Source of the DNA: Loxodes magnus
Lineage: Eukaryota > Ciliophora > Karyorelictea > Loxodida > Loxodidae
Assembly (NCBI GenBank): GCA_946699065.1
Contig: CAMPDV010000502.1
Location: 124,001 to 188,000, forward strand
Reading direction: 5' to 3'
Length of the DNA stretch: 64,000 nt
The position numbers and the translations under genes are program-made. Below are positions 1-64,000 of the stretch, in pieces. Position 1 is the stretch's first letter; each line of letters starts with the position of its first letter. The notes under the pieces are model-generated. The model was not told where the DNA came from. It made no database searches and was given only the letters and a program-made list of their open reading frames with translations.

Positions 1-182
1 CCCACCCTTCTCTAATACCTCTATCTTCTCCTGAACTTTCTTTTCTCTCGCAAATATTTCAGATCGGAGTATTACTAAAGTGTTAGGTCATCCCTATTAA
101 AGTTTGCATTGTGTACTTAATGCATCCTCTATCTTTCTTGCAAGCTTCTCTCAGCTTCATCTCTGTCTTCATTCCTTTTCAT
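1..182 (-). CDS. Small paralogous protein, copy 1 (truncated by window edge)
   Basis: The reading frame begins MKRNEDRDEAERSLQERQRM and runs off the left edge after about 60 codons. TAG and TAA are read as Gln. The stretch NFNRDDLTLQQYSDLKYL matches SKNQLTLQQHSYLKQL of the copy at 3210-3425 and more weakly the copy at 2328-2546, so this is a third member of a small tandem family. It is charged and predicted helical, with no signal peptide in the visible part. Function unknown. The C-terminal end is outside the window. Confidence 0.55.
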
Positions 183-1277
183 TTTATTAATAAATAAAAT
201 GAAAAGTTTATATATAGATAGTTAAGTGATTTCAATAAAGTATAACCAGTAAAATTAAACTAAGCTTTTAATTTTTAAACTTCCTTACATTGTTCAATTA
301 AAGTTTTTTCTTATTAAATAATCATTATATTTCAACAATACGTGTAATATACGTTTTTCACATATCTAATAAACTCTTAAGGTTAATTAATATACATTTC
401 CTTATTTTGTAACCTTTCATTTTTACTCGGTCTACATATCAAAAGTTTTTTCATATTTCTTACTCTTTCCAATGATATTAGCCAAATAATTCTTCACCTA
501 TAAATTAATTTATTCAAATTAGTTATTTCATAGCGAGGTTTTGTTTTAATTATTTTTAATCATTTAAAATTTTTAGTTGATATTCGTTAACGCTTTCTGC
601 ATATGAATCTACCCCACTAAATTGTTTATTTTCCTTCTTTTTAAAGCGATTTTAATTGGTTATTCTTTAAGTCTTGTTCTGATCCCATTTTTAAACCTCA
701 TCTAAAATTTTGGTGCCTTAGTTAATTAAAAAAAGATTGCACTACATAAAGCTATTAATTGCTCGCCCAATTAGTTATATAGTCTCTTAAGTTAATCTTT
801 AATCATTCTCTTTAGTATCCAATTTCATTGTTATCATAGGCAGAGTTTATTATAAGTATATCAACATAAGAAAATACTGTAATGGTCTTAATTACGATTA
901 CTAAATTCTATCTATCTATTTTAATACATGCAATCTTCTTAATCTCCATCAACACTTGCATTCCTCAGTCATAAGTAGAAGGTTAGCAGAGCCGCGCGGA
1001 TAAAATCAGAATTGAACAAAATCCATTACAATGTAATGCTCATAGATTCTGGTAATTTGATAGTTTTAAATAAAAATGAATATTTTCTTTTAAATTTCTT
1101 AAAAAGACTAATAAAGATATATTAAGATATATATATTAGCTATAAATATCTAATAAGATGTTACTTTCTCCTTATAGAATTATATTAAATTTATTAGGAT
1201 ACTAAAAATAGTAATTAGTGATATTTAAGTTGGAAACATGCTACACTTCTTAAGAAGGATTTATATTGCTTTTTTAT
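183..1277. repeat. AT-rich spacer, partly a diverged duplicate of 3426-4080
   Basis: No gene is supported here. Part of the spacer upstream of the minus-strand gene (for example the word gaggttttgttttaatta near 533, followed by tattcgttaacgc) resembles gaggtttgttttaattaatt near 3784, followed by tattcgttagaac. Both stretches lie at a similar distance upstream of paralogous genes, so the duplication includes 5' flanking DNA as well as the coding part. Confidence 0.45.
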
Positions 1278-1859
1278 ATGCAAAAATTGCCTATTGGAGG
1301 GTTAGAAAAGATAAAAGGTGTAGGTAAGATATTAAAGTATGAGTTTGCTTAGGTATTTAGAAAATAGCATCTATATAGATTAGGAACGTTTCAAGATGCC
1401 GTTGTTGTTCTTTAGGAATAAGTTATGAGAGAGAACGCCTAGTAGTTTGTATGTGGAAAGTGCTTCGGAACATTTTTCATACGTGATCTTTATTAATTTA
1501 TTGCTGATCCTATGATTTCTGAGGTTCATATAAGAAAACTATAACTTAACGAAGAATTAAAATAGCTAGAGCCAAAGAAACTTTAAGCTGGAGAATTGAT
1601 ATTTAATGATGTGGAAAAATTACTACATAAACAGACTCTTTTCAAAGAGTTTCTTTTACGAGTCACTAATTTAGATTATTTCAAAACTTACGACATCAAA
1701 ATCCGTGACAGCAGAGATATCATTCTCAACTTTTGGTTTAAAGCAGAGCTGATAGATAAGTAGAAACTATTTAACGCCTTTAAGTAATAAGTCGGAGATT
1801 TTTAGAAGACTAAAATCAGACTTCAATTTAACACAACTGATTAAACATTATCTAAATGA
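1278..1859 (+). CDS. Hypothetical protein, 193 aa
   Basis: Continuous frame from ATG to TGA with many in-frame TAA/TAG as Gln and balanced amino-acid use. It starts MQKLPIGGLEKIKGVGKIL and holds a CGKC pair (FVCGKCFGTFF) in the middle. The second half is charged and helical (DVEKLLHKQTLFKEFLLR, then KTYDIKIRDSRDIILNFW). Family not recognised. The ORF stays open beyond the TGA if that codon is read as Trp, so the 3' end is uncertain. It converges on the small minus-strand gene at 2328-2546. Confidence 0.6.
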
Positions 1860-1889
1860 AGAAGTCAAACAATACTTGAATTTTGTTCT

Positions 1890-2990
1890 GTTTGTCTTAT
1901 TTTCATATTCTATAGTCCAAACAATTACTCATTTTTGATGAGTTTATGGGATATCTTTAGTTTTAATATTCCAATTTGATTAAATTTATAACAAATGATA
2001 GCACTTCTTTAGAAGCTAATTTCTTTTAAAAGACAACTAAGATATAAAATTGCACCATAGAACCTTCTACAATATTGATTGTGAAGAGGTAAATTTTGAG
2101 TTGTTTACCTTTTTCTTCTGTTGCTCATAATTTTGAAGTTGTGTACTGAAAATATTTTAATCTGGTAGCTCATAAATTTAACTTTAGTGTTTAATATACC
2201 ATGCTTCTGTTAACCAACTAATAATCGTTATTGTATACTTTTAAATTTATACCTTTAAACTTAATAACTTCAAAGTGAGCAATAATTGAAAAACTATAGA
2301 AGAATAAGAAAATAAGTAAATAAATAATCAAATGAGTTAGTTATTCAAGTCCTGCTGGAATATTCCCTATATTATCAAAACTCCTTATATTCTCCTAGAA
2401 TTTTCTTTCTCTTCTATTAACTTCATATTAGAAAACATCTCAATAGTTAAAAGGTTTGCATTGTTAGCTAAAAGTTCTTGTAACCCTGCCAATAAGTTAT
2501 TCTAAATTCCTTATCCAACTCCTTGTTCAACACCATTTTGGTTCATTTTATAATTTAACCTTATTATAATTAGATCCCTAGATGCCTTATATATTGACAA
2601 CAAGCTAGCTAATCTAAGTTGATTTTATATTAATTGATAATATAATAAATCCAAAATTATCATGAAAAATATATAAAATGGCTTCTTGATAAAGCACTCT
2701 TTTTATTATTGATAGGGTACTATGCTACGAACAAATCAAGATATGCTTTTTAATTTTTTCTCCTATTTTGCTTTTTTATATTCTGTTTGCCAAATGATTG
2801 ACTACTTTAGTTGAGTTTTTGGAATATATTTAATATATATGGAATTGATTTGAATCAAGAACTATGCAGTTGGTATTGGTTCTATGAAGCTAAATTTTTA
2901 AAAATGACAGCTGAAGAATTAGCAAGTTTTCATATTTATAATGATTTAAGGTAACTTAAGTTTGGAGCTTTCTAATTTTTCTCTTTTCTT
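1890..2990. repeat. Tandem duplicate blocks (about 1890-2130 and 2758-2990)
   Basis: The two stretches align over more than 150 bp with conserved words such as ttct..gaagctaa.tt.ttt.aaa. Each lies just downstream of a minus-strand paralog (2328-2546 and 3210-3425), giving a duplication unit of about 870 bp. It may be 3' untranslated sequence or, if TGA is read as Trp, further hydrophobic exons of the paralogs: both continue in frame as a segment of the type IWLFxYLF. Confidence 0.5.
2328..2546 (-). CDS. Small paralogous protein, copy 2 (72 aa)
   Basis: Begins MNQNGVEQGVGQGIQNN and ends NNQLI before TGA. The central NANLLTIEMFSNMKLIEE aligns with the LTLQQxSxLK core of copies 1 and 3. The terminator lies in a context (catttgattattta) shared with copy 3. 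A read-through of this TGA as Trp would add a hydrophobic tail, so this may be only the N-terminal part of a larger protein. Function unknown. Confidence 0.5.
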
Positions 2991-3209
2991 GTATCTAAAG
3001 GGAAATCTGTACATTGAGAGTCTTCTAAACTGATAATTTTAGAAGCTTTACTTTAGTATTCTAAGCTTTTCTATGAGTAGTTTATCTTAACATTATTAAT
3101 GTAATCTAATACTCATTTTATTAAAATCTTGGCTCCAAACTTAAGAATATTCAATGTGCAACAAGAGGAAAACTTGGCAAGTTCAAGATAGAAATAAATA
3201 AGTAAATAA

Positions 3210-3425
3210 TCAAATGATTTAAATGAATATCTGTCAAATAAATCTTCTTCTCTTTCTTATCTCTTGAGATTCTTTGTACTGCTTTTTCTCATTCAATTAT
3301 TTTAGATAAGAATGCTACTGAAGGGTTAGTTGATTCTTACTCAAAAAATCCGCATTGCACGTCTAACTTATTTAATCTAACGTTATCTAAGCATCTTGCC
3401 TATCTTCTTACATTTTCATATCCAT
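3210..3425 (-). CDS. Small paralogous protein, copy 3 (71 aa)
   Basis: Begins MDMKMQEDRQDAQITLDQIS. The middle CNADFLSKNQLTLQQHSYLK matches copy 1 closely, and a basic segment (EIRKRRRF) follows. A TGA at 3234-3236 comes before the one chosen as stop. I prefer the later one because it lies in the same sequence context as the end of copy 2. Function unknown. Confidence 0.5.
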
Positions 3426-5757
3426 TTCTATTTTATTAATAGCTATGAAAACTTAATATACTTTTTTTGTGATTTTAAAACTATTTTTATAAGTTAAATT
3501 TAGGATAATTTTTTAATTTAAAGCAATTTTACATTCCTTAAATAAAGTAATTTCTTTATTAATTAAAAGAACATATTTCACTCTATCTATTCAAAATCAT
3601 CTTTTAAATACCTCATAAAATCTATTGAAGTTCAAACAATTTGTATTCTCTATTTTATTTCCTTTTATCTAATATCTCTTTGATATTTCCAAGCTTATCC
3701 ATTGTTGTTAAAATATTCCTTTTTCATACTTAAATAAATTTTTAATTTCATATCTCAGTCAATTCATATTAATACATCAAAGTGAGGTTTGTTTTAATTA
3801 ATTGACAATAAAATAATTCTTGCAAGTATTCGTTAGAACTCCCTGTCTTAAGAAGCTTTAAAATAAATCTTTTATCTTCCTTTTATTTTAGGAAAAGTAT
3901 AATGAAATAAAGTTTATGCGATCTACAAGTCCTTTTAATGTTTCTATTCTTAAAATTAAGAAGATAACTTTATATCATATTACTCTTCAATAGACTCTAA
4001 TATTTTAAATCTAATGTTTTTCATCTGTCTAGTCATCAAATATTTTCAAATTCAATTTTAAGATTTCTTATTTATCTAAGACATTGTTATCACTAACTGG
4101 GTTCATTTTAAGTTTTTTTATCAGTATGAAAATTTATCGAAATTATTTAGACTCCAATTTTATAATCTTTTTCTACACTTCACAAACTATATCTCTTTCT
4201 AAATCCACATCATTATGACTATTTTTCATACTTGTAAACACAATCATCACAAATATCCTAATTTTTATTTCACCATAAATTGTTAATTCGTAACATGGGC
4301 AACAAAAAGTTGCATCTTCCCTTTTTCTTACTTATAATTGTATTGATTCTATTAAATTAGTTGCTTTCCTTATACTATCTAACAATGTCTTTTATTTCTT
4401 ATAAAAGCTATTAAAGATATATAGGGAATAAATTTGATTACAAATATCTATTTAACTCGGTTTGTTTTTTTGTGGATAAACTATTATGTTCAATATAATC
4501 TACTAAGCAATACTTTATGGAATGCTCAATTTTGTATCTATACTATTTTAAGATTATTTAGATGGTTTTTTATGTACTCTTAATATGAAATTTTTGATAC
4601 AATGGTAGTAATAATAATACAAGATACAATGGTTTAATTAAAATATGAGAGTAAACTAATCCTTAAACTCATAATTTTCTGGCTAATTTTTGCTGAAAAA
4701 ATCAAAGAAAAAATGTTGGAGATAACGAAATCCTTCAGCAATGCATGAAAATTCTGGAACTTAATACACTTTTTTTTTATAAAGCAAATGCATTCGCTAA
4801 TATGAACAATTACTCTATATCCTTATACTTAAATAATTACTTATTAGTCATATTTAAAGAATTACCTTTCCTATTTAGTTTATAATGTTCTAAAACTAAT
4901 ACTTAAGCTAGAAGGATAGTAATCTTAAACCAGCATTAAGCTAATAGAATATCTCATTTTTTAATTAATATTAATAAAAGCTTCTTACACTTAACTTACT
5001 AATCTCACTACTAATTAACTATCTATTTTCATTAAATACTCAAATTTAGTATCCTATTATATATATAATCGATAAAATAAAACTGATAAGTTTAAATTAC
5101 CGTTTATTGCTTTTTTGTTATCCCCTCATTTGCTTAATAAATTTTTATCCGTAAATTAATTTCTATTAAATTTAAAGCTAAAACTATCAGTAGTTTGATA
5201 AAGCTATTAGATATTGTAATTTCCTTAGCTTTTATTTTAAACTCCTTTTATAAGTAAATAGTTCCCTTTAATCAAAATTGACGCTTTACTTCCGCTTATC
5301 TCTGAATGAATAACGCTCTAATACTAATTCTATTTTGATTACTTCTAACACTTTTAGTTATATTAAATCAAGCTTTCAGTTTCTCGATGGAACTAAGATA
5401 ATTTATCTAGATGTATTTTGTTAATCTAGCTAGTTAAAAAGATAAGTCATATAAATATATCCATAACTAAATAAGATATCACACTATAAGCTTAAATAAG
5501 CTCCTATATTAATAACATCCAACTAGTAAAATTCAGAATAACTGTAATATTACTAGACAACTGTCGAGATTTAAAATGGTAAGTCTTTAATACCTTAAAC
5601 TTTTTTCCCCTTATTTGCCTTTCTACTGGTATAATAATTTAGTATCTATTAACTAATTTTAAATGCTTTGAACAAAGTCATCAAGAGCAGGCATTTTAAA
5701 ATAATATAAAAGTAAAGAAGCAACAATTTTACTCTATTTATAACTGACACTGATACT
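3426..5757. other. AT-rich region without a supported gene
   Basis: The first 650 bases partly duplicate the flank at 183-1000. Beyond that I see AT-rich sequence with open frames on both strands but no recognisable protein. The helical gene that starts at 5758 could have further 5' exons in the last few hundred bases, because its frame is open upstream. Confidence 0.4.
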
Positions 5758-8255
5758 ATGAGTAAGGTTATTAAATAGAGTAGTTATTTGACAGCTTAAT
5801 ATAGAGCGATAAAGTATATCATAGAAGTGATCTAGTTAGGTAATCAAATAATTAAGTAAGTTTGAGTAAATTTAGATAAATTAATAAGGAAAACAATATT
5901 AATGGGAAGTTAAATGATTCTATTAGTAGAAAGCACTATTTTTAATATCTTAGTTTAAGTTTTAAAATTAAATAAAGATATTATAAACTTTAGAGGCTAA
6001 GATAATCAATTGGAAAATTTTGCTTTAAAATAATCTAGTTTTAGTTAGAGTAAATAGAAGTTAATTGAGAGTAATGAGATAAGAGGCTTTAATAGTTGAG
6101 ATGATGGAGTAGTGTAAAGTATAGCTTCATTTTTATAAGCATTTCAGAATATATTTAAAATATATTCTAAATTTTAATCTTTTTGCTGTTTTATTAACTT
6201 CGTATTATTTTATCATAACCATTACAATATCGGAATGATGATTCATCAATAAAAGGATACTAAAAGATCTGCCTCATTAGAATAAATATAAATGAAGAAC
6301 GATTAATTATAATATAGATTCATTACCAAACAATAAGGCTATTTCTTAAATTTAGTTCCTTCCATATTTTCATGTAAGCCTTCTTTAAAATTTAAATTAA
6401 ATATTATCTAAATATAGCTAAAAATATAAAAAACTAGTTTGGATCTAACTATATTATATTCTATGCTTATTCGAGCTATTAAATTCGTTTTTCATACTAT
6501 TTGTAAAAAAATAAAAAAAGGATCTTCTTCATACTACTTCAACTAGAGGTTCTTATTCTAATTAAAGTTAATTACTGAGCATAGCTTTTTAGCTTCATTT
6601 TAATATATCTTTAAGAGTTTATTTCTATTAGTCTAACTATAATTGCTATCAAAGTTAAGGCAAGTAATATTAAGAAAGTCAGACACTTTTCACTTCAAAC
6701 TTAACAGTTAATCTTTTTCTATCTGATTTCCTTAAATTCGATCATATTAATCTTACAATCCTGTCTCTTATCTCTTTAACCAATCTTAATTTCACTTAAC
6801 GAAACGATACTTTTTTCACTTCAGCTTAAACCATCTTTTAATCATATCGACTAATTAATATAAATAGAGCTCTCTATAAGTATACCTCTTTTAAAATATC
6901 TTGTCATATCTATAAAAATCTAATGAAAACGAAATAATCTGATCAAAATGAGCAAAATGGGATTAGTTTTCCTAAGACTGAATTTGACTGTAAAATTGAT
7001 TAACTGAAAATACCTTTTAATAGGAAGCTTTCTTCAATGCTTTTAATGAAATTGGCAAATAAAACTCTTAATATATTTCAATTTGGCAATACAATAGAGT
7101 GAATAGTTCTATCTAATTACTTTAAATATAATCAGAAAAATATTTATTAATAGCTGTGAGTCATTTCGAGTGTTTCTTTAAGCCTTACTTCTATTCTAAG
7201 CTTGTTCGTTTATTTCAGACTCTAATATTAAAGTTAGAGTAGAATTTTTATCTTTCCTCTACTAAAAAAACGCTTTTTGACTCATTTTGAGCAAGATTTT
7301 CTTAAGAATTATAATTTTTCCTTAAGATCCTTTTTCATACAGAGATTATAACTTCTATTACACTCTTTCCTATAAATAGATACCTCAAGGTACTCTATCT
7401 TATCTCAGCTAACGTTTTGGAGACTTTATAATACTTATTAAAATGAGCCAAACTATCTTTAGTATCTTTAATCATCTAAATATATAAAGCTACAAATTAT
7501 AGTCAAAGCTTTTGCTTAGTTAAGAAGAAGATAAAAAATAAAAGCTTTAAAAGAAAAATAAAGGAAAACTTATTCCCCTAAAGCTAGAGAAGGCTTCATA
7601 TAAACTGAAGTATAGTATTTAAGATTAATTAAGGAAGTTTTAGTGTTGAAGAATTAGCTCTATTGCTTGTAGATTCTAAAAGAGAAAAAGGTTTATTTAG
7701 AAAGATACCATAAGGTTGTAATAATATTTTATAATTTTGAAGAGATATTAGAGCAAGGATTAGTAGAGCTATTAAATTGATTGGTAGAATTGAATGGAAT
7801 TAGTAAAAGAAAATACTTCGTTTTAGCAATTGAAACTAGCAGAATTTTCATTAAGAAGGATAGTGATGGAAAACCTTTAAAATATATCCATAAGCAGGCT
7901 AGATATAATAACTGAGGGCGGATGTTATAGAGCATTATTATCTGATCAAAATAAATTTGATTTCAAATCTTCAGAACTAAAGTGCTTCTTTAACTTTTAC
8001 AATATTGTAAGATCAAAAAGAAACTTCTATCTCTATTATATTGCTACTTAAAAGTTAAAAGAGCGAAGTTAGATATAGCAAATGTAATATAATTTGGTGC
8101 CTATAATGGTTTCCTTGAAATAATAACCCTAAGTTGAATAAACATTATAGAAGAGAAATAGTCAGTATATATTAACTTTCGACTTCAAACCTGAAATTTT
8201 AGTAAGAATCTTTGATATAAGAAAGAAAATATAAATAACATTCGAGAGATTATGA
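5758..8255 (+). CDS. Large helical protein of unknown family
   Basis: A frame beginning MSKVIKQSSYLTAQYRAIKY stays open for about 1.2 kb, shifts near 6950 and again near 7640, and ends at the doubled stop TGATGA (8253-8258). The shifts are what very short introns would produce, but I did not resolve them. Good protein-like segments include FSVEELALLLVDSKREKGLF and LTFDFKPEILVRIFDIR. It looks all-alpha, like a HEAT- or RIH-type scaffold, but no family signature is clear. Treat exon borders as approximate. Confidence 0.5.
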
Positions 8256-9073
8256 TGACCCTTTAAAAATAGTCTATAATGCTTTTAACTGAATTAATAG
8301 TTTATGATGGTTAAAGATGTCAAAAACTGTTTAAGCTTTAATTTAAAATTAAAATCTTTATTTTACTTCTTACTCTTATAAAGTAAAATGATATATCGAG
8401 ATATAAAGGAAAGGTTAATTTAAACTTATAAATTTTAATTATATTAAGGCTTTAAACTAAGAATTCAATTAATATCATTCTTTTAAGTATATACAAAATC
8501 ACATTTTACGAGTGAAACTATTAATCATTCGCAAAGAGACAGAATTCAATTTTCACTCTGCATTTTCTATTGCTTTATCCAGATTTTAACCTCACAATCG
8601 TTTTAAATTTCGAAATGGAAACATATTGCATTCTGACTTTCAAATAATGTTGCTATCGATATTCTAGAATAAACATATCTTTTAATTTAGTGAGTTATAA
8701 CCAAGATAGTAATATGCTTTTTTAAACCGTTCAAATAAACCATTAATTAATGAAATTACCAGACTTAATATCTATAATCTCTTTATTATGATACCTTTGT
8801 CTTGTTAGGCTAAGCTATGAAATCCAATATTAGTCTATTAATTGAGTATTATCATCAATTTATAGACTAACAAATATTAAGCTTAGCATTGTTTCCTTAA
8901 TTAAACTCAGTTAGACATAGCTATACTATCTCCCACCTATTACATATGTAGCTTCTATATATATTTTCCATACTAGTTCATTAAAATAATACGTAACCAG
9001 ATATAATTAGTATCTAGTAAATGATAGACTTTGTAGATCTTACATTAAGATAATACAGTGACGTGTACTTAAT
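8256..9073. other. Intergenic region
   Basis: AT-rich sequence between two plus-strand genes. No ORF with protein-like composition and no RNA gene was recognised. It should hold the 3' end of the helical gene and the promoter of the pseudokinase gene. Confidence 0.4.
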
Positions 9074-11520
9074 ATGCAGGGTAGTTTAATTAAATTGAAG
9101 TATTTTCTTAATTTAAAGCCGGCTGCTTTTTTAAGCTTTTTAATAAAAATGAGAAAGTTGCTTTCCTTCTTTCTAGTATCACTCGTAATAGGATCCTACT
9201 CATTTTTTAGTAAACTAGACCCTTCCAGAATTACGAAGACTGCTTTATATGTTTACTTCAATCCATTGACATCTCCTATTGATTACTCTAATATTACTTC
9301 CTTTTATGATAGTTATGTCTGCTAGATCTCTTAATGTGAAGCTACTATTTTTGGTCCTTGCTAATAGGAATTTTGTAATTGAAACCAAGCTTTAGAAATG
9401 TAAGGCTAACCTAATGAAATAGCACTTAAATATGATTAACAAGAGGAACAGAATTAGAAAGAAGAGCTAGAGGGTTTCAGTCTACACGATATAACAATGA
9501 GAAGTTGCAAATAGCATAGCAAAGATACTGATCTACTCTATAGTGATTAAGAAAGACTAAATCAATAAAGCAAGAAAAATGAAACGTCTAATTAGACAGG
9601 GAGTCAAAAAATAAAGAAAGACATTCAAATGGAAAAAAAATTAAAAGCAAAGGGAGAGAGAAAATTAGTTAATTAAGATGAAGAAAAGATTCAATCTAAT
9701 AACCTTTATGACTAGAAATTGGATGAACGATAACAGATGTCTAAAAATAAAGGAAAGAGCAAGTCTTTTAAAGCTAATGGGAACTGAATGTTATGGTAAA
9801 TTGATATCGCAAAGTACTAAAGCATTTTGATGTTTTTACTAGGACTTCTAACTTTCCAAGTTGTTAGTTGCTTAAAGTAGCTAAGACATAAAAAGAATGA
9901 TAGCTAGAGTTAGCAGACAAGTAACATAGTTGACTCTCCAATTGCTTGCTCGTCTTAGGGATGAACTTGTATTCAATTAGAAACAGAGGACAATTTAGAT
10001 TAGCAGTATGATATAAACTCTACCACATAAAAGCTAGTAACAATGATTAATACTCAAAACTAAGAATAAACAGAAGAAAATTAAAGGAAAGTAACAGTAG
10101 ATCAGTCATTGACCGTAAGGTAGGAAGATTCTATCAATAACTCGCAAGATGGATTCTATTATATTGAGAAATTGCCTATACTAAAGATGCATAGACATAC
10201 AAGGAGCTCACATAATATAATTCCAAATTTATAAATACATAAAAAAAATTGGGACTATTTGCAGTATGAAGAGAACTGAGCTAACTCTGAAAGAGCAGAA
10301 ATAGGCACTCCAATTAAACATATTATTACTATGGAGAATTTGATAGATGGAATTAACAATAATTTGAAAGCCAAAAAGAAAAAAAAGGCTACTACATAAG
10401 ATTCTAGCTTCAAGAACAAGCTTTAACTCGTTAAATCATTCAAGTCGATAAAAGACATCTGTCAAATCAATTATTTCAAAAAAAATTTCGATAAAATCAG
10501 GCTAATTTCGTAAACCAAAAGGGAAGAAATATTTTAAGCTAAGCATAAGCTGGACGAAAAGGTATACACTGTGAAGAAGATTATGATGGAAATATTATAT
10601 AACAAATGCGATTAACTTAACAAGCATGAAATCTTCCAGCAAATCTTGGGAATTTTGAAGGTAAATAGTAAGTATGTTGTTCACTATAATACTTGCTGAA
10701 TATAAAACGAGGATAATTTCCAACTACATGCTCAGAAAGCACTTATTGGGGAAAGTGACAAATCAGAGTCGAATACATAGAAGCAAAATAAGGAGCTTTT
10801 AATAAGCGTACTTTAAAATCTTCCTGAAAGCTAATGCCACTAAAATCTGGAGTTTTTAAACTCAAGCTAGTTCTACTTTAAAATCGATTTGTATATCTAG
10901 CTAAATCTAATAGAAAGCTTGAATTTAAAAACATTCCTGAACGAACGAACAAGAATCAACAAGATATAAAATTAAAATTTCTTCACCCAAATTTTAAAAG
11001 GTCTTAGAGACATTCACTAAGCAGGCATATATCATGGAAACATATGGTAAGGATTAATTTCAGTTCTGAGAACATTTTTCTAGAGGACTTAAACAAGCAA
11101 TAAATGATAAAGATAGGAGATTATAAGATTCCAACATAAAAGGACAAAATATCTGCATTACTGGAAGGAAAATAAAAGGACACATCAGAGGAAATGAGTA
11201 AAAGCTAGTAAGAAGAAAATAGTTCAATACAAGCATTAATTAAGAAAGATCTATATAACCTAGGAATAATCTTCCTTGAGTTATAAATTACTTAAAAGAG
11301 TGAAGAGAAAGAAAGAATAATAGAAAGCTTCAAATCTAATCCCGAAGTACTTAAGGATATTATAGACTAATCAACTCCAGAGTTCTAAATAATAAAGTTC
11401 TTATGCAGTTAAGAAGACCAGAAAATAAGCTGTGCCGAGCTTTTATAGAGTGAAATGATGGAAAGATTAGCAACTAATATAAAGGTGAAAAGAAAGAAAT
11501 CCATTCGGGATAAATTGTGA
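9074..11520 (+). CDS. Membrane-anchored PEK (eIF2alpha kinase)-type pseudokinase, 809 aa
   Basis: One 17-nt intron (11047-11063) joins two exons; the spliced length is exactly 810 codons. The N-terminus carries a hydrophobic segment (LLSFFLVSLVIGSYSFF). A Cys-containing region follows, then a second membrane segment near residue 255 (ILMFLLGLLTF). The C-terminal half is a kinase fold: VYTVKKI (beta-3 Lys region), YVVHYNTCWI as in PERK/GCN2 (NIVRYYxxWIE), GIYHGNICSENIFLEDL as catalytic loop, IKIGDYKI in place of DFG, and LYNLGIIFLEL. The glycine loop is absent, HRD is HGN and DFG is GDY, so catalysis is unlikely. The layout resembles PERK, an ER-membrane stress sensor, but here it is probably a scaffold or allosteric partner. 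In-frame Met at about 9148 could be an alternative start. Confidence 0.8.
11047..11063 (+). other. 17-nt intron in the pseudokinase gene
   Basis: gtaaggattaatttcag. Removing it joins HGN-I to C-SENIFLEDL in one frame and restores the kinase catalytic-loop register. Confidence 0.85.
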
Positions 11521-12067
11521 ATTTAGTTTATTTTTAAATTTATCTATATAAAATAACTTTAATTATAACATACATGCAATCCTTAACCTACCATCTTATA
11601 TACATATCTATATGAAACTAATATATAAAGGAAATTAAATAAAGCAAAGAGATAATAATATCAACTCAATTCTGATATAGTTAAATGATACTAGCACTAT
11701 CATTATAGCACATGCAGTTTCTACATTTCATAAACATAACCCAACCGTCATTTTTATAGCTTCAAATGTCATTATCAAAAGAGTTTTAATAAAATGATAG
11801 AAAGAGCATAATTTTTTCATAGGCATGTAGTTCTAAGCGTGTTTAAATACTAAATTCACTTTAATTTTTACAAGAAAAACTAAAAATAATACATTATTTG
11901 GGATAAAGTGATTATATAATATCATTATTATAAGCCTAAAAATAAAAAAACGGGTATAAGTTACTTATAACCTTATATTAATAGAAAAAGGGCTAACTCA
12001 AAAACGAATATAAACAGAACTAATAACATTAAAAACGCCCCCTGCTTATGTAGATTAATAATTGCCA
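11521..12067. other. Intergenic region
   Basis: AT-rich spacer between two plus-strand genes. No gene or structured RNA seen. Confidence 0.4.
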
Positions 12068-15000
12068 ATGAAGTGGATTCTGATGCTCCTTAATGCACTG
12101 CTCTTAACTTAGTCAGTGCGCCTTAACTAAGAAAGTTAGACTCTTAATGTTGAATATTCTAATCCAGTAGCTGCTGAATAGTAGAAAGTTAGTTGTGAGT
12201 CTACTTCTGATTCTTAAATTTATAAGGCATGTGATCTGTGCTCGGCTGAGTTTGCTTATATTCTGGAAATTGGGTAAGACTCAATTTACTCTTATAACGA
12301 GTAATAAAACTTAATGCTCTAATCAATACTAAATAGAACTTCTTTATTCGCTTTCAATATGGCTGTAGCGAGTAATGGAGTCAATCTTTGTGTGGCTAGT
12401 GAAAATTTGACTGAAAAAAACTATAACGCAAGTTACTTCCTAACCTCTGTAGAGAGCCTAATCTAATTGGTAGATGTCTAGAAGGTACTTCCTAACATTT
12501 GGAACATCACAAATCCTTGGATAGTTTTCTTTAACGCTAGAACTAATTAAAACGAAACTGATTACATGAGTATCAGTTTTTCTTAAGGTAACGTAATCTA
12601 ACTATTTGATCAGAAATTGGTTCTTAATGAATAGCAGATAATAGCTACAAATGACATTAGCTAAAGCTAATTATACGTTAAGGTCTCTGGAGATGCTATA
12701 ATAGATAAGCAGAAATTTCGTTTCGAATCTATTATTAGAGGCTTATATGAAGAGTTTTAGATACATATTAAGATTAATTAAGGTACTAAAAGAAAACTAA
12801 ACTAAGATATATTTTAAGTCGTCAATATACTTAACGCTAATCTAAGCGAACTAAATCTACCTCCTGGAATAGACCAGATTAACAATATTCCAACAGAGTA
12901 GCTCAACTTAATATATAGGAATCAAAGTCAAGGATATGAAATAGTTGAGACTTAAATAACTTCTTATCTACCTGATTTTTCAGTTTATTCTGGTATTCTA
13001 ATAGAAAATCCCTAGGCTATAATAATTTCGAATTTCGTTCAAAAGGATAATTACATATAGATCAATGGGCAATGAATAGTTGGTTAGGATTTAAACACTT
13101 CATATACTTTTAATCTTACATGGACAAAAGAAGTTTTCTAGGGTAACTAACAAGGAGAAGATAAAATCGGTCTTGAGAACTTTGACCATCTGTTCGTTAA
13201 AAGATTCAATAATCTCTCTCAATTACTTCCGCAATATTCAAACTTCGAGAATGTTAACTCAGCTCTATACACCAATTTAGCTTTATCTAACATTGCTCTT
13301 CAGTTCCAATTAAAGAACCCTGAGCTAACTTTCAACATCTCAAGTAGAGGTAGTTTCACATATGGACAAGAATGCTCTGTAGCAATGAAATGGAATTGGA
13401 TAAACTCTCAAATCTTCAGTACCATATTCTTAAGCATTAACTTCCCTAACGTTGAACTGTTTAGCTTATTACAGTATCAAAACCTAACAGGTATCCAGCC
13501 TTTTGAATTCTAAAGTTTATACCTCATTATAAATAACTAGTACGTTCAGCTTTCAGTTTTTCCCTTTTTAAAAGTAAGCTGGGTGGAAAATTAATGGAGT
13601 TTAGGTTACAATGTAGCCACTGTTACGAAGCTTAAGGATAACTGTTAAAGTAACATTGTATGCTTACTTTTGAAGTAAAAGTACCCAGACTAAAACATAT
13701 ATAAGTTCGCTGGAAAAATAGATACTGTTAGTGGAAAATTGAAATTGATCTCACCTTAGGCAGATGTAGAACTAATGGAGGATATTACTCTCTAGTAGGT
13801 TAATCTAATATTAGATCTGTCCATGGACTCATCGGAAATTTACATTAAGAGCGATTTAACGCATCACATGAAAAGCTAAGACATAAAGTTCGAAGGAGAG
13901 ATCTATGATTAGTATCTAGATATGCAAGTATAAGAGAATTAGCAGAACGCATTTGGACTAAGCTATTTATAAATTGGATATATGTACTTGATGGGAGAAT
14001 TTATGATTATATTAGATAACGATCAACAATTAGTTGAAATCCAAAACTTATACATTGGAGGGATGATCAATATAGATAGTAGATGGACAATCTTAGCAGA
14101 TTATAACATAGACAATAGAGAAATTATAGGTTTTATTGGACATATAAAGAACATTACTATGATTGACATCCTTGATTTATTCTTAGGATATAGCGAGGGT
14201 AGCATACATTAAAAGAGCTTACATACTTTTGCTTTTCCTTCTGGAATGGACATTTCATTTTCAACTAAAAAATGGTCTGAAGATGATCTCACAGTAGAAC
14301 AGGGATTCACTTTCTCTGGATTAACTCAATATTTAAATATTGATGGCTAGAGTACATGAAGCGTTCCACTTGACAACGAAATTTCAGTTGTCTTTGATAC
14401 TTAGAAGATTTAAGTGAATAATAACTTTATGATTGATGATGTAAAAATAGACCTTAGAATGGAAGGCCAACAGAATTAGAGTTAAACAAGCGTTTTATCA
14501 GGGAAAGCCAATATTTATGGAATTGAGGATTAAATCTAGATTGTGATTGGTGATAAAGAATTTTACTCTAGTTTGAAGGGAAAAATATATGATGGTGAGT
14601 ACGAATTTTGGTTAGAAATAGTTGCCCCTTACAATGACGATTTTCAGAATGCAGATTATCTAATTAAAGGATTGTCACAAAATTTCAAGGATATTGAAAA
14701 TAAAGTAAAAGACTTAGTATAAAAATGGCTAAAAGAAGCTTAGGAGCTCTATGATCAAATGAACAAATAATTAGAGGAAGAAAGCAAAAGTCTGAAAGAA
14801 CTTGAAGTAAAGCAGTGTTCGCTTGATAAATGTCCAAAGACAAAAAGATGCATTGATTATCCTCAAGTTGTTTGTAAAGAGTTTGCCAAGAAGTAGAACT
14901 GTACCGATTAAGTATAATCTTGTACCAACTGGGTAGAAGTTTGCACTTAAACTAAAGATGTATGTGTTTTGGAAGAACTTATATGCATATAAGAGCAAAA

Positions 15001-15593
15001 TTTCCTTCAATTAAAAAATGAAACAGAATGCTAAGATTGGACTTAGTAATGTGTTTAATATGTTCACATATGCCAACATTGGGGACTTAAGTGTCTTGAG
15101 AATTAAGTTATCTGCAGAAACCATTTAGAGATAGATAATTTTGATGTCTGCATAAATGAAGATTACGTTTGCGAAGAAGAGGATGCAATTGATGCAGTAT
15201 GTGAAGCATAGTGCAAAAAAGCGGAATAAGATTTCCAAAATGCTTAAGAAAGATATCATGAAATGGAAAAAAAGAAAAACTAAGTTTTCCAAGAAAATGG
15301 ACTTACAAATGTGGTACTATTTTTGGAGGATTTCAATAACGAAAATGATGCTTTCAAAATCTAAAAAGGCGAATTCGAAGCTCATATGTCGTAAAGCATC
15401 AAAAGCATGACCCTATTTTACAGTTTATTCCAAGAGAATCGACAAGTAGTAATTGATTGGAATTGGCAAGATCATGAGGAAAATGCAAGAACTCTTACAG
15501 TAAGGGTAAGATATTTAATCTCTTTAGGTAAAAGAAATGATTTGCGAATATCTAAAAATTAAGAACGTCAGAAGCTTTATAGAACTATTTTGA
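12068..15593 (+). CDS. Large secreted/surface Cys-rich protein, 1,167 aa
   Basis: Starts with a clear signal peptide (MKWILMLLNALLLTQS). About 880 residues of beta-rich sequence follow, with repeated patterns of the type GxIxxxDxxxxI. A coiled-coil stretch comes next (VKDLVQKWLKEAQELYDQMN), then a domain of about 130 residues with some 20 cysteines. This is followed by a second charged helix and a short beta end. A 22-nt intron (15506-15527; a 28-nt version starting at 15500 is also in frame) precedes the last 22 codons, ending KNVRSFIELF and TGA. With the intron removed the frame is 1,168 codons. No transmembrane segment or GPI tail is evident. I do not recognise the family; extracellular or vesicular location is inferred from the signal peptide and cysteines. 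Confidence 0.8.
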
Positions 15594-15673
15594 TGTTTGT
15601 CTTTATTTATAATTTTTTAATGTTTACTCTTTTTATACTACATTCCAAATTAAATTTACTATATATAACTTAT

Positions 15674-16675
15674 ATGGAAAAAGAGCTCATACTATATAGA
15701 AAACAGAAGAGTGAAGATATACAGTTAGACTATTCATAGATTATCTGACTAATTTCGTTTTTCTTTAAATAGTAAGATCAATCTCTTAGAGTTTTTTTGT
15801 TTTAAAATATTTGTAATAAGAAGGTCTAAAATAAATACCATAAGATGAAGAAATTAAATTGAAAAGAGATTTAAAGGTTGAAATTACACACTAAATCCTT
15901 CAAAATCTCTATTACAAAACTAAAAAAACTGATTATAAATGTTAAACTATCGAAAAAATAAGGGAATATATACGAAGGAAACAATTCAGTTCATATTAAC
16001 GTGAAACACATAAGAGTATATTTAGAAATAAAATAATCTATCAATTTACTATTTTTAAGATATTCAGTTAAAGATTATTCAAACTTGTATTTTATAGCTC
16101 AACATAGGAGAGGATTTTTAAAAGGAAAGTTCAATTATTAAAGATACTACATCTACTCATACTCTCAGTTAGAAGTAATTTTAAATTAGATAATTGGTAA
16201 GTTTCCAAATCTTTTTACTTAAACCATAACTTTACCTTCCTCTACTCTAAATTTAAGTTTATCTCAAATAGCAGAAATCAAATTTAACTAGTTTTGTAAG
16301 GAAGAAAAGTAGTTTTTTATAATATCTAAAAAAGAACTCAAAATCTATAATAGACTATATTATTATAAAGTCAATCAAGCAGAATTTCAAAGTTAGCTGT
16401 GAATAAATTTTGAGATGTTTTACAACAAGCAGCTATTTGCAACTCATGGCAGTATATATTGCTATCTATTATATTATACATCTAAGTCCATTATCTTAAT
16501 CTAACCTTGTGCATTTGATAATCATACTAATATCTTTGAATTTAGCTTCTTAATGTTTTCAATAGAATCATATTTAAATAATATTGATTATCTGATCAAA
16601 TGGAGCAAAATCATGCTTATATAAGTTAGGTAGTTATATAGAAGAATAAACACCTGCTTAATTTCTTTGGCATGA
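15674..16675 (+). CDS. Hypothetical protein, 333 aa
   Basis: Uninterrupted frame from MEKELILYRKQKSEDIQL to TGA, only 80 nt after the preceding gene. It is basic in the first third (TKLKKLIINVKLSKK) and then of mixed beta/alpha character (SIYCYLLYYTSKSIILIQP). No motif recognised. It converges on the LSM14 gene with about 300 bp between stops. Confidence 0.6.
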
Positions 16676-16977
16676 CAATAAGAATTTAGGTAAATTAATT
16701 GGATTTTAAAACCCAATAATTAATACAGTCAGCAATTCTTTTATAAATATTAGAAATAATAAGTCATATCTTTAGTAAGAGCTAGATTAGCATAAAACGA
16801 ATTTGCATAGAAGAGAAAATTAAGTTATGTGAGCAGAGTATGATGATCTTAGTTTATAGTGATTGATGGATATAAATTAATATGAGAGCGTAAAATCTTC
16901 TATAAGATGGAGATATCATGGATTAAGTAAAACTGGACATAGATAAATTTTAATAAAATGTTATTTTAACATCACCT

Positions 16978-17751
16978 TCAATTTTGTTCTAATGGCTGCC
17001 TTTGTCTATACTATTTTCCTCCTATTCCTCTATAAATATTTCTGGCTGTTCCTCCTCCTCTTCTCATTCCTCCTCTAAATCTGCTTCTTCTGCCTTAATA
17101 TGAGTATGGACGATTCATGGCTACTCCAAAAGTTTCACTATCAATTTTTCTTTGCAATTCTGGGTCTACTTTTCTTTCCTCCGAACCGCATGAAATTTGA
17201 TCGAAAAAGTTTCCTTTAACATAAGATGGTGCTTTCTATTCGCCAGTTTAGGGTCGCTATTCTTCTAATTTTGCGTTTGCTGTTCCAAAGTCAAAATCTT
17301 CTTTGTATTGCTCTTTAAGTGTTTAGTTTAAATTAGATTATAGTTCTCCATACGGCTCTTAGTAATATCTCTAACCTCCGTGAAAGTTTCCTCTGGATCC
17401 TCTAGATCTTCTTATATATCTTCCTCCTTCCCCTCCTCTTCTTTCTACCCTATTCCATTCAGGCTCTTCTTTTTTTTCTTCTTTCTTGGGTAGTTTGTTT
17501 GAAGTTTAAATGACAGTTAAATCTCTTATATCAGATCCTCTAAAAATAATATACTCGTAGACATCCTGACTTGCTGGAATTTCTTATCCATCTTTTCTTC
17601 TACCTTCAGTACCATAGCTCCTAACATTCGATAATGCTACTGTATGTTCCTTGGTGTCAATAGAGTATAAAGTTCCTTCATATCTTATTTCACTCTTGCT
17701 AATCAGACTAATCTACGAGCCAACGTATGGAGTGGCTTTATTCTGCTCCAT
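16978..17751 (-). CDS. LSM14: LSM14/Scd6/RAP55-family mRNA-binding protein, 257 aa
   Basis: Single exon. The N-terminal LSm14 domain (residues about 5-85) includes [20 protein letters not shown], the Sm-2-like [10 protein letters not shown] and [15 protein letters not shown]. An RGG-type linker rich in Arg/Gly follows (about 105-140), then the FDF motif ([14 protein letters not shown]), FFDQISC (FFD box), a TFG box ([11 protein letters not shown]) and a C-terminal RGG tail. This full domain order is diagnostic. The family represses translation and promotes decapping in P-bodies through DDX6/Dhh1 and 4E-T/Edc partners. It lies head-to-head with the plus-strand gene at 17995. Confidence 0.94.
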
Positions 17752-17994
17752 TGCGATATTTAAGATGGAAGATTTATTATATTTGAGATTTAACTAACAG
17801 TTGATTATTAAATTCTGTTTAATTCTACTATAATTCAATATGCTGCTTATACTTACGCTCCTTCCTTTACCTCATTACTACTCTCTCCTTCATTTATTCC
17901 AGATAACTGTCTCTGTTACAGGATTTTATTTCTTAGCTTAATTATAGATTTTGAAAGAGAAAATTGGAAATCTAGTTAGTTGCATTTATTAGGT

Positions 17995-18543
17995 ATGGAG
18001 TATAGCTATAAAAAGTATTCACATCAGGCAATTTTTATACTTAAGAAAGATTCCTATAATCACTTTAAAATATTGAAGCGACAGAGATTTAAATAGTAGA
18101 ACCTAGAAGTTCAAACATATGAAGCATAAATGATTGGAGATATAAAGTAGATACTATTAAGAGGCTAGAAATACGATCTATTCACTACGTAAATTGTCGT
18201 AAGATAAGAGATTTTATCTTTATAATAAATAGAAGGATTATCAATTATATGATAAGTAGAGGCTATTAGTAAATATAATGCATAAAGGACCATTTAAATA
18301 AAGCTGGTATTAATATAATAGGATTTATAAGTGTTTACTTAACTAGATTATAAGATCTAGGGTTAAGCCTATTATATTATTATACAAAAATTGCTTTATT
18401 TTACTTTATCATTTAGATCTTCATATCTCTGTCTCTTAATAGACCAGTCAAAAGGGATAAAGTTAATAAGTAGAATTTAAAATGGTAAGATGATTAGAAG
18501 GTCTTTCCTTCTTGAGTTTGACAATTAGATATAAAGTAAGTGA
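17995..18543 (+). CDS. Hypothetical protein, 182 aa
   Basis: Continuous frame starting MEYSYKKYSHQAIFILKK. It is basic and Gln-rich through TAA/TAG codons, with a hydrophobic stretch near residue 140 (KLLYFTLSFRSSYLCLLI). Family unknown. It converges on the Nup54-like gene with under 100 bp between stops. Confidence 0.45.
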
Positions 18544-18623
18544 AGCATTTAGATATTAGACTAAAGACTTTAGCAAGAGTTTTTTAAATAATATCAACAA
18601 AAAAGTCAAACCATGAACTACTC

Positions 18624-20183
18624 TCATATTAGTTTCTTCATCTGGTCTTCGAAGCTTCTGATGGTATTTGTATTTTTCTCAAGTTCTAGATGAATTTAAG
18701 AATTGATTTATCTAAATATCTGTAAATCATCTTTCATATTAATGGTATTTCTTCTTAGAATTATATTCTCTAGGTTATCTTTGATCTTGTTAATTTACTC
18801 ACTTAATCCTACATTTCCAGAAATTTCACGATTAAGCTCACTGTTTTTCTTCAAAACGTCGTTATAAATACTCACTTCTTTTCTGTATTTTCCTTGAGCC
18901 ATCAAAATTTGTTCCATAACTTTGTTAACTCTAATAAATTTCTCGTTAATGTCTCTACTTAGCTATTATGACCTAGCTGCTTTGATAGTTAACTCCTTCT
19001 ACAGATAATCTTGGTAGCTTCTTATTTATTTCAATAAATCCTATTCTTTCAGTTGCTACAGTTCTCTCATTTACTTTGTATGCTCATACCTTTAAAATAA
19101 CTCCTTAACGGTATTTATCTAGATAGGGTAGTTAGTTAGTGAGTATTTATTATTTTTGATGGCTTCTTACCAGAGATGAGGATCACAGTAGTAAATTTGT
19201 TGCTGTGGATTGTCATATTTAGATACAAATGTTTGCTTGTAGTTTTGGAGAGTTTAGATAGGAGGATCAAATTCATTTCTCATGTTATATAGCATTAGCT
19301 TGTATCTGTTTCTAGGGTCTAAGGGATTTATTTGACTGTAGATGTTCTGAATATAAGCATTTATTACTTAGCCTAGCTACTAATCTGAAGACGACATGCT
19401 TTGATATTGTTAAAATTAAGGAAGCATATTTGTTGGCTATTATCCAGTGTTAGATTATTATACCATTTGATGCTGAATAGGAAGACCCGCAAATCTGATT
19501 GGCTTAGATGGAAATAGATCTACTTAGGGTTGGTGATTTTATTGCTATTATAGCTATAGTTATTGCTGCTATAGTTATTGCTGCTATAGTTATTGCTGCT
19601 ATAGTTATTGCTGCTATAGTTATTGCTGCTATAATTATTGCTGCTATAGTAAAGATTATGTCTGAGGTGCTTATTACATTGTTTATCCATATAACCCTAG
19701 TTATTAGTTAGGCTACTATATCTACTATCCAATTTATTGCTATCCTAGTAAAGAAGGCTATGTATTCTACATTCCTGTAAGTCCAATCTGTTGCTAGGGG
19801 AGTCCAATACCTTATCTTTGCTAGTTTAGACCCAATCCTAAAGAAGGAAATCCAAGTCCTTGCTGAGTTAAACCAAGGCCTGATTAAGGTAATCCAATTC
19901 CTTAAGAAGCTAAACCAGCTCCTTGCTAAAGTACTCCTGTCATTGTCTAGTTCCCAGCTCCTAAAAAAGAACTTGCACCTTATTACAAGCCTCCCAAAGG
20001 TTAAGGAGTTTAAAATCCACTCTGCGGGAACATACTCACAGGTCTTTACGTCAACGATTAGTTAGCAGATTAGATAGGACTGATACCTGGAGTTTAGGCG
20101 TATAAATTATTAGTTATAACAGTCCCGGGTTATTACAGCAAATTGGGACCTCCTTATTAGGTAAACTAAGTTTACTAGAACAT
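18624..20183 (-). CDS. NUP54: Nup54-like nucleoporin, 519 aa
   Basis: Single exon of 520 codons. The first 250 residues are Gln/Gly/Leu/Pro-rich with repeated GLxG-type motifs (GLGFPSLGLGL, IGLTGM, QLGLYG), a degenerate form of nucleoporin FG repeats, followed by a poly-Gln block of LQQQQ units. The C-terminal half begins VINAYIQNIYSQINPLDPRN and continues YKLMLYNMRNEF. It then has long heptad-rich helices, as in the Nup54 subunit of the central-channel Nup62-Nup58-Nup54 trimer. A second TGA 18 nt further (18606-18608) is an alternative end. The gene diverges from the 20271 gene over only 87 bp. Confidence 0.75.
19553..19650. repeat. 15-bp tandem repeat encoding LQQQQ
   Basis: About six copies of ctatagttattgctg (plus strand). 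On the minus strand they code for Leu followed by four Gln, using TAG, CAG, CAA and TAA. It is an in-frame coding microsatellite inside the Nup54-like gene. Confidence 0.9.
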
Positions 20184-20270
20184 TTTTATAAAAATTTTTC
20201 CGCCAAACTAACAAAAATTAATGGAGTGTTTATATAATTATCCTTTACTGTTAATTTAAATTTAAAAATA
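20184..20270. promoter_or_regulatory. Compact divergent promoter
   Basis: Only 87 bp separate the start codons of two divergently transcribed genes, so both promoters must lie here or overlap the 5' coding ends. No specific element was identified. Confidence 0.4.
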
Positions 20271-21338
20271 ATGGAACTAAGAGCAGTTGCTTTATCGATA
20301 GTAAATTAAGACAGATCATTATTGAAATGCATACCATTTCACTATATGGATAGTTATGTATCTATTAGGATGATATGCATTTGTTATATGATTGTATACT
20401 CTTATCAAAATCATTAGTTTGGTATATATGCTTTAGATATCTATTTATAAGTTGGATAGCCTAAATCTTAGTATTTTTAGCTCTTATTATATATTAAATT
20501 TAAGATAGATGAAAGCTTATTAAATTGATTTTGATTCTGAGTATAATATCTAAAGATTAGCTAAGCTTAATATAGTTTCACCGTTTCTTAAAAATAAAGC
20601 CTTATATTTAAAAGAAGATACTAAAATATAGTTATACTTAATCATTATATTAATTTAGTTAATAGAAATTAAGTTATTTGTTTAAATATATTGTTATAGA
20701 TAACAATGGAATATTAGCAAACACACTCTTAGATAATCATTTATATGCTTCCTTCAAGTTGACTTTATTTAGTCATTAGACTATATCTGATTGATGTGAG
20801 TTGTATAATATTTTAAAATAATAGTATTATTTTAAAACTAAAAGCAGTTTACTATATTTTTACTAAATTTAATCTTTTAACTGCTTTAAATAAATGCTTC
20901 AGTGATCTAAAATTTCACTAAGTTTAAGTTTTTTTACTTTTTCATTAAGTTATTGTTGCTTCATAGTGCTAATATGCTATAAAGCCCATTATTAGGATAG
21001 ATAAAGAGTTATTTGAATTTACTAGTATATTCGCTAATTTCACCTAAAATTTATTAATTCCTTTATACAGCTAACGAATAAGCTTTTTACTATGCAATAT
21101 CTTTCTTGCTTCTTCAAAATTACTTTATCCTCACATTCATAGCATCTTAATATCCTATTTAATCTCATTCTCGACTGATTTAAAATTAAAAATAGTAACA
21201 AAGTTAGAGTTTCTAGCTGAACAAAATAGTTCTAAGCAGCATCTTAGGTTTATAAATTAAGTTATTTGCAACTCTAGTTATATACAAATAATTGACTTTG
21301 ATTATTCATATAAACGATTAGTTTTTTTATGTCTTTGA
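20271..21338 (+). CDS. Hypothetical helical protein, 355 aa
   Basis: Uninterrupted frame starting MELRAVALSIVNQDRSLLKC and ending YKRLVFLCL. The last 130 residues look like HEAT-type helices (ELFEFTSIFANFTQNLLIP, then HSILISYLISFSTDLKLK). No family signature recognised. Confidence 0.55.
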
Positions 21339-21861
21339 ATCTTGCTAGAACTTCATGTGAATTTATATTAGAATACACTAAAAGATATACACTAATGAAG
21401 ATTAAATTTATCTATTAAAAGTTAAACTTTAAATTCTTCTTTTTAGAACAGTTTGAAATTTATAGTTGTCAGGCTAGTATTAATTATCATTGTGTTCAGT
21501 TTTAGAAACTGATCAGCAGAATATCTCCGATATCCCCACAAGATGTTGTTCAAAATATCCAGCACTAGCAGAGCTTAGCTGTTCTAAAAAATCCAAGTTA
21601 CACATTACCAATAATTTATTAAAGACATTACTCTCTTTCATCATACAAATATGATCAGTATCTTAATGAAGATTCTTTCTGTCTGAATCTATAACAGGGC
21701 TATTCCATAAAACTTTTAATTAATATAAAAGTTATTAAATATCACATTTCATATATTCTATATAGACACTTACATTTTTATAATAAATCATCTAATATTT
21801 TACAATTTATAAAGATTATGATTCTTAATTCTTATAAGTACAGTTAGATGTAACTAAGCAA

Positions 21862-22468
21862 TCAAATCCCTTTATAGACAATAATAACTTTATTTATCTT
21901 CGAGTCAAACTATTTCATCTCTCTCTGCAATTATTATTTATTATTTGCTATTAAGTTTTATTATTTCAACTTTTTCTTACTATTAATCTCTAGTTATATG
22001 TTAAAACTATCTATCAATTTCCATCCTAATATTCAGTCAAAATACTCATAATATTCTTCACTATAATCTTATTGCTTCAATTGCTACTCTTTCAATTTTC
22101 ATCCTCTTAAATTAAGTTACCTAATATATCTAATCTTATTATTCTTTTATCATTTTTCTACTTGAAAATTGAGAATATTTTCCCACTCTCTTAAGAAAAT
22201 CTTTTGTAACTTTCTATTTCTTCTTCAAATATATATGATTATATTCTTTAACTTATTGACTATTTTAGAATACATTTATTTTATTTTCAGTTAGAAGAAT
22301 CCTATTTCTTATACTATTTCATTCAAGAGATTCTTTTTACCTCTATTTTCACATTCTTAGTTTTTAACCTCTTCAGCTTTTATTCTACAGGATTGACTCA
22401 GATTGTCTGGATTATATTCTAATTTTATTTACCTCTTTCTTAGTTGTTCTGTTTTTATTTTATTGCAT
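21862..22468 (-). CDS. Hypothetical charged/coiled-coil protein
   Basis: The frame from about 22440 to the TGA at 21862 reads as a Glu/Lys/Gln-rich helical protein (KAEEVKNQECENRGKKNLLN, later EEYYEYFDWILGWKLIDSF), with several TGA as Trp. The Met at 22468 is in another frame, so a small intron must lie near the 5' end or the start is elsewhere. I did not resolve this. Family unknown. Confidence 0.45.
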
Positions 22469-22796
22469 TTGAGCAGTGAAAAATGCTTTAGAGTAATAAA
22501 AAGAGAGAAGAATTCAGAGTGTCAAATCTATATTTTTACTTAGATTCAATCTTAACTAAGTAAAAACTAACCATTACATGAATTTTATTTTAGTTCATGA
22601 TGAAAATCTTAAGATTTTTCCACTTTTTATTCTTGGAATATCGAGACAATAAATACAATTACTTGCCTCTAAAAAGGCAAATTGCTTTATTTACAACGTT
22701 GCATGGTGTTTAATGTCATATGATAGTAATATGAGATACACAAGCAGCCTGCGTATTCTTATAGCTATTATATTGTAATTTAAATCATTCCCATTT

Positions 22797-23486
22797 ATGT
22801 CTACTTTGATGATTAGAACTACTTCCTTTGCTCAAATGTCTTTAAATGAACAAGCATTTAATAATTAGCTTATCTCATTTCTACATCCACATTCAACATA
22901 TCTTGGCATAAAAGCATCTAAAGGATATATTTTTAAAATACTCAAACAGAAGAAATTCTTCTCTTTTCTCTTCCTAAATTATACTTTTTTAAATTTTCAA
23001 AGCATTTAAATTGCTTATTTTCATGAAACAGCTATTAAAACCACTACCCTATAGTTAAGAATAAGGAATATAGAAAAATGTTACTTTTTATTACAATGAA
23101 ATATGGTAGAAATTAGCTTAATATATCTGATTATAACTGTAGAGATGTTATATACAAACTGGACTCTTTTTGTCTTATAAAACAACATTAGCACTAACTT
23201 TTGATTTCTGAGCTTAAATCTGGTTTTTAGTCCAGAAGTTTATTAAAATGGCTAATAAGCTGTTTAAAGCTTTGATAATGTTCAAACTTATTAAATAGTA
23301 GCTTTAATCTTAAAAATACTATATAGTTTGAATATATCCAGACTTAATCTAATAGATCCATTAAATTTCAAAAAGCACGCAAATTACACTTTCAAAAAAG
23401 TAAAAAATAATAAGGATGCCATTAAGGATTAAAAGGCTCTTATCATTTACTAAAGTGAGGATTTATGTTTAACGTAAAATGACTGA
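22797..23486 (+). CDS. Divergent E2-like (UBC/UEV-fold) protein, 229 aa
   Basis: Single exon from MSTLMIRTTSFAQMSLNEQA. The second half follows the C-terminal half of the ubiquitin-conjugating fold: NLVFSPEVYQNGQQAVQSFD (PxxxFxPxVyHPxV region), then QIVALILKILYSLN (helix 2), then DPLNFKKHANYTFKK (SPLNxEAAxxY region). The catalytic Cys position has none, so it is more like an inactive UEV or the FTS/AKTIP group than an active E2. The fold is inferred from pattern only. Confidence 0.5.
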
Positions 23487-24558
23487 AATTAATTGAATTG
23501 GAAGATACCTTTTCGTTAATTATTAAATAGAAATTTATCTTACAATTAATCAATCAGTGAAGCTTTACTATTATTTATTTTGTAATAAGCAAAAGTAGAT
23601 TTATATTAAATAACCCTATTAGCTTATTTATTGACAGAATCATAATTTAAGAATTGATCTAAGATTATTTTTTTATTTTATAATACAAATAACTAAAGAG
23701 ACTTCTACTGTAAAAGTTTTGCACCTATACTACTATAATGATAGTGCTTATATAGTTTAGATTTGTTTTAATATGCTTATCTTCTGAAAAAATATACATT
23801 TTACTTAAATCAAAAACCTCACCAAACTTTTGATTACTAAACCATATATAATACTTCCTTGACTATGATTATATAGTTAAATCATTTCAAATAAAAGACA
23901 ATTTTGATAAATTCATGTATAAGTAATTACATTCAAAATATACTTAAATATACTTAACCAAGAAACTACCATCTAGATTTGATCTATTTTAGCTAATAAT
24001 AGAATAAAGTAACTTCATAATAATTAATATCCTCTGTAAATCTAGCTATTTACACTCTTCTTCTCTACTATATGCAACTAAAGGTTTCTAAAGTTAGATT
24101 GTAAGTTATATATTTATACATCTTACAGTTATTATTAGCATTCTTAGAATTTAGCTGTTTATATAATAGAATAAATTTAGTAGGAGTATTTCTTAATTAA
24201 ATTTCATTAGTTAACTTAATCTGAAAGTTTCATCCTTAAATTTAAATATTAACTTCTGAGATAATAACAGAATACAGTTCCCTTATCATTTTTATCTATT
24301 ATATTACAAATTTAAGCAGTCTGTATACAAAGAATCTTCCCATCAGTGCTACATACACATTACTACTGTTACTACCCTTCTCATATATAATCCCCTAAGC
24401 CTCTTAATATTAATAAAGCATAGCTTCATCGAATAGCCATATAATGAGATAAAAGTCTCCAACTTACTGTTTTACTTCATTGAGTGGTGCTATTATTTAT
24501 TAAGTTGATATGTAGTGCTAATTAAAGGTAGTTTAGATGGTTAAAATTAAAGTTGTTA
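23487..24558. other. Intergenic region
   Basis: AT-rich, about 1.1 kb between two plus-strand genes. Open frames exist, but none with convincing protein character. Confidence 0.35.
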
Positions 24559-26112
24559 ATGAATTACATACAAATTAAAAAACTAAGCTAGTTAAAAGCG
24601 TTTTAGTTCCTTAAATTTCACTTAGCTAAGTTTGTGGTGTTCAAGCTAAAGTAAGAACATAACTTCGCTATTTCCATACTTAGAAAGCAGAAAAAAGCGG
24701 AGTTAAACTATAATTTTCTGTTGGCTTATATAAAGAAGATTCCTGAGTTTTGAAGTTGCTTGGAGAATTTAGACATGAAAAGCCTGATTTAAATAATAAA
24801 ACACTTCTAACTAGTTTCCTTTTTGCCTGAATAATGAATCTACAAAAAGAACGAGAACACGATGTTTTATTATATTGTACTAAAAGGAATGATAGGAATA
24901 AAAATAAAAGAAAACACTAGCATTGTTGTCGATAATATGATTTAGTTTGGAGTTATTAAGAAGCTACTTAATATCTAGAAAGACTTTGAATCAAATACGT
25001 ATTTTAACAAGAATTACTAGTAAGTTTTACGTCCGGGAGACATTATTTTTGATAAGAATATAATGTAGAAACTGAAAAGACTAGATGCTGCTTGCGCTCT
25101 TACTGATGTACTAGCTATTTAGATTGATAAGTAGATACTTGAGAAGATCATAAGAGTGTATTTGCAAAAATAAACATAAGAAAAAGTTAGTTTTATAGAG
25201 AAATATTTACCTGGAATGAAGCAGCTTTCAAAGCTGAGAAAGTAAGAGCTGGTTTATTTCTTTTAGAGTGTTGCTTTTAATAGAAAATAAATTATAGTAA
25301 AGTAGGGTTAAGTAAGCTAAAACCTCTATATTATTATGAAGGGAGAATGCAAAATTCTAAGCATCTCTAGTTAATTCAAATCATCTCATATATTAAAAAC
25401 AATTTCCGTTGGTAGTTTAATAGCAGAACATTCCATTATCTTGAACGAACCTGAGCCTTACTGTGTAGTTGCTATTAGTGATGAAGTTTTATGTTATTGT
25501 GTTAAGAGACAGTATTTTCTTTTATTACCTAGCAATATAATAAAAGAGTTCCAGAGCCTAATGAATGCTAAACAGATATACAGAGAGTAGCATATTCAGA
25601 CAGTAAGAAGATTTAAAGATTTTAAAAAGAATAAGGATGGTGTTTATATGTAAAGCTTTTAGAAGGAATAGAAAAAGAAGCTTAATCAGAGCATTTATAA
25701 ATATGCTTAGCCATTCCTTAAAAGGCGATTAATGAATAACCTTAGAATATCCACACCTTCTTAGTCTTAAATAGAAGTGGAAAATTTTAAATTGTAGCAG
25801 ATTCGAGAATTCAGAAGAGATGATATTTCTCAAATTGTTAACCAAAAATCAAATGCACTCTAAAAAAGCTTGATTATAAGACCTAGTTTGAGTGCTTAGT
25901 CATCATCTAGAAAGCAGAGAACTTGATCTACTTCGAATTATTCTTTTAGCTTTATGAGATCTGCAAGTCCATCAGAGCAAGTAGAAAAAACATTTAAGTG
26001 CCAATTCGTAAATCCGTTCGTTACAAAAGAAACAAAGCTTACTTCAAAGCACCAGTTAAAGAAGTAGTAGAGAACTTTACATCTAAGTTTGAGAGGAAGT
26101 CCAGAGCCTTGA
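24559..26112 (+). CDS. Cyclic-nucleotide-binding-domain protein, 517 aa
   Basis: Single exon of 518 codons starting MNYIQIKKLSQLKAFQFLKF. Two cNMP-binding domains are visible. The first (about 85-195) has HFQLVSFLPEQWIY, then NTMFYYIVLKGMIGIKI, then VLRPGDIIF. The second (about 205-320) has FFQSVAFNRKQIIVKQGQ, then NLYIIMKGECKIL, then SVGSLIAEHSIIL, then PYCVVAISDEVLCY. The phosphate-binding cassette keeps an E after the SLIA segment but lacks the usual Arg, so nucleotide affinity is doubtful. The C-terminal 190 residues are basic, Ser/Gln-rich and probably disordered. No kinase or channel domain is attached. Confidence 0.82.
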
Positions 26113-26636
26113 TTAATTTTTGATTATATTAATTAGGAAATAGAAATCATTTAATGCTATTAGTTAATTGCTACCTAAGTCTTCATTAATAAATACAAAA
26201 AGGTAAACTCTTTAGATCTATTACTTATTAAAAAATGTTTCTTTTACTATTTTTGTCTCTCCTAATAAATTTCCATTAGCTATATAAATTAGCTCTACAT
26301 TCTTCATATTCAGTCTTCAAATTTTTGCCACGAACTAGAATAAAGAAAGAGTTGAAATTTGCTACTCTAATATTTTTGTACCTTTATTACAATAAAGCCT
26401 TCAATCGATGGAATTTATTTACAGCAATTAAAGATATTAATGTAAATTCTATTTTTGCTAATAGCTAACCAAGTAAATGAGGCATTTTTTGAAATAATAA
26501 TATATTTATTTTGTCTCTAATAAACTCAAAATCTTACAATCATACTGCGATTAAGATAGAATAGTTTAGTATGAATTTGATTTAGCTCAAGTATATTGGA
26601 GTCTGATTTTATAAAAGATAGAAAGGAATTTAATAC
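26113..26636. other. Intergenic region
   Basis: AT-rich spacer between plus-strand genes. Nothing recognised. Confidence 0.35.
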
Positions 26637-27273
26637 ATGATAGATCATCAAAAATCAGTAAATAGTCATGAAAAATCCCAGTTTTTAGTGCCTTCAATTT
26701 ATTTCTCAGATGATAGAAAAACAATTTGCGTGAATTTGCAAGAGAGCAAATTTAAAGTGATATAACTAGAGAAGAAAATCAAGAAAAAGAATCATATAAT
26801 TAAGATTTTAATAGCTAAGTAGTCTAATAATCTAACCATATTTCTTTTAATTATATTCAAGCAAACAAATTCGTAAAAGTAAATGTATCACTACATAAGT
26901 CAAACCATGGATATGCTTGTTAGTTAACATTGATTTACTGGTATATAAGATATATATAAGTGAAAATAGAAGGTTTTAAAACATCAGTCAATGAAAATTT
27001 TTGTTTATCTGCTTTAATAAGGATGAACTTTAAGCTACCTTTTTAAGCAGAAGTAAGTTTAAATACTCTAAACATAAAAGTAGTCTGAACTTTGATGCTT
27101 TAAAATTAGAACAAAAGTAGAATAGAAAATATTTTGAATATGTTATATGAAATTTTTCTTTATATAGATTCATTTACTCTGAAAGAAGATCATTTATATA
27201 AGTTTATAAGAAAACTGCCATGAAATTTTTACAAAATATCAGTTTTATTGTTAATCATAAGTATATAGAGTGA
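26637..27273 (+). CDS. Hypothetical protein with unresolved small introns
   Basis: Begins MIDHQKSVNSHEKSQFLVPS and SDDRKTICVNLQESKFKVIQ. The protein-like reading then moves to another frame (KFVKVNVSLHKSNHGYAC, then VKIEGFKTSVNENFCLSAL) and to a third (RKYFEYVIWNFSLYRF), ending HKYIE and TGA. Two introns with a combined length of 1 modulo 3 would explain this. The middle part is beta-rich. Family unknown. Its stop is about 130 bp from the kinesin stop on the other strand. Confidence 0.45.
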
Positions 27274-27402
27274 GAGATTCGACTGGATATTATAAAAAGG
27301 TAATTATAAGCATAGTGTAAAGACTTGGTAGTAAAATCATTTTTGAGAAACTTTCTATTTATAAAAAACTCAAATTTGATTATTTTGACTAACCTTATTG
27401 TG

Positions 27403-29770
27403 TCACTTTTTACTCTTGCTATCAGTTTTTTTCTACTAAATGCTAGCATGAATTTTGTCCACTTGTTCTCGAACCAATGTTCTTTGCTCTTTTGAAACAG
27501 ATTGAGATTGTACAAGTTATTTCTCATTACTTGATTTTCTTTTTAATTGAATGCATTCTCCCTTTTTAGAGTTTTCTCTTACTTGCAAGATAAGCTTATC
27601 AACTTTTAATCTTCTATCCTTCTTAGACTCTGATTTTCCCTTTAGCTATCTTATTTATTCTATCTGCATAACTATAACCTCTCTTAAGTCAGTGTTTTCT
27701 TGCTCAATTAAAGCCTTCTCTTGTTTTAATTTCTATTGCTCTATAAGAGCAAGATCTTATTTCTAAAACCTGGTTTATAACTAAGTTATTTTCTATTCTT
27801 TTTCCTTAATTCCTTGTTAGAAAGCTATTAGGTCTCTTTCTAGATGCTCAATATGTCTAAGACATTAATCTTTGTCTTAGGTTTCTTTTTATAGAAGTTT
27901 CAATAACCTGACTACCTCTTCTGTAAAACCTCCTACTTCCCATTAAAATACACTTCGTTGGAAAGTCTGCACTCTTTAGAGAAAAGACAGAGAGCAAAGA
28001 CTATCTTAAACTGAGAACTTGTTGATATTTACTTGAAGAGCGCATTTGCATTAAGACTAGCTAAGCGTTTACCAGATTACACGAGTAAGCATAGAGTTCC
28101 TATAGACTTGCTGATCCTTATCAGAACCATAAGTACTTAACATTTCCTCTAAAGTAAATAAGGTTTTATTTATTAAGAGTTGTTCTTTCACTCTGTATTA
28201 CAACTTACATATCCGATGATACTTAAAAGTTTTTCTCACTTCCTACAGAATCCACTATCATAAAACAAGCTTCTCCTACAGCAAGCATATAGATGATAGA
28301 AACTCTATAAGACTCTTAAGATTTAGACTTTTTCTTCTTTCTTTCTAAAGCTTGGTCTATTAATTTATTTAGCTCAATTTGGTTATTTACTAGTGCTCCC
28401 CAATTTTAAATGTCTTAGATTGTGTTTGCAATGTCATCATTAAGCAAATTCTTCACATTCTCATTATGAATCTCAAACATCTTGAAGTTAATAGCTTTTT
28501 CATTCCAATAATTGCCAGCAATATTAAGCATCTAATAGACTGAAAAAGATTTCCCACTTTGTTTCTCACCAAAGCAAATCAATATGCTATTCTTGCCTCG
28601 ATCTACATTTTGAAGCAGATGTAAGTAAGTGTTTTAAATCGTATCATCGTTTGCATCTTCTCCTATGATACCATCACACTGGAATTTCCTATTTACTCCT
28701 GTGTTAAGCTAGATTTATACTGAGTTTTCGTCGATTTAAGTCACAAATGATTGTTTGTTTGGATCATTTTACTTCCTGATTCTTATAATATTAAAGAACT
28801 ATTCATTTGTCTTTATGTTAGATGATTAGATTGACTGATTTTAAGTGATTGCTTGGAATATAAAGGTCTAAGATAATCTAGTGCTTTTTTATAGCGATTA
28901 TCTAGGTTGCAATATAAACTCAGGCAAACTTTTTTAAATCGTTTCGTCTTATTCGCTTTACTCGTTTTACTCTTAGAAATCAAGTGTACCAGACTAGAAG
29001 CTTTCATGACTAGAGATGGATGGACTCTCTTAAGTTTGTAGTTGCTCTTCAGGAACTTCCATAACTATCATTTAATTATTTTAGCTTAATGAATTTTATG
29101 TTTGTAACTATACTGTTTTATTTGCGTTATCATTAATACGGTAATCACTTTAAGAACGTTGTCTTATTGGATCTTAGTTTGAAACTAAAATAGACTACCT
29201 AATCCTTTAACTTTCTGATTCTCTTTACTAAATACCTGTTTTGAGTCTCTATAGCTATTTACTATCTCCCCCTTAATTTTTAATAAACTACATTTCAGAT
29301 ACCATTTCTAGGATTTCTTATTATAGTCTCTAAATTTCCTCAGTCTTAGCTTACTAGATAGTATCTAGTTCTTCCTTATATATGATAGCTTCCTCCTCAG
29401 CTTTGTTAAGTTTTTATTCTAAGTCTTATTTCCAAAATTCAAGTTGTCTAGCCTCACTTTCGAAGTTATCGTTTAATATCTCCAATTCTCTCTTCTACTT
29501 GCTATAAAGATTTATTTTCTTATCCATGTCAAGAATTTTACTTTAAAGACTACTAATTTCAGTAGATTGGCTATTGGTTTTTCCCTTAAGGTTATCAATC
29601 TAAGCTTGATAATTATCAATCTAATCGTAAAGCTATTTAACCTCAGCTTCTTGCTTCTGGATCTCTTTTTAAAATTCAGTTTCTTTATCTATTGCATTAA
29701 GTTTAAACTCTTCATATGCAATCTTAATTTCTTCAAGTTCAAGCTGTGCATTTAATAGCTCTTCTTCCAT
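27403..29770 (-). CDS. Divergent kinesin with internal motor domain, 783 aa
   Basis: Two exons joined by a 16-nt intron (28193-28208); the spliced length is exactly 784 codons. Residues 1-165 form a coiled coil (MEEELLNAQLELEEIKIAYE) and 165-300 a polar linker. The motor spans about 300-590. It has the P-loop ICFGEKQSGKS (canonical GQTGSGKT), MIVDSVGSE (switch II DLAGSE), INKTLFTLEEML (NKSLSALG) and VYRNSMLTRVI (YRNSKLTRLL). The catalytic switch-I SSRSH motif is degenerate (SYRVSIIYM). A second coiled coil fills 590-760. The coil-motor-coil order does not fit a standard class well. Weakened nucleotide motifs suggest slow or no ATPase activity. Confidence 0.92.
28193..28208 (-). other. 16-nt intron in the kinesin gene
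   Basis: Minus-strand sequence gtaagttgtaatacag. Its removal joins VSSDI to VKEQLLINKTL in one frame. Confidence 0.85.
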
Positions 29771-29993
29771 GAATAAGAAATGTAATTTAATTGCTAAATG
29801 AATGGGATTTTACAGGTAGTTTTTTAAGTAATTTTAGTCTATTTAGTAGTTACTTTTTTATACTACTTTATAATACTCAATAGTGAGCTTAAGTTAATTA
29901 TGGCATGAATGGGAAGACTATCATCATTATGAGGATTAATCTAAGTTATTTTAATAAAGACGGATTAGAAGTAAAAGCTGTATTAATTAAAAT

Positions 29994-31043
29994 TCATGAT
30001 GTAATTATCTTACTCGTTATTCTGCTAAAATCACTTCCATGAAACATGTCCTTATACTCTCTTCGAACTGCAAAAGCCCATAAAGCGATTACAGAAAAGC
30101 AGTTGTATACTCCTTTTTAAGCTGGCCAAACCTCATCTTATACTTGCAAGTTGTATTCACAGCTATTTATCTACTTGAAGCTGATTCCATTCCTCTTTTC
30201 GCTGTTTAGATAGAACTGAGTTTTGTCTCCTGTTAAGTTCTGAAGGCATTTGAAGAAAATATGCATGATAATATTGTTATCCCCAGGGAACTAATTCTTC
30301 TGTACATGTAGCTTAATATTCGGCTAATTTAAATACTCTTCCATTCTCTACTTGACATACTCATGATGTTGCTAAAACCCAGAAATTCTGAAAAACCCTT
30401 CAACTGCAATAAGCTAGGAGATACATTACTAGTGCTCGAAATGGTAAAGTTAGTGGTAGTATATCTTGCTACATCCCGGGTAGTTTTTCTCATAGCACAT
30501 TTGGTTCTGCATTAGATAGTTATTAGCTTCTCTTTTAGTTTCCTCGTATTATGAGAGTAGCCTTGGAATTATTTCTTGGAAGATCCAATTCTAGGCGTTT
30601 AGCATTCAGATTTGTATCTTATCAATTTTCTTTTGAACTGTAAAAGACTCAAAGCTGGTCTCAGGAAGTTACTGTTTCTCGTATTAGTTTGCACTTGTAC
30701 CTATAAAAGAAGTATCAGAATAAGGTTAAAACTTTGGTGGCGTTACTAAGACACTTGGTTTTCACGGTCTTTAAACATAACTTTGAGACTTACTTAGGAT
30801 AACATCTCGCTCTACTTCTCCCTTAAATATCTTAGCGAAATGCAATTACTAAATACAGTAAATAAGTCCACTTATTAGAACTACAAAAGCACTCATTTAG
30901 AGGGTATCATTGAATATTTTAAACTGATCAGCCAGTCTAGTATATAGAATAGCCAAAATTAAAATGCAGTCTAAGAAGGAAAAAATCAACCACTTGGCTA
31001 CCTTAAGTTTCTAAGTCAAAAGCTCGCTCTAGATATCTTTCAT
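29994..31043 (-). CDS. TMEM209-like nuclear-envelope protein, 349 aa
   Basis: Single exon. Two membrane segments lie at the N-terminus (LIFSFLDCILILAILYT and MSAFVVLISGLIYCI). A linker of about 60 residues is followed by the conserved C-terminal domain of the TMEM209/CytochromB561_N family. Landmarks are ECVAVEGFF-like ISQLIAVEGFFRISGF, HHEYVKQRMEEYL, the diagnostic NNIIMHIFFKCLQNL (PTDxxIIMHxFCxYLD in animals) and a C-terminal VWPAQKGVYNCFSVIALWAF. TMEM209 is an inner-nuclear-membrane/NPC-associated protein. It is the second nuclear-envelope gene in this window besides the Nup54-like one. Confidence 0.82.
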
Positions 31044-31136
31044 AATAGTTTTATTATGATAACGAATTTCTAATTTAAGTTGATATAAATGATTATTTCT
31101 AAATCTATGAATCAATTATCAAATCTTTGATCTATT

Positions 31137-31427
31137 TCAGTATAAATATACAGTTGAAAAAAGGCTAATTAAACAGGTTTTGAATCTATTTAAATTTAAA
31201 TTTAAATTAAAGTGTTAAAGAAGGATCGTCTACTTAAAAGCTTCCTACTTCCCTATCCAACCAATAGGAACTTGATCTCTAGGTGATCTTCTCCTCCCTT
31301 CACTGTCAAGTTTTCGGAATGGTTGTCTCTTCATATAGCTTGCTTTCTTCTTATAAATTTCTCCATTCCTGGTTGGGTAGGTTTTGAATCTATATATGAA
31401 TAAAAGAAAATATAGGAATATGGTCAC
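31137..31427 (-). CDS. Possible small ORF, 96 aa
   Basis: The frame starts with a hydrophobic segment (MTIFLYFLLFIYRF), then a GC-richer basic stretch (YKKKASYMKRQPFRKLDSEG, RRRSPRDQVPIGWIGK), then low-complexity Asn/Leu. Most of it lies between two 15-bp direct repeats, so it may be part of an inserted sequence rather than a normal gene. Confidence 0.3.
31175..31393. repeat. 15-bp direct repeats flanking a GC-richer 189-bp segment
   Basis: aggttttgaatctat occurs at 31175-31189 and again at 31379-31393. The enclosed segment is clearly less AT-rich and carries imperfect inverted repeats (ctatccaaccaataggaa near 31251 against the complement of ttcctggttgggtagg near 31365). The layout resembles a small insertion with duplicated target. 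Confidence 0.5.
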
Positions 31428-33000
31428 TTTTAGCTAAATATGCTTAGTCTTTAAAGTAAATAAATAGATTGCCGGTCCTAAACCTTGCTAATTATAGGTT
31501 TCAAAGATCGTTAATTTAAGAAGGATTATGTATAGAAGTGCTTTACTACCTCAATTATAAAGCATCGCTTAGATGATTCTATATTCATTCTTATCTATAA
31601 TCAGACCATAAACAGATATAAGAGCTAATAAGATTGATTTTTATTATCAATAACTATAGTTGATAATTATATAAAATACTCAGCAGAAAAGACTGTAAGT
31701 ATCTTATTTTTTTCTATTCCCTTATATTCAATCCTTTTTATATCTTTCTTCGAATTAAAGTCTTTCCAATGTTATTTTCTTCTAACTTTAAAGTTTCAAT
31801 CCTAATGTTTAATTATACTGCTATCTATATCATGATGTGTATAAAGCTAGATTATTAACTAAAGGACTATATTTAGACTTAATTAAATTCTTATCCTGAT
31901 TTAAAATGTATAACTTAAACATCTACTTTAAAATAGTAGTCATAATTTTATTTCTTGATCTTATAGTTACATATAAGAGTATTAATATTATTAAATATGA
32001 TCTTCTTTTAAGTCTAAGATTTCAGTATAATAACTTGTAGAATAAATTAAGTTTATTTTTATATTTCACTCTACTTTAATTATACTTCCTACTCTACTAT
32101 CACCAAGATACATTAGCTTTCATTTAGTATAACACTCATAGAATGTTGAGTGTTTTTCTTGTTACTTTTTTCAAATTTTCTTCCTTTTATTTGCATTTCT
32201 CTTATATATTCTAGCTTAAAAGGTAAAAGTATAATAACCTCAAATTGCTATCTTCTCATTTAAAGATTAAAATTAGTTTATTTATTCTAAAGTATTCCTT
32301 TTTATCCCTTTTAAATAAGAATCATAAGCAGTTAGTGTACTTAATAATAACTTAGTCACAACTATAGATAATTTTATGAGTAGGTATCTTAGAGTCAAAT
32401 CAAATAGATTGCAATTAAAGCAAGCGATCGAAATTCTAGATATCTATCTTGATTAATGTAGCATTATCTTGACTAAGATAAACTGATAGTCCTTCACCGA
32501 AATAAATGGATAAAGACATATGGTGAATAAATATGTCAAATGACTATTAATGCTATTTAATTGAATAAACTTACATTAATTGCTTTTGCTTATTTATATA
32601 ATTAGTGCTATATCAAAATTTAAGTAGAAGCATGTAACTCTTATTTTGAATTAAGCTAGCTCGTCTAATCAAATTAATAAGAAAGCTTAAGAATAATTTA
32701 GATGCATGTTTGATCATAAAGAAATAGAAGCTATTGAGTTATAATAAGGTTAGATGTATAAAGTGATAAAGCTTACTTTACCTCTCTAAATCAATATAAT
32801 ATAATATGCATGCAATAAAACTGGCAAGCGGAATTAAAGCTAACTTTCCAACTTAAATATTACTAGTCCACATACAAAGCAAAGGATTAATTTTCTCTTG
32901 ATTTATTAAAAAATACTAAGTGATAATAAGATAAACCATTTTATTCTGAATCTATTATAACTCTTAACTTCGAATTTCTAAGCTACATATTACTAAAGGT
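31428..33000. other. Intergenic region, 1.6 kb
   Basis: Very AT-rich. No gene, tRNA or repeat recognised on either strand. Confidence 0.4.
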
Positions 33001-36000
33001 ATGGCTGATAAAAATATGTATTTAAGAAATAAATTAGTTAAGGTTAATAAAATGGAAACTTTTCTATAAGCTTTGCACGCTGTAAGTCAAATTAGTTGAT
33101 AAGGCTTCTAGGTATGATAATTAGTATGCTAGATCTATGTATATCATAATTACTCTTTAGATTGCTCCACCCGATTGAAGGAATGAAATTATTTGTACTC
33201 CATTATTTTAAGTTTTCAAATTATCACTGTCAAAAAATAATAAAGCTCATGGTAATTAAAAGTAATCCTTCACTATATTCAAATCGTATGAATTGGAATG
33301 GGAATATATTGAGTTTGAGGAAAGCCTCATGATTGCTAAGAAAAAGCTTAAGTACTCTATTATCTCTCTGTCATATTAATAGCTATGTGATACCTTACAA
33401 TAATCTCCAAAGCAGTTTACCAAAGAATGCTTCACTTTATTGCCTCATTAGATATAATACCCAGAAATCATTACATAGTGCTCTACAATGAACATAACAT
33501 CTGAGGACTTGGAAATAAATCTAATTTATTTAGCAATCACAGTATTTTTAATCTATCTTATAAATAAAGATATTATTCAATTAAGTCTATATATAAGCTA
33601 GTCACTATTAAATACTAAGTACTCTATGCTAGTGTCATAATACTTTAGGCTATTTCTTAGTGCTCTTAATAAAAAGAGACTAAACTTGAAGGATAAAATA
33701 TTTTCTTAGATATTTATCGATAAGAAAGGAATTAATCCTGGCATTTTTTAAAGTTGACGCCTTACTTGATATGGATATTTCAATCAACATTAAAATATTT
33801 TTCTACCTAAGATAATTTATAAGCTATACTATATTCTAATAATTAAAGCTTCAAGTTTAGATATTATCAAAGAAGCTTTTAAGAAGTGAACCTATCAAGA
33901 TAGCCTAGTATTATGGTAATCGCTTAAACATTTCGAAAAGCGTAGTTTTAATACATTAATTGCTTTATTAATAGCGGCTATTATATACCTTCCTTTAAGT
34001 TTGCTTACTTGAATTTTAAATAATTACTTACTAATACGGCTTTTGATTTATTCTCTTCATATGAAGCATAAATTTCTTAATAATAGGTTACCGGTGCTTA
34101 GTTGATTTTTTAAAGTCGCATGAAACTCATACAAAAATAAAGCCAAGGAAAGAGAAAAAATATTTGTGAATATAAAACCAAGAAAAGCAAAGCTAGTCCT
34201 GCAAAATTTTGAGTTGGTTTTCATAATATCAATAAATTAATTCCCAAATACCTAGAAATTAAAATACCTGCAAGAGAAATTTTACTTAGTGGAATTGAAA
34301 ATTTTGCCTGCATTAAGTAATATTTTATTTCATTTCTTGTTTTTATAACAAACTTGATATCAAAGTAAGTTATACTACAGTATAAGTTTGAGAATGATTA
34401 CTTCATTCTTTATTTTTCAGACTCAAAAAAGTAATACTTAACGATTTAGAATTTGCTTCTAAATGATAAAAAAACTTACTATGAATTTCCTTTCTAATAT
34501 GAATCCTATTTTTGCTGCAACTCCTCTAGTTTATTAACTTAGTAGTTTTTTCATTGTATAAACTTTAGGTAAAACTTATAAGCATTTAAATACCTGCTAA
34601 TCATTTTAAAATTAGTCAGTCTTTTTTTAAATGACTAATCACCAAAATTCTTAATCAGACTTAGTACATAAAACCCTTTTATTTCCCTTTTATAAATCAA
34701 CTGATTGCAGGAACGCTTAGTTATACTTAAAAAAGAGCATGGAACTATGTTTAAGTATTAAAAGTTCAGATTATTCTTTGTGAACTGGTTACTTGATTTA
34801 TTCAAGATATTAAATGAAGGATATTTTGAGGTAAGTGATATGTAAAGAATCAACTAGATGTTTACATTATAAGAAGAAGTATATCTTATTTCTCCCTATT
34901 TCTTACATTTACCTCTATTCTTAAAATTCTGATACATAATGCTATTCTATAAGCTCTAACTGTATTCTTTTAAGTCTTATAGCCTCTTATTACTAATTTC
35001 TGAATTAATATAGTATAACATTTGGTGATCAATATTAAATAAATGAAATAAGAGATTTCAGACTTTAAAATAATTTTGCATAAAGGGTAGCATATATATA
35101 GTATAATAGCTCATTAAGCCAATAAAGTAACTTATATATAAATAGCATTCTTAAATTAAATACTTTTATACTCCTGATGAAATGATGCTTGATGATAGCA
35201 TTATGTTGGAAATTAACTTGCGAGTATAGATTTACAAACTACTATACGAATAAAAATTAAAAGGGAAATAAAAAGTTAACTATTTAAAAATAGAAGTTGA
35301 GAATCTCCTTTATTTAGATTAATCCTTGATGATCTACTATTTCATTACTCAAATATAAGAAAACTTTCTAATGAGATTAAGCTTATCAAACTCTATAAGT
35401 ACTATACGAAGGTTATCATGATGCTATTTAATAATATTCAGTAAATACTTTCAATTTTTAGTAAGAGGTAAGTTAGGATCGCTTTAAGAAAAAATCGTTT
35501 ATTATCCCACAAAGATGAATTTAATCATGCAAATAGAAATATATTAATCCATTAGTATTATCTTGAACATAAGCATTATCCTTACTAACAATATAAGTAG
35601 AAATCTTGGATTATAAAAACTCCTTTCAAATATTTATGACTTAGTGCTAAGAATAGAACGATTTATACATTTTATTCTAAATTAGTTTTTTAAAATGGCT
35701 TTCTTAACATGCTACATTGCCAAAAACTTAAAAAAAGGAAATTTGTATGTTTAACTAGATCTTTTTATTCCCTTGCTTAGATAACAATAGCATGGTATTA
35801 ATTTTCTTTTTCATTAAGATTTATATAAAGTGAAGTATCTCTTTATTATACTTAACGTTATAGTATTAAAAATTAACAGTAAGGTACTATTTAAGTAAAT
35901 AACACTAAAAGAAATTATTTACTTTGATTGTAAAAGTTATTACGAAATATTTTTTACTAAGCTTAGTTCTTTTCAAAGCATGATATATTCACCAATAAGA

Positions 36001-36006
36001 GTTTGA
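33001..36006 (+). CDS. Large helical protein, about 984 aa
   Basis: Starts MADKNMYLRNKLVKVNKMET. Two introns are supported by frame continuity: 33082-33103 (22 nt) and 34087-34115 (29 nt). The rest is open to the TGA at 36004-36006, with a spliced length of 985 codons. A TGA at 35419-35421 is in frame and is taken as Trp because strong protein character continues (KYFQFLVRGKLGSLQEKIVY, then NIYDLVLRIERFIHFILN). The protein is almost entirely helical, with one segment hydrophobic enough to be a membrane hairpin (NTLIALLIAAIIYLPLSLL). No known family recognised. Confidence 0.62.
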
Positions 36007-36551
36007 TATATTTGAGTTAATGAATTCAATTTGATGGAGATTTAACAATAATAAAAGAAAGAAATAATTATTTTAAGTGTAGTGCTTAAATCTATTATAA
36101 CTAATTAGATTTAGCAAATGTAGCCTTGAATATACTTTTATATTCAAAAGAATTCAGATTCTCTTTCTTAATTACGAAAACAGAGGTTTACTTATTTACG
36201 CTAATAAGAATTTTATACTGTCATATTTTAGAACTGTTATTATTAGACTTGGATATTATCATTATTCTAAATGGTAAATTTAATTGAAAATGATAAGTAT
36301 TTCTTAGCTTTCATCTTTAGTTAATGATTCTTATTTTTTATTTCCTTTGTTATTCTCTTAAAATGTTTCAATGAGTGATAAAAGGAGCTTTTTTATAAAG
36401 CAATAGATATGCTTTAGATAATAATTATTTTAATGAGGATGGAAGTGTTTTACTAAAGATAAAGCAGAAAAACATAATAATTTTTAAGTTAATTTACGTT
36501 TTTTAAGACTCTGCTACTCATGAATCCTAAGATTCTAAAATTTTCCATTAT
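36007..36551. other. Convergent intergenic region
   Basis: AT-rich 545-bp spacer between the stop of the helical gene and the stop of the choline-kinase gene. It would hold both 3' ends. Nothing else seen. Confidence 0.4.
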
Positions 36552-37476
36552 TCAATTTCTTATTTGACTAAGCCAAATATCATATATGAATGCTAAATAT
36601 AACCAAAACTATCTTCTTAAACACTGTTGTGCTTATAAAGAACAAGTCCCCATACTACCCAAATTCAAGTCACACAGAATGAATTTTTTCCAGGAGTCAA
36701 TTCAATCTTCTTTAGGAACGAAATTTTTGATATCGATTCGTTCAGATTGTAATAATTTGAATTGAGGGAAGGTTCCAATGTCATATTCTATTCCTGCTTC
36801 AACACAAAAACATATTTCATCAAATCACTTATAATTGTAGCCTGCATATTCGTAATCAATTAGTTTAGCCTCCTATTTAGAGATTACTAGCGCATTTAAG
36901 CAATTAGTATCATTGTGAGAGAATACTAGATGCAATTTACTGTTATAGACTTCATTTTAAAGTTAAGAAAAATGTTCGCTTTTTAAGTATTAAAGTAATT
37001 AGCTAACCATTTTATTACTCGCTTAATCTTGAATACTAAATAGATCAGGATTTTTAAATACCAGTTAAAGTCATTTTGAAATGTTCTACTTGACTTTAGA
37101 AACATTTTTATCTAACTCAGATACATCAAGTTGATGATACTAATCTAATATTTAGAAGTATTAAGGTATAAACTTTCTAGCTTTTTCCTGTTAATAATTC
37201 CATTACTTTCTATAAACTCCTTTATTCTAAAACTTTCATTACAGAAATACTATTTAGGACCTAGGCCTTTATTAGCCAATAAACTGAAAATTAATCTCTC
37301 TTCATTCTAATCAATTATTTAAGAAGTTTTAGGGAAAATTCTAACTATAAATTTGCTATCATCCTTAAAGACTAGTTTAAATTTCTTATTAGTAGTTCCA
37401 AACAAAAGAGTCTTTTCTATTGTTTCCCTTTACCTAGAATCTTAGCAGCTTGATTCAAAATTTGATCGTACTCCAT
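36552..37476 (-). CDS. Choline/ethanolamine kinase, 292 aa
   Basis: Three exons with introns at 37417-37433 (17 nt) and 37145-37173 (29 nt, position less certain); the spliced length is 293 codons. N-lobe: LLFGTTNKKFKLVF, then FIVRIFPK (ATP-site Lys region) and LGPKQYFCNESFRIKEFIES. C-lobe: FSHNDTNCLNALV (Brenner phosphotransferase motif HNDxxxxN), KLIDYEYAGYNYKWFDEICF (choline-kinase motif; the Trp is TGA) and CVEAGIEYDIGTFP. It is expected to phosphorylate choline or ethanolamine in the first step of the CDP-choline/CDP-ethanolamine (Kennedy) pathway in the cytosol. It is shorter than animal enzymes but has all catalytic motifs. Confidence 0.93.
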
Positions 37477-37568
37477 TTATTAGATTATTTACCTTAAAAA
37501 TGTATCTTTAGTTAGCTATAATTAAAACTGAAAATGCTATTTATCATTTATTAAGATATAAATAAATA

Positions 37569-37826
37569 GGTAGGATCAATCCTCCAACTGAAACTGACTT
37601 AAATTCTGGTACCAGGAAGTACCCTATAGGTGAAAAACCAGCCAAGAGAAGAGAAGACAAGATCGAAGAGGCATCAAGTAGCATTAATGACGAAAGATGT
37701 CGGATACTAAGATCTCTTAGGCTAGCATTTCAATCGCAACCCTATAGAATACAAAATTCACAAGGGAAGGCTATCACTGTGGAAGATTTCAACAAGGAAT
37801 CCTTTAACTTTAAAAATTTGTATTAA
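37569..37826 (+). CDS. Coding-like GC-richer islet, possible gene fragment
   Basis: An 85-codon frame without any TGA, ending LY and TAA exactly at the border of the hairpin repeat. It includes KYPIGEKPAKRREDKIEEAS and QGKAITVEDFNKESFNFKNL. All four Gln are CAA and no internal TAA/TAG occurs, unlike neighbouring genes. Base composition is much less AT-rich than the flanks. No start Met in frame. It looks like a piece of an inserted or transferred coding sequence. Family unknown. Confidence 0.35.
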   Translation, partial: GRINPPTETDLNSGTRKYPIGEKPAKRREDKIEEASSSINDERCRILRSLRLAFQSQPYRIQNSQGKAITVEDFNKESFNFKNLY

Positions 37827-37865
37827 AGAGCTGCGCACCATTGAGACGCTACGCGCTCTATAATA
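37823..37865. repeat. Hairpin repeat, copy A
   Basis: A 43-bp GC-rich element with an internal stem (agagctgcgc against gcgctct) standing out from AT-rich flanks. Its reverse complement matches 47041-47083 with only a few differences, all in the loop region. It starts at TTAA. It may be a terminal inverted repeat, a small RNA hairpin or a miniature element end. Confidence 0.7.
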
Positions 37866-38573
37866 TCTTTTATTTATTTAAGTTCATCTTTCATAAAGTA
37901 GTCATATTCCTTTCTAAATTATGCTTATTAAATACTAATTTAAGAAGTTATATAATTAACATTAATTAAACTTAGTCTACATAAATTTCAACTCTCCCTC
38001 TTGGAAATATGGCTAATACTAGGGAAGAATAAGGTAAAAAGAGTGGAAAAAAGTTTTAGTTTGGATATTTAATTTTCATTAAGTAATTTTTTTAAATCAG
38101 TAGTTATGTGGTGTCGATATATGATTCAATACTGGGATTAATAAGGATTAAGATAAAAGAATATACTAGTTTGATGTTAGATATCAAGTAGATTTAGTTA
38201 TAGTTATTAATAATATAAAAAATAGAAAATACTACAACTATGACACTAAAATAGATTACGTGTTAGGAAGTTGCATTAATACTTCTCTTAGGAAAAAAGC
38301 ACTCAATTTAACATCTTGAGTTATATTACTTTATAGCTAATTAATTATTATAAATAGACTTTTATAACCTAATGTAAGTAACTTTTCTTGCATGTAATTC
38401 AGATAGGCCTAGTTACTAAGAGAAAAGAGGCAATTCAAGATTTATGAGTAGAATAAGAAAACTAATAATCTTTTTAGTTGTAATAACTTTAATATACTCT
38501 TATTCAACTATCTACCAATTAACTCTTTCTCACTACTGCTATTAGATCATTATTATAGACTTAACTTTTTTTA

Positions 38574-41127
38574 ATGAAGGTATCCTTTTAAATAATTAGC
38601 TTAAAAGTCTTAAGTTTATCTTACTTAAGTTAAGTATTGTTTGATGCTATAAATTTTTGGAAGATTAAACCTAGAAATGTTAGTTGATAACTCTCAATCA
38701 TAAATAACTAACATCTTTATTATAACTATCATACCTTATCTATATTAAAAGCCTTTTAGCTCTTTCAATTAATAAATCCTTAAGGTTTTATCAATAAAAT
38801 GTGGGGCAACTAAATGAAATTAAGTTAGAAGAGTATATAATAGCAGCAAAAGGGTTAGTATAGATAGTAGATTTGTTATAGCCTTAATAGTAAAAGTAAA
38901 TTATAGCTAAATTTAGAGCTAAATAAGGAGATTAATGGAATAAAGCTTTATTAAGATACTTTTTGTCAAAAATATTATTGGATTATAATTAACTCTATTA
39001 GTGGTTGATTAGTTTAAGTTTCTTATTATATAGAGTCTTTCTCTATAGAAGAGTTATTATTAAAGAGTTAAATTATATAAAAACGTAGAATTTAGAAGAA
39101 AAAAGCATTTTAGATGAGTAAAATATTGGAATATGAGATAGCTAGTTAAAGTGTTAATAAGACATACTAAAAATATAATTTCAAGGGAAAAAGCTTAAGA
39201 GCATTTTTTTAAATATATGCTATAGGAAATTTAAGTGAGATCTCAAGTTTAAGAACTTAATTTATCCTTTGCTGTAGTCTATTAATCTCTATTTAAAGAA
39301 TCTAAAATAAAAAAGCTGCTGTATATATACATTTAGCGTATAAAAAAATCCAAATATTGATAATATATTTGACTAATTTAGCATGCTTATATATGACTCA
39401 ATTAAATCCCTATTTTTACTGAAATGGTTTATATTCAATTTAAACTTACCCCTAGTTATAGCTTTATTTTATAATTCCTTTGGGAAGAGATTTCTCCAAC
39501 TACTTTTCCATTGAAAATTTGTAATTTCTTTAATAAGAGCAGCAATAGTTTAAGATATATAAATCTTAGTATAGTATTTTTTGTAATTAATCCTAATTGC
39601 TTAAAGAGTATATTCGCAGCATCTCGTAAGAAAGGATACTAATTTATTTCTGAAATATCTAATATACTGACCTTTATTATTGTGTGCATATATAAATAAG
39701 TAGAGAAGATACTAATAGTGTGTTTCTTTAAGCTTGGCTTTTAGTTATGCTAACTTTTCTAAATGCGTATAACTGCTTGATGATGTACTATAGTTTGCTA
39801 AATGAAAGTTAATAAGGAAGGAGAATATTCCATTTTAAGACATTTGGTTCATAGTAAATCGACTAATTTTTATTATCTTTCAATCCTCGTCGTTAGTTAT
39901 TGAATTATGGATAAGAAATTAGCTAGTGAAGCAGAATACTCTATTTATAAGCTAATATGTAGGATAAGAGATACAGAGATCATAAGAAATAGCTAGTTTG
40001 AATCTAACTTTAAAATTAAATGCTTAAAGCCTGCTTCTTTTCCACAATTTTTTCGCTAAAACATCTAGTTAAAAGAAGCTTCATTTATGCTTATATTCAT
40101 ACCTTTCAAAATTCCTTTAAGATGAATTATAAAATTATCTTTCTAGTTTAAGTTCCTTATATTTAAAGGATAATAAGCACAGAAAAAATTAGAAATACAA
40201 GAGCATTTAGATTAAATGGTATTAACTTAAATCTAGACACAAATGAATAGAGTTAGAAGGTTTTTTAGCAATAGATTCAAATTTGATGACTTAGAAAACA
40301 CATCACCAGAAAGTAAAATTTTAGCTTTCTATATACAGGCTAGATTTACAATGGGTAGAACTAATGCTCTAGATATTAAGCATATAACATTAATAGATAA
40401 ACTACCATTGATAAAAACCTTTAAGTTTCAAATTAAAAGTTCTAAGCAAAACTTCGATTTTTTACCTTTGAAAACTTATATTTACAAAGCTTGCCTCTTT
40501 TAATTGTTATTAGTCTTATATAAAAGATGCAAAAAATATGATATTCTCAGCAATAAAGTTCATAGAGTAATAATATTGATCTAGTAATAAAATATCTTCT
40601 AGAGTATTAAATCATTCCTAATTGATCATATCTAATGCTATTTTTATTCTAATACATCTAGTAAGCTAGATAATCTTAATAGCATTAGGATATGAAATAC
40701 CAGAGAGTTTATTTTCCTAATTAAGCAGCTAATTAAAACTAAACTGTTGTGAAATTAGAAAATTATCTATGATCAAGCTAAAATCTTTAATGTCTTCAAT
40801 TATAATAGTTAAGAAATTAACCAAGTCAGTTTAGTTCGTTATTCGTAAGATAGTTATAAGATGTATTAAGACAGAAAAGCAGATTAAAACTTGAAAAGCT
40901 ATTTAGATACAATTAGAGTATGCAAGATGCTTAAACTGCTCAAATCTATTTATATTTACTATCACTTTATTAGAGCTAAAACATGTAAACTTAAAACCAA
41001 AGTTAGGAAATAATTTATATAGTACTAAAAATTAAGAAATATGATCAAGTTTGATCATATTTTGCATAAAATCACATTTTATGCATATTAAGTTTAAGAA
41101 AGCTAAAATTAAGTAAATGCTTAATGA
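38574..41127 (+). CDS. Large helical protein, about 840 aa, exon borders approximate
   Basis: Starts MKVSFQIISLKSLKFILLKL. One frame with strong protein character runs to about 40240 (LNEIKLEEYIIAAKGLVQIV, then LNLPLVIALFYNSFGKRFLQ). It continues in another frame from about 40243 (NRVRRFFSNRFKFDDLENTS) to TGA at 41125. Small introns must link the parts. Gln is mostly TAA/TAG. Predominantly helical. Family not recognised. Size and character resemble the 33001-36006 and 5758-8255 genes, but I could not show homology. Confidence 0.5.
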
Positions 41128-42245
41128 AATAGTGATATTACTTGAATTAAAAAAGCTTAAAGTTGCTTTCATTCAATCGAAAATAATCGAAAGTTAAAAA
41201 ACACTCTCAGTAGAAACAAAAACTGTTTGAGCAAAGTATTTTAATTAATCCTTTCAATAAATATCCTATTATTAATAAATAAAGCATGTATTTAGTTGAT
41301 GTGATATTCTAGAGTATTGAGTAAATAGCAATATTAATTTAGACTTATAATATCTTTCTTTAAATGATGCAATTTTGTTTATAAGCTTCTCACATTCATA
41401 TTATAATTGCCAGTTATTTATTATTACTACCTCGATACCTTTTCTAAATCATAATTTCTTAAAAGCACTCTAGATTATAAGAACTAAAATTCTATATTAA
41501 TTCAGAATTTTTCTTTAAGTTTATTTGCTTATCATTTACTTGTGCTATTAATAGTTACATACAACAGCGTCTTATATTTTTAGTTAATTGATTTATCACT
41601 CTAATGAATCATTATTTTAATATACTAATGCTATAAATCATATAGTTATATTTTTGATATATATCACAAAGGAAAATCTCTGGAATGTATGCCCAGATAT
41701 CATTTAATTGTCTCATTTTGATTCTTCTTTTATAGTTTGTATTTCTTTCTATTTAACTGAGGTATTTATTCCTTATAATTAAGAACTAATTTTTTATATT
41801 TATACTCAGTTGTAATATGCAGTCAAAGAAATAGAAAACTTAATTGGGTTTAGTTTGCAAAAACAAGTATATAGAGACACGATTGGACTTCAGCAGTGAG
41901 CTTGCTGTATCAATAAAAAAATAGTCATAGTAAATATCCCTTATTTCTAAAATCAGTCTAAGTTAGATTCTGAACTATAAACATTATAAAGTAGTTTGCA
42001 CTCTATCTTTGATCTTCAAGCAGTATAAGCTTCCTTTAGTCTTTCTAAAACTAGTAAGATAAGAACTATTATCTTATATTTTAAAGAAGGATAAAGAAGA
42101 GGCATAACTTACCTAAATTTAGCATAGATAACTAAGCATTTAAGTATATAAATAATATGCAAATAGAATAAAGCAATACTAATCTTTATTAATGTATGCT
42201 TGAACTGTCTATACTTCGTTATTATACATACTTCTTGTATTAAAT
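41128..42245. other. Intergenic region
   Basis: AT-rich, 1.1 kb. No supported gene. Should contain the promoter of the OSCA-LNR gene. Confidence 0.35.
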
Positions 42246-45200
42246 ATGATTCTATTAGAGGAGAAAATAGAAAGGATTTAAGAAGAGAAGGAAGAATTAA
42301 TGGACGAAGATTTAAACTGATTTTGCTAAAGAGGATAAATTAGTTTAGCTGAAATTTATGTTAAAAAGCATTCTGTTGGAAGCTTTTTAGAAGAGAAGGG
42401 GGAAAATTATCTGTAATGTAAGCATCTCCTTAAGATTTCGCAAGTTTGGGATTAGGAATTGAACTTTACTTGGACTTTATTAAAAGACTTTGTGTTTGCT
42501 TCTTTATTTTAAGCTTTATGAGTATTGGAAAGCTGGCAATTTATTCCAAAATCAAAGAAAATTACAAACAAGAAGGAAGCTTTTTTGAACTCCTCTCAGC
42601 AGGAAATTTAGACACAGAGTAAAGAGTAATTGATTTTTGAACTTTTGATGATGAGTATCTAAAGAAACAAAATATGAAAGAAAAGTATTGAAGTACTAGG
42701 ATGAAAATCTATTTGTAGGAAGATATGCTGTTGAAATAAAAGGATTACCTAAGAGAGGATTAACAGAGTCAAAGGTGAGAAATTTTTTTGAAAAGTATGG
42801 AGAAATTCATGAAATAGTCCTAGGAGGCTAGTGTAAAAGATTTATGAATAATTACAAAAAAACTAAAATATATAAAAATTAAAATAGCTTCAGAAGAGCT
42901 TAAATTAAAGGAAAAGAAAGAGCTAAATTAATCAAGATGATTCAAATTATATTGGTATCTTTAATTACTAATCTCTTGACAAAAGCTACAAATATCTTTA
43001 CTTTAAATACCACTTTGAAGTAACTCTAAGATGATATTACAAAAGAAAGAATAGGGGAAAAAGAAGAAGACATTTAGAAAGTCTTTATAATATTTGAGCA
43101 TGTTTAGTCATAAATAACCTGCTTAAATGATTATTAAAGATATAAATATTTTACTTATTTATTGCCTAAAACTATTCGATGAAATGAAAAGCATCCTCTT
43201 ATTGTAGAGCAAGCAAAGGAACCATCTATGATATTATGAGAAAACGTAGATTTATCCTAGAAAAAAGGAAAGTTAAGTTCCTTCATTATTTATTTCCTTT
43301 TGATTGTAGTCATATGAGTTTCTTTACTTCTGATTTATTCAATAGATCTAGCAGAAAATTCCAGCTTCCCTACAAAATCTGAATGTGAATAGTATTATAA
43401 ATCAGTAAACAGATTCATACTGAAAGATAGCTCTCTAAGAATTCAAGATCTATAGAAAGAATATGGGATATAAACATATAAATACGATACTACCTCAAAA
43501 GGATACTACTGTTGATGTTACTAGTAGGATTTTTATGATGTTTGAAAAGGAGAATCCGATGAAGCGAAGCTATGTGAAAATTAAAAAAAAGAACAGATAA
43601 AATACTGGGAGATATAAATAGGAAAAGGATTAGTAATTATACTATGAAATCAGATTATAACCTGAATCTTTACTAAGTTGAATAAGTTTAACCAAAAGTA
43701 AGATAAAGAAGAAGAAATGGTAAGCAAATTTAAAAAATTGTTCATATTTTAGTATTTTAATTATGCATTCTCAATAATGATGGTAGATTTGATTAAAAGA
43801 GACGTTTTTACTAGATACTGATATATAAATGTAGGATAAGGTATAACTACTAGTATCTTAGTCGCTATCTTTATACCTGAGCTGGCAAAAATATTATTGA
43901 AGCCTTTTTAGATACTTATTCAAAAGTCAAAATCGAAGAAGCTACAAACTTAATACGATCTGAACAGAACATTGCTAGGTCCTAAGTTTGAAATAATAGA
44001 AGGTTTATCTTAAGCAAGTGCAGTTTCTTTTGCTACTCTAACATTTTCTTCTAGAATTCCTATTCTCATACTTATATGCCTTATATATAACATAATAAAA
44101 TACTGGGTTGATAAATATCTAATTTTAACATACTATAGAAAGTCAAAATAAATGGCATTGCAAATTCAGGGCTAAATATAAAAAATGCTAAGCATAGTAA
44201 TGATTGAACATGCAGCTTTTACCATTTTCATACTAAGCAAAAGCGAAATTTTCACATTAAACTATGAGACATGCTTAATAGAGTTTAAATACAACTGCTA
44301 TTGATATAACTATGTACTAAAGTTATCAAAAAAGGATTTTTAAATAGTAAGTTAGAATTAGATTTAATGTAACCAAGATTGCTTAAACGAAAAATTTTGG
44401 AGCCATAAATGTGATTAATAGTGTGATTTGGAATAATGCAATTATGATAACTGAGAGTGCAAATGTCCTCCTTCATGTACCAAAGAGCTGCTAGCAAACA
44501 GTTTGCGTGATGAAAATTGTAATCATCAAGTTTGTAGCTGATATGATAATTGAAATTGTGGTTGTAATTTAAATTGCTCTGAAGGAATTATAGGAGATGG
44601 CTTCTGTGATCTAGAATGTAGTACAAAATTATGCAAATATGATAAAGGAGATTGTGACTGTGATACATAATGTCCTTATGAATTAACTATAAATGAGAAA
44701 TGTGATTAATAGTGTAATATAAATAATTGTAATTATGATAATTAATATTGCTAATGTGCAGCTAATTGTATTGATTATTATTTAAGAGACAACTAATGTG
44801 ATGCCGAATGTAATTTTGAATAATGTAATTATGATAATGGAGATTGCAACTGCCCTTCTTCTTGTACAAAAGATTTATTAAGTAATAATTAATGTGATTA
44901 AGACTGTAATTTAGAAGATTGTAATTTTGATAATTGGAAATGTTCTTGTGCAAAATATTGCTATGATTCTTATTTAGGAGATTAATAATGTGACTAAGAA
45001 TGTAATACTGAGGAATGCAACTATGATAATTGGGATTGCAAGTGTCCTCCTTCTTGTTCAGAAGATTTACTGAATAATATTTAATGTGATTAAATATGCA
45101 ATTTTCAAAGACGTAGCACTTATGATAATTAAGCGTGTTTGTGTTCAACTTATTGTTTTCCTTTTATTTTAGGAAATGATGAATGTAATAGTGCTTGTAA

Positions 45201-48200
45201 TTTTAGAATAATGCAATTATGATCAAGGCGATTGTAAATATCCATCCTATTGTACTTAAGACTTACTAAATAACAATAAATGCGATTAAGATTGCAACTA
45301 ACTTGAATGCAACTTTGATAATTGAAGTTGTATGTGTGCAATAAACTGTTGGGATGATTATTTATAAAATGGTTACTGTGAAGAAGTTTGTAATGTTGAA
45401 TAATGTTTCTATGATCATGGAGATTGCGAATGCCCTCTTTCATGTACTTAAGATTTATTAAATAACAATAAATGTTACTAAGAATGCAATTATGCTACAT
45501 GTAGTAATTATGATAATTGAAAATGTACTTGTTCAGTAGAGTGTCTAGATAGTTATTTTGGAAATTATTTTTGCAATCCAACTTGTAAGTACAATAGTGT
45601 AATTATGATAACTGAGAGTGTATCTGTAATCCATCATGTACAGAAAATTTTATAAATAACTATTAATGCGATGAAGAATGTAATAACTATGGATATAAGT
45701 TCGATGATTGGAAATGCACTTGTGCATATAAATGCCAAGAAAGTTTTTTAAGAGATGGTAAATGTGCTTGATAATTTAACTAATAATAATGTAATTATGA
45801 CAATGGTGATTGTTAATGTCCTTTTACTTGTACAACAGAAATGCTAAATAATAAAATATGTGATGATGAATGTAATTCCGTGGGCTGTAATTTTGATAAT
45901 TTAAGGTGCTTATGTTCAGATGATTGTTAAGCTTATTTTATAGGGGATAACTATTGCTAACATCAATGTAATGCTTTATAATGTAATTATGATAAAGGTG
46001 ATTGTTTATGTCCCGAAAGCTGCTCTTTAATTTAATTAGGAAATGGAATATGTGATCAATAATGTAATTTAGAAGAATGTTAATTTGATTTACTTGATTG
46101 TTAATGCTCTTTATACTGTAAACCCTAGTAAATTGGAGATGAAATATGCTAAGATCAATGCAATACTAAATAATGCAATTTTGATAATAACGACTGCTCA
46201 TGTCCTAGCTTATGTCTATCACTTTTAGCAAATAAATAATGTGATTTAAAGTGTGATATCGATTAATGCTTTTATGACTACTATGATTGCTGATGTACTA
46301 CTTCTTGTCATTTATCATTTTTAAATAATTCAATATATAATCCCGAGTGTTATAACAAAGATTGCATGCATGATGGTACTGATTGTTCTTGTCCTGATAG
46401 CTGCAATTCATTAATGAACAAAGGTATTTGTGATTTAAATTGCTCCTTAGTAGGTTGTAATTAAGATAACAATGAGTGTATGTGTTCTACTGGTTGCGGC
46501 GCTTTTTAATTAGGGAATCAAGAATATGATTTATTTTGCTTAACTAGGGAGTGCTTTTTTGATTATGGAGATTGCGAGTGCTCAACAGGATGCGATTTTA
46601 GCTAGTTATAAAATGGAGTTTGCGACTATTTTTGCTAAGTAAAAGATTGTAATTATGACCATTTTGACTGTTAATATAACGCTTCTCTAAAAATTCCTTT
46701 TATAAATTAATGATCAGACTAATGCTTTTTAGATTGAGTTAATGACTTAATATGTGACTATATTTGTTACAATTTTAATTGCAAATATGATGGAGATGAC
46801 TGCTCTTATAAATAAGTCTATTACAGCAAATGTACTTGCGATTTCTTATTGAGAAACAATTAAAAATGCGATGAGAAAGGCTTAAATAAAGAATGCCACT
46901 ATGACTGACCTGATTGTAATTAATTTCAGTGTAGTTCTGGTTGCTATTGATCATGAGTTTATGATGGTAAATGTGATATAACTTGTAATGTAAGTTTTTG
47001 TGATTATGATGGAGGAAATTGTGATAAATAAATAAATTTTATTATAGAGCGCGTAGCACTCTCGTTGGTGCGCAGCTCTTTAAAAAAAATGTTTCATACT
47101 GACAAGAATGTTTGTTACTGATAAAATTATCAGATACTGATAAATCTTGTTCAATACTGGTATAATTATTCAGTACTGATAAAATGTTCAATACTGATAT
47201 AATTTTAGAATACTCGTAATCTTTAATACTTGCTGGAGGTCCAAGGACATGGCAGGATTGTGTCTCATTGCATCACCAAAGCAGAGGACGACATGTGTCA
47301 ATTATGGGTACTTAAATTCCCCACCTCTGATGAAGCTCGCAATATTATTTCTTTTTTGTTCCAGTATTAAAAATAAACGAAATCAAATCAAGCCAACGTC
47401 GAAGGTCTAAGAATCTTATGTCTCGAGGCCAAACCAAAGCAGAGGAAGACATAAAGTCGATTATGGGTACTTAACTTCCCCAACCTCTGATGAAGATGAC
47501 CTTGTTGTTCACCTTCGAACAACTATGGCGGTTTTTATATATAATAAAGAAAAGGATTCTTAAAAAGATGATGAGAAATGTATATAAAATGGATTTCCTA
47601 AATACTGACTAGGAGATAGAATGTGTGATTAGAATTGCAACATACCAGAATGTAATAACGATTATGGAGATTGCAATAATTGCACATGTCCTTTAGAAAT
47701 AATAGGGAATAATAAATGTGACAAAGAATGCTTTACAGTAGATTGTAAATTTGATGGAGGAGATTGTGATAACGAACTAACTTATTTAGAAGTTTGCGCA
47801 TAAAAAGGATGCATTAACTAAAATATTGATAACTTAAAATGTGACTAGAAATGTAATATAACAGAGTGTAGCTATGATAATCTTGAATGTGATAAATCAG
47901 TAAATGTAAACAAGTAGATGAGATGCTTGGAGACTGGATATCCTTTCCTATCTTTCCTTTATAATGGTATATGTAATGAATAGTGTAACAATAAATAGTG
48001 TAATTATGATGGTAGTGATTGCAAATACGAATGAATAAAATATAAAAAGCAGTGCAAATTTACTAATATTTAAAGATGTGCAGTAGATAACTCTTTGAAG
48101 GAAGCTTTAAGTTTGACTTCGGGAATTCTGATGTGTATCATTATAGCTATTGAAGTGATTTATTGAGTAATATTGCAGATCTATAAATCAATAGAACGAA

Positions 48201-48934
48201 AATAATATGAATAAAGTGCATCAAAGTAAGAAAGTTATACTAAAGGTATGTTTTTATTATTTTAGTTAAATGAAACTAAACTTAATACTTATTAGGCAAT
48301 AAGGAATTGAAAATATAAGAAAGCAAAATTAGCTTTAGATAAGGAAATTTTAACTTTAGATTAAACTAATCAAAGGAAACAGAATGCTCATAATATTTCT
48401 AGCATTGATTAAAATCTGATGTTTCAGAATCAAGACCAAACAACATACTACTAGGATAATTAATCTTTTAAAATAAACTAAAATAGCGATTTTTAATATG
48501 AACATTCATAGAATAAGTGTTACTAAACTCTCCAAGAAACTGCAAGATAAGAAGTTTGTTGTGAGACTTGTCCTGAAAAGCAGATTTAAGACAATTAACT
48601 CAAAAATAGTTAAGAAAATTGACTAAATTTAATTCCAAATTCACTAACTATAGTAAAAAAAGATAGAATCTTATTTTAAGGAATTAGAGATGAAGAAAAG
48701 AAACAGCAACATAATAAAAATAACTAAGAACTATTTTAAATAAATTGTTACTTAAACTAATTTATTGTTTGCTTAAAATCTTTAAAGAATTATTTTTTTC
48801 TTATTAATTATACTTGCCGCTTTAATCTGTTGATTTAACTAAGTTTAAGCACATATATCTATTAATGTTTCATTTTTATCTTATGTTAAAAATATATACC
48901 AAATTTAAGTTTTTACATTGCATATGATTTATGA
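42246..48934 (+). CDS. TMEM63/OSCA(CSC1)-type channel fused to about 31 LNR repeats
   Basis: Starts MILLEEKIERIQEEKEELMD; introns at 42418-42434 (17 nt) and 42655-42680 (26 nt) restore one frame. Channel part: first membrane helix LCVCFFILSFMSIG, then the RRM-like PHM7_cyt domain (RYAVEIKGLPKRGLTESKV). The 7TM region follows (SSFIIYFLLIVVIWVSLLLI; LVAIFIPELAKILLKPF; FATLTFSSRIPILILICLIY), with the typical GP-F and YWVDKYLILTYYRKS. From about 44350 there are 27 modules of the form CDxxCNxxxCxYDxxxC (Lin-12/Notch repeat). A non-coding block follows (47035-47545), then four more modules, a membrane segment (GILMCIIIAIEVIYWVIL) and a Gln-rich tail. The register shifts by one base near 45208 and back near 45597, a possible indel pair or assembly error. 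OSCA/TMEM63 proteins are mechanosensitive cation channels; LNRs are Ca2+-binding, force-sensitive modules in Notch. The true stop could be upstream of 48934. Confidence 0.72.
47041..47083. repeat. Hairpin repeat, copy B (inverted relative to copy A)
   Basis: 43 bp matching the reverse complement of 37823-37865. It can fold as agagc-gcg...cac pairing with gtg-cgc-agctct, with small bulges. It ends at TTAA. Homology with copy A extends a little into the flanking aaataaataaa. Confidence 0.72.
47096..47229. repeat. Iterated ATACTGATAAA-type motif
   Basis: Six to seven copies of a motif near (a/t)tactgataaa, spaced 17-21 bp and gradually degenerating toward tactcgtaat and tacttgctgg. The regular spacing resembles iterons or a decayed short tandem repeat. 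Confidence 0.6.
47275..47335. repeat. Structured block, copy 1
   Basis: About 61 nt beginning accaaagcagagg and ending cctctgatgaag. The ends can pair (cagagg/cctctg) and gacatgtgtc inside is a perfect dyad. It is nearly identical to 47433-47495, with differences concentrated in the inner loop. Confidence 0.6.
47433..47495. repeat. Structured block, copy 2
   Basis: Second copy, with the inner dyad changed to gacataaagtc so that gac/gtc pairing is retained. An additional outer inverted repeat (cgaaggt at about 47400, accttcg at about 47511) encloses this copy. The pattern is that of a duplicated structured RNA or element core. Confidence 0.6.
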
Positions 48935-51670
48935 TAGGAAGAAATAATTGGGACAGATAAGCTTTTGGGTGTTGTTAATATGAAAATCATCTTTATAGAC
49001 ATATATTTAATAATCTACTAATTATTTTCTTCTAGCAGTGGCCACAATGAATAATTAATGAATACTTATCAAATATAAAATTCAAGCTCCTACCGAAATC
49101 GGATAATTGTTTGATGGCCATCTATAATTTTTGGATCAAACTAAGATCCCTTGATTTAAGAATTAAAATCAATTAATCTAAAATATTGCTCCAGCTATTC
49201 TTTTGGCTGAGTTTAAATAAAAAATAATTTTGCTAATATATATAAAGAATGTTAGTTACTAGCATATTATATAAATACTCATCTAGTTATAATTAAATTT
49301 AAATCTATTTTGCTCTATTTTTGCTAGATTTGCATATATTAATAAGCTAAATAATATCATATCCAGTCTTTTAACTTTTGGCTGATAATTTCCAGTTATA
49401 TAATGAGATTATTAAGGTGAACAATTTCACTCTTGTCTATCATGATAGATAATATTGATGGTAAAGGAAATAAAGATATAATTATTATTACATACTACCA
49501 AAGTTTCAAACATTCCAAACTTAAAAAATCTGAGTTAATTAGATAAAAGATGAGATTATTAAAGATAGAAAAAGCATATAAAAAGCTATTAATTACTGAA
49601 AAGGATAGGAAAGACAGGATTTCATATAATCAATTCATAGTATCAAGCAAATGATTAAATTTAGAATTAGAGTATTATATTATTAGTCCAGTAACTAGCC
49701 TTTGAAAATATTTAAAGTAAACTTATTTATTTACTAGATCTGAAAGTAAGCAAATGTTTAATTTAAATATAGTTCATAAAGAAATGCTCTATTAAAAGAA
49801 TGTAAATTTATATATAGCAAACAGAGAAGTTATTAGAACTTATTTTGAAAACGAAGTTAAAATAATTTGATTATCAAGACTAAAGATAACACTAAAAATA
49901 TACCATTTTGTATAATCAATAAATGATTTCACTCTTATTTAGATTAGTATCTTAAAGTCGGACTAAATTAGATAATGGAAAAATAAGCTTTAAACTACAA
50001 AGCAAAGAACTATAAAAGATGAATAATAAAAAGGAGATTAATTATTAATGAAATATTCCAGGTTCGAATTAGATCAATACATTATTAAAGAAAAAAAATT
50101 AAAGATAATTCTTAAATATCTCTATTATTATTATGTTTAAAGCTTATTACTCTTATTAAAAGTTTCCAAAACAAAGCAATAAAAAATCATCACCATTTAA
50201 AAATTAATTTTATATATAGATATAGATTTGGTGGTATTATTTTAGTTTTATATCATATTTATAATATTTTATCATTTTAATTAGTATGGGGACATCACAT
50301 ATATGGTTGATATAATATACGAAAGGAAACTATTATAACATTTAATTATTTTTTAAATTATTGCTTTGTGAAGTGTTATTTATAATAAGAACTAAGCGAT
50401 AATTTAATGTAGTTATAATCAATTTGAAATTATAAATTATTGCTTCTCGAATTGATTAATAAAAAATTCCTAGCAGACAGTTTTTATTAAGATTAATTTA
50501 CTTATGGACTTTAAACTTTTAATTAAAATAAAATTAAACACTATCTAAGTGTCTATATACATTTAACTTTATTATATTCATATAAAATTTAATTATATGA
50601 TAAATCAATTTATATTGTAGAGCAAAATTAAAACCCTAATATTTTTTTAATACTATATCTTAAATAATTTCGTTGTTGTTCTTAAATTTTATATATATGT
50701 ATTAATATACAGCAAGAGTTTAAATCGAGAATTTTGCGAATATGAATTTTGGTGTTTTCATTCCTTTCCTTAAGTGCTTCAAGTTAAATATATTTCATTA
50801 ATTAATTTTTATTATCAAAACAGCTTAATTTTATCCATTTAGCTGAAAATTCGAGATGATATACTAAGTTTCATCTCAAAGTTGTATTAGCATTCTATTA
50901 AAAGGTATTCAAAATTATAAAAAATCAGTATTTTATTAGCCTTTTTCATCTCCATATCAATTCGATCTCATCAACTTTGCATATTCATCCAAACTCAAAA
51001 TATTATTCTATTTTTTTAACTAACTTACTCGTTTCTGATTTCATGATAGATTAGAAATATATATATTTCTACATATCGATCAAACATAATTATAAAGTAC
51101 TATACTCAAAGTGGTGATAAAATCAGAATTCAAGTTTATTTTAGCTATATTTATTAATCTCTCCAACTAACTCTAGCCATTTCATTTTTCACAAGATAAT
51201 ACCATATAAATCTTAAAAGTCAAATGAAATAGATAAATAATAGATTTTATATTATTTAGTAAGTATGAAGAACTAGCTATTTTATATTTATTGCTATTAT
51301 AAAAGTAAATTTACAGCTTATGTTCATATATCATTAAATAGTGAAATTACTTCGATCTTTTCGATTTTTTTAATAATAATTAAGTCTAAATTCAGATAAA
51401 GTTACAAAGGATATGTTTCTTATATTTTTGGTATGTAATATAATTTTTAATTTTTTTCTAAATATAAAGATTCGATTTTTAATCTTAATAAATAAACTTT
51501 TTGCTTATCATAGTATTTTCTTTTACAAAATAAATAAAAGTTATGTGATATATTAATTAAGCATAACTGTAAAAATAAAATTTGACTTAAAAAAGTTTTA
51601 GTATGTTGAATGTATCTCCTTACTCTAAATGTATTTTGAGATATCTTTTAATAATCTTTTTATAAACTTA
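48935..51670. other. Long AT-rich region without supported genes
   Basis: 2.7 kb of extremely AT-rich sequence. A short plus-strand frame near 49047-49220 (KIQAPTEIGQLFDGHL) has some protein character but is too weak to call. Otherwise nothing seen. Confidence 0.4.
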
Positions 51671-53879
51671 TCAAATCATATGAATATAAAGAATCTTCGA
51701 TGTTCTTTTAATCATCTTATGTATCATACTTATAAATTACATTTTCTACTGCTAGTCAATTGTAACAAAATACACAGTTTCTGTTTTTTGATGGAAATTA
51801 TTATCCATCATATATAAGATTTTTTCTATTATATAATAAGGTTTAAGATAAGCAGCTCTTGCACTACTATTTACTTTATCTTCTATCAAAAGCTCCTAGA
51901 GAACTTGTTTATTTAAATAGTCTATATCCTAACTATTCCCGAGTCAATTGCTATTTTAGTTATTATATTCAAATATTCCGTCGATTCTTTCAAGTTCATT
52001 TGAGTATATAGCTCCTCCAAATGTTATAATTCTGTCTCATGCGTTACATACTCCGAAAGAGCGTATTTTTATTATATGCTTTTAAATTATATTATGCTTA
52101 TCATTTTTTAAGTTATACCTCTCACACTCATTAGTATGACTACGATTATCTTATCCTTAATGATTTTATAATAAAACTGCTATAGCATAGAATTCTCAGT
52201 AATTATTTCGTGGCGATTGTTTTAATTTTTTAGGGTATAATAAGCTAACTGCATTCATATTCATCTTTTATATTTATGATATTTTTAATGTGATGCTATT
52301 ATATCTAGCTTCCTGCCTATGTAATCTAAGTATCTGCTATTTATTATGAATATGTAGTATTGCTATCAATTACTTCTAGATAGAGGAAAGTTTTATAAGT
52401 CTATTTCGTTGAAAGTTTATCATATGTTTATATTTAATTCGAATTTACTTTTTATATGCAATACTTTATTTAATCTTTAAGCTGGTGTAAATCTAGAACT
52501 CCTATCAGCTAGTCGATCTAATTTTATTTTAAATTAATCTCAAAAAGTATTATAATTTTTATGCTTTTGAAGCTATATAATCTTTAGCTTTCTAAGTCAA
52601 TTTTTACTTTGTTTAAGTTTTTTTGCAATAACTAAATTTAGAATTTTTGTTTCTCACTTATCTATTTGATTCTTTTTTTGCTCTACTTTTAATTTATCTG
52701 AAAATGATTATGATTATTTTGTTTTTAGATCCTAGTTATTTAGATCTATTTTCTACAGCTTTTTAGTTAGTTCTTATATCTAAAAATCTTTTTTTCAATT
52801 TATTATTCCTAGTACTTTCACTTTATTTATTATTGCTCGCTTTTTTTTATTGTTGTACTGTCTACTATAGTTCATCAATTATTTTTTTATAGGATTTTTC
52901 ATTTTATTTAACTTGAACTCTTTAATCTTACATTTCTATTTATCGTTTCTAAACTGCCTCCTGCCGAAAATTGTATGGTTACATCAATTAATTTACTTCT
53001 TTAGGTTTTATTTTTCTTAAAAATATTTCTTTAATGATATTATCAAACTTTTCTTTAGAATCATTATTTATATATTATTAGAGACCTTTCATTTTCTCCA
53101 AATAGTTACTTAAGCTTTTTATATGCACATTTTTTAAGTTAAAATGATTCTAGTTATGTATCATTATCTCACTTAATGAACTATATTTATTTACAAAGTC
53201 CTAAGCTGATATTAGATTTGCTTCTAATTCAATCGCATCGTTTCAAGGTTTTAACATTTATCTTTGAGTAGCTGCTCCCTCATTTAATATTACAAATATC
53301 TTGCTATACTGTCATTATCATCTCCAAATACTTATTTTCCTCATACTATAAGATTTTTCTATTTTATTAGCTATTTTTTATACTATCTCTCAAGCATTAA
53401 TGAAGTAACTAAAGTTAGGCATTATTATTTTTTCTCAAGTCATCTAAAAATTCTTCTCATTTCAGTATTAATGTCCTTAAGCTAAGAAAAGCATTATTAG
53501 GTTATGTTTATATTATCTACCAAGCAATAAAATTTCATTTCTAACTAATGAAGTTAACACATTCTGGTTTTTTTTTGTCTAACTCTTCAAGTATTTTTTA
53601 ATCAACCGACATTTTTTTCACTTCTTTAGTCTGAATTAATTATGAATTGAAGTTTAAGTTCTTAAGCATTTATAAAATTCTAGTATCTGGGAAGTTCTTC
53701 ATTTCTATCCAGCTTAATATTCTATTAGCCTCATTATGTTTAATTTATACAGACTTAGTTAAATTTTTAATTTTATTATAATTCTCACTTAGTTTGCATA
53801 TGCTTCCAATTGAAAGACACTTGACTTCATATGCTTGTCATATTTCTGCTTCAAACCAACAAAACTCATATTAAAGAGT
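51671..53879 (-). CDS. Coiled-coil protein with C-terminal kelch-like repeats
   Basis: Starts MSFVGLKQKYDKHMKSSVFQ. An intron of about 35 nt is supported near 53790 (gtgagaattat...ctaag), and at least one more is needed downstream. Residues 50-450 are coiled coil (QTKEVKKMSVDQKILEELDK, later KVKIDLESQRLYSFK). The C-terminal part alternates short beta stretches of kelch type (CYSSFIIK; VCNAWDRIITFGGAIYSNEL). It ends IHMI and TGA. Several TGA are read as Trp. Kelch propellers usually bind protein partners. Exon structure in the middle is approximate. Confidence 0.55.
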
Positions 53880-54102
53880 ATTTTCTACATTCAAAATCAC
53901 CATTATTATTTCATTTTCGTCAATCCCGGTTACATCAAAACGGATGAAGGGAATTTTCCTTTTTTATTAATATTATTTAAATCCTTTTATCCTTTATTTA
54001 AATGATGTAGCTTTAAATTTAGTTTCTTTCCTTGAAAATGATAAAATGTAACTTCCCTCTTTATATTTAAAGTTGTCTTGCAGGTTAAGAGTGATCTTAA
54101 AA

Positions 54103-54153
54103 GAAGTGCTTTTGATGATAATGAAGTGCTTTTGATGATAATGAAGTGCTTTT
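54103..54153. repeat. 20-bp tandem repeat, 2.5 copies
   Basis: gaagtgcttttgatgataat at 54103-54122 and 54123-54142, then a partial copy. It lies just downstream of the dynein light chain stop, probably in its 3' untranslated region or in the promoter of the kelch-like gene. Confidence 0.85.
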
Positions 54154-54186
54154 TCTAAACAGAAATATATAAATTTTGTTAATAAA

Positions 54187-54549
54187 TCAAAATCCTACGA
54201 CAAAGACTGTAACAAGACACCACATGCTTTTGTTGCTTTGGTCTTTTTTATCTTTAGGCCAACATACTTGTATAAAACCATCATTACCACCATCAAAATA
54301 GCTGCTTGTAGTGCTATGAAGACCTGCTCCGTTTCTCTACATAATGCAACATGTTACTATATACTTGTAAGGCTTGAAGGTTTCTGTCAAGCCTTTTATC
54401 ACTTTTTCACAAATTGTGTTTATCCAGTGTTAAACCTTTGACTCGTCTCATGGTACATTCGTAAGAGTTTCTTCTATACATTATTGAGCGATTCCTTCAA
54501 CTTATCCATGATCAAAAACTAATTCTTCACCTTCTCCTATATCTACCAT
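54187..54549 (-). CDS. DYNLT: Tctex-type dynein light chain, 120 aa
   Basis: Single exon of 121 codons starting MVDIGEGEELVFDHG. The C-terminal half is diagnostic: [20 protein letters not shown] (family K-YIVTCxIMQKNGAGLH), then STTSSYFDGGNDGFIQVCWP (SSCFWDxxTDGSCTVRWE), then MWCLVTVFVVGF (MYCIVSVFGLxI). Full family length. Light chain of cytoplasmic/axonemal dynein that dimerises and binds the intermediate chain. Its start is 105 bp from the divergent gene at 54655. Confidence 0.95.
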
Positions 54550-54654
54550 TATATATGTCTACTTTAAAACAATTGTAAAACGAATACACAAACCAACTGT
54601 AAAAGCTGTCAAAGATAATAAAACATAATCGAGTAAAAAGTTGAAGTAGCACAA
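54550..54654. promoter_or_regulatory. Compact divergent promoter
   Basis: 105 bp between two divergent start codons (dynein light chain and the 54655 gene). No element identified; assigned by position only. Confidence 0.35.
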
Positions 54655-55342
54655 ATGGAGCTCATTAATAGTCCTAAGACAATTAAAACCAATTGAATAA
54701 CGGTAGATCATAAAGTCCAACCTCTTGAGATGCTGAACTTACCAAAAGAAATATTGAAATCCTTCGTTCTAATAAATAAGTACTCACAGGAGAGTTAGAT
54801 TCACTTAAAAATTATTTCGACATTCTCGTGTAATAAAACAGATCCTTACAGGTACTTTCTTTCATTCAGACTTAGCTAAATATTGAGCTTTAAAAGAAGT
54901 AAAATATATAGATCATGGTAGCGCGGTTAGATGACTTGAAGTAGTAAAATAAGCTTTTGTTTAGCAAATGAAGATAACTGAATGGATAATATTATTAGGC
55001 AAGAAAGATTATGGAGTAAAGCATTTTTGGATGCTACGATGAAGAATAAACAAGATAAGCAGCCTATATAGAATATTAGAATTAATAGCTCAAGAACATT
55101 CTTTAGCTTGGATAGATTTCTGATCCAAATATTTAAGAACAAATGCATGACCTTGAGGAGAAAGAAACGTAATAGCAACTGATGTAGTAACTATAGAAAA
55201 TCAGCTAAAAAAGGAAGTATAATAGAGCTAAAGTCAGGTCACAAGAAAGTTCGCTGAACATTACTCCAGGGATAAGTCCGAAAAAAGCGTACCTGCTCAG
55301 TTCTCCGACAAATAAAGAAGTTAGTTTGTCTTATAGCTTTGA
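54655..55342 (+). CDS. Hypothetical basic protein, 219 aa
   Basis: Starts MELINSPKTIKTNWITVDHK. An intron of 28 nt (55169-55196) joins RRKKQ to NQLKKEVQQSQSQV, giving 220 codons. It ends SDKQRSQFVLQL and TGA. Basic, with several TGA as Trp; an additional intron near 54920 is possible. Family unknown. It converges on the TraB-family gene. Confidence 0.5.
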
Positions 55343-55539
55343 TTCATTCAATAATGTTTTATGATTAATTTATTCCTTTATTTCATATAAAAGAACTATT
55401 AATAGCCTTCTCTGCTTTCTTGCTTCTCAGATTAATAAAATAGACTCGAAATAATCATATGAAGGATTTAGGAGTGATACAACTTAAGAAATTTTCAAAA
55501 AAATGTTTAAAATGTTTATTAAAATCGGAATTTTTCAGA

Positions 55540-56793
55540 TCAAGCTGGCTGCTAAATTAACTTTTTAGTTTCAGTTTGCTCAATCTTATCGACCTTAAGG
55601 AGATTGTTTCTTACATTGGAGTACTTGTGATACATTTCTAAGAAGTATCCTTTATAATATTTAAGATCCTATTCAGTATAGTCGGGTAAACTCTCTCTTA
55701 AATAAGGGAAAGGATTAGTTAAGTATTTTTATGCCCATGCTTTGGAATCAAGCATAATGTCCATGATAGCTTATTTTTCTATAAGCATTTCATCACTTTC
55801 TCCTTGCAATCTATCTGGAACATGAGTTGCTTGAGACCAGTTTATTCCAGCAGGAGGTCCTACCCAATATCTCTGTATTGGAACGAAATGAGGAGATCCT
55901 ACAAAAGCGAGACTTTGTTTGCCTGCTTAAAAAGATTCTTTGATAAAGGCAGTCAGATAAAGATCCCTAGGCATCTAAAAGATATGTGGGAAATAAGTCA
56001 AAGTAGTTTCTTCCATTGTAATAAGCTACCCACTTTCTTTTAAATGTTTGTTGTTCTTATGAATAACATATTCAAACATTTCTTTAAGAGTATTTAAAGG
56101 AATGGTATTTCCTAATTGCATGCGTAGAAGTTACTCAGGCATATCGCAGAGTACTACTCTAGCTTTTCCCATTAGCAGTGTATATATCCATTTATTTAAA
56201 TTTGCATATTTACTTGATTGAAGTCCAAGAATTTATTGGTTGATTGTTTGTATGAAAACATCCTTTAATTACTCATGAGCAACTGGATCTTGTAAGTTCG
56301 GGTAATTGAAAGTAGTTAAGGCTTTGCCAAGTTCTATTTGTTCATGGTGCTTGTTTTGGTTAATTATATCGAGAGTTATATTGTTGATAACGCATTCGTC
56401 CCAAGTTAATGGAACTGGATGATCGATACTAAACATTCCTTTTTCGCTATATTCAGGAGTATTTTAAAGTGCAAGTTTGTGAGAAACAAAACGCTATCTA
56501 CTAAGGTAGTGCATAGGATCATATTACAACATGACTATATCAGGTTTGTAAAGTTTCATGCTGGTATATAGAGGATCCTATTCCTGTTACTAGTACTCTA
56601 CTGGAACTGTAGGCACACTAGTTAAAACCAATTTTTCATCCGAAGACAAAGGCTTACCATCTGGAGCCAATAAATCTGGCATTTCTAATGTTTAGACTAC
56701 TTTTGTTAGCATAGCTAGCTTTTAATTAGTTAGATATTCTTCTTTTTTCATTACTTTGTATGTTCTCTGTAAAATCTTCCCGAATCTTTGCAT
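55540..56793 (-). CDS. TraB/PrgY-family protein, 417 aa
   Basis: Single exon of 418 codons. The start MQRFGKILQRTYKVMKKEE has a basic amphipathic character that could be a mitochondrial presequence. Family landmarks: MLQYDPMHYLSRQRF and LTWDECVINNI (N-terminal region), LLMGKARVVLCDMPEQLLRM (equivalent of the GxxxAxxxGAxxxLxDR core) and SLAFVGSPHFVPIQRYW (VGxxHvxGI). The TraB fold occurs in bacterial pheromone-shutdown proteins and eukaryotic TRABD, where a mitochondrial location is reported. Activity here is inferred only at family level. Confidence 0.78.
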
Positions 56794-58631
56794 GTTTTTA
56801 TTTATTTGACACTAAAAATTAAATTAAAGCTTTTCGCTTTAAATCGTAAAGCATTATTGAGATTCGAAAGCAATAAATCTGCCTTATAATGGTATATTAA
56901 TATAGAATACAAAAAATAATTACGATCCATTAAAATTTAATATGGTATCATATCTGTTTAGATCCTATAGTATTATTAAAGCCATAACAAAAAACAATCC
57001 ACACTTTTCTTAGTTAAGTTTAAAACTACATCCTTTATTATTAACCTTGAAAGTAATAAAGTTATAGCATTTTTATTAATATTTTGATTACAATCTTTAT
57101 TAACTTATTTCAGTGATAAATGGACTTAACAGTATTTATTTAACTGTCTCTTATTTACACATGAGTGCTATTTTAAAATTGCTTTTGTATATATTTATTT
57201 CTAGCTTTTCCAAATTAATTTTTAACCTTTTATCTTGACTCTTTAAAGAAAAATGACTCAATATAGATTATATCTGTTATTGTTAATCATATGATTTGTA
57301 TAGTTTCAGACTAGAAATATCAGTATTTAAAGAATAAATAATTTTGTATATAATATTATCTTAGTTTTAATATTCATAGCTCAGCTTATATTTTTATTTT
57401 GAGACTAGTGAAACCAAAATAAAGAGATTATATACCAAAAAATTTTCTTCGATAAAGTTTAAAATTACTTAGTTAATAACCTTATTAAAACTAGTGTATT
57501 TAGATTTATAAGCATGAGATTAGATTTAAATACCTCATTACTTTTTCTATAATTATTAAATATTAGAGTACTAAAGCATTATTATCTTGGTACTACAATC
57601 ATTAATTAAAAATTGATAATCTTTGTATCCATTAATAGGTAAGGATTCTGGTACTATTGGTGCTCATTTCTTATCTTAATTTAAAAGATAATATTAATAA
57701 TTTCCTCTTTTCTTCTTATAAATGCTAGTTTAAAGAGATATTATAGGATTAGGGATAATTAAATATCTATTATATATCTTTCTTACTCTCTGCTTTCGTT
57801 TAAAACTTATCAAAAACGGAGATTAAATGAAAGATATTTCTTGGAGATTTAAATAGCTAAATTAGCTATAATCTTTTTTAAATTTTATACCGTTAAAAAC
57901 TTCCTGTGATAGAGATTAGAATGCTATGATTCCATGTAGAATAGCATTAAAGCAGTTATATTTCAAGAGAAGTGAATTCATCTCAATTCAAAATATTAAA
58001 TAATAGGTAGAATCATAAAATTAATAGCATAGCAATGCAAGTACTAATAAGATATAATATTACTTTAGGTATTTTATTAGCAGTACTTAAAGAATAGTAG
58101 AAATACTCTTAGCTGCTATTTAATTTAAATACCTATCAATATTTTAGTTTAGATGAATTACTTTTTTCTTGATCAGTTTGATATTTGAGAGACACAGTCA
58201 TTATTTTATTGATTTGCTTCTGGCAATCATTTCAGATATTTATAATTGATGGTAATGGAATCGCTTAAAGTTTCTCTACCTTTAATCACATATGGTAAGG
58301 TCAGCTTTGATTCTTTCTAAGTACGTTATTTTGCTATATTTAGTGAAAAATTCTTTTAGTTATAAATTATGAATTAGAACCTTTTTATTAAGCACATAAG
58401 GCAAATAGTTTTTTTATCTTACTATCAAACTTTTATTTAGATACATATGAGATTAAGTTAAATTATCTTTGATTACTTATATAAGTTAAGAAATTGATAG
58501 CTTGATAGTTGGAATAATATATCCTATGATATTTTAAAAAGATAGAAATGATTGCATGATGATGGTGTTAAGTTACTATACTATTCTTAAAAAGAATTAA
58601 CTAAATTTCCTAAAATTCTTTAAACAAAAGA
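56794..58631. other. AT-rich intergenic region
   Basis: 1.8 kb with no convincing coding frame on either strand. Confidence 0.4.
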
Positions 58632-59339
58632 TCATAAAGGAGTGAAGTTAGAGTTGCCTATTTCTTTTTGCAGATGCTTTTGGTCCTAACTCTTTAGGAT
58701 GTTTTTCACTAGAATTTGCTCCTATTTAGCTAGTCTCTCAATCTCTCTTTACTTATCTTGCTGCTTTTTTCTCTCCTGTTCGAGTTGTTTTGCTATTTCC
58801 TACTTTTTCTTCTCTAGCTTCCAGTTTTTTAAAAGTTCTATCTTTTCTTTAGTTTTTTTATGCTGTTCTCTAATTATTGCAACCTTGTTCTATTTCTCAA
58901 TTTCGAGTAATGCCAACAACTCTCTTCGCTTTATTAAATTTCCATCCTTGACTTCTTTAGCTTTGAGAGCCTCTAATTTTTTCTTATCACTGAGTTCCTT
59001 GTGAATTTCGTTCTTTTATGTATGTAAGCTTTCTCTCATCTACTAAACATACTTCTTAGTGTATTAATCAAGTTATTACTTGTATTCCTAAATTTTTTAC
59101 CTCCTTTCGTGTCTCTAAGTGCTTATATCTCGAGCTGTCTTTATTTTTTTAGCATACCTAGCATTTATAGCCATTCTCCTCTAAGATCTTTCTTACTCTA
59201 ACTGAAGTAGGCGAATTCTATTCATCATAGAGGTAGTTTCTGACTCAAGAAGTTTTCTATTCTTAATAGCATCTGCAAGAGACTTACTACTTGGAAAGGT
59301 GGGTTGATACTCTATAGGTTATAATTAATTATCCTACAT
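58632..59339 (-). CDS. Coiled-coil protein, 235 aa
   Basis: Single exon of 236 codons from MQDNQLQPIEYQPTFPSSKS. From residue 30 it is almost continuous charged helix (MMNRIRLLQLEQERSQRRMA, then KKTKEKIELLKNWKLEKKKQ, then EIERLAKQEQILVKNIL). It is typical of axonemal or basal-body CCDC proteins in ciliates, but no specific family is recognised. Confidence 0.75.
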
Positions 59340-60888
59340 AATTAAGCAGGCTAATATTATAAGACAGTCTAAATTACTAGAGGTTGGTTTAAATATTTAA
59401 GTTTATTAACATTCTTAGAATTTAATTAGCCTTTCAAATATGTTACTCTTACACCTTAAGTAGGGTTATATTTTATGCACCAAATCCTTAGAAATTTGCT
59501 TTTAATCGGTCTTCTCTGTTTGTATTAAATACCTTTGCTCGTTTAATGACTCTCTTGTATGAAGAAATATCTATTTGAGTATTCGTCTGCAATTCTTGTT
59601 ATTGGTGAGTGAAGCATTAGAACTGTTTGCTAATAGAAATGAGAATTAAAATTGCTTGCTTTAAATACATTTAAATGCTATATGCTAAACTAGGAACTTC
59701 TCTTCTTTACACCGATAAGCAAATTATCATATCTTCTATATAAAAGATTTCTCCCTTTCTTTACTAAGCACTATTTAAAATTTTCACCTTAATAGATCAA
59801 CATGTCAATAAGATATACAGCTTAAAAGCAATATCAATTAAGAAAATAATAAAGTTTGTGAATTAGATTTGGAAATACAGCTTCTCATTAGTGCTAACTA
59901 AATAGAACTGAAAATATAAGAGTTAATTATCTAAATTGATGTACTGATATTGAACTTATGATTAAGTTACTCTTTAATTTACATATTTCAAAACATAACT
60001 CCATTCTAGGATTATTTCAGCTTATTAATGAGAAATAGGTTCTTATAAAAGGATATTTCGATTAAAAGTAATTAATATTTAAGAGGTAAGGGCAACTATA
60101 TAAATCTAAAGGGTAAATTACTTATCAAATTTATAGTCAAATAAATGAGAGATATAGAGAATAATCAAAGAAAGATGAAATACTACAATACTGAAATAGT
60201 ATGAATTTAATATTCTTCCATTAAATAAAAAAACCACAAAGGACAAAAGGGTGAAAATGCTAAATGCTTCATGTACATATATTTTTAAGATGGATAAGGC
60301 ATATCATCCAATAATAATGCAATAGGATATAGTTTAGAGATAAGCTATTTTACTAAACTTTGTAGATTTAAAAAGTAATTAAATGATAAAGTTAGTTATT
60401 GCATTCGATTGTATATTATCAACTTTCTATATCACAATGAAGATATCATTTATATGTTGTTTTATATAATTCATAACTACAAGAGTGCTTAAACTATTTA
60501 TAAGAGAAATGCATGATAGGAAGATGGAGATCTAGATATATACTAGATATCTCATAACTCTAAGATAAAATACTAAATGAAAAAAGATTCTAAAAGGCTA
60601 ATGTTCAATGCTTATACTTTATAATGACTCAAATAATAAATTGCAAACCACTCTAAGATAAAATAAACAAAACAAAGCGCTAAAAGTATTAAATATAATA
60701 GACAAGAATTACTTCTAATAAATAAATTCCTTTTGATATAATAATTATACTCTATCTTCAAAATTAAAAGACCTATGTTTAAATAAGTAATTGCATATGA
60801 TATTTTATATGTTTAAGATATTAGGAAATATTAAAATAAAAATAATAACTTAAAATTAGTAATATCGTTGTATATCCTTTGTCTACTA
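59340..60888. other. AT-rich region without supported genes
   Basis: 1.5 kb. No protein-like frame that I would defend and no RNA gene. Confidence 0.35.
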
Positions 60889-61185
60889 TCAATAGTCTTT
60901 GATATATTCCAAGTTTCGCTTGATATGCTTTTAGAGCTTATTAACTATCTTATATACTTATAATATTCCCTACTGAGAGATTTAATATCTATCTATAATA
61001 TACTTATAAAGCTTTCCCTTTAACTCAAAACACTGAAAAACATTATCTAGTTTAAAGTCCAAGATAAATCTGGATCTCAAAGTATTAAATTTGAATAGCA
61101 ATCTTGATTGCTTAAATAATACTGGTAATAATTGAGTAAATATTACTTAATGAAAAGATTTGAAGTTTGCTAAATAAACCATCAT
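60889..61185 (-). CDS. Hypothetical small protein, about 98 aa
   Basis: Frame from MMVYLANFKSFHQVIFTQ to TGA, including RSRFILDFKLDNVFQCFELK and KLQKHIKRNLEYIKDY. The frame is open further upstream with similar composition, so the start is uncertain. Family unknown. Confidence 0.35.
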
Positions 61186-61519
61186 TCAGAGTGTTGAAGC
61201 TAATAAATCTTTACAATTGTAAGAGAGTGCTTGTAGTAAGCATAAATGTTTGGTAGTTTATATACTTGTTTAAAAGTTGCTAAAGTTAAGGTATTTTAAA
61301 CTTTAGATAACACTGGAAAATAATTTTATTACTGAAGTTATCTTACTAAGTCTAACGATAAAACTCGAGTGATGGGCATACTAAAAGATATTAGAAGTTG
61401 CTGAGACAAAGGCAAGAAGAGTTTGAAATAGTTGATAGTCTTAAATAGAGGGATGGAAAAAAGGATATAAGTCTTCAAATTAAACGATTATTTCAAATTA
61501 ACTATTAAATAAGTTGAGT

Positions 61520-61780
61520 TCAAGCGATTTTGAGGTGTGGGAACACATAATTCATAACCTCCTCAGCGTTTTTGTGAGCTGGTCGCTTAACTTCCTCTAC
61601 GCCCATAGCAACATCCGCATAGAAACTGTAAACGCAGTTATATCCACAGCCACCGAAACCTCCTTGAATTTAGGGTGGAACAAATTCATATTAAGATTAT
61701 GGTCCCAAAGGAAATCTCTGTTTAAGATCTCTTTCGTAAATAGTTTCGTAGAATGTTCGGTAAATATAGGACAGCACCAT
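61520..61780 (-). CDS. Small protein, 86 aa
   Basis: 87 codons from MVLSYIYRTFYETIYERDLK. The middle FVPPQIQGGFGGCGYNCVYS is Gly/Cys-rich, and the end is KNAEEVMNYVFPHLKIA. It is clearly less AT-rich than its surroundings and uses TAA for Gln, so it is probably a real, well-expressed gene. Size and composition suggest a small subunit of a mitochondrial complex, but this is a guess. Confidence 0.6.
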
Positions 61781-62393
61781 TTTGCTTTATTATTTTCTTT
61801 AATTATAAATGTAAACTCAAACTCCATATCACTCAAATCTTATAAATAACCTTAGCCTTAAGAAGAATTAAACAATCAAAACACCTCTTTCCTCTATACT
61901 ACTACTCTCTATGTACAAACTAATGAAGATAGTATAAAAGAATGACCAGCATTATTTATATTAAGACCATTTAATACTAAGAGTTTATATTAAAACATGC
62001 TCTTAAACAATCTTTATACTTATACCTTTAAAGAGATAAATATAAGCAATATTCTAATTGATACTTGAACAAACTATTTAAAGCAGATAATTTAAGAACA
62101 TAGCTATAAACCTATTAACTATTTGATGGTTATTAATACTTAGAATGAAGCTAATATCTATCCACTAAGCATTATATATAGGACTATATACTATCAATAT
62201 GCATTACTAGTTATAAAAGAATAGTTCTGTGGAATGAATAAGGGTGGTCATTATGAAAGCAAACATCTTAAATTTAAATTTCTATGGTGGATAAAGCAGA
62301 GTTTGAGTATTTGTTTAAAGTGTTCTGTTTAATTTATAGAAGAGTAAAAATAGGCTTATTTGACAGAAATTACCCATTAATAATAATTCCATT
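61781..62393. other. Divergent intergenic region
   Basis: 613-bp AT-rich spacer between the divergent 86-aa gene and RanBP1. It should hold both promoters. No element identified. Confidence 0.4.
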
Positions 62394-62966
62394 ATGTAAA
62401 ATCAAGAAGAAAATTTAAGCGCCTTCTTAGCTTCAAAGCCCGCCGAAGAGAATAAAGAGGAAAATGAGGAAACATCCTCAAATCCTGAGGAAGAAATTCA
62501 AGGTAATTGGAAACCACTGGTTGAACTACCAGAAGTTGAAGTGAAAACCGGAGAAGAAGATTTAGATCTTTTATATAAGCAGAGAGCTAAACTTTTCAGA
62601 TGGAGAGATAACCAATGGAAGGAAAGAGGTCTTGGAGATATTAGAATCATGCGAAACAAAGCAGAACCCATGAGAATTAGAGTAATTATGAGGTAAGAAT
62701 AGACCAAAAAGGTGTGTACTAATTTCATTATTGAAGAAGACCCACTTTGCAATTTGCAACCCCATATGGGTAGCGATCGAGCCTTGACTTGGATGGCGTA
62801 TGATTTTTCAGAGGACAAGGCTTAGGTGGAAAAATTTGCTATCAGATTTGGATAACCCGAAAGTTGTCAAGCCTTCAAAGATGCTTTCAATGCGGGAAAA
62901 GAATTCAATAAAGCCAAAAAAGAGGGAAAAGAAGTCATATTAGCTCCAGTTATTTAGTAGTCTTGA
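62394..62966 (+). CDS. RANBP1: Ran-binding protein 1, 190 aa
   Basis: Single exon of 191 codons, GC-richer than average. An acidic N-terminus (residues 1-35) precedes a Ran-binding domain. Landmarks are [20 protein letters not shown], then [20 protein letters not shown] (KLYRFdxxxxeWKERGxGdik), then [20 protein letters not shown], then [11 protein letters not shown] (WxAxDfaDge) and [19 protein letters not shown]. All core motifs are present. The protein promotes release of Ran-GTP from exporting karyopherins and its hydrolysis with RanGAP. It fits the nuclear-transport theme of the window. Confidence 0.96.
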
Positions 62967-63091
62967 TGAACATATTTAAACTTTATAAATAACTTTAATA
63001 TTAAATCAGTCTAAAAGTTATTTCCATTTCACTCTCCCGTAGTGTAAATTTGAACAACCTGAAAGAATTAATTTTAGATACCGCTGTTATT

Positions 63092-63637
63092 TCAAACTTA
63101 TAAATTTGGTATCTTAATCACAGTAAGAGAAAATTTGATGCGCTGCAATTTTCTAATACTATCTATATTTTTTATCCTTGAATTCGCTGATAAATTGGAA
63201 TTCTAAAGAAACAATAGAACTTATCCTTAGTCCTTTGGTTTATCTTTACTATCTACTTATATATTCTGCTTAGAATAAAGCAATCATTCTAAATTCACTT
63301 TATCCCCTTTAAGTTCTCTAAAAAAGAAATGTATCTTATTAGTAAAAATATAGCCCAAGATAAAGCAATCTGTAGAAGTAATCTAAATCTCTCCCTCCGA
63401 TAGCATCCTCACTTAAGTTTCTTTCTATATAAATAAAAGTTTCATAATATAAATGGAATTGATATACATCTATAGCATTTTGATTATATGAATACTTAAT
63501 TTCATAGCTTACTCTTAAGTTATTCTATAGGTAATTAATTCTATCTAATTTGCTTTTGATTAAATAGAGAAAGCAAACTTGTAAACATATCCATTTAGTT
63601 ATTAAAGACATGATAAATCTAGTTGGGATTAATAATA
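63092..63637 (-). CDS. Protein-kinase-like C-lobe, 5' part unresolved
   Basis: The frame ends KIPNLQV and TGA. Upstream it reads like a kinase: ITQEQAMKLSIHIIKMLQMY (helix E), SIYIMKLLFIQ where HRDxxxxN should be, LSEGEIQITSTDCFILGYIF (APE to helix F, normally SDxxSLGxIxyE). The catalytic His, Asp and Asn and the DFG are not visible, so it is a pseudokinase or the gene is broken. The N-lobe would lie further right on the minus strand and is not resolved. Confidence 0.45.
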
Positions 63638-64000
63638 AAAGCATCTTAGAAATATGGATGAGTTATAATAGTTATACTAAATAAGCTGACTTCTCTTGAT
63701 AATAGCATTAAAGAGAGAAAGTAAAAGTTTACTCATTAAACTAAGAATTAATTTTATCAAATAGGCTAAGTGAGCATTCTAGGGGTAATTAAATTTGGAT
63801 ATAAACTATATATCAAAGATAGAATTTGCTTGATGCTTCAATACTTACATAAGCTAAGTGTCTCTATTATTTTTATAATAGAAGAAGGAATTATAAAAGC
63901 ATTTTTGATAAACTCAATTAAACTATAATTCTTTATTACAACTTGAGATAAACTAAAAGGTTAAATATTTTGAGAATATATAGAAGAACAAATTGAATGA
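63638..64000. other. Right end of window
   Basis: AT-rich. It may contain 5' exons of the kinase-like gene, but no frame could be joined with confidence. Confidence 0.3.

Follow-up and report, generated by a model that had tools for sequence, protein, structure and literature searches.

In Notch, three Lin-12/Notch repeats (LNRs) guard the HD domain and the cleavage site, while in PAPP-A and GlcNAc-1-phosphotransferase the LNRs occur in enzyme contexts with no channel. Channels of the OSCA/TMEM63 type have a different plan: TM1 and TM2 are followed by a long cytosolic RRM-like domain and then by TM3 to TM10, with a few residues between TM9 and TM10. Stretch gating is reported for OSCA/TMEM63, and OSCA1.2 responds to stretch in liposomes without other proteins (PMC6235560), so that it needs no tether. 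The description of OSCA1.2 in PMC6235563 places the C-terminus inside; the lipids that fill the cleft between its subunits lie close to TM9-10, to TM5 and to part of TM3.

We have analysed a 64-kb stretch of Loxodes magnus DNA (the 'window', with the whole stretch meant throughout), which carries a gene combining these two plans (Table 1). For the macronuclear assembly of this ciliate a size of 706 Mbp and code table 27 are reported (PMC11441545); the assembly searched here contains 705,730,643 bases in 7,843 contigs. Its code reads UAR as Gln and UGA as Trp. The window gene reads each of UAA, UAG and UGA as a sense codon, and three genes of the family to which it belongs use UGA and UAA 59.6 and 76.1 times per 1000 codons. 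Since all three stops are read as sense, an open frame alone proves nothing and the evidence for a joint frame is the collinear match to paralogs. A previous sequence-only reading had proposed a single frame running from 42246 to 48934. This holds for 42634-45201, where the cytosolic domain, TM3-TM9 and the first LNRs share a frame, but not for the gene as a whole, which contains frame changes and an insert. Beyond the insert, the membrane-proximal LNRs and the tail again follow the paralog C140 (53% identity to its residues 1707-1963).

Table 1. Features of the LNR channel gene (positions are those of the window)
Feature	Position	Strand	Basis or remark
LNR channel gene	region 42246..48934	+	contig C502
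N-terminal segment, probably cytosolic	42246..42396	+	frame of 42246; frame changes near a GGGGG run at ~42397; resembles the N-terminus of paralog C502b (by eye)
TM1 segment (LYLDFIKRLCVCFFILSFMSIGKLAIY)	42377..42679	+	tblastn; corresponds to C140 residues 45-145
One-frame stretch, from the end of the lost TM2 region through the cytosolic domain and TM3-TM9 to the linker and first LNRs	42634..45201	+	corresponds to C140 residues 208-1054, 47% identity
PHM7_cyt / RRM-like cytosolic domain	42724..43245	+	profile 2-174 of 174, 26.7 bits, cut-off 27
TM9	~44194..44253	+	paralog alignment and hhalign
Linker with NCYWYNY...KKDF motif	after TM9, to 44367	+	
LNR array, main part	44368..47045	+	PF00066 and module model; LNR1 starts at ~44368; three frame pieces: to 45201, 45200-45598, 45592-47045
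Inserted young mobile element	47028..47550 (ends approximate)		
LNR array, membrane-proximal part, downstream of insert	47579..48031	+	PF00066, P0004
Last helix, TM10 of the channel	48116..48178 (about)	+	hhalign through cut; paralogs
Cytosolic tail	48179..48640 (end provisional)	+	matches C140 to residue 1963 only

The channel was identified using a profile (A1) derived from an alignment of eight paralog channels and searched against the PDB. It matches TMEM63A (E 4.7e-8), TMEM63B and OSCA3.1/ERD4 (6.9e-5), in agreement with the OSCA/TMEM63-type channel first proposed. Against TMEM63A the best piece (22 bits) covers the cytosolic domain; the first helix aligns with residues 132-186 very weakly (4.2 bits) and the second from residue 196 on. 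Pfam, the check suggested for this part, gave a mixed result. PHM7_cyt is matched in the window along practically its entire profile, just under the cut-off (19.1 bits in P0008), and RSN1_7TM gives no match in the window copy at E<=1. At the same threshold PHM7_cyt is matched in five of the eight paralog channels and RSN1_7TM in two, several of the matches being partial. As the channel Pfam scores of the window copy and P0008 lie below the gathering cut-offs, pore function could have been lost. EGF repeats, an HD domain and ankyrin repeats were also sought in the window pieces and P0008, and no such Pfam family was matched at E<=1. A single protein database hit was obtained at E<=10 (4,899 candidates): P0007 (E 6.7e-3), an OSCA-like environmental protein in which Pfam finds no LNR.

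The C140 paralog, with 1,931 residues in one frame (followed probably by an intron and a tail), shows nine hydrophobic segments above our own threshold; we infer TM8 as the tenth. Hydropathy gives no TM0 in its first 80 residues. TM0 therefore appears to be absent, unlike in OSCA/TMEM63, where eleven helices (TM0-TM10) have the N-terminus outside and the C-terminus inside; the helix order otherwise agrees with that of these channels. A ten-helix set without TM0 is also a feature of TMEM16/anoctamin proteins, and a weak anoctamin Pfam match occurs in four of the eight members (best 2.5e-6), about as good as the OSCA-family Pfam scores. However, the PDB profile prefers TMEM63A over anoctamin-6 (0.021), and the Loxodes family has a PHM7_cyt-like domain.

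To place the array within the fold, the LNR channels were compared with LNR-free relatives. With hhalign, A1 aligns with P0007 to the end of TM9 (E 1.8e-9). Of 77 candidates for PF02714 in the whole genome, every one of them scored, 17 match at E<=0.01; five of these are strong and cover most of the model. These five canonical OSCA genes lie on contigs C20 (two), C145, C218 and C80. Three were read in part: the module model finds no LNR in them, and inspection by eye shows a few residues separating TM9 from TM10. When the array is cut out, the LNR channels align with a canonical OSCA of C20 over 89 columns (E 1.1e-8, 27%) with no gap at the cut; the cut was set by eye, so that its exact residue is our choice, but the last helix still falls at the place of TM10. 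By this alignment, the LNRs are an insertion in the TM9-TM10 outer loop. The 'further membrane helix' of the sequence-only reading exists but is not an extra one, since by this alignment it corresponds to TM10. LNRs appended after a complete channel were also considered, and are ruled out by the gapless alignment through the cut. In place of a few residues, the loop has about 1,100 in C140 and about 2,600 in C502b. Because of the OSCA1.2 topology, the array would be extracellular or luminal.

The modules themselves are clear. PF00066 matches the four window pieces P0001 to P0004 with E values of 1.6e-26, 4.6e-14, 1.8e-53 and 1.3e-22, and there are modules with six Cys above its gathering cut-off. 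As in Notch, they follow the pattern CDxxCN...C.YDxxDC. We built our own module model (31 residues, 171 seed modules), which counts 31 modules in the window, the number previously estimated from the sequence. It gives 32 in C140, 48 in C76b and 78 in C502b, 48 and 38 in two loci that are cut (C76a and C251), and 15 and 13 in the short arrays of C178 (in the channel gene) and C198. This range, and the lack of any HD family in the Pfam scans, distinguish the Loxodes family from Notch. All aligned Cys are kept in 204 of the 206 modules of C140, C76a, C76b and C502b. Module length is 31 residues in 171 of 201 pattern matches, mostly with one residue between modules, and part of the window array (44699-45093) has a DNA period of 96/192 nt. 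An AlphaFold model of four window LNRs (pLDDT 42) was too low for use, and the presumed stiffness of an LNR rod is argued from module spacing only. In C502b (minus strand, its 78 modules in one frame) Asp and Gln/Lys often take turns at the position just before Cys6, a pattern that duplication of two-module units would produce.

We consider the window gene a decayed member of an LNR-loop OSCA/TMEM63 family, for which a tethered, tension-gated channel is the likeliest, if far from assured, function. Like other OSCAs, the channel part would conduct cations and be gated by tension. The LNR rod, knit by disulphides and stabilised by Ca2+, would form a stiff outer lever or tether with its two ends fixed to TM9 and TM10, helices that would face the lipid-filled cleft between the subunits. 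Pull or push on the rod would then bias the gate, and paralogs with rods of different length would vary in reach and sensitivity. The 'spring or Ca2+-sensitive gate' of the sequence-only reading is a suggestion of the same kind. With as many as 78 Ca2+-type modules in a rod anchored at both TM9 and TM10, the family would provide a direct natural test of whether an outer tether can drive the OSCA fold.

The window gene belongs to a large Loxodes family and is not a one-off. A C140 channel query (639 candidates, 63 scored) finds at least 63 places, 62 of which cover at least 698 of the 708 residues. Around LNR hits we fetched 20 stretches from 14 places: eight stretches, in eight places, include a channel match, and the other six places do not. 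C76b and C502b each keep a single frame from their first residue as far as the tail (over 10.3 kb in C502b). For C76a and C76b, dN/dS is 0.30 in the channel (745 codons, dS 0.27) and 0.23 in the array and tail (1,647 codons, dS 0.41); this is our own Nei-Gojobori count for one pair, wider pairs being near saturation. By this count, purifying selection keeps both halves of the protein in the pair.

A family with this many copies could equally serve as a surface coat or in recognition. Here the OSCA-derived part would mainly anchor the protein in the membrane, or be a relative that does not conduct, and the work would be done by the variable LNR array (in adhesion, in prey or self recognition, or as armour). 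We regard this as unlikely, although it deserves serious attention: the family is large, clustered and variable, array length spans 13 to 78 modules in the copies counted, the same genome encodes LNR mega-proteins with no channel match, and the channel part has diverged from the Pfam models. Against it, C140 keeps its nine hydrophobic segments and the tenth assigned to TM8, the channel of the C76a-C76b pair is under purifying selection, and the array is lodged within the channel fold, with TM9 on one side and TM10 on the other, which is odd for a mere passenger.

The array could also act chemically: as a lid dependent on Ca2+, it would report or buffer the Ca2+ outside the cell or in a lumen and in this way, not mechanically, set channel opening. 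Candidate ligand residues are present in most seed modules: at the positions that we take to be the LNR Ca2+ ligand sites, D16 is found in 128, N20 in 133, D27 in 170 and D30 in 112 of the 171. Since a third of the seed modules are without D30, not every module need bind Ca2+. In C502b the last ligand site is Asp in 42 of the 78 modules, and its alternation between acidic and non-acidic residues through much of the array could be viewed as favouring a sensor. The remaining 36 modules, however, have another residue there, and tens of sites are more than a sensor requires. We therefore judge a Ca2+ sensor improbable, and return to the tethered channel as the preferred reading of the family.

The copy in the window, in contrast to its intact paralogs, appears to be a decayed member. 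Compared with them it changes frame near 42397 (by eye) and near 42660-42690, 45200 and 45588; a further paralog, C76c, likewise has frame changes. The residues matching C140 146-207, which include most of TM2, are absent by tblastn. Aligned Cys are lost in seven of the 31 window modules as against two of 206 in C140, C76a, C76b and C502b, the same four paralogs from which the module model was built, and the Cys-lacking module of C140 may differ in spacing only. A mobile element also splits the LNR array. One piece of it (47030-47330) is present in at least 39 other places with 98-99% identity (1,021 candidates, 40 scored, the window copy itself included).

Alternatively, this could be a working gene, with assembly errors or spliced introns behind its frame changes and an insert that is removed or translated. 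Much of its sequence is still near that of the family, errors could account for single-base changes close to short runs, and the introns reported for Loxodes magnus are short (mean 19.3 nt, mode 17 nt; PMC11441545). Some of the small frame changes could indeed be assembly errors. This is unlikely for the insert, a young element of high copy number, and for the loss of TM2; with the Cys losses added, a working copy seems very improbable. Two introns were tried and rejected. One of 17 nt at 42418 would excise a conserved SPQD stretch, and the frame-0 reading KLSVMQASPQDF matches the paralogs; another of 22 nt at ~45185 would delete LNR cysteines. Nor is TM2 present in another frame, as tblastn gives residues 45-145 and then 208 onward only. 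The element itself (47028-47550) is internally repetitive; a hairpin can be seen by eye close to its start, and a diverged piece of that start (86%) lies at 37812-37880.

Whether channel and LNRs belong together was examined with a 212-residue query across the junction, which located at least 159 places; of 4,069 candidates, 150 were scored. Among the 150 listed, and with duplicates included, 147 on 58 contigs are in one frame to the end of LNR1 (three are not), and 138 on 50 contigs, starting at TM9 or earlier, keep that frame until LNR2 ends. The latter fall into 104 distinct score classes, a rough floor for the number of distinct sequences. Three of the listed places also match PF02714; two exceed the cut-off only together with their in-frame neighbours, and one lies below it. 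Contig C502 has seven of the listed places, the window gene included. A k-mer estimate of the genome is 261-262 Mbp (PMC11441545); as the assembly exceeds this, the places certainly include haplotypes and assembly duplicates. Although open frames are cheap where all three stops can be sense, the chance reading-together of two unrelated neighbouring genes is extremely improbable in view of this repeated order and frame. The window copy has no in-frame ATG separating TM9 from LNR1, and the hhalign alignment runs through the cut.

Both the channel kind and the LNR module are already known; the combination, the TM9-TM10 site and the family size are new to the literature searched. The sequence-only reading knew of no protein with this architecture, and we likewise found no OSCA-LNR fusion in the open-licence literature searched. 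The protein database gave none at E<=10 among 8,000 scored, and full-length alignment none at E<=0.001 among 7,999 scored. This database probably handles the genetic code of Loxodes poorly, so that its negatives do not show absence elsewhere. With the A1 profile, no match was confirmed in viral contigs or genome contigs.

We know of no channel identified as the transducer of the Loxodes gravity organelle, and the LNR-loop OSCA family is a source of candidates. In Loxodes striatus, laser destruction of this organelle is reported to have abolished gravitaxis (PMC5460273). It is conceivable, as a highly speculative extension to which we attach very little weight, that the family represents a new class of tethered mechanoreceptor with its own gating rod in the TM9-TM10 loop. 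One or more members would then reside in the Mueller vesicle, where luminal LNR rods would link the barium sulphate body with the membrane and thereby serve the gravity sense.

A number of other features were recorded. LNR arrays without a channel match lie on C143, C155, C1023 and C1305, and many near-identical LNR hits are spread across contigs. C143a, the one array of these that was read in frame, resembles a secreted LNR mega-protein and has a PA14-like stretch (by eye only). Rfam and tRNA scans of the 64-kb window found none, and a codon-bias scan for neighbouring genes gave nothing useful, being insensitive enough to miss the LNR channel gene too. On the minus strand, the window contains a gene with an LSM14/Scd6-like Sm domain at about 17506-17730 (PF12701, E 1.7e-32) and a Tctex-1 family dynein light chain at about 54202-54495 (PF03645, E 2.3e-22). 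There is a weak Nup54 match in another frame at about 18789-19187 (20.9 bits, cut-off 30.5), and a tandem repeat at 19553-19650 consists of 6.5 copies of a 15-base unit with 97% matches.
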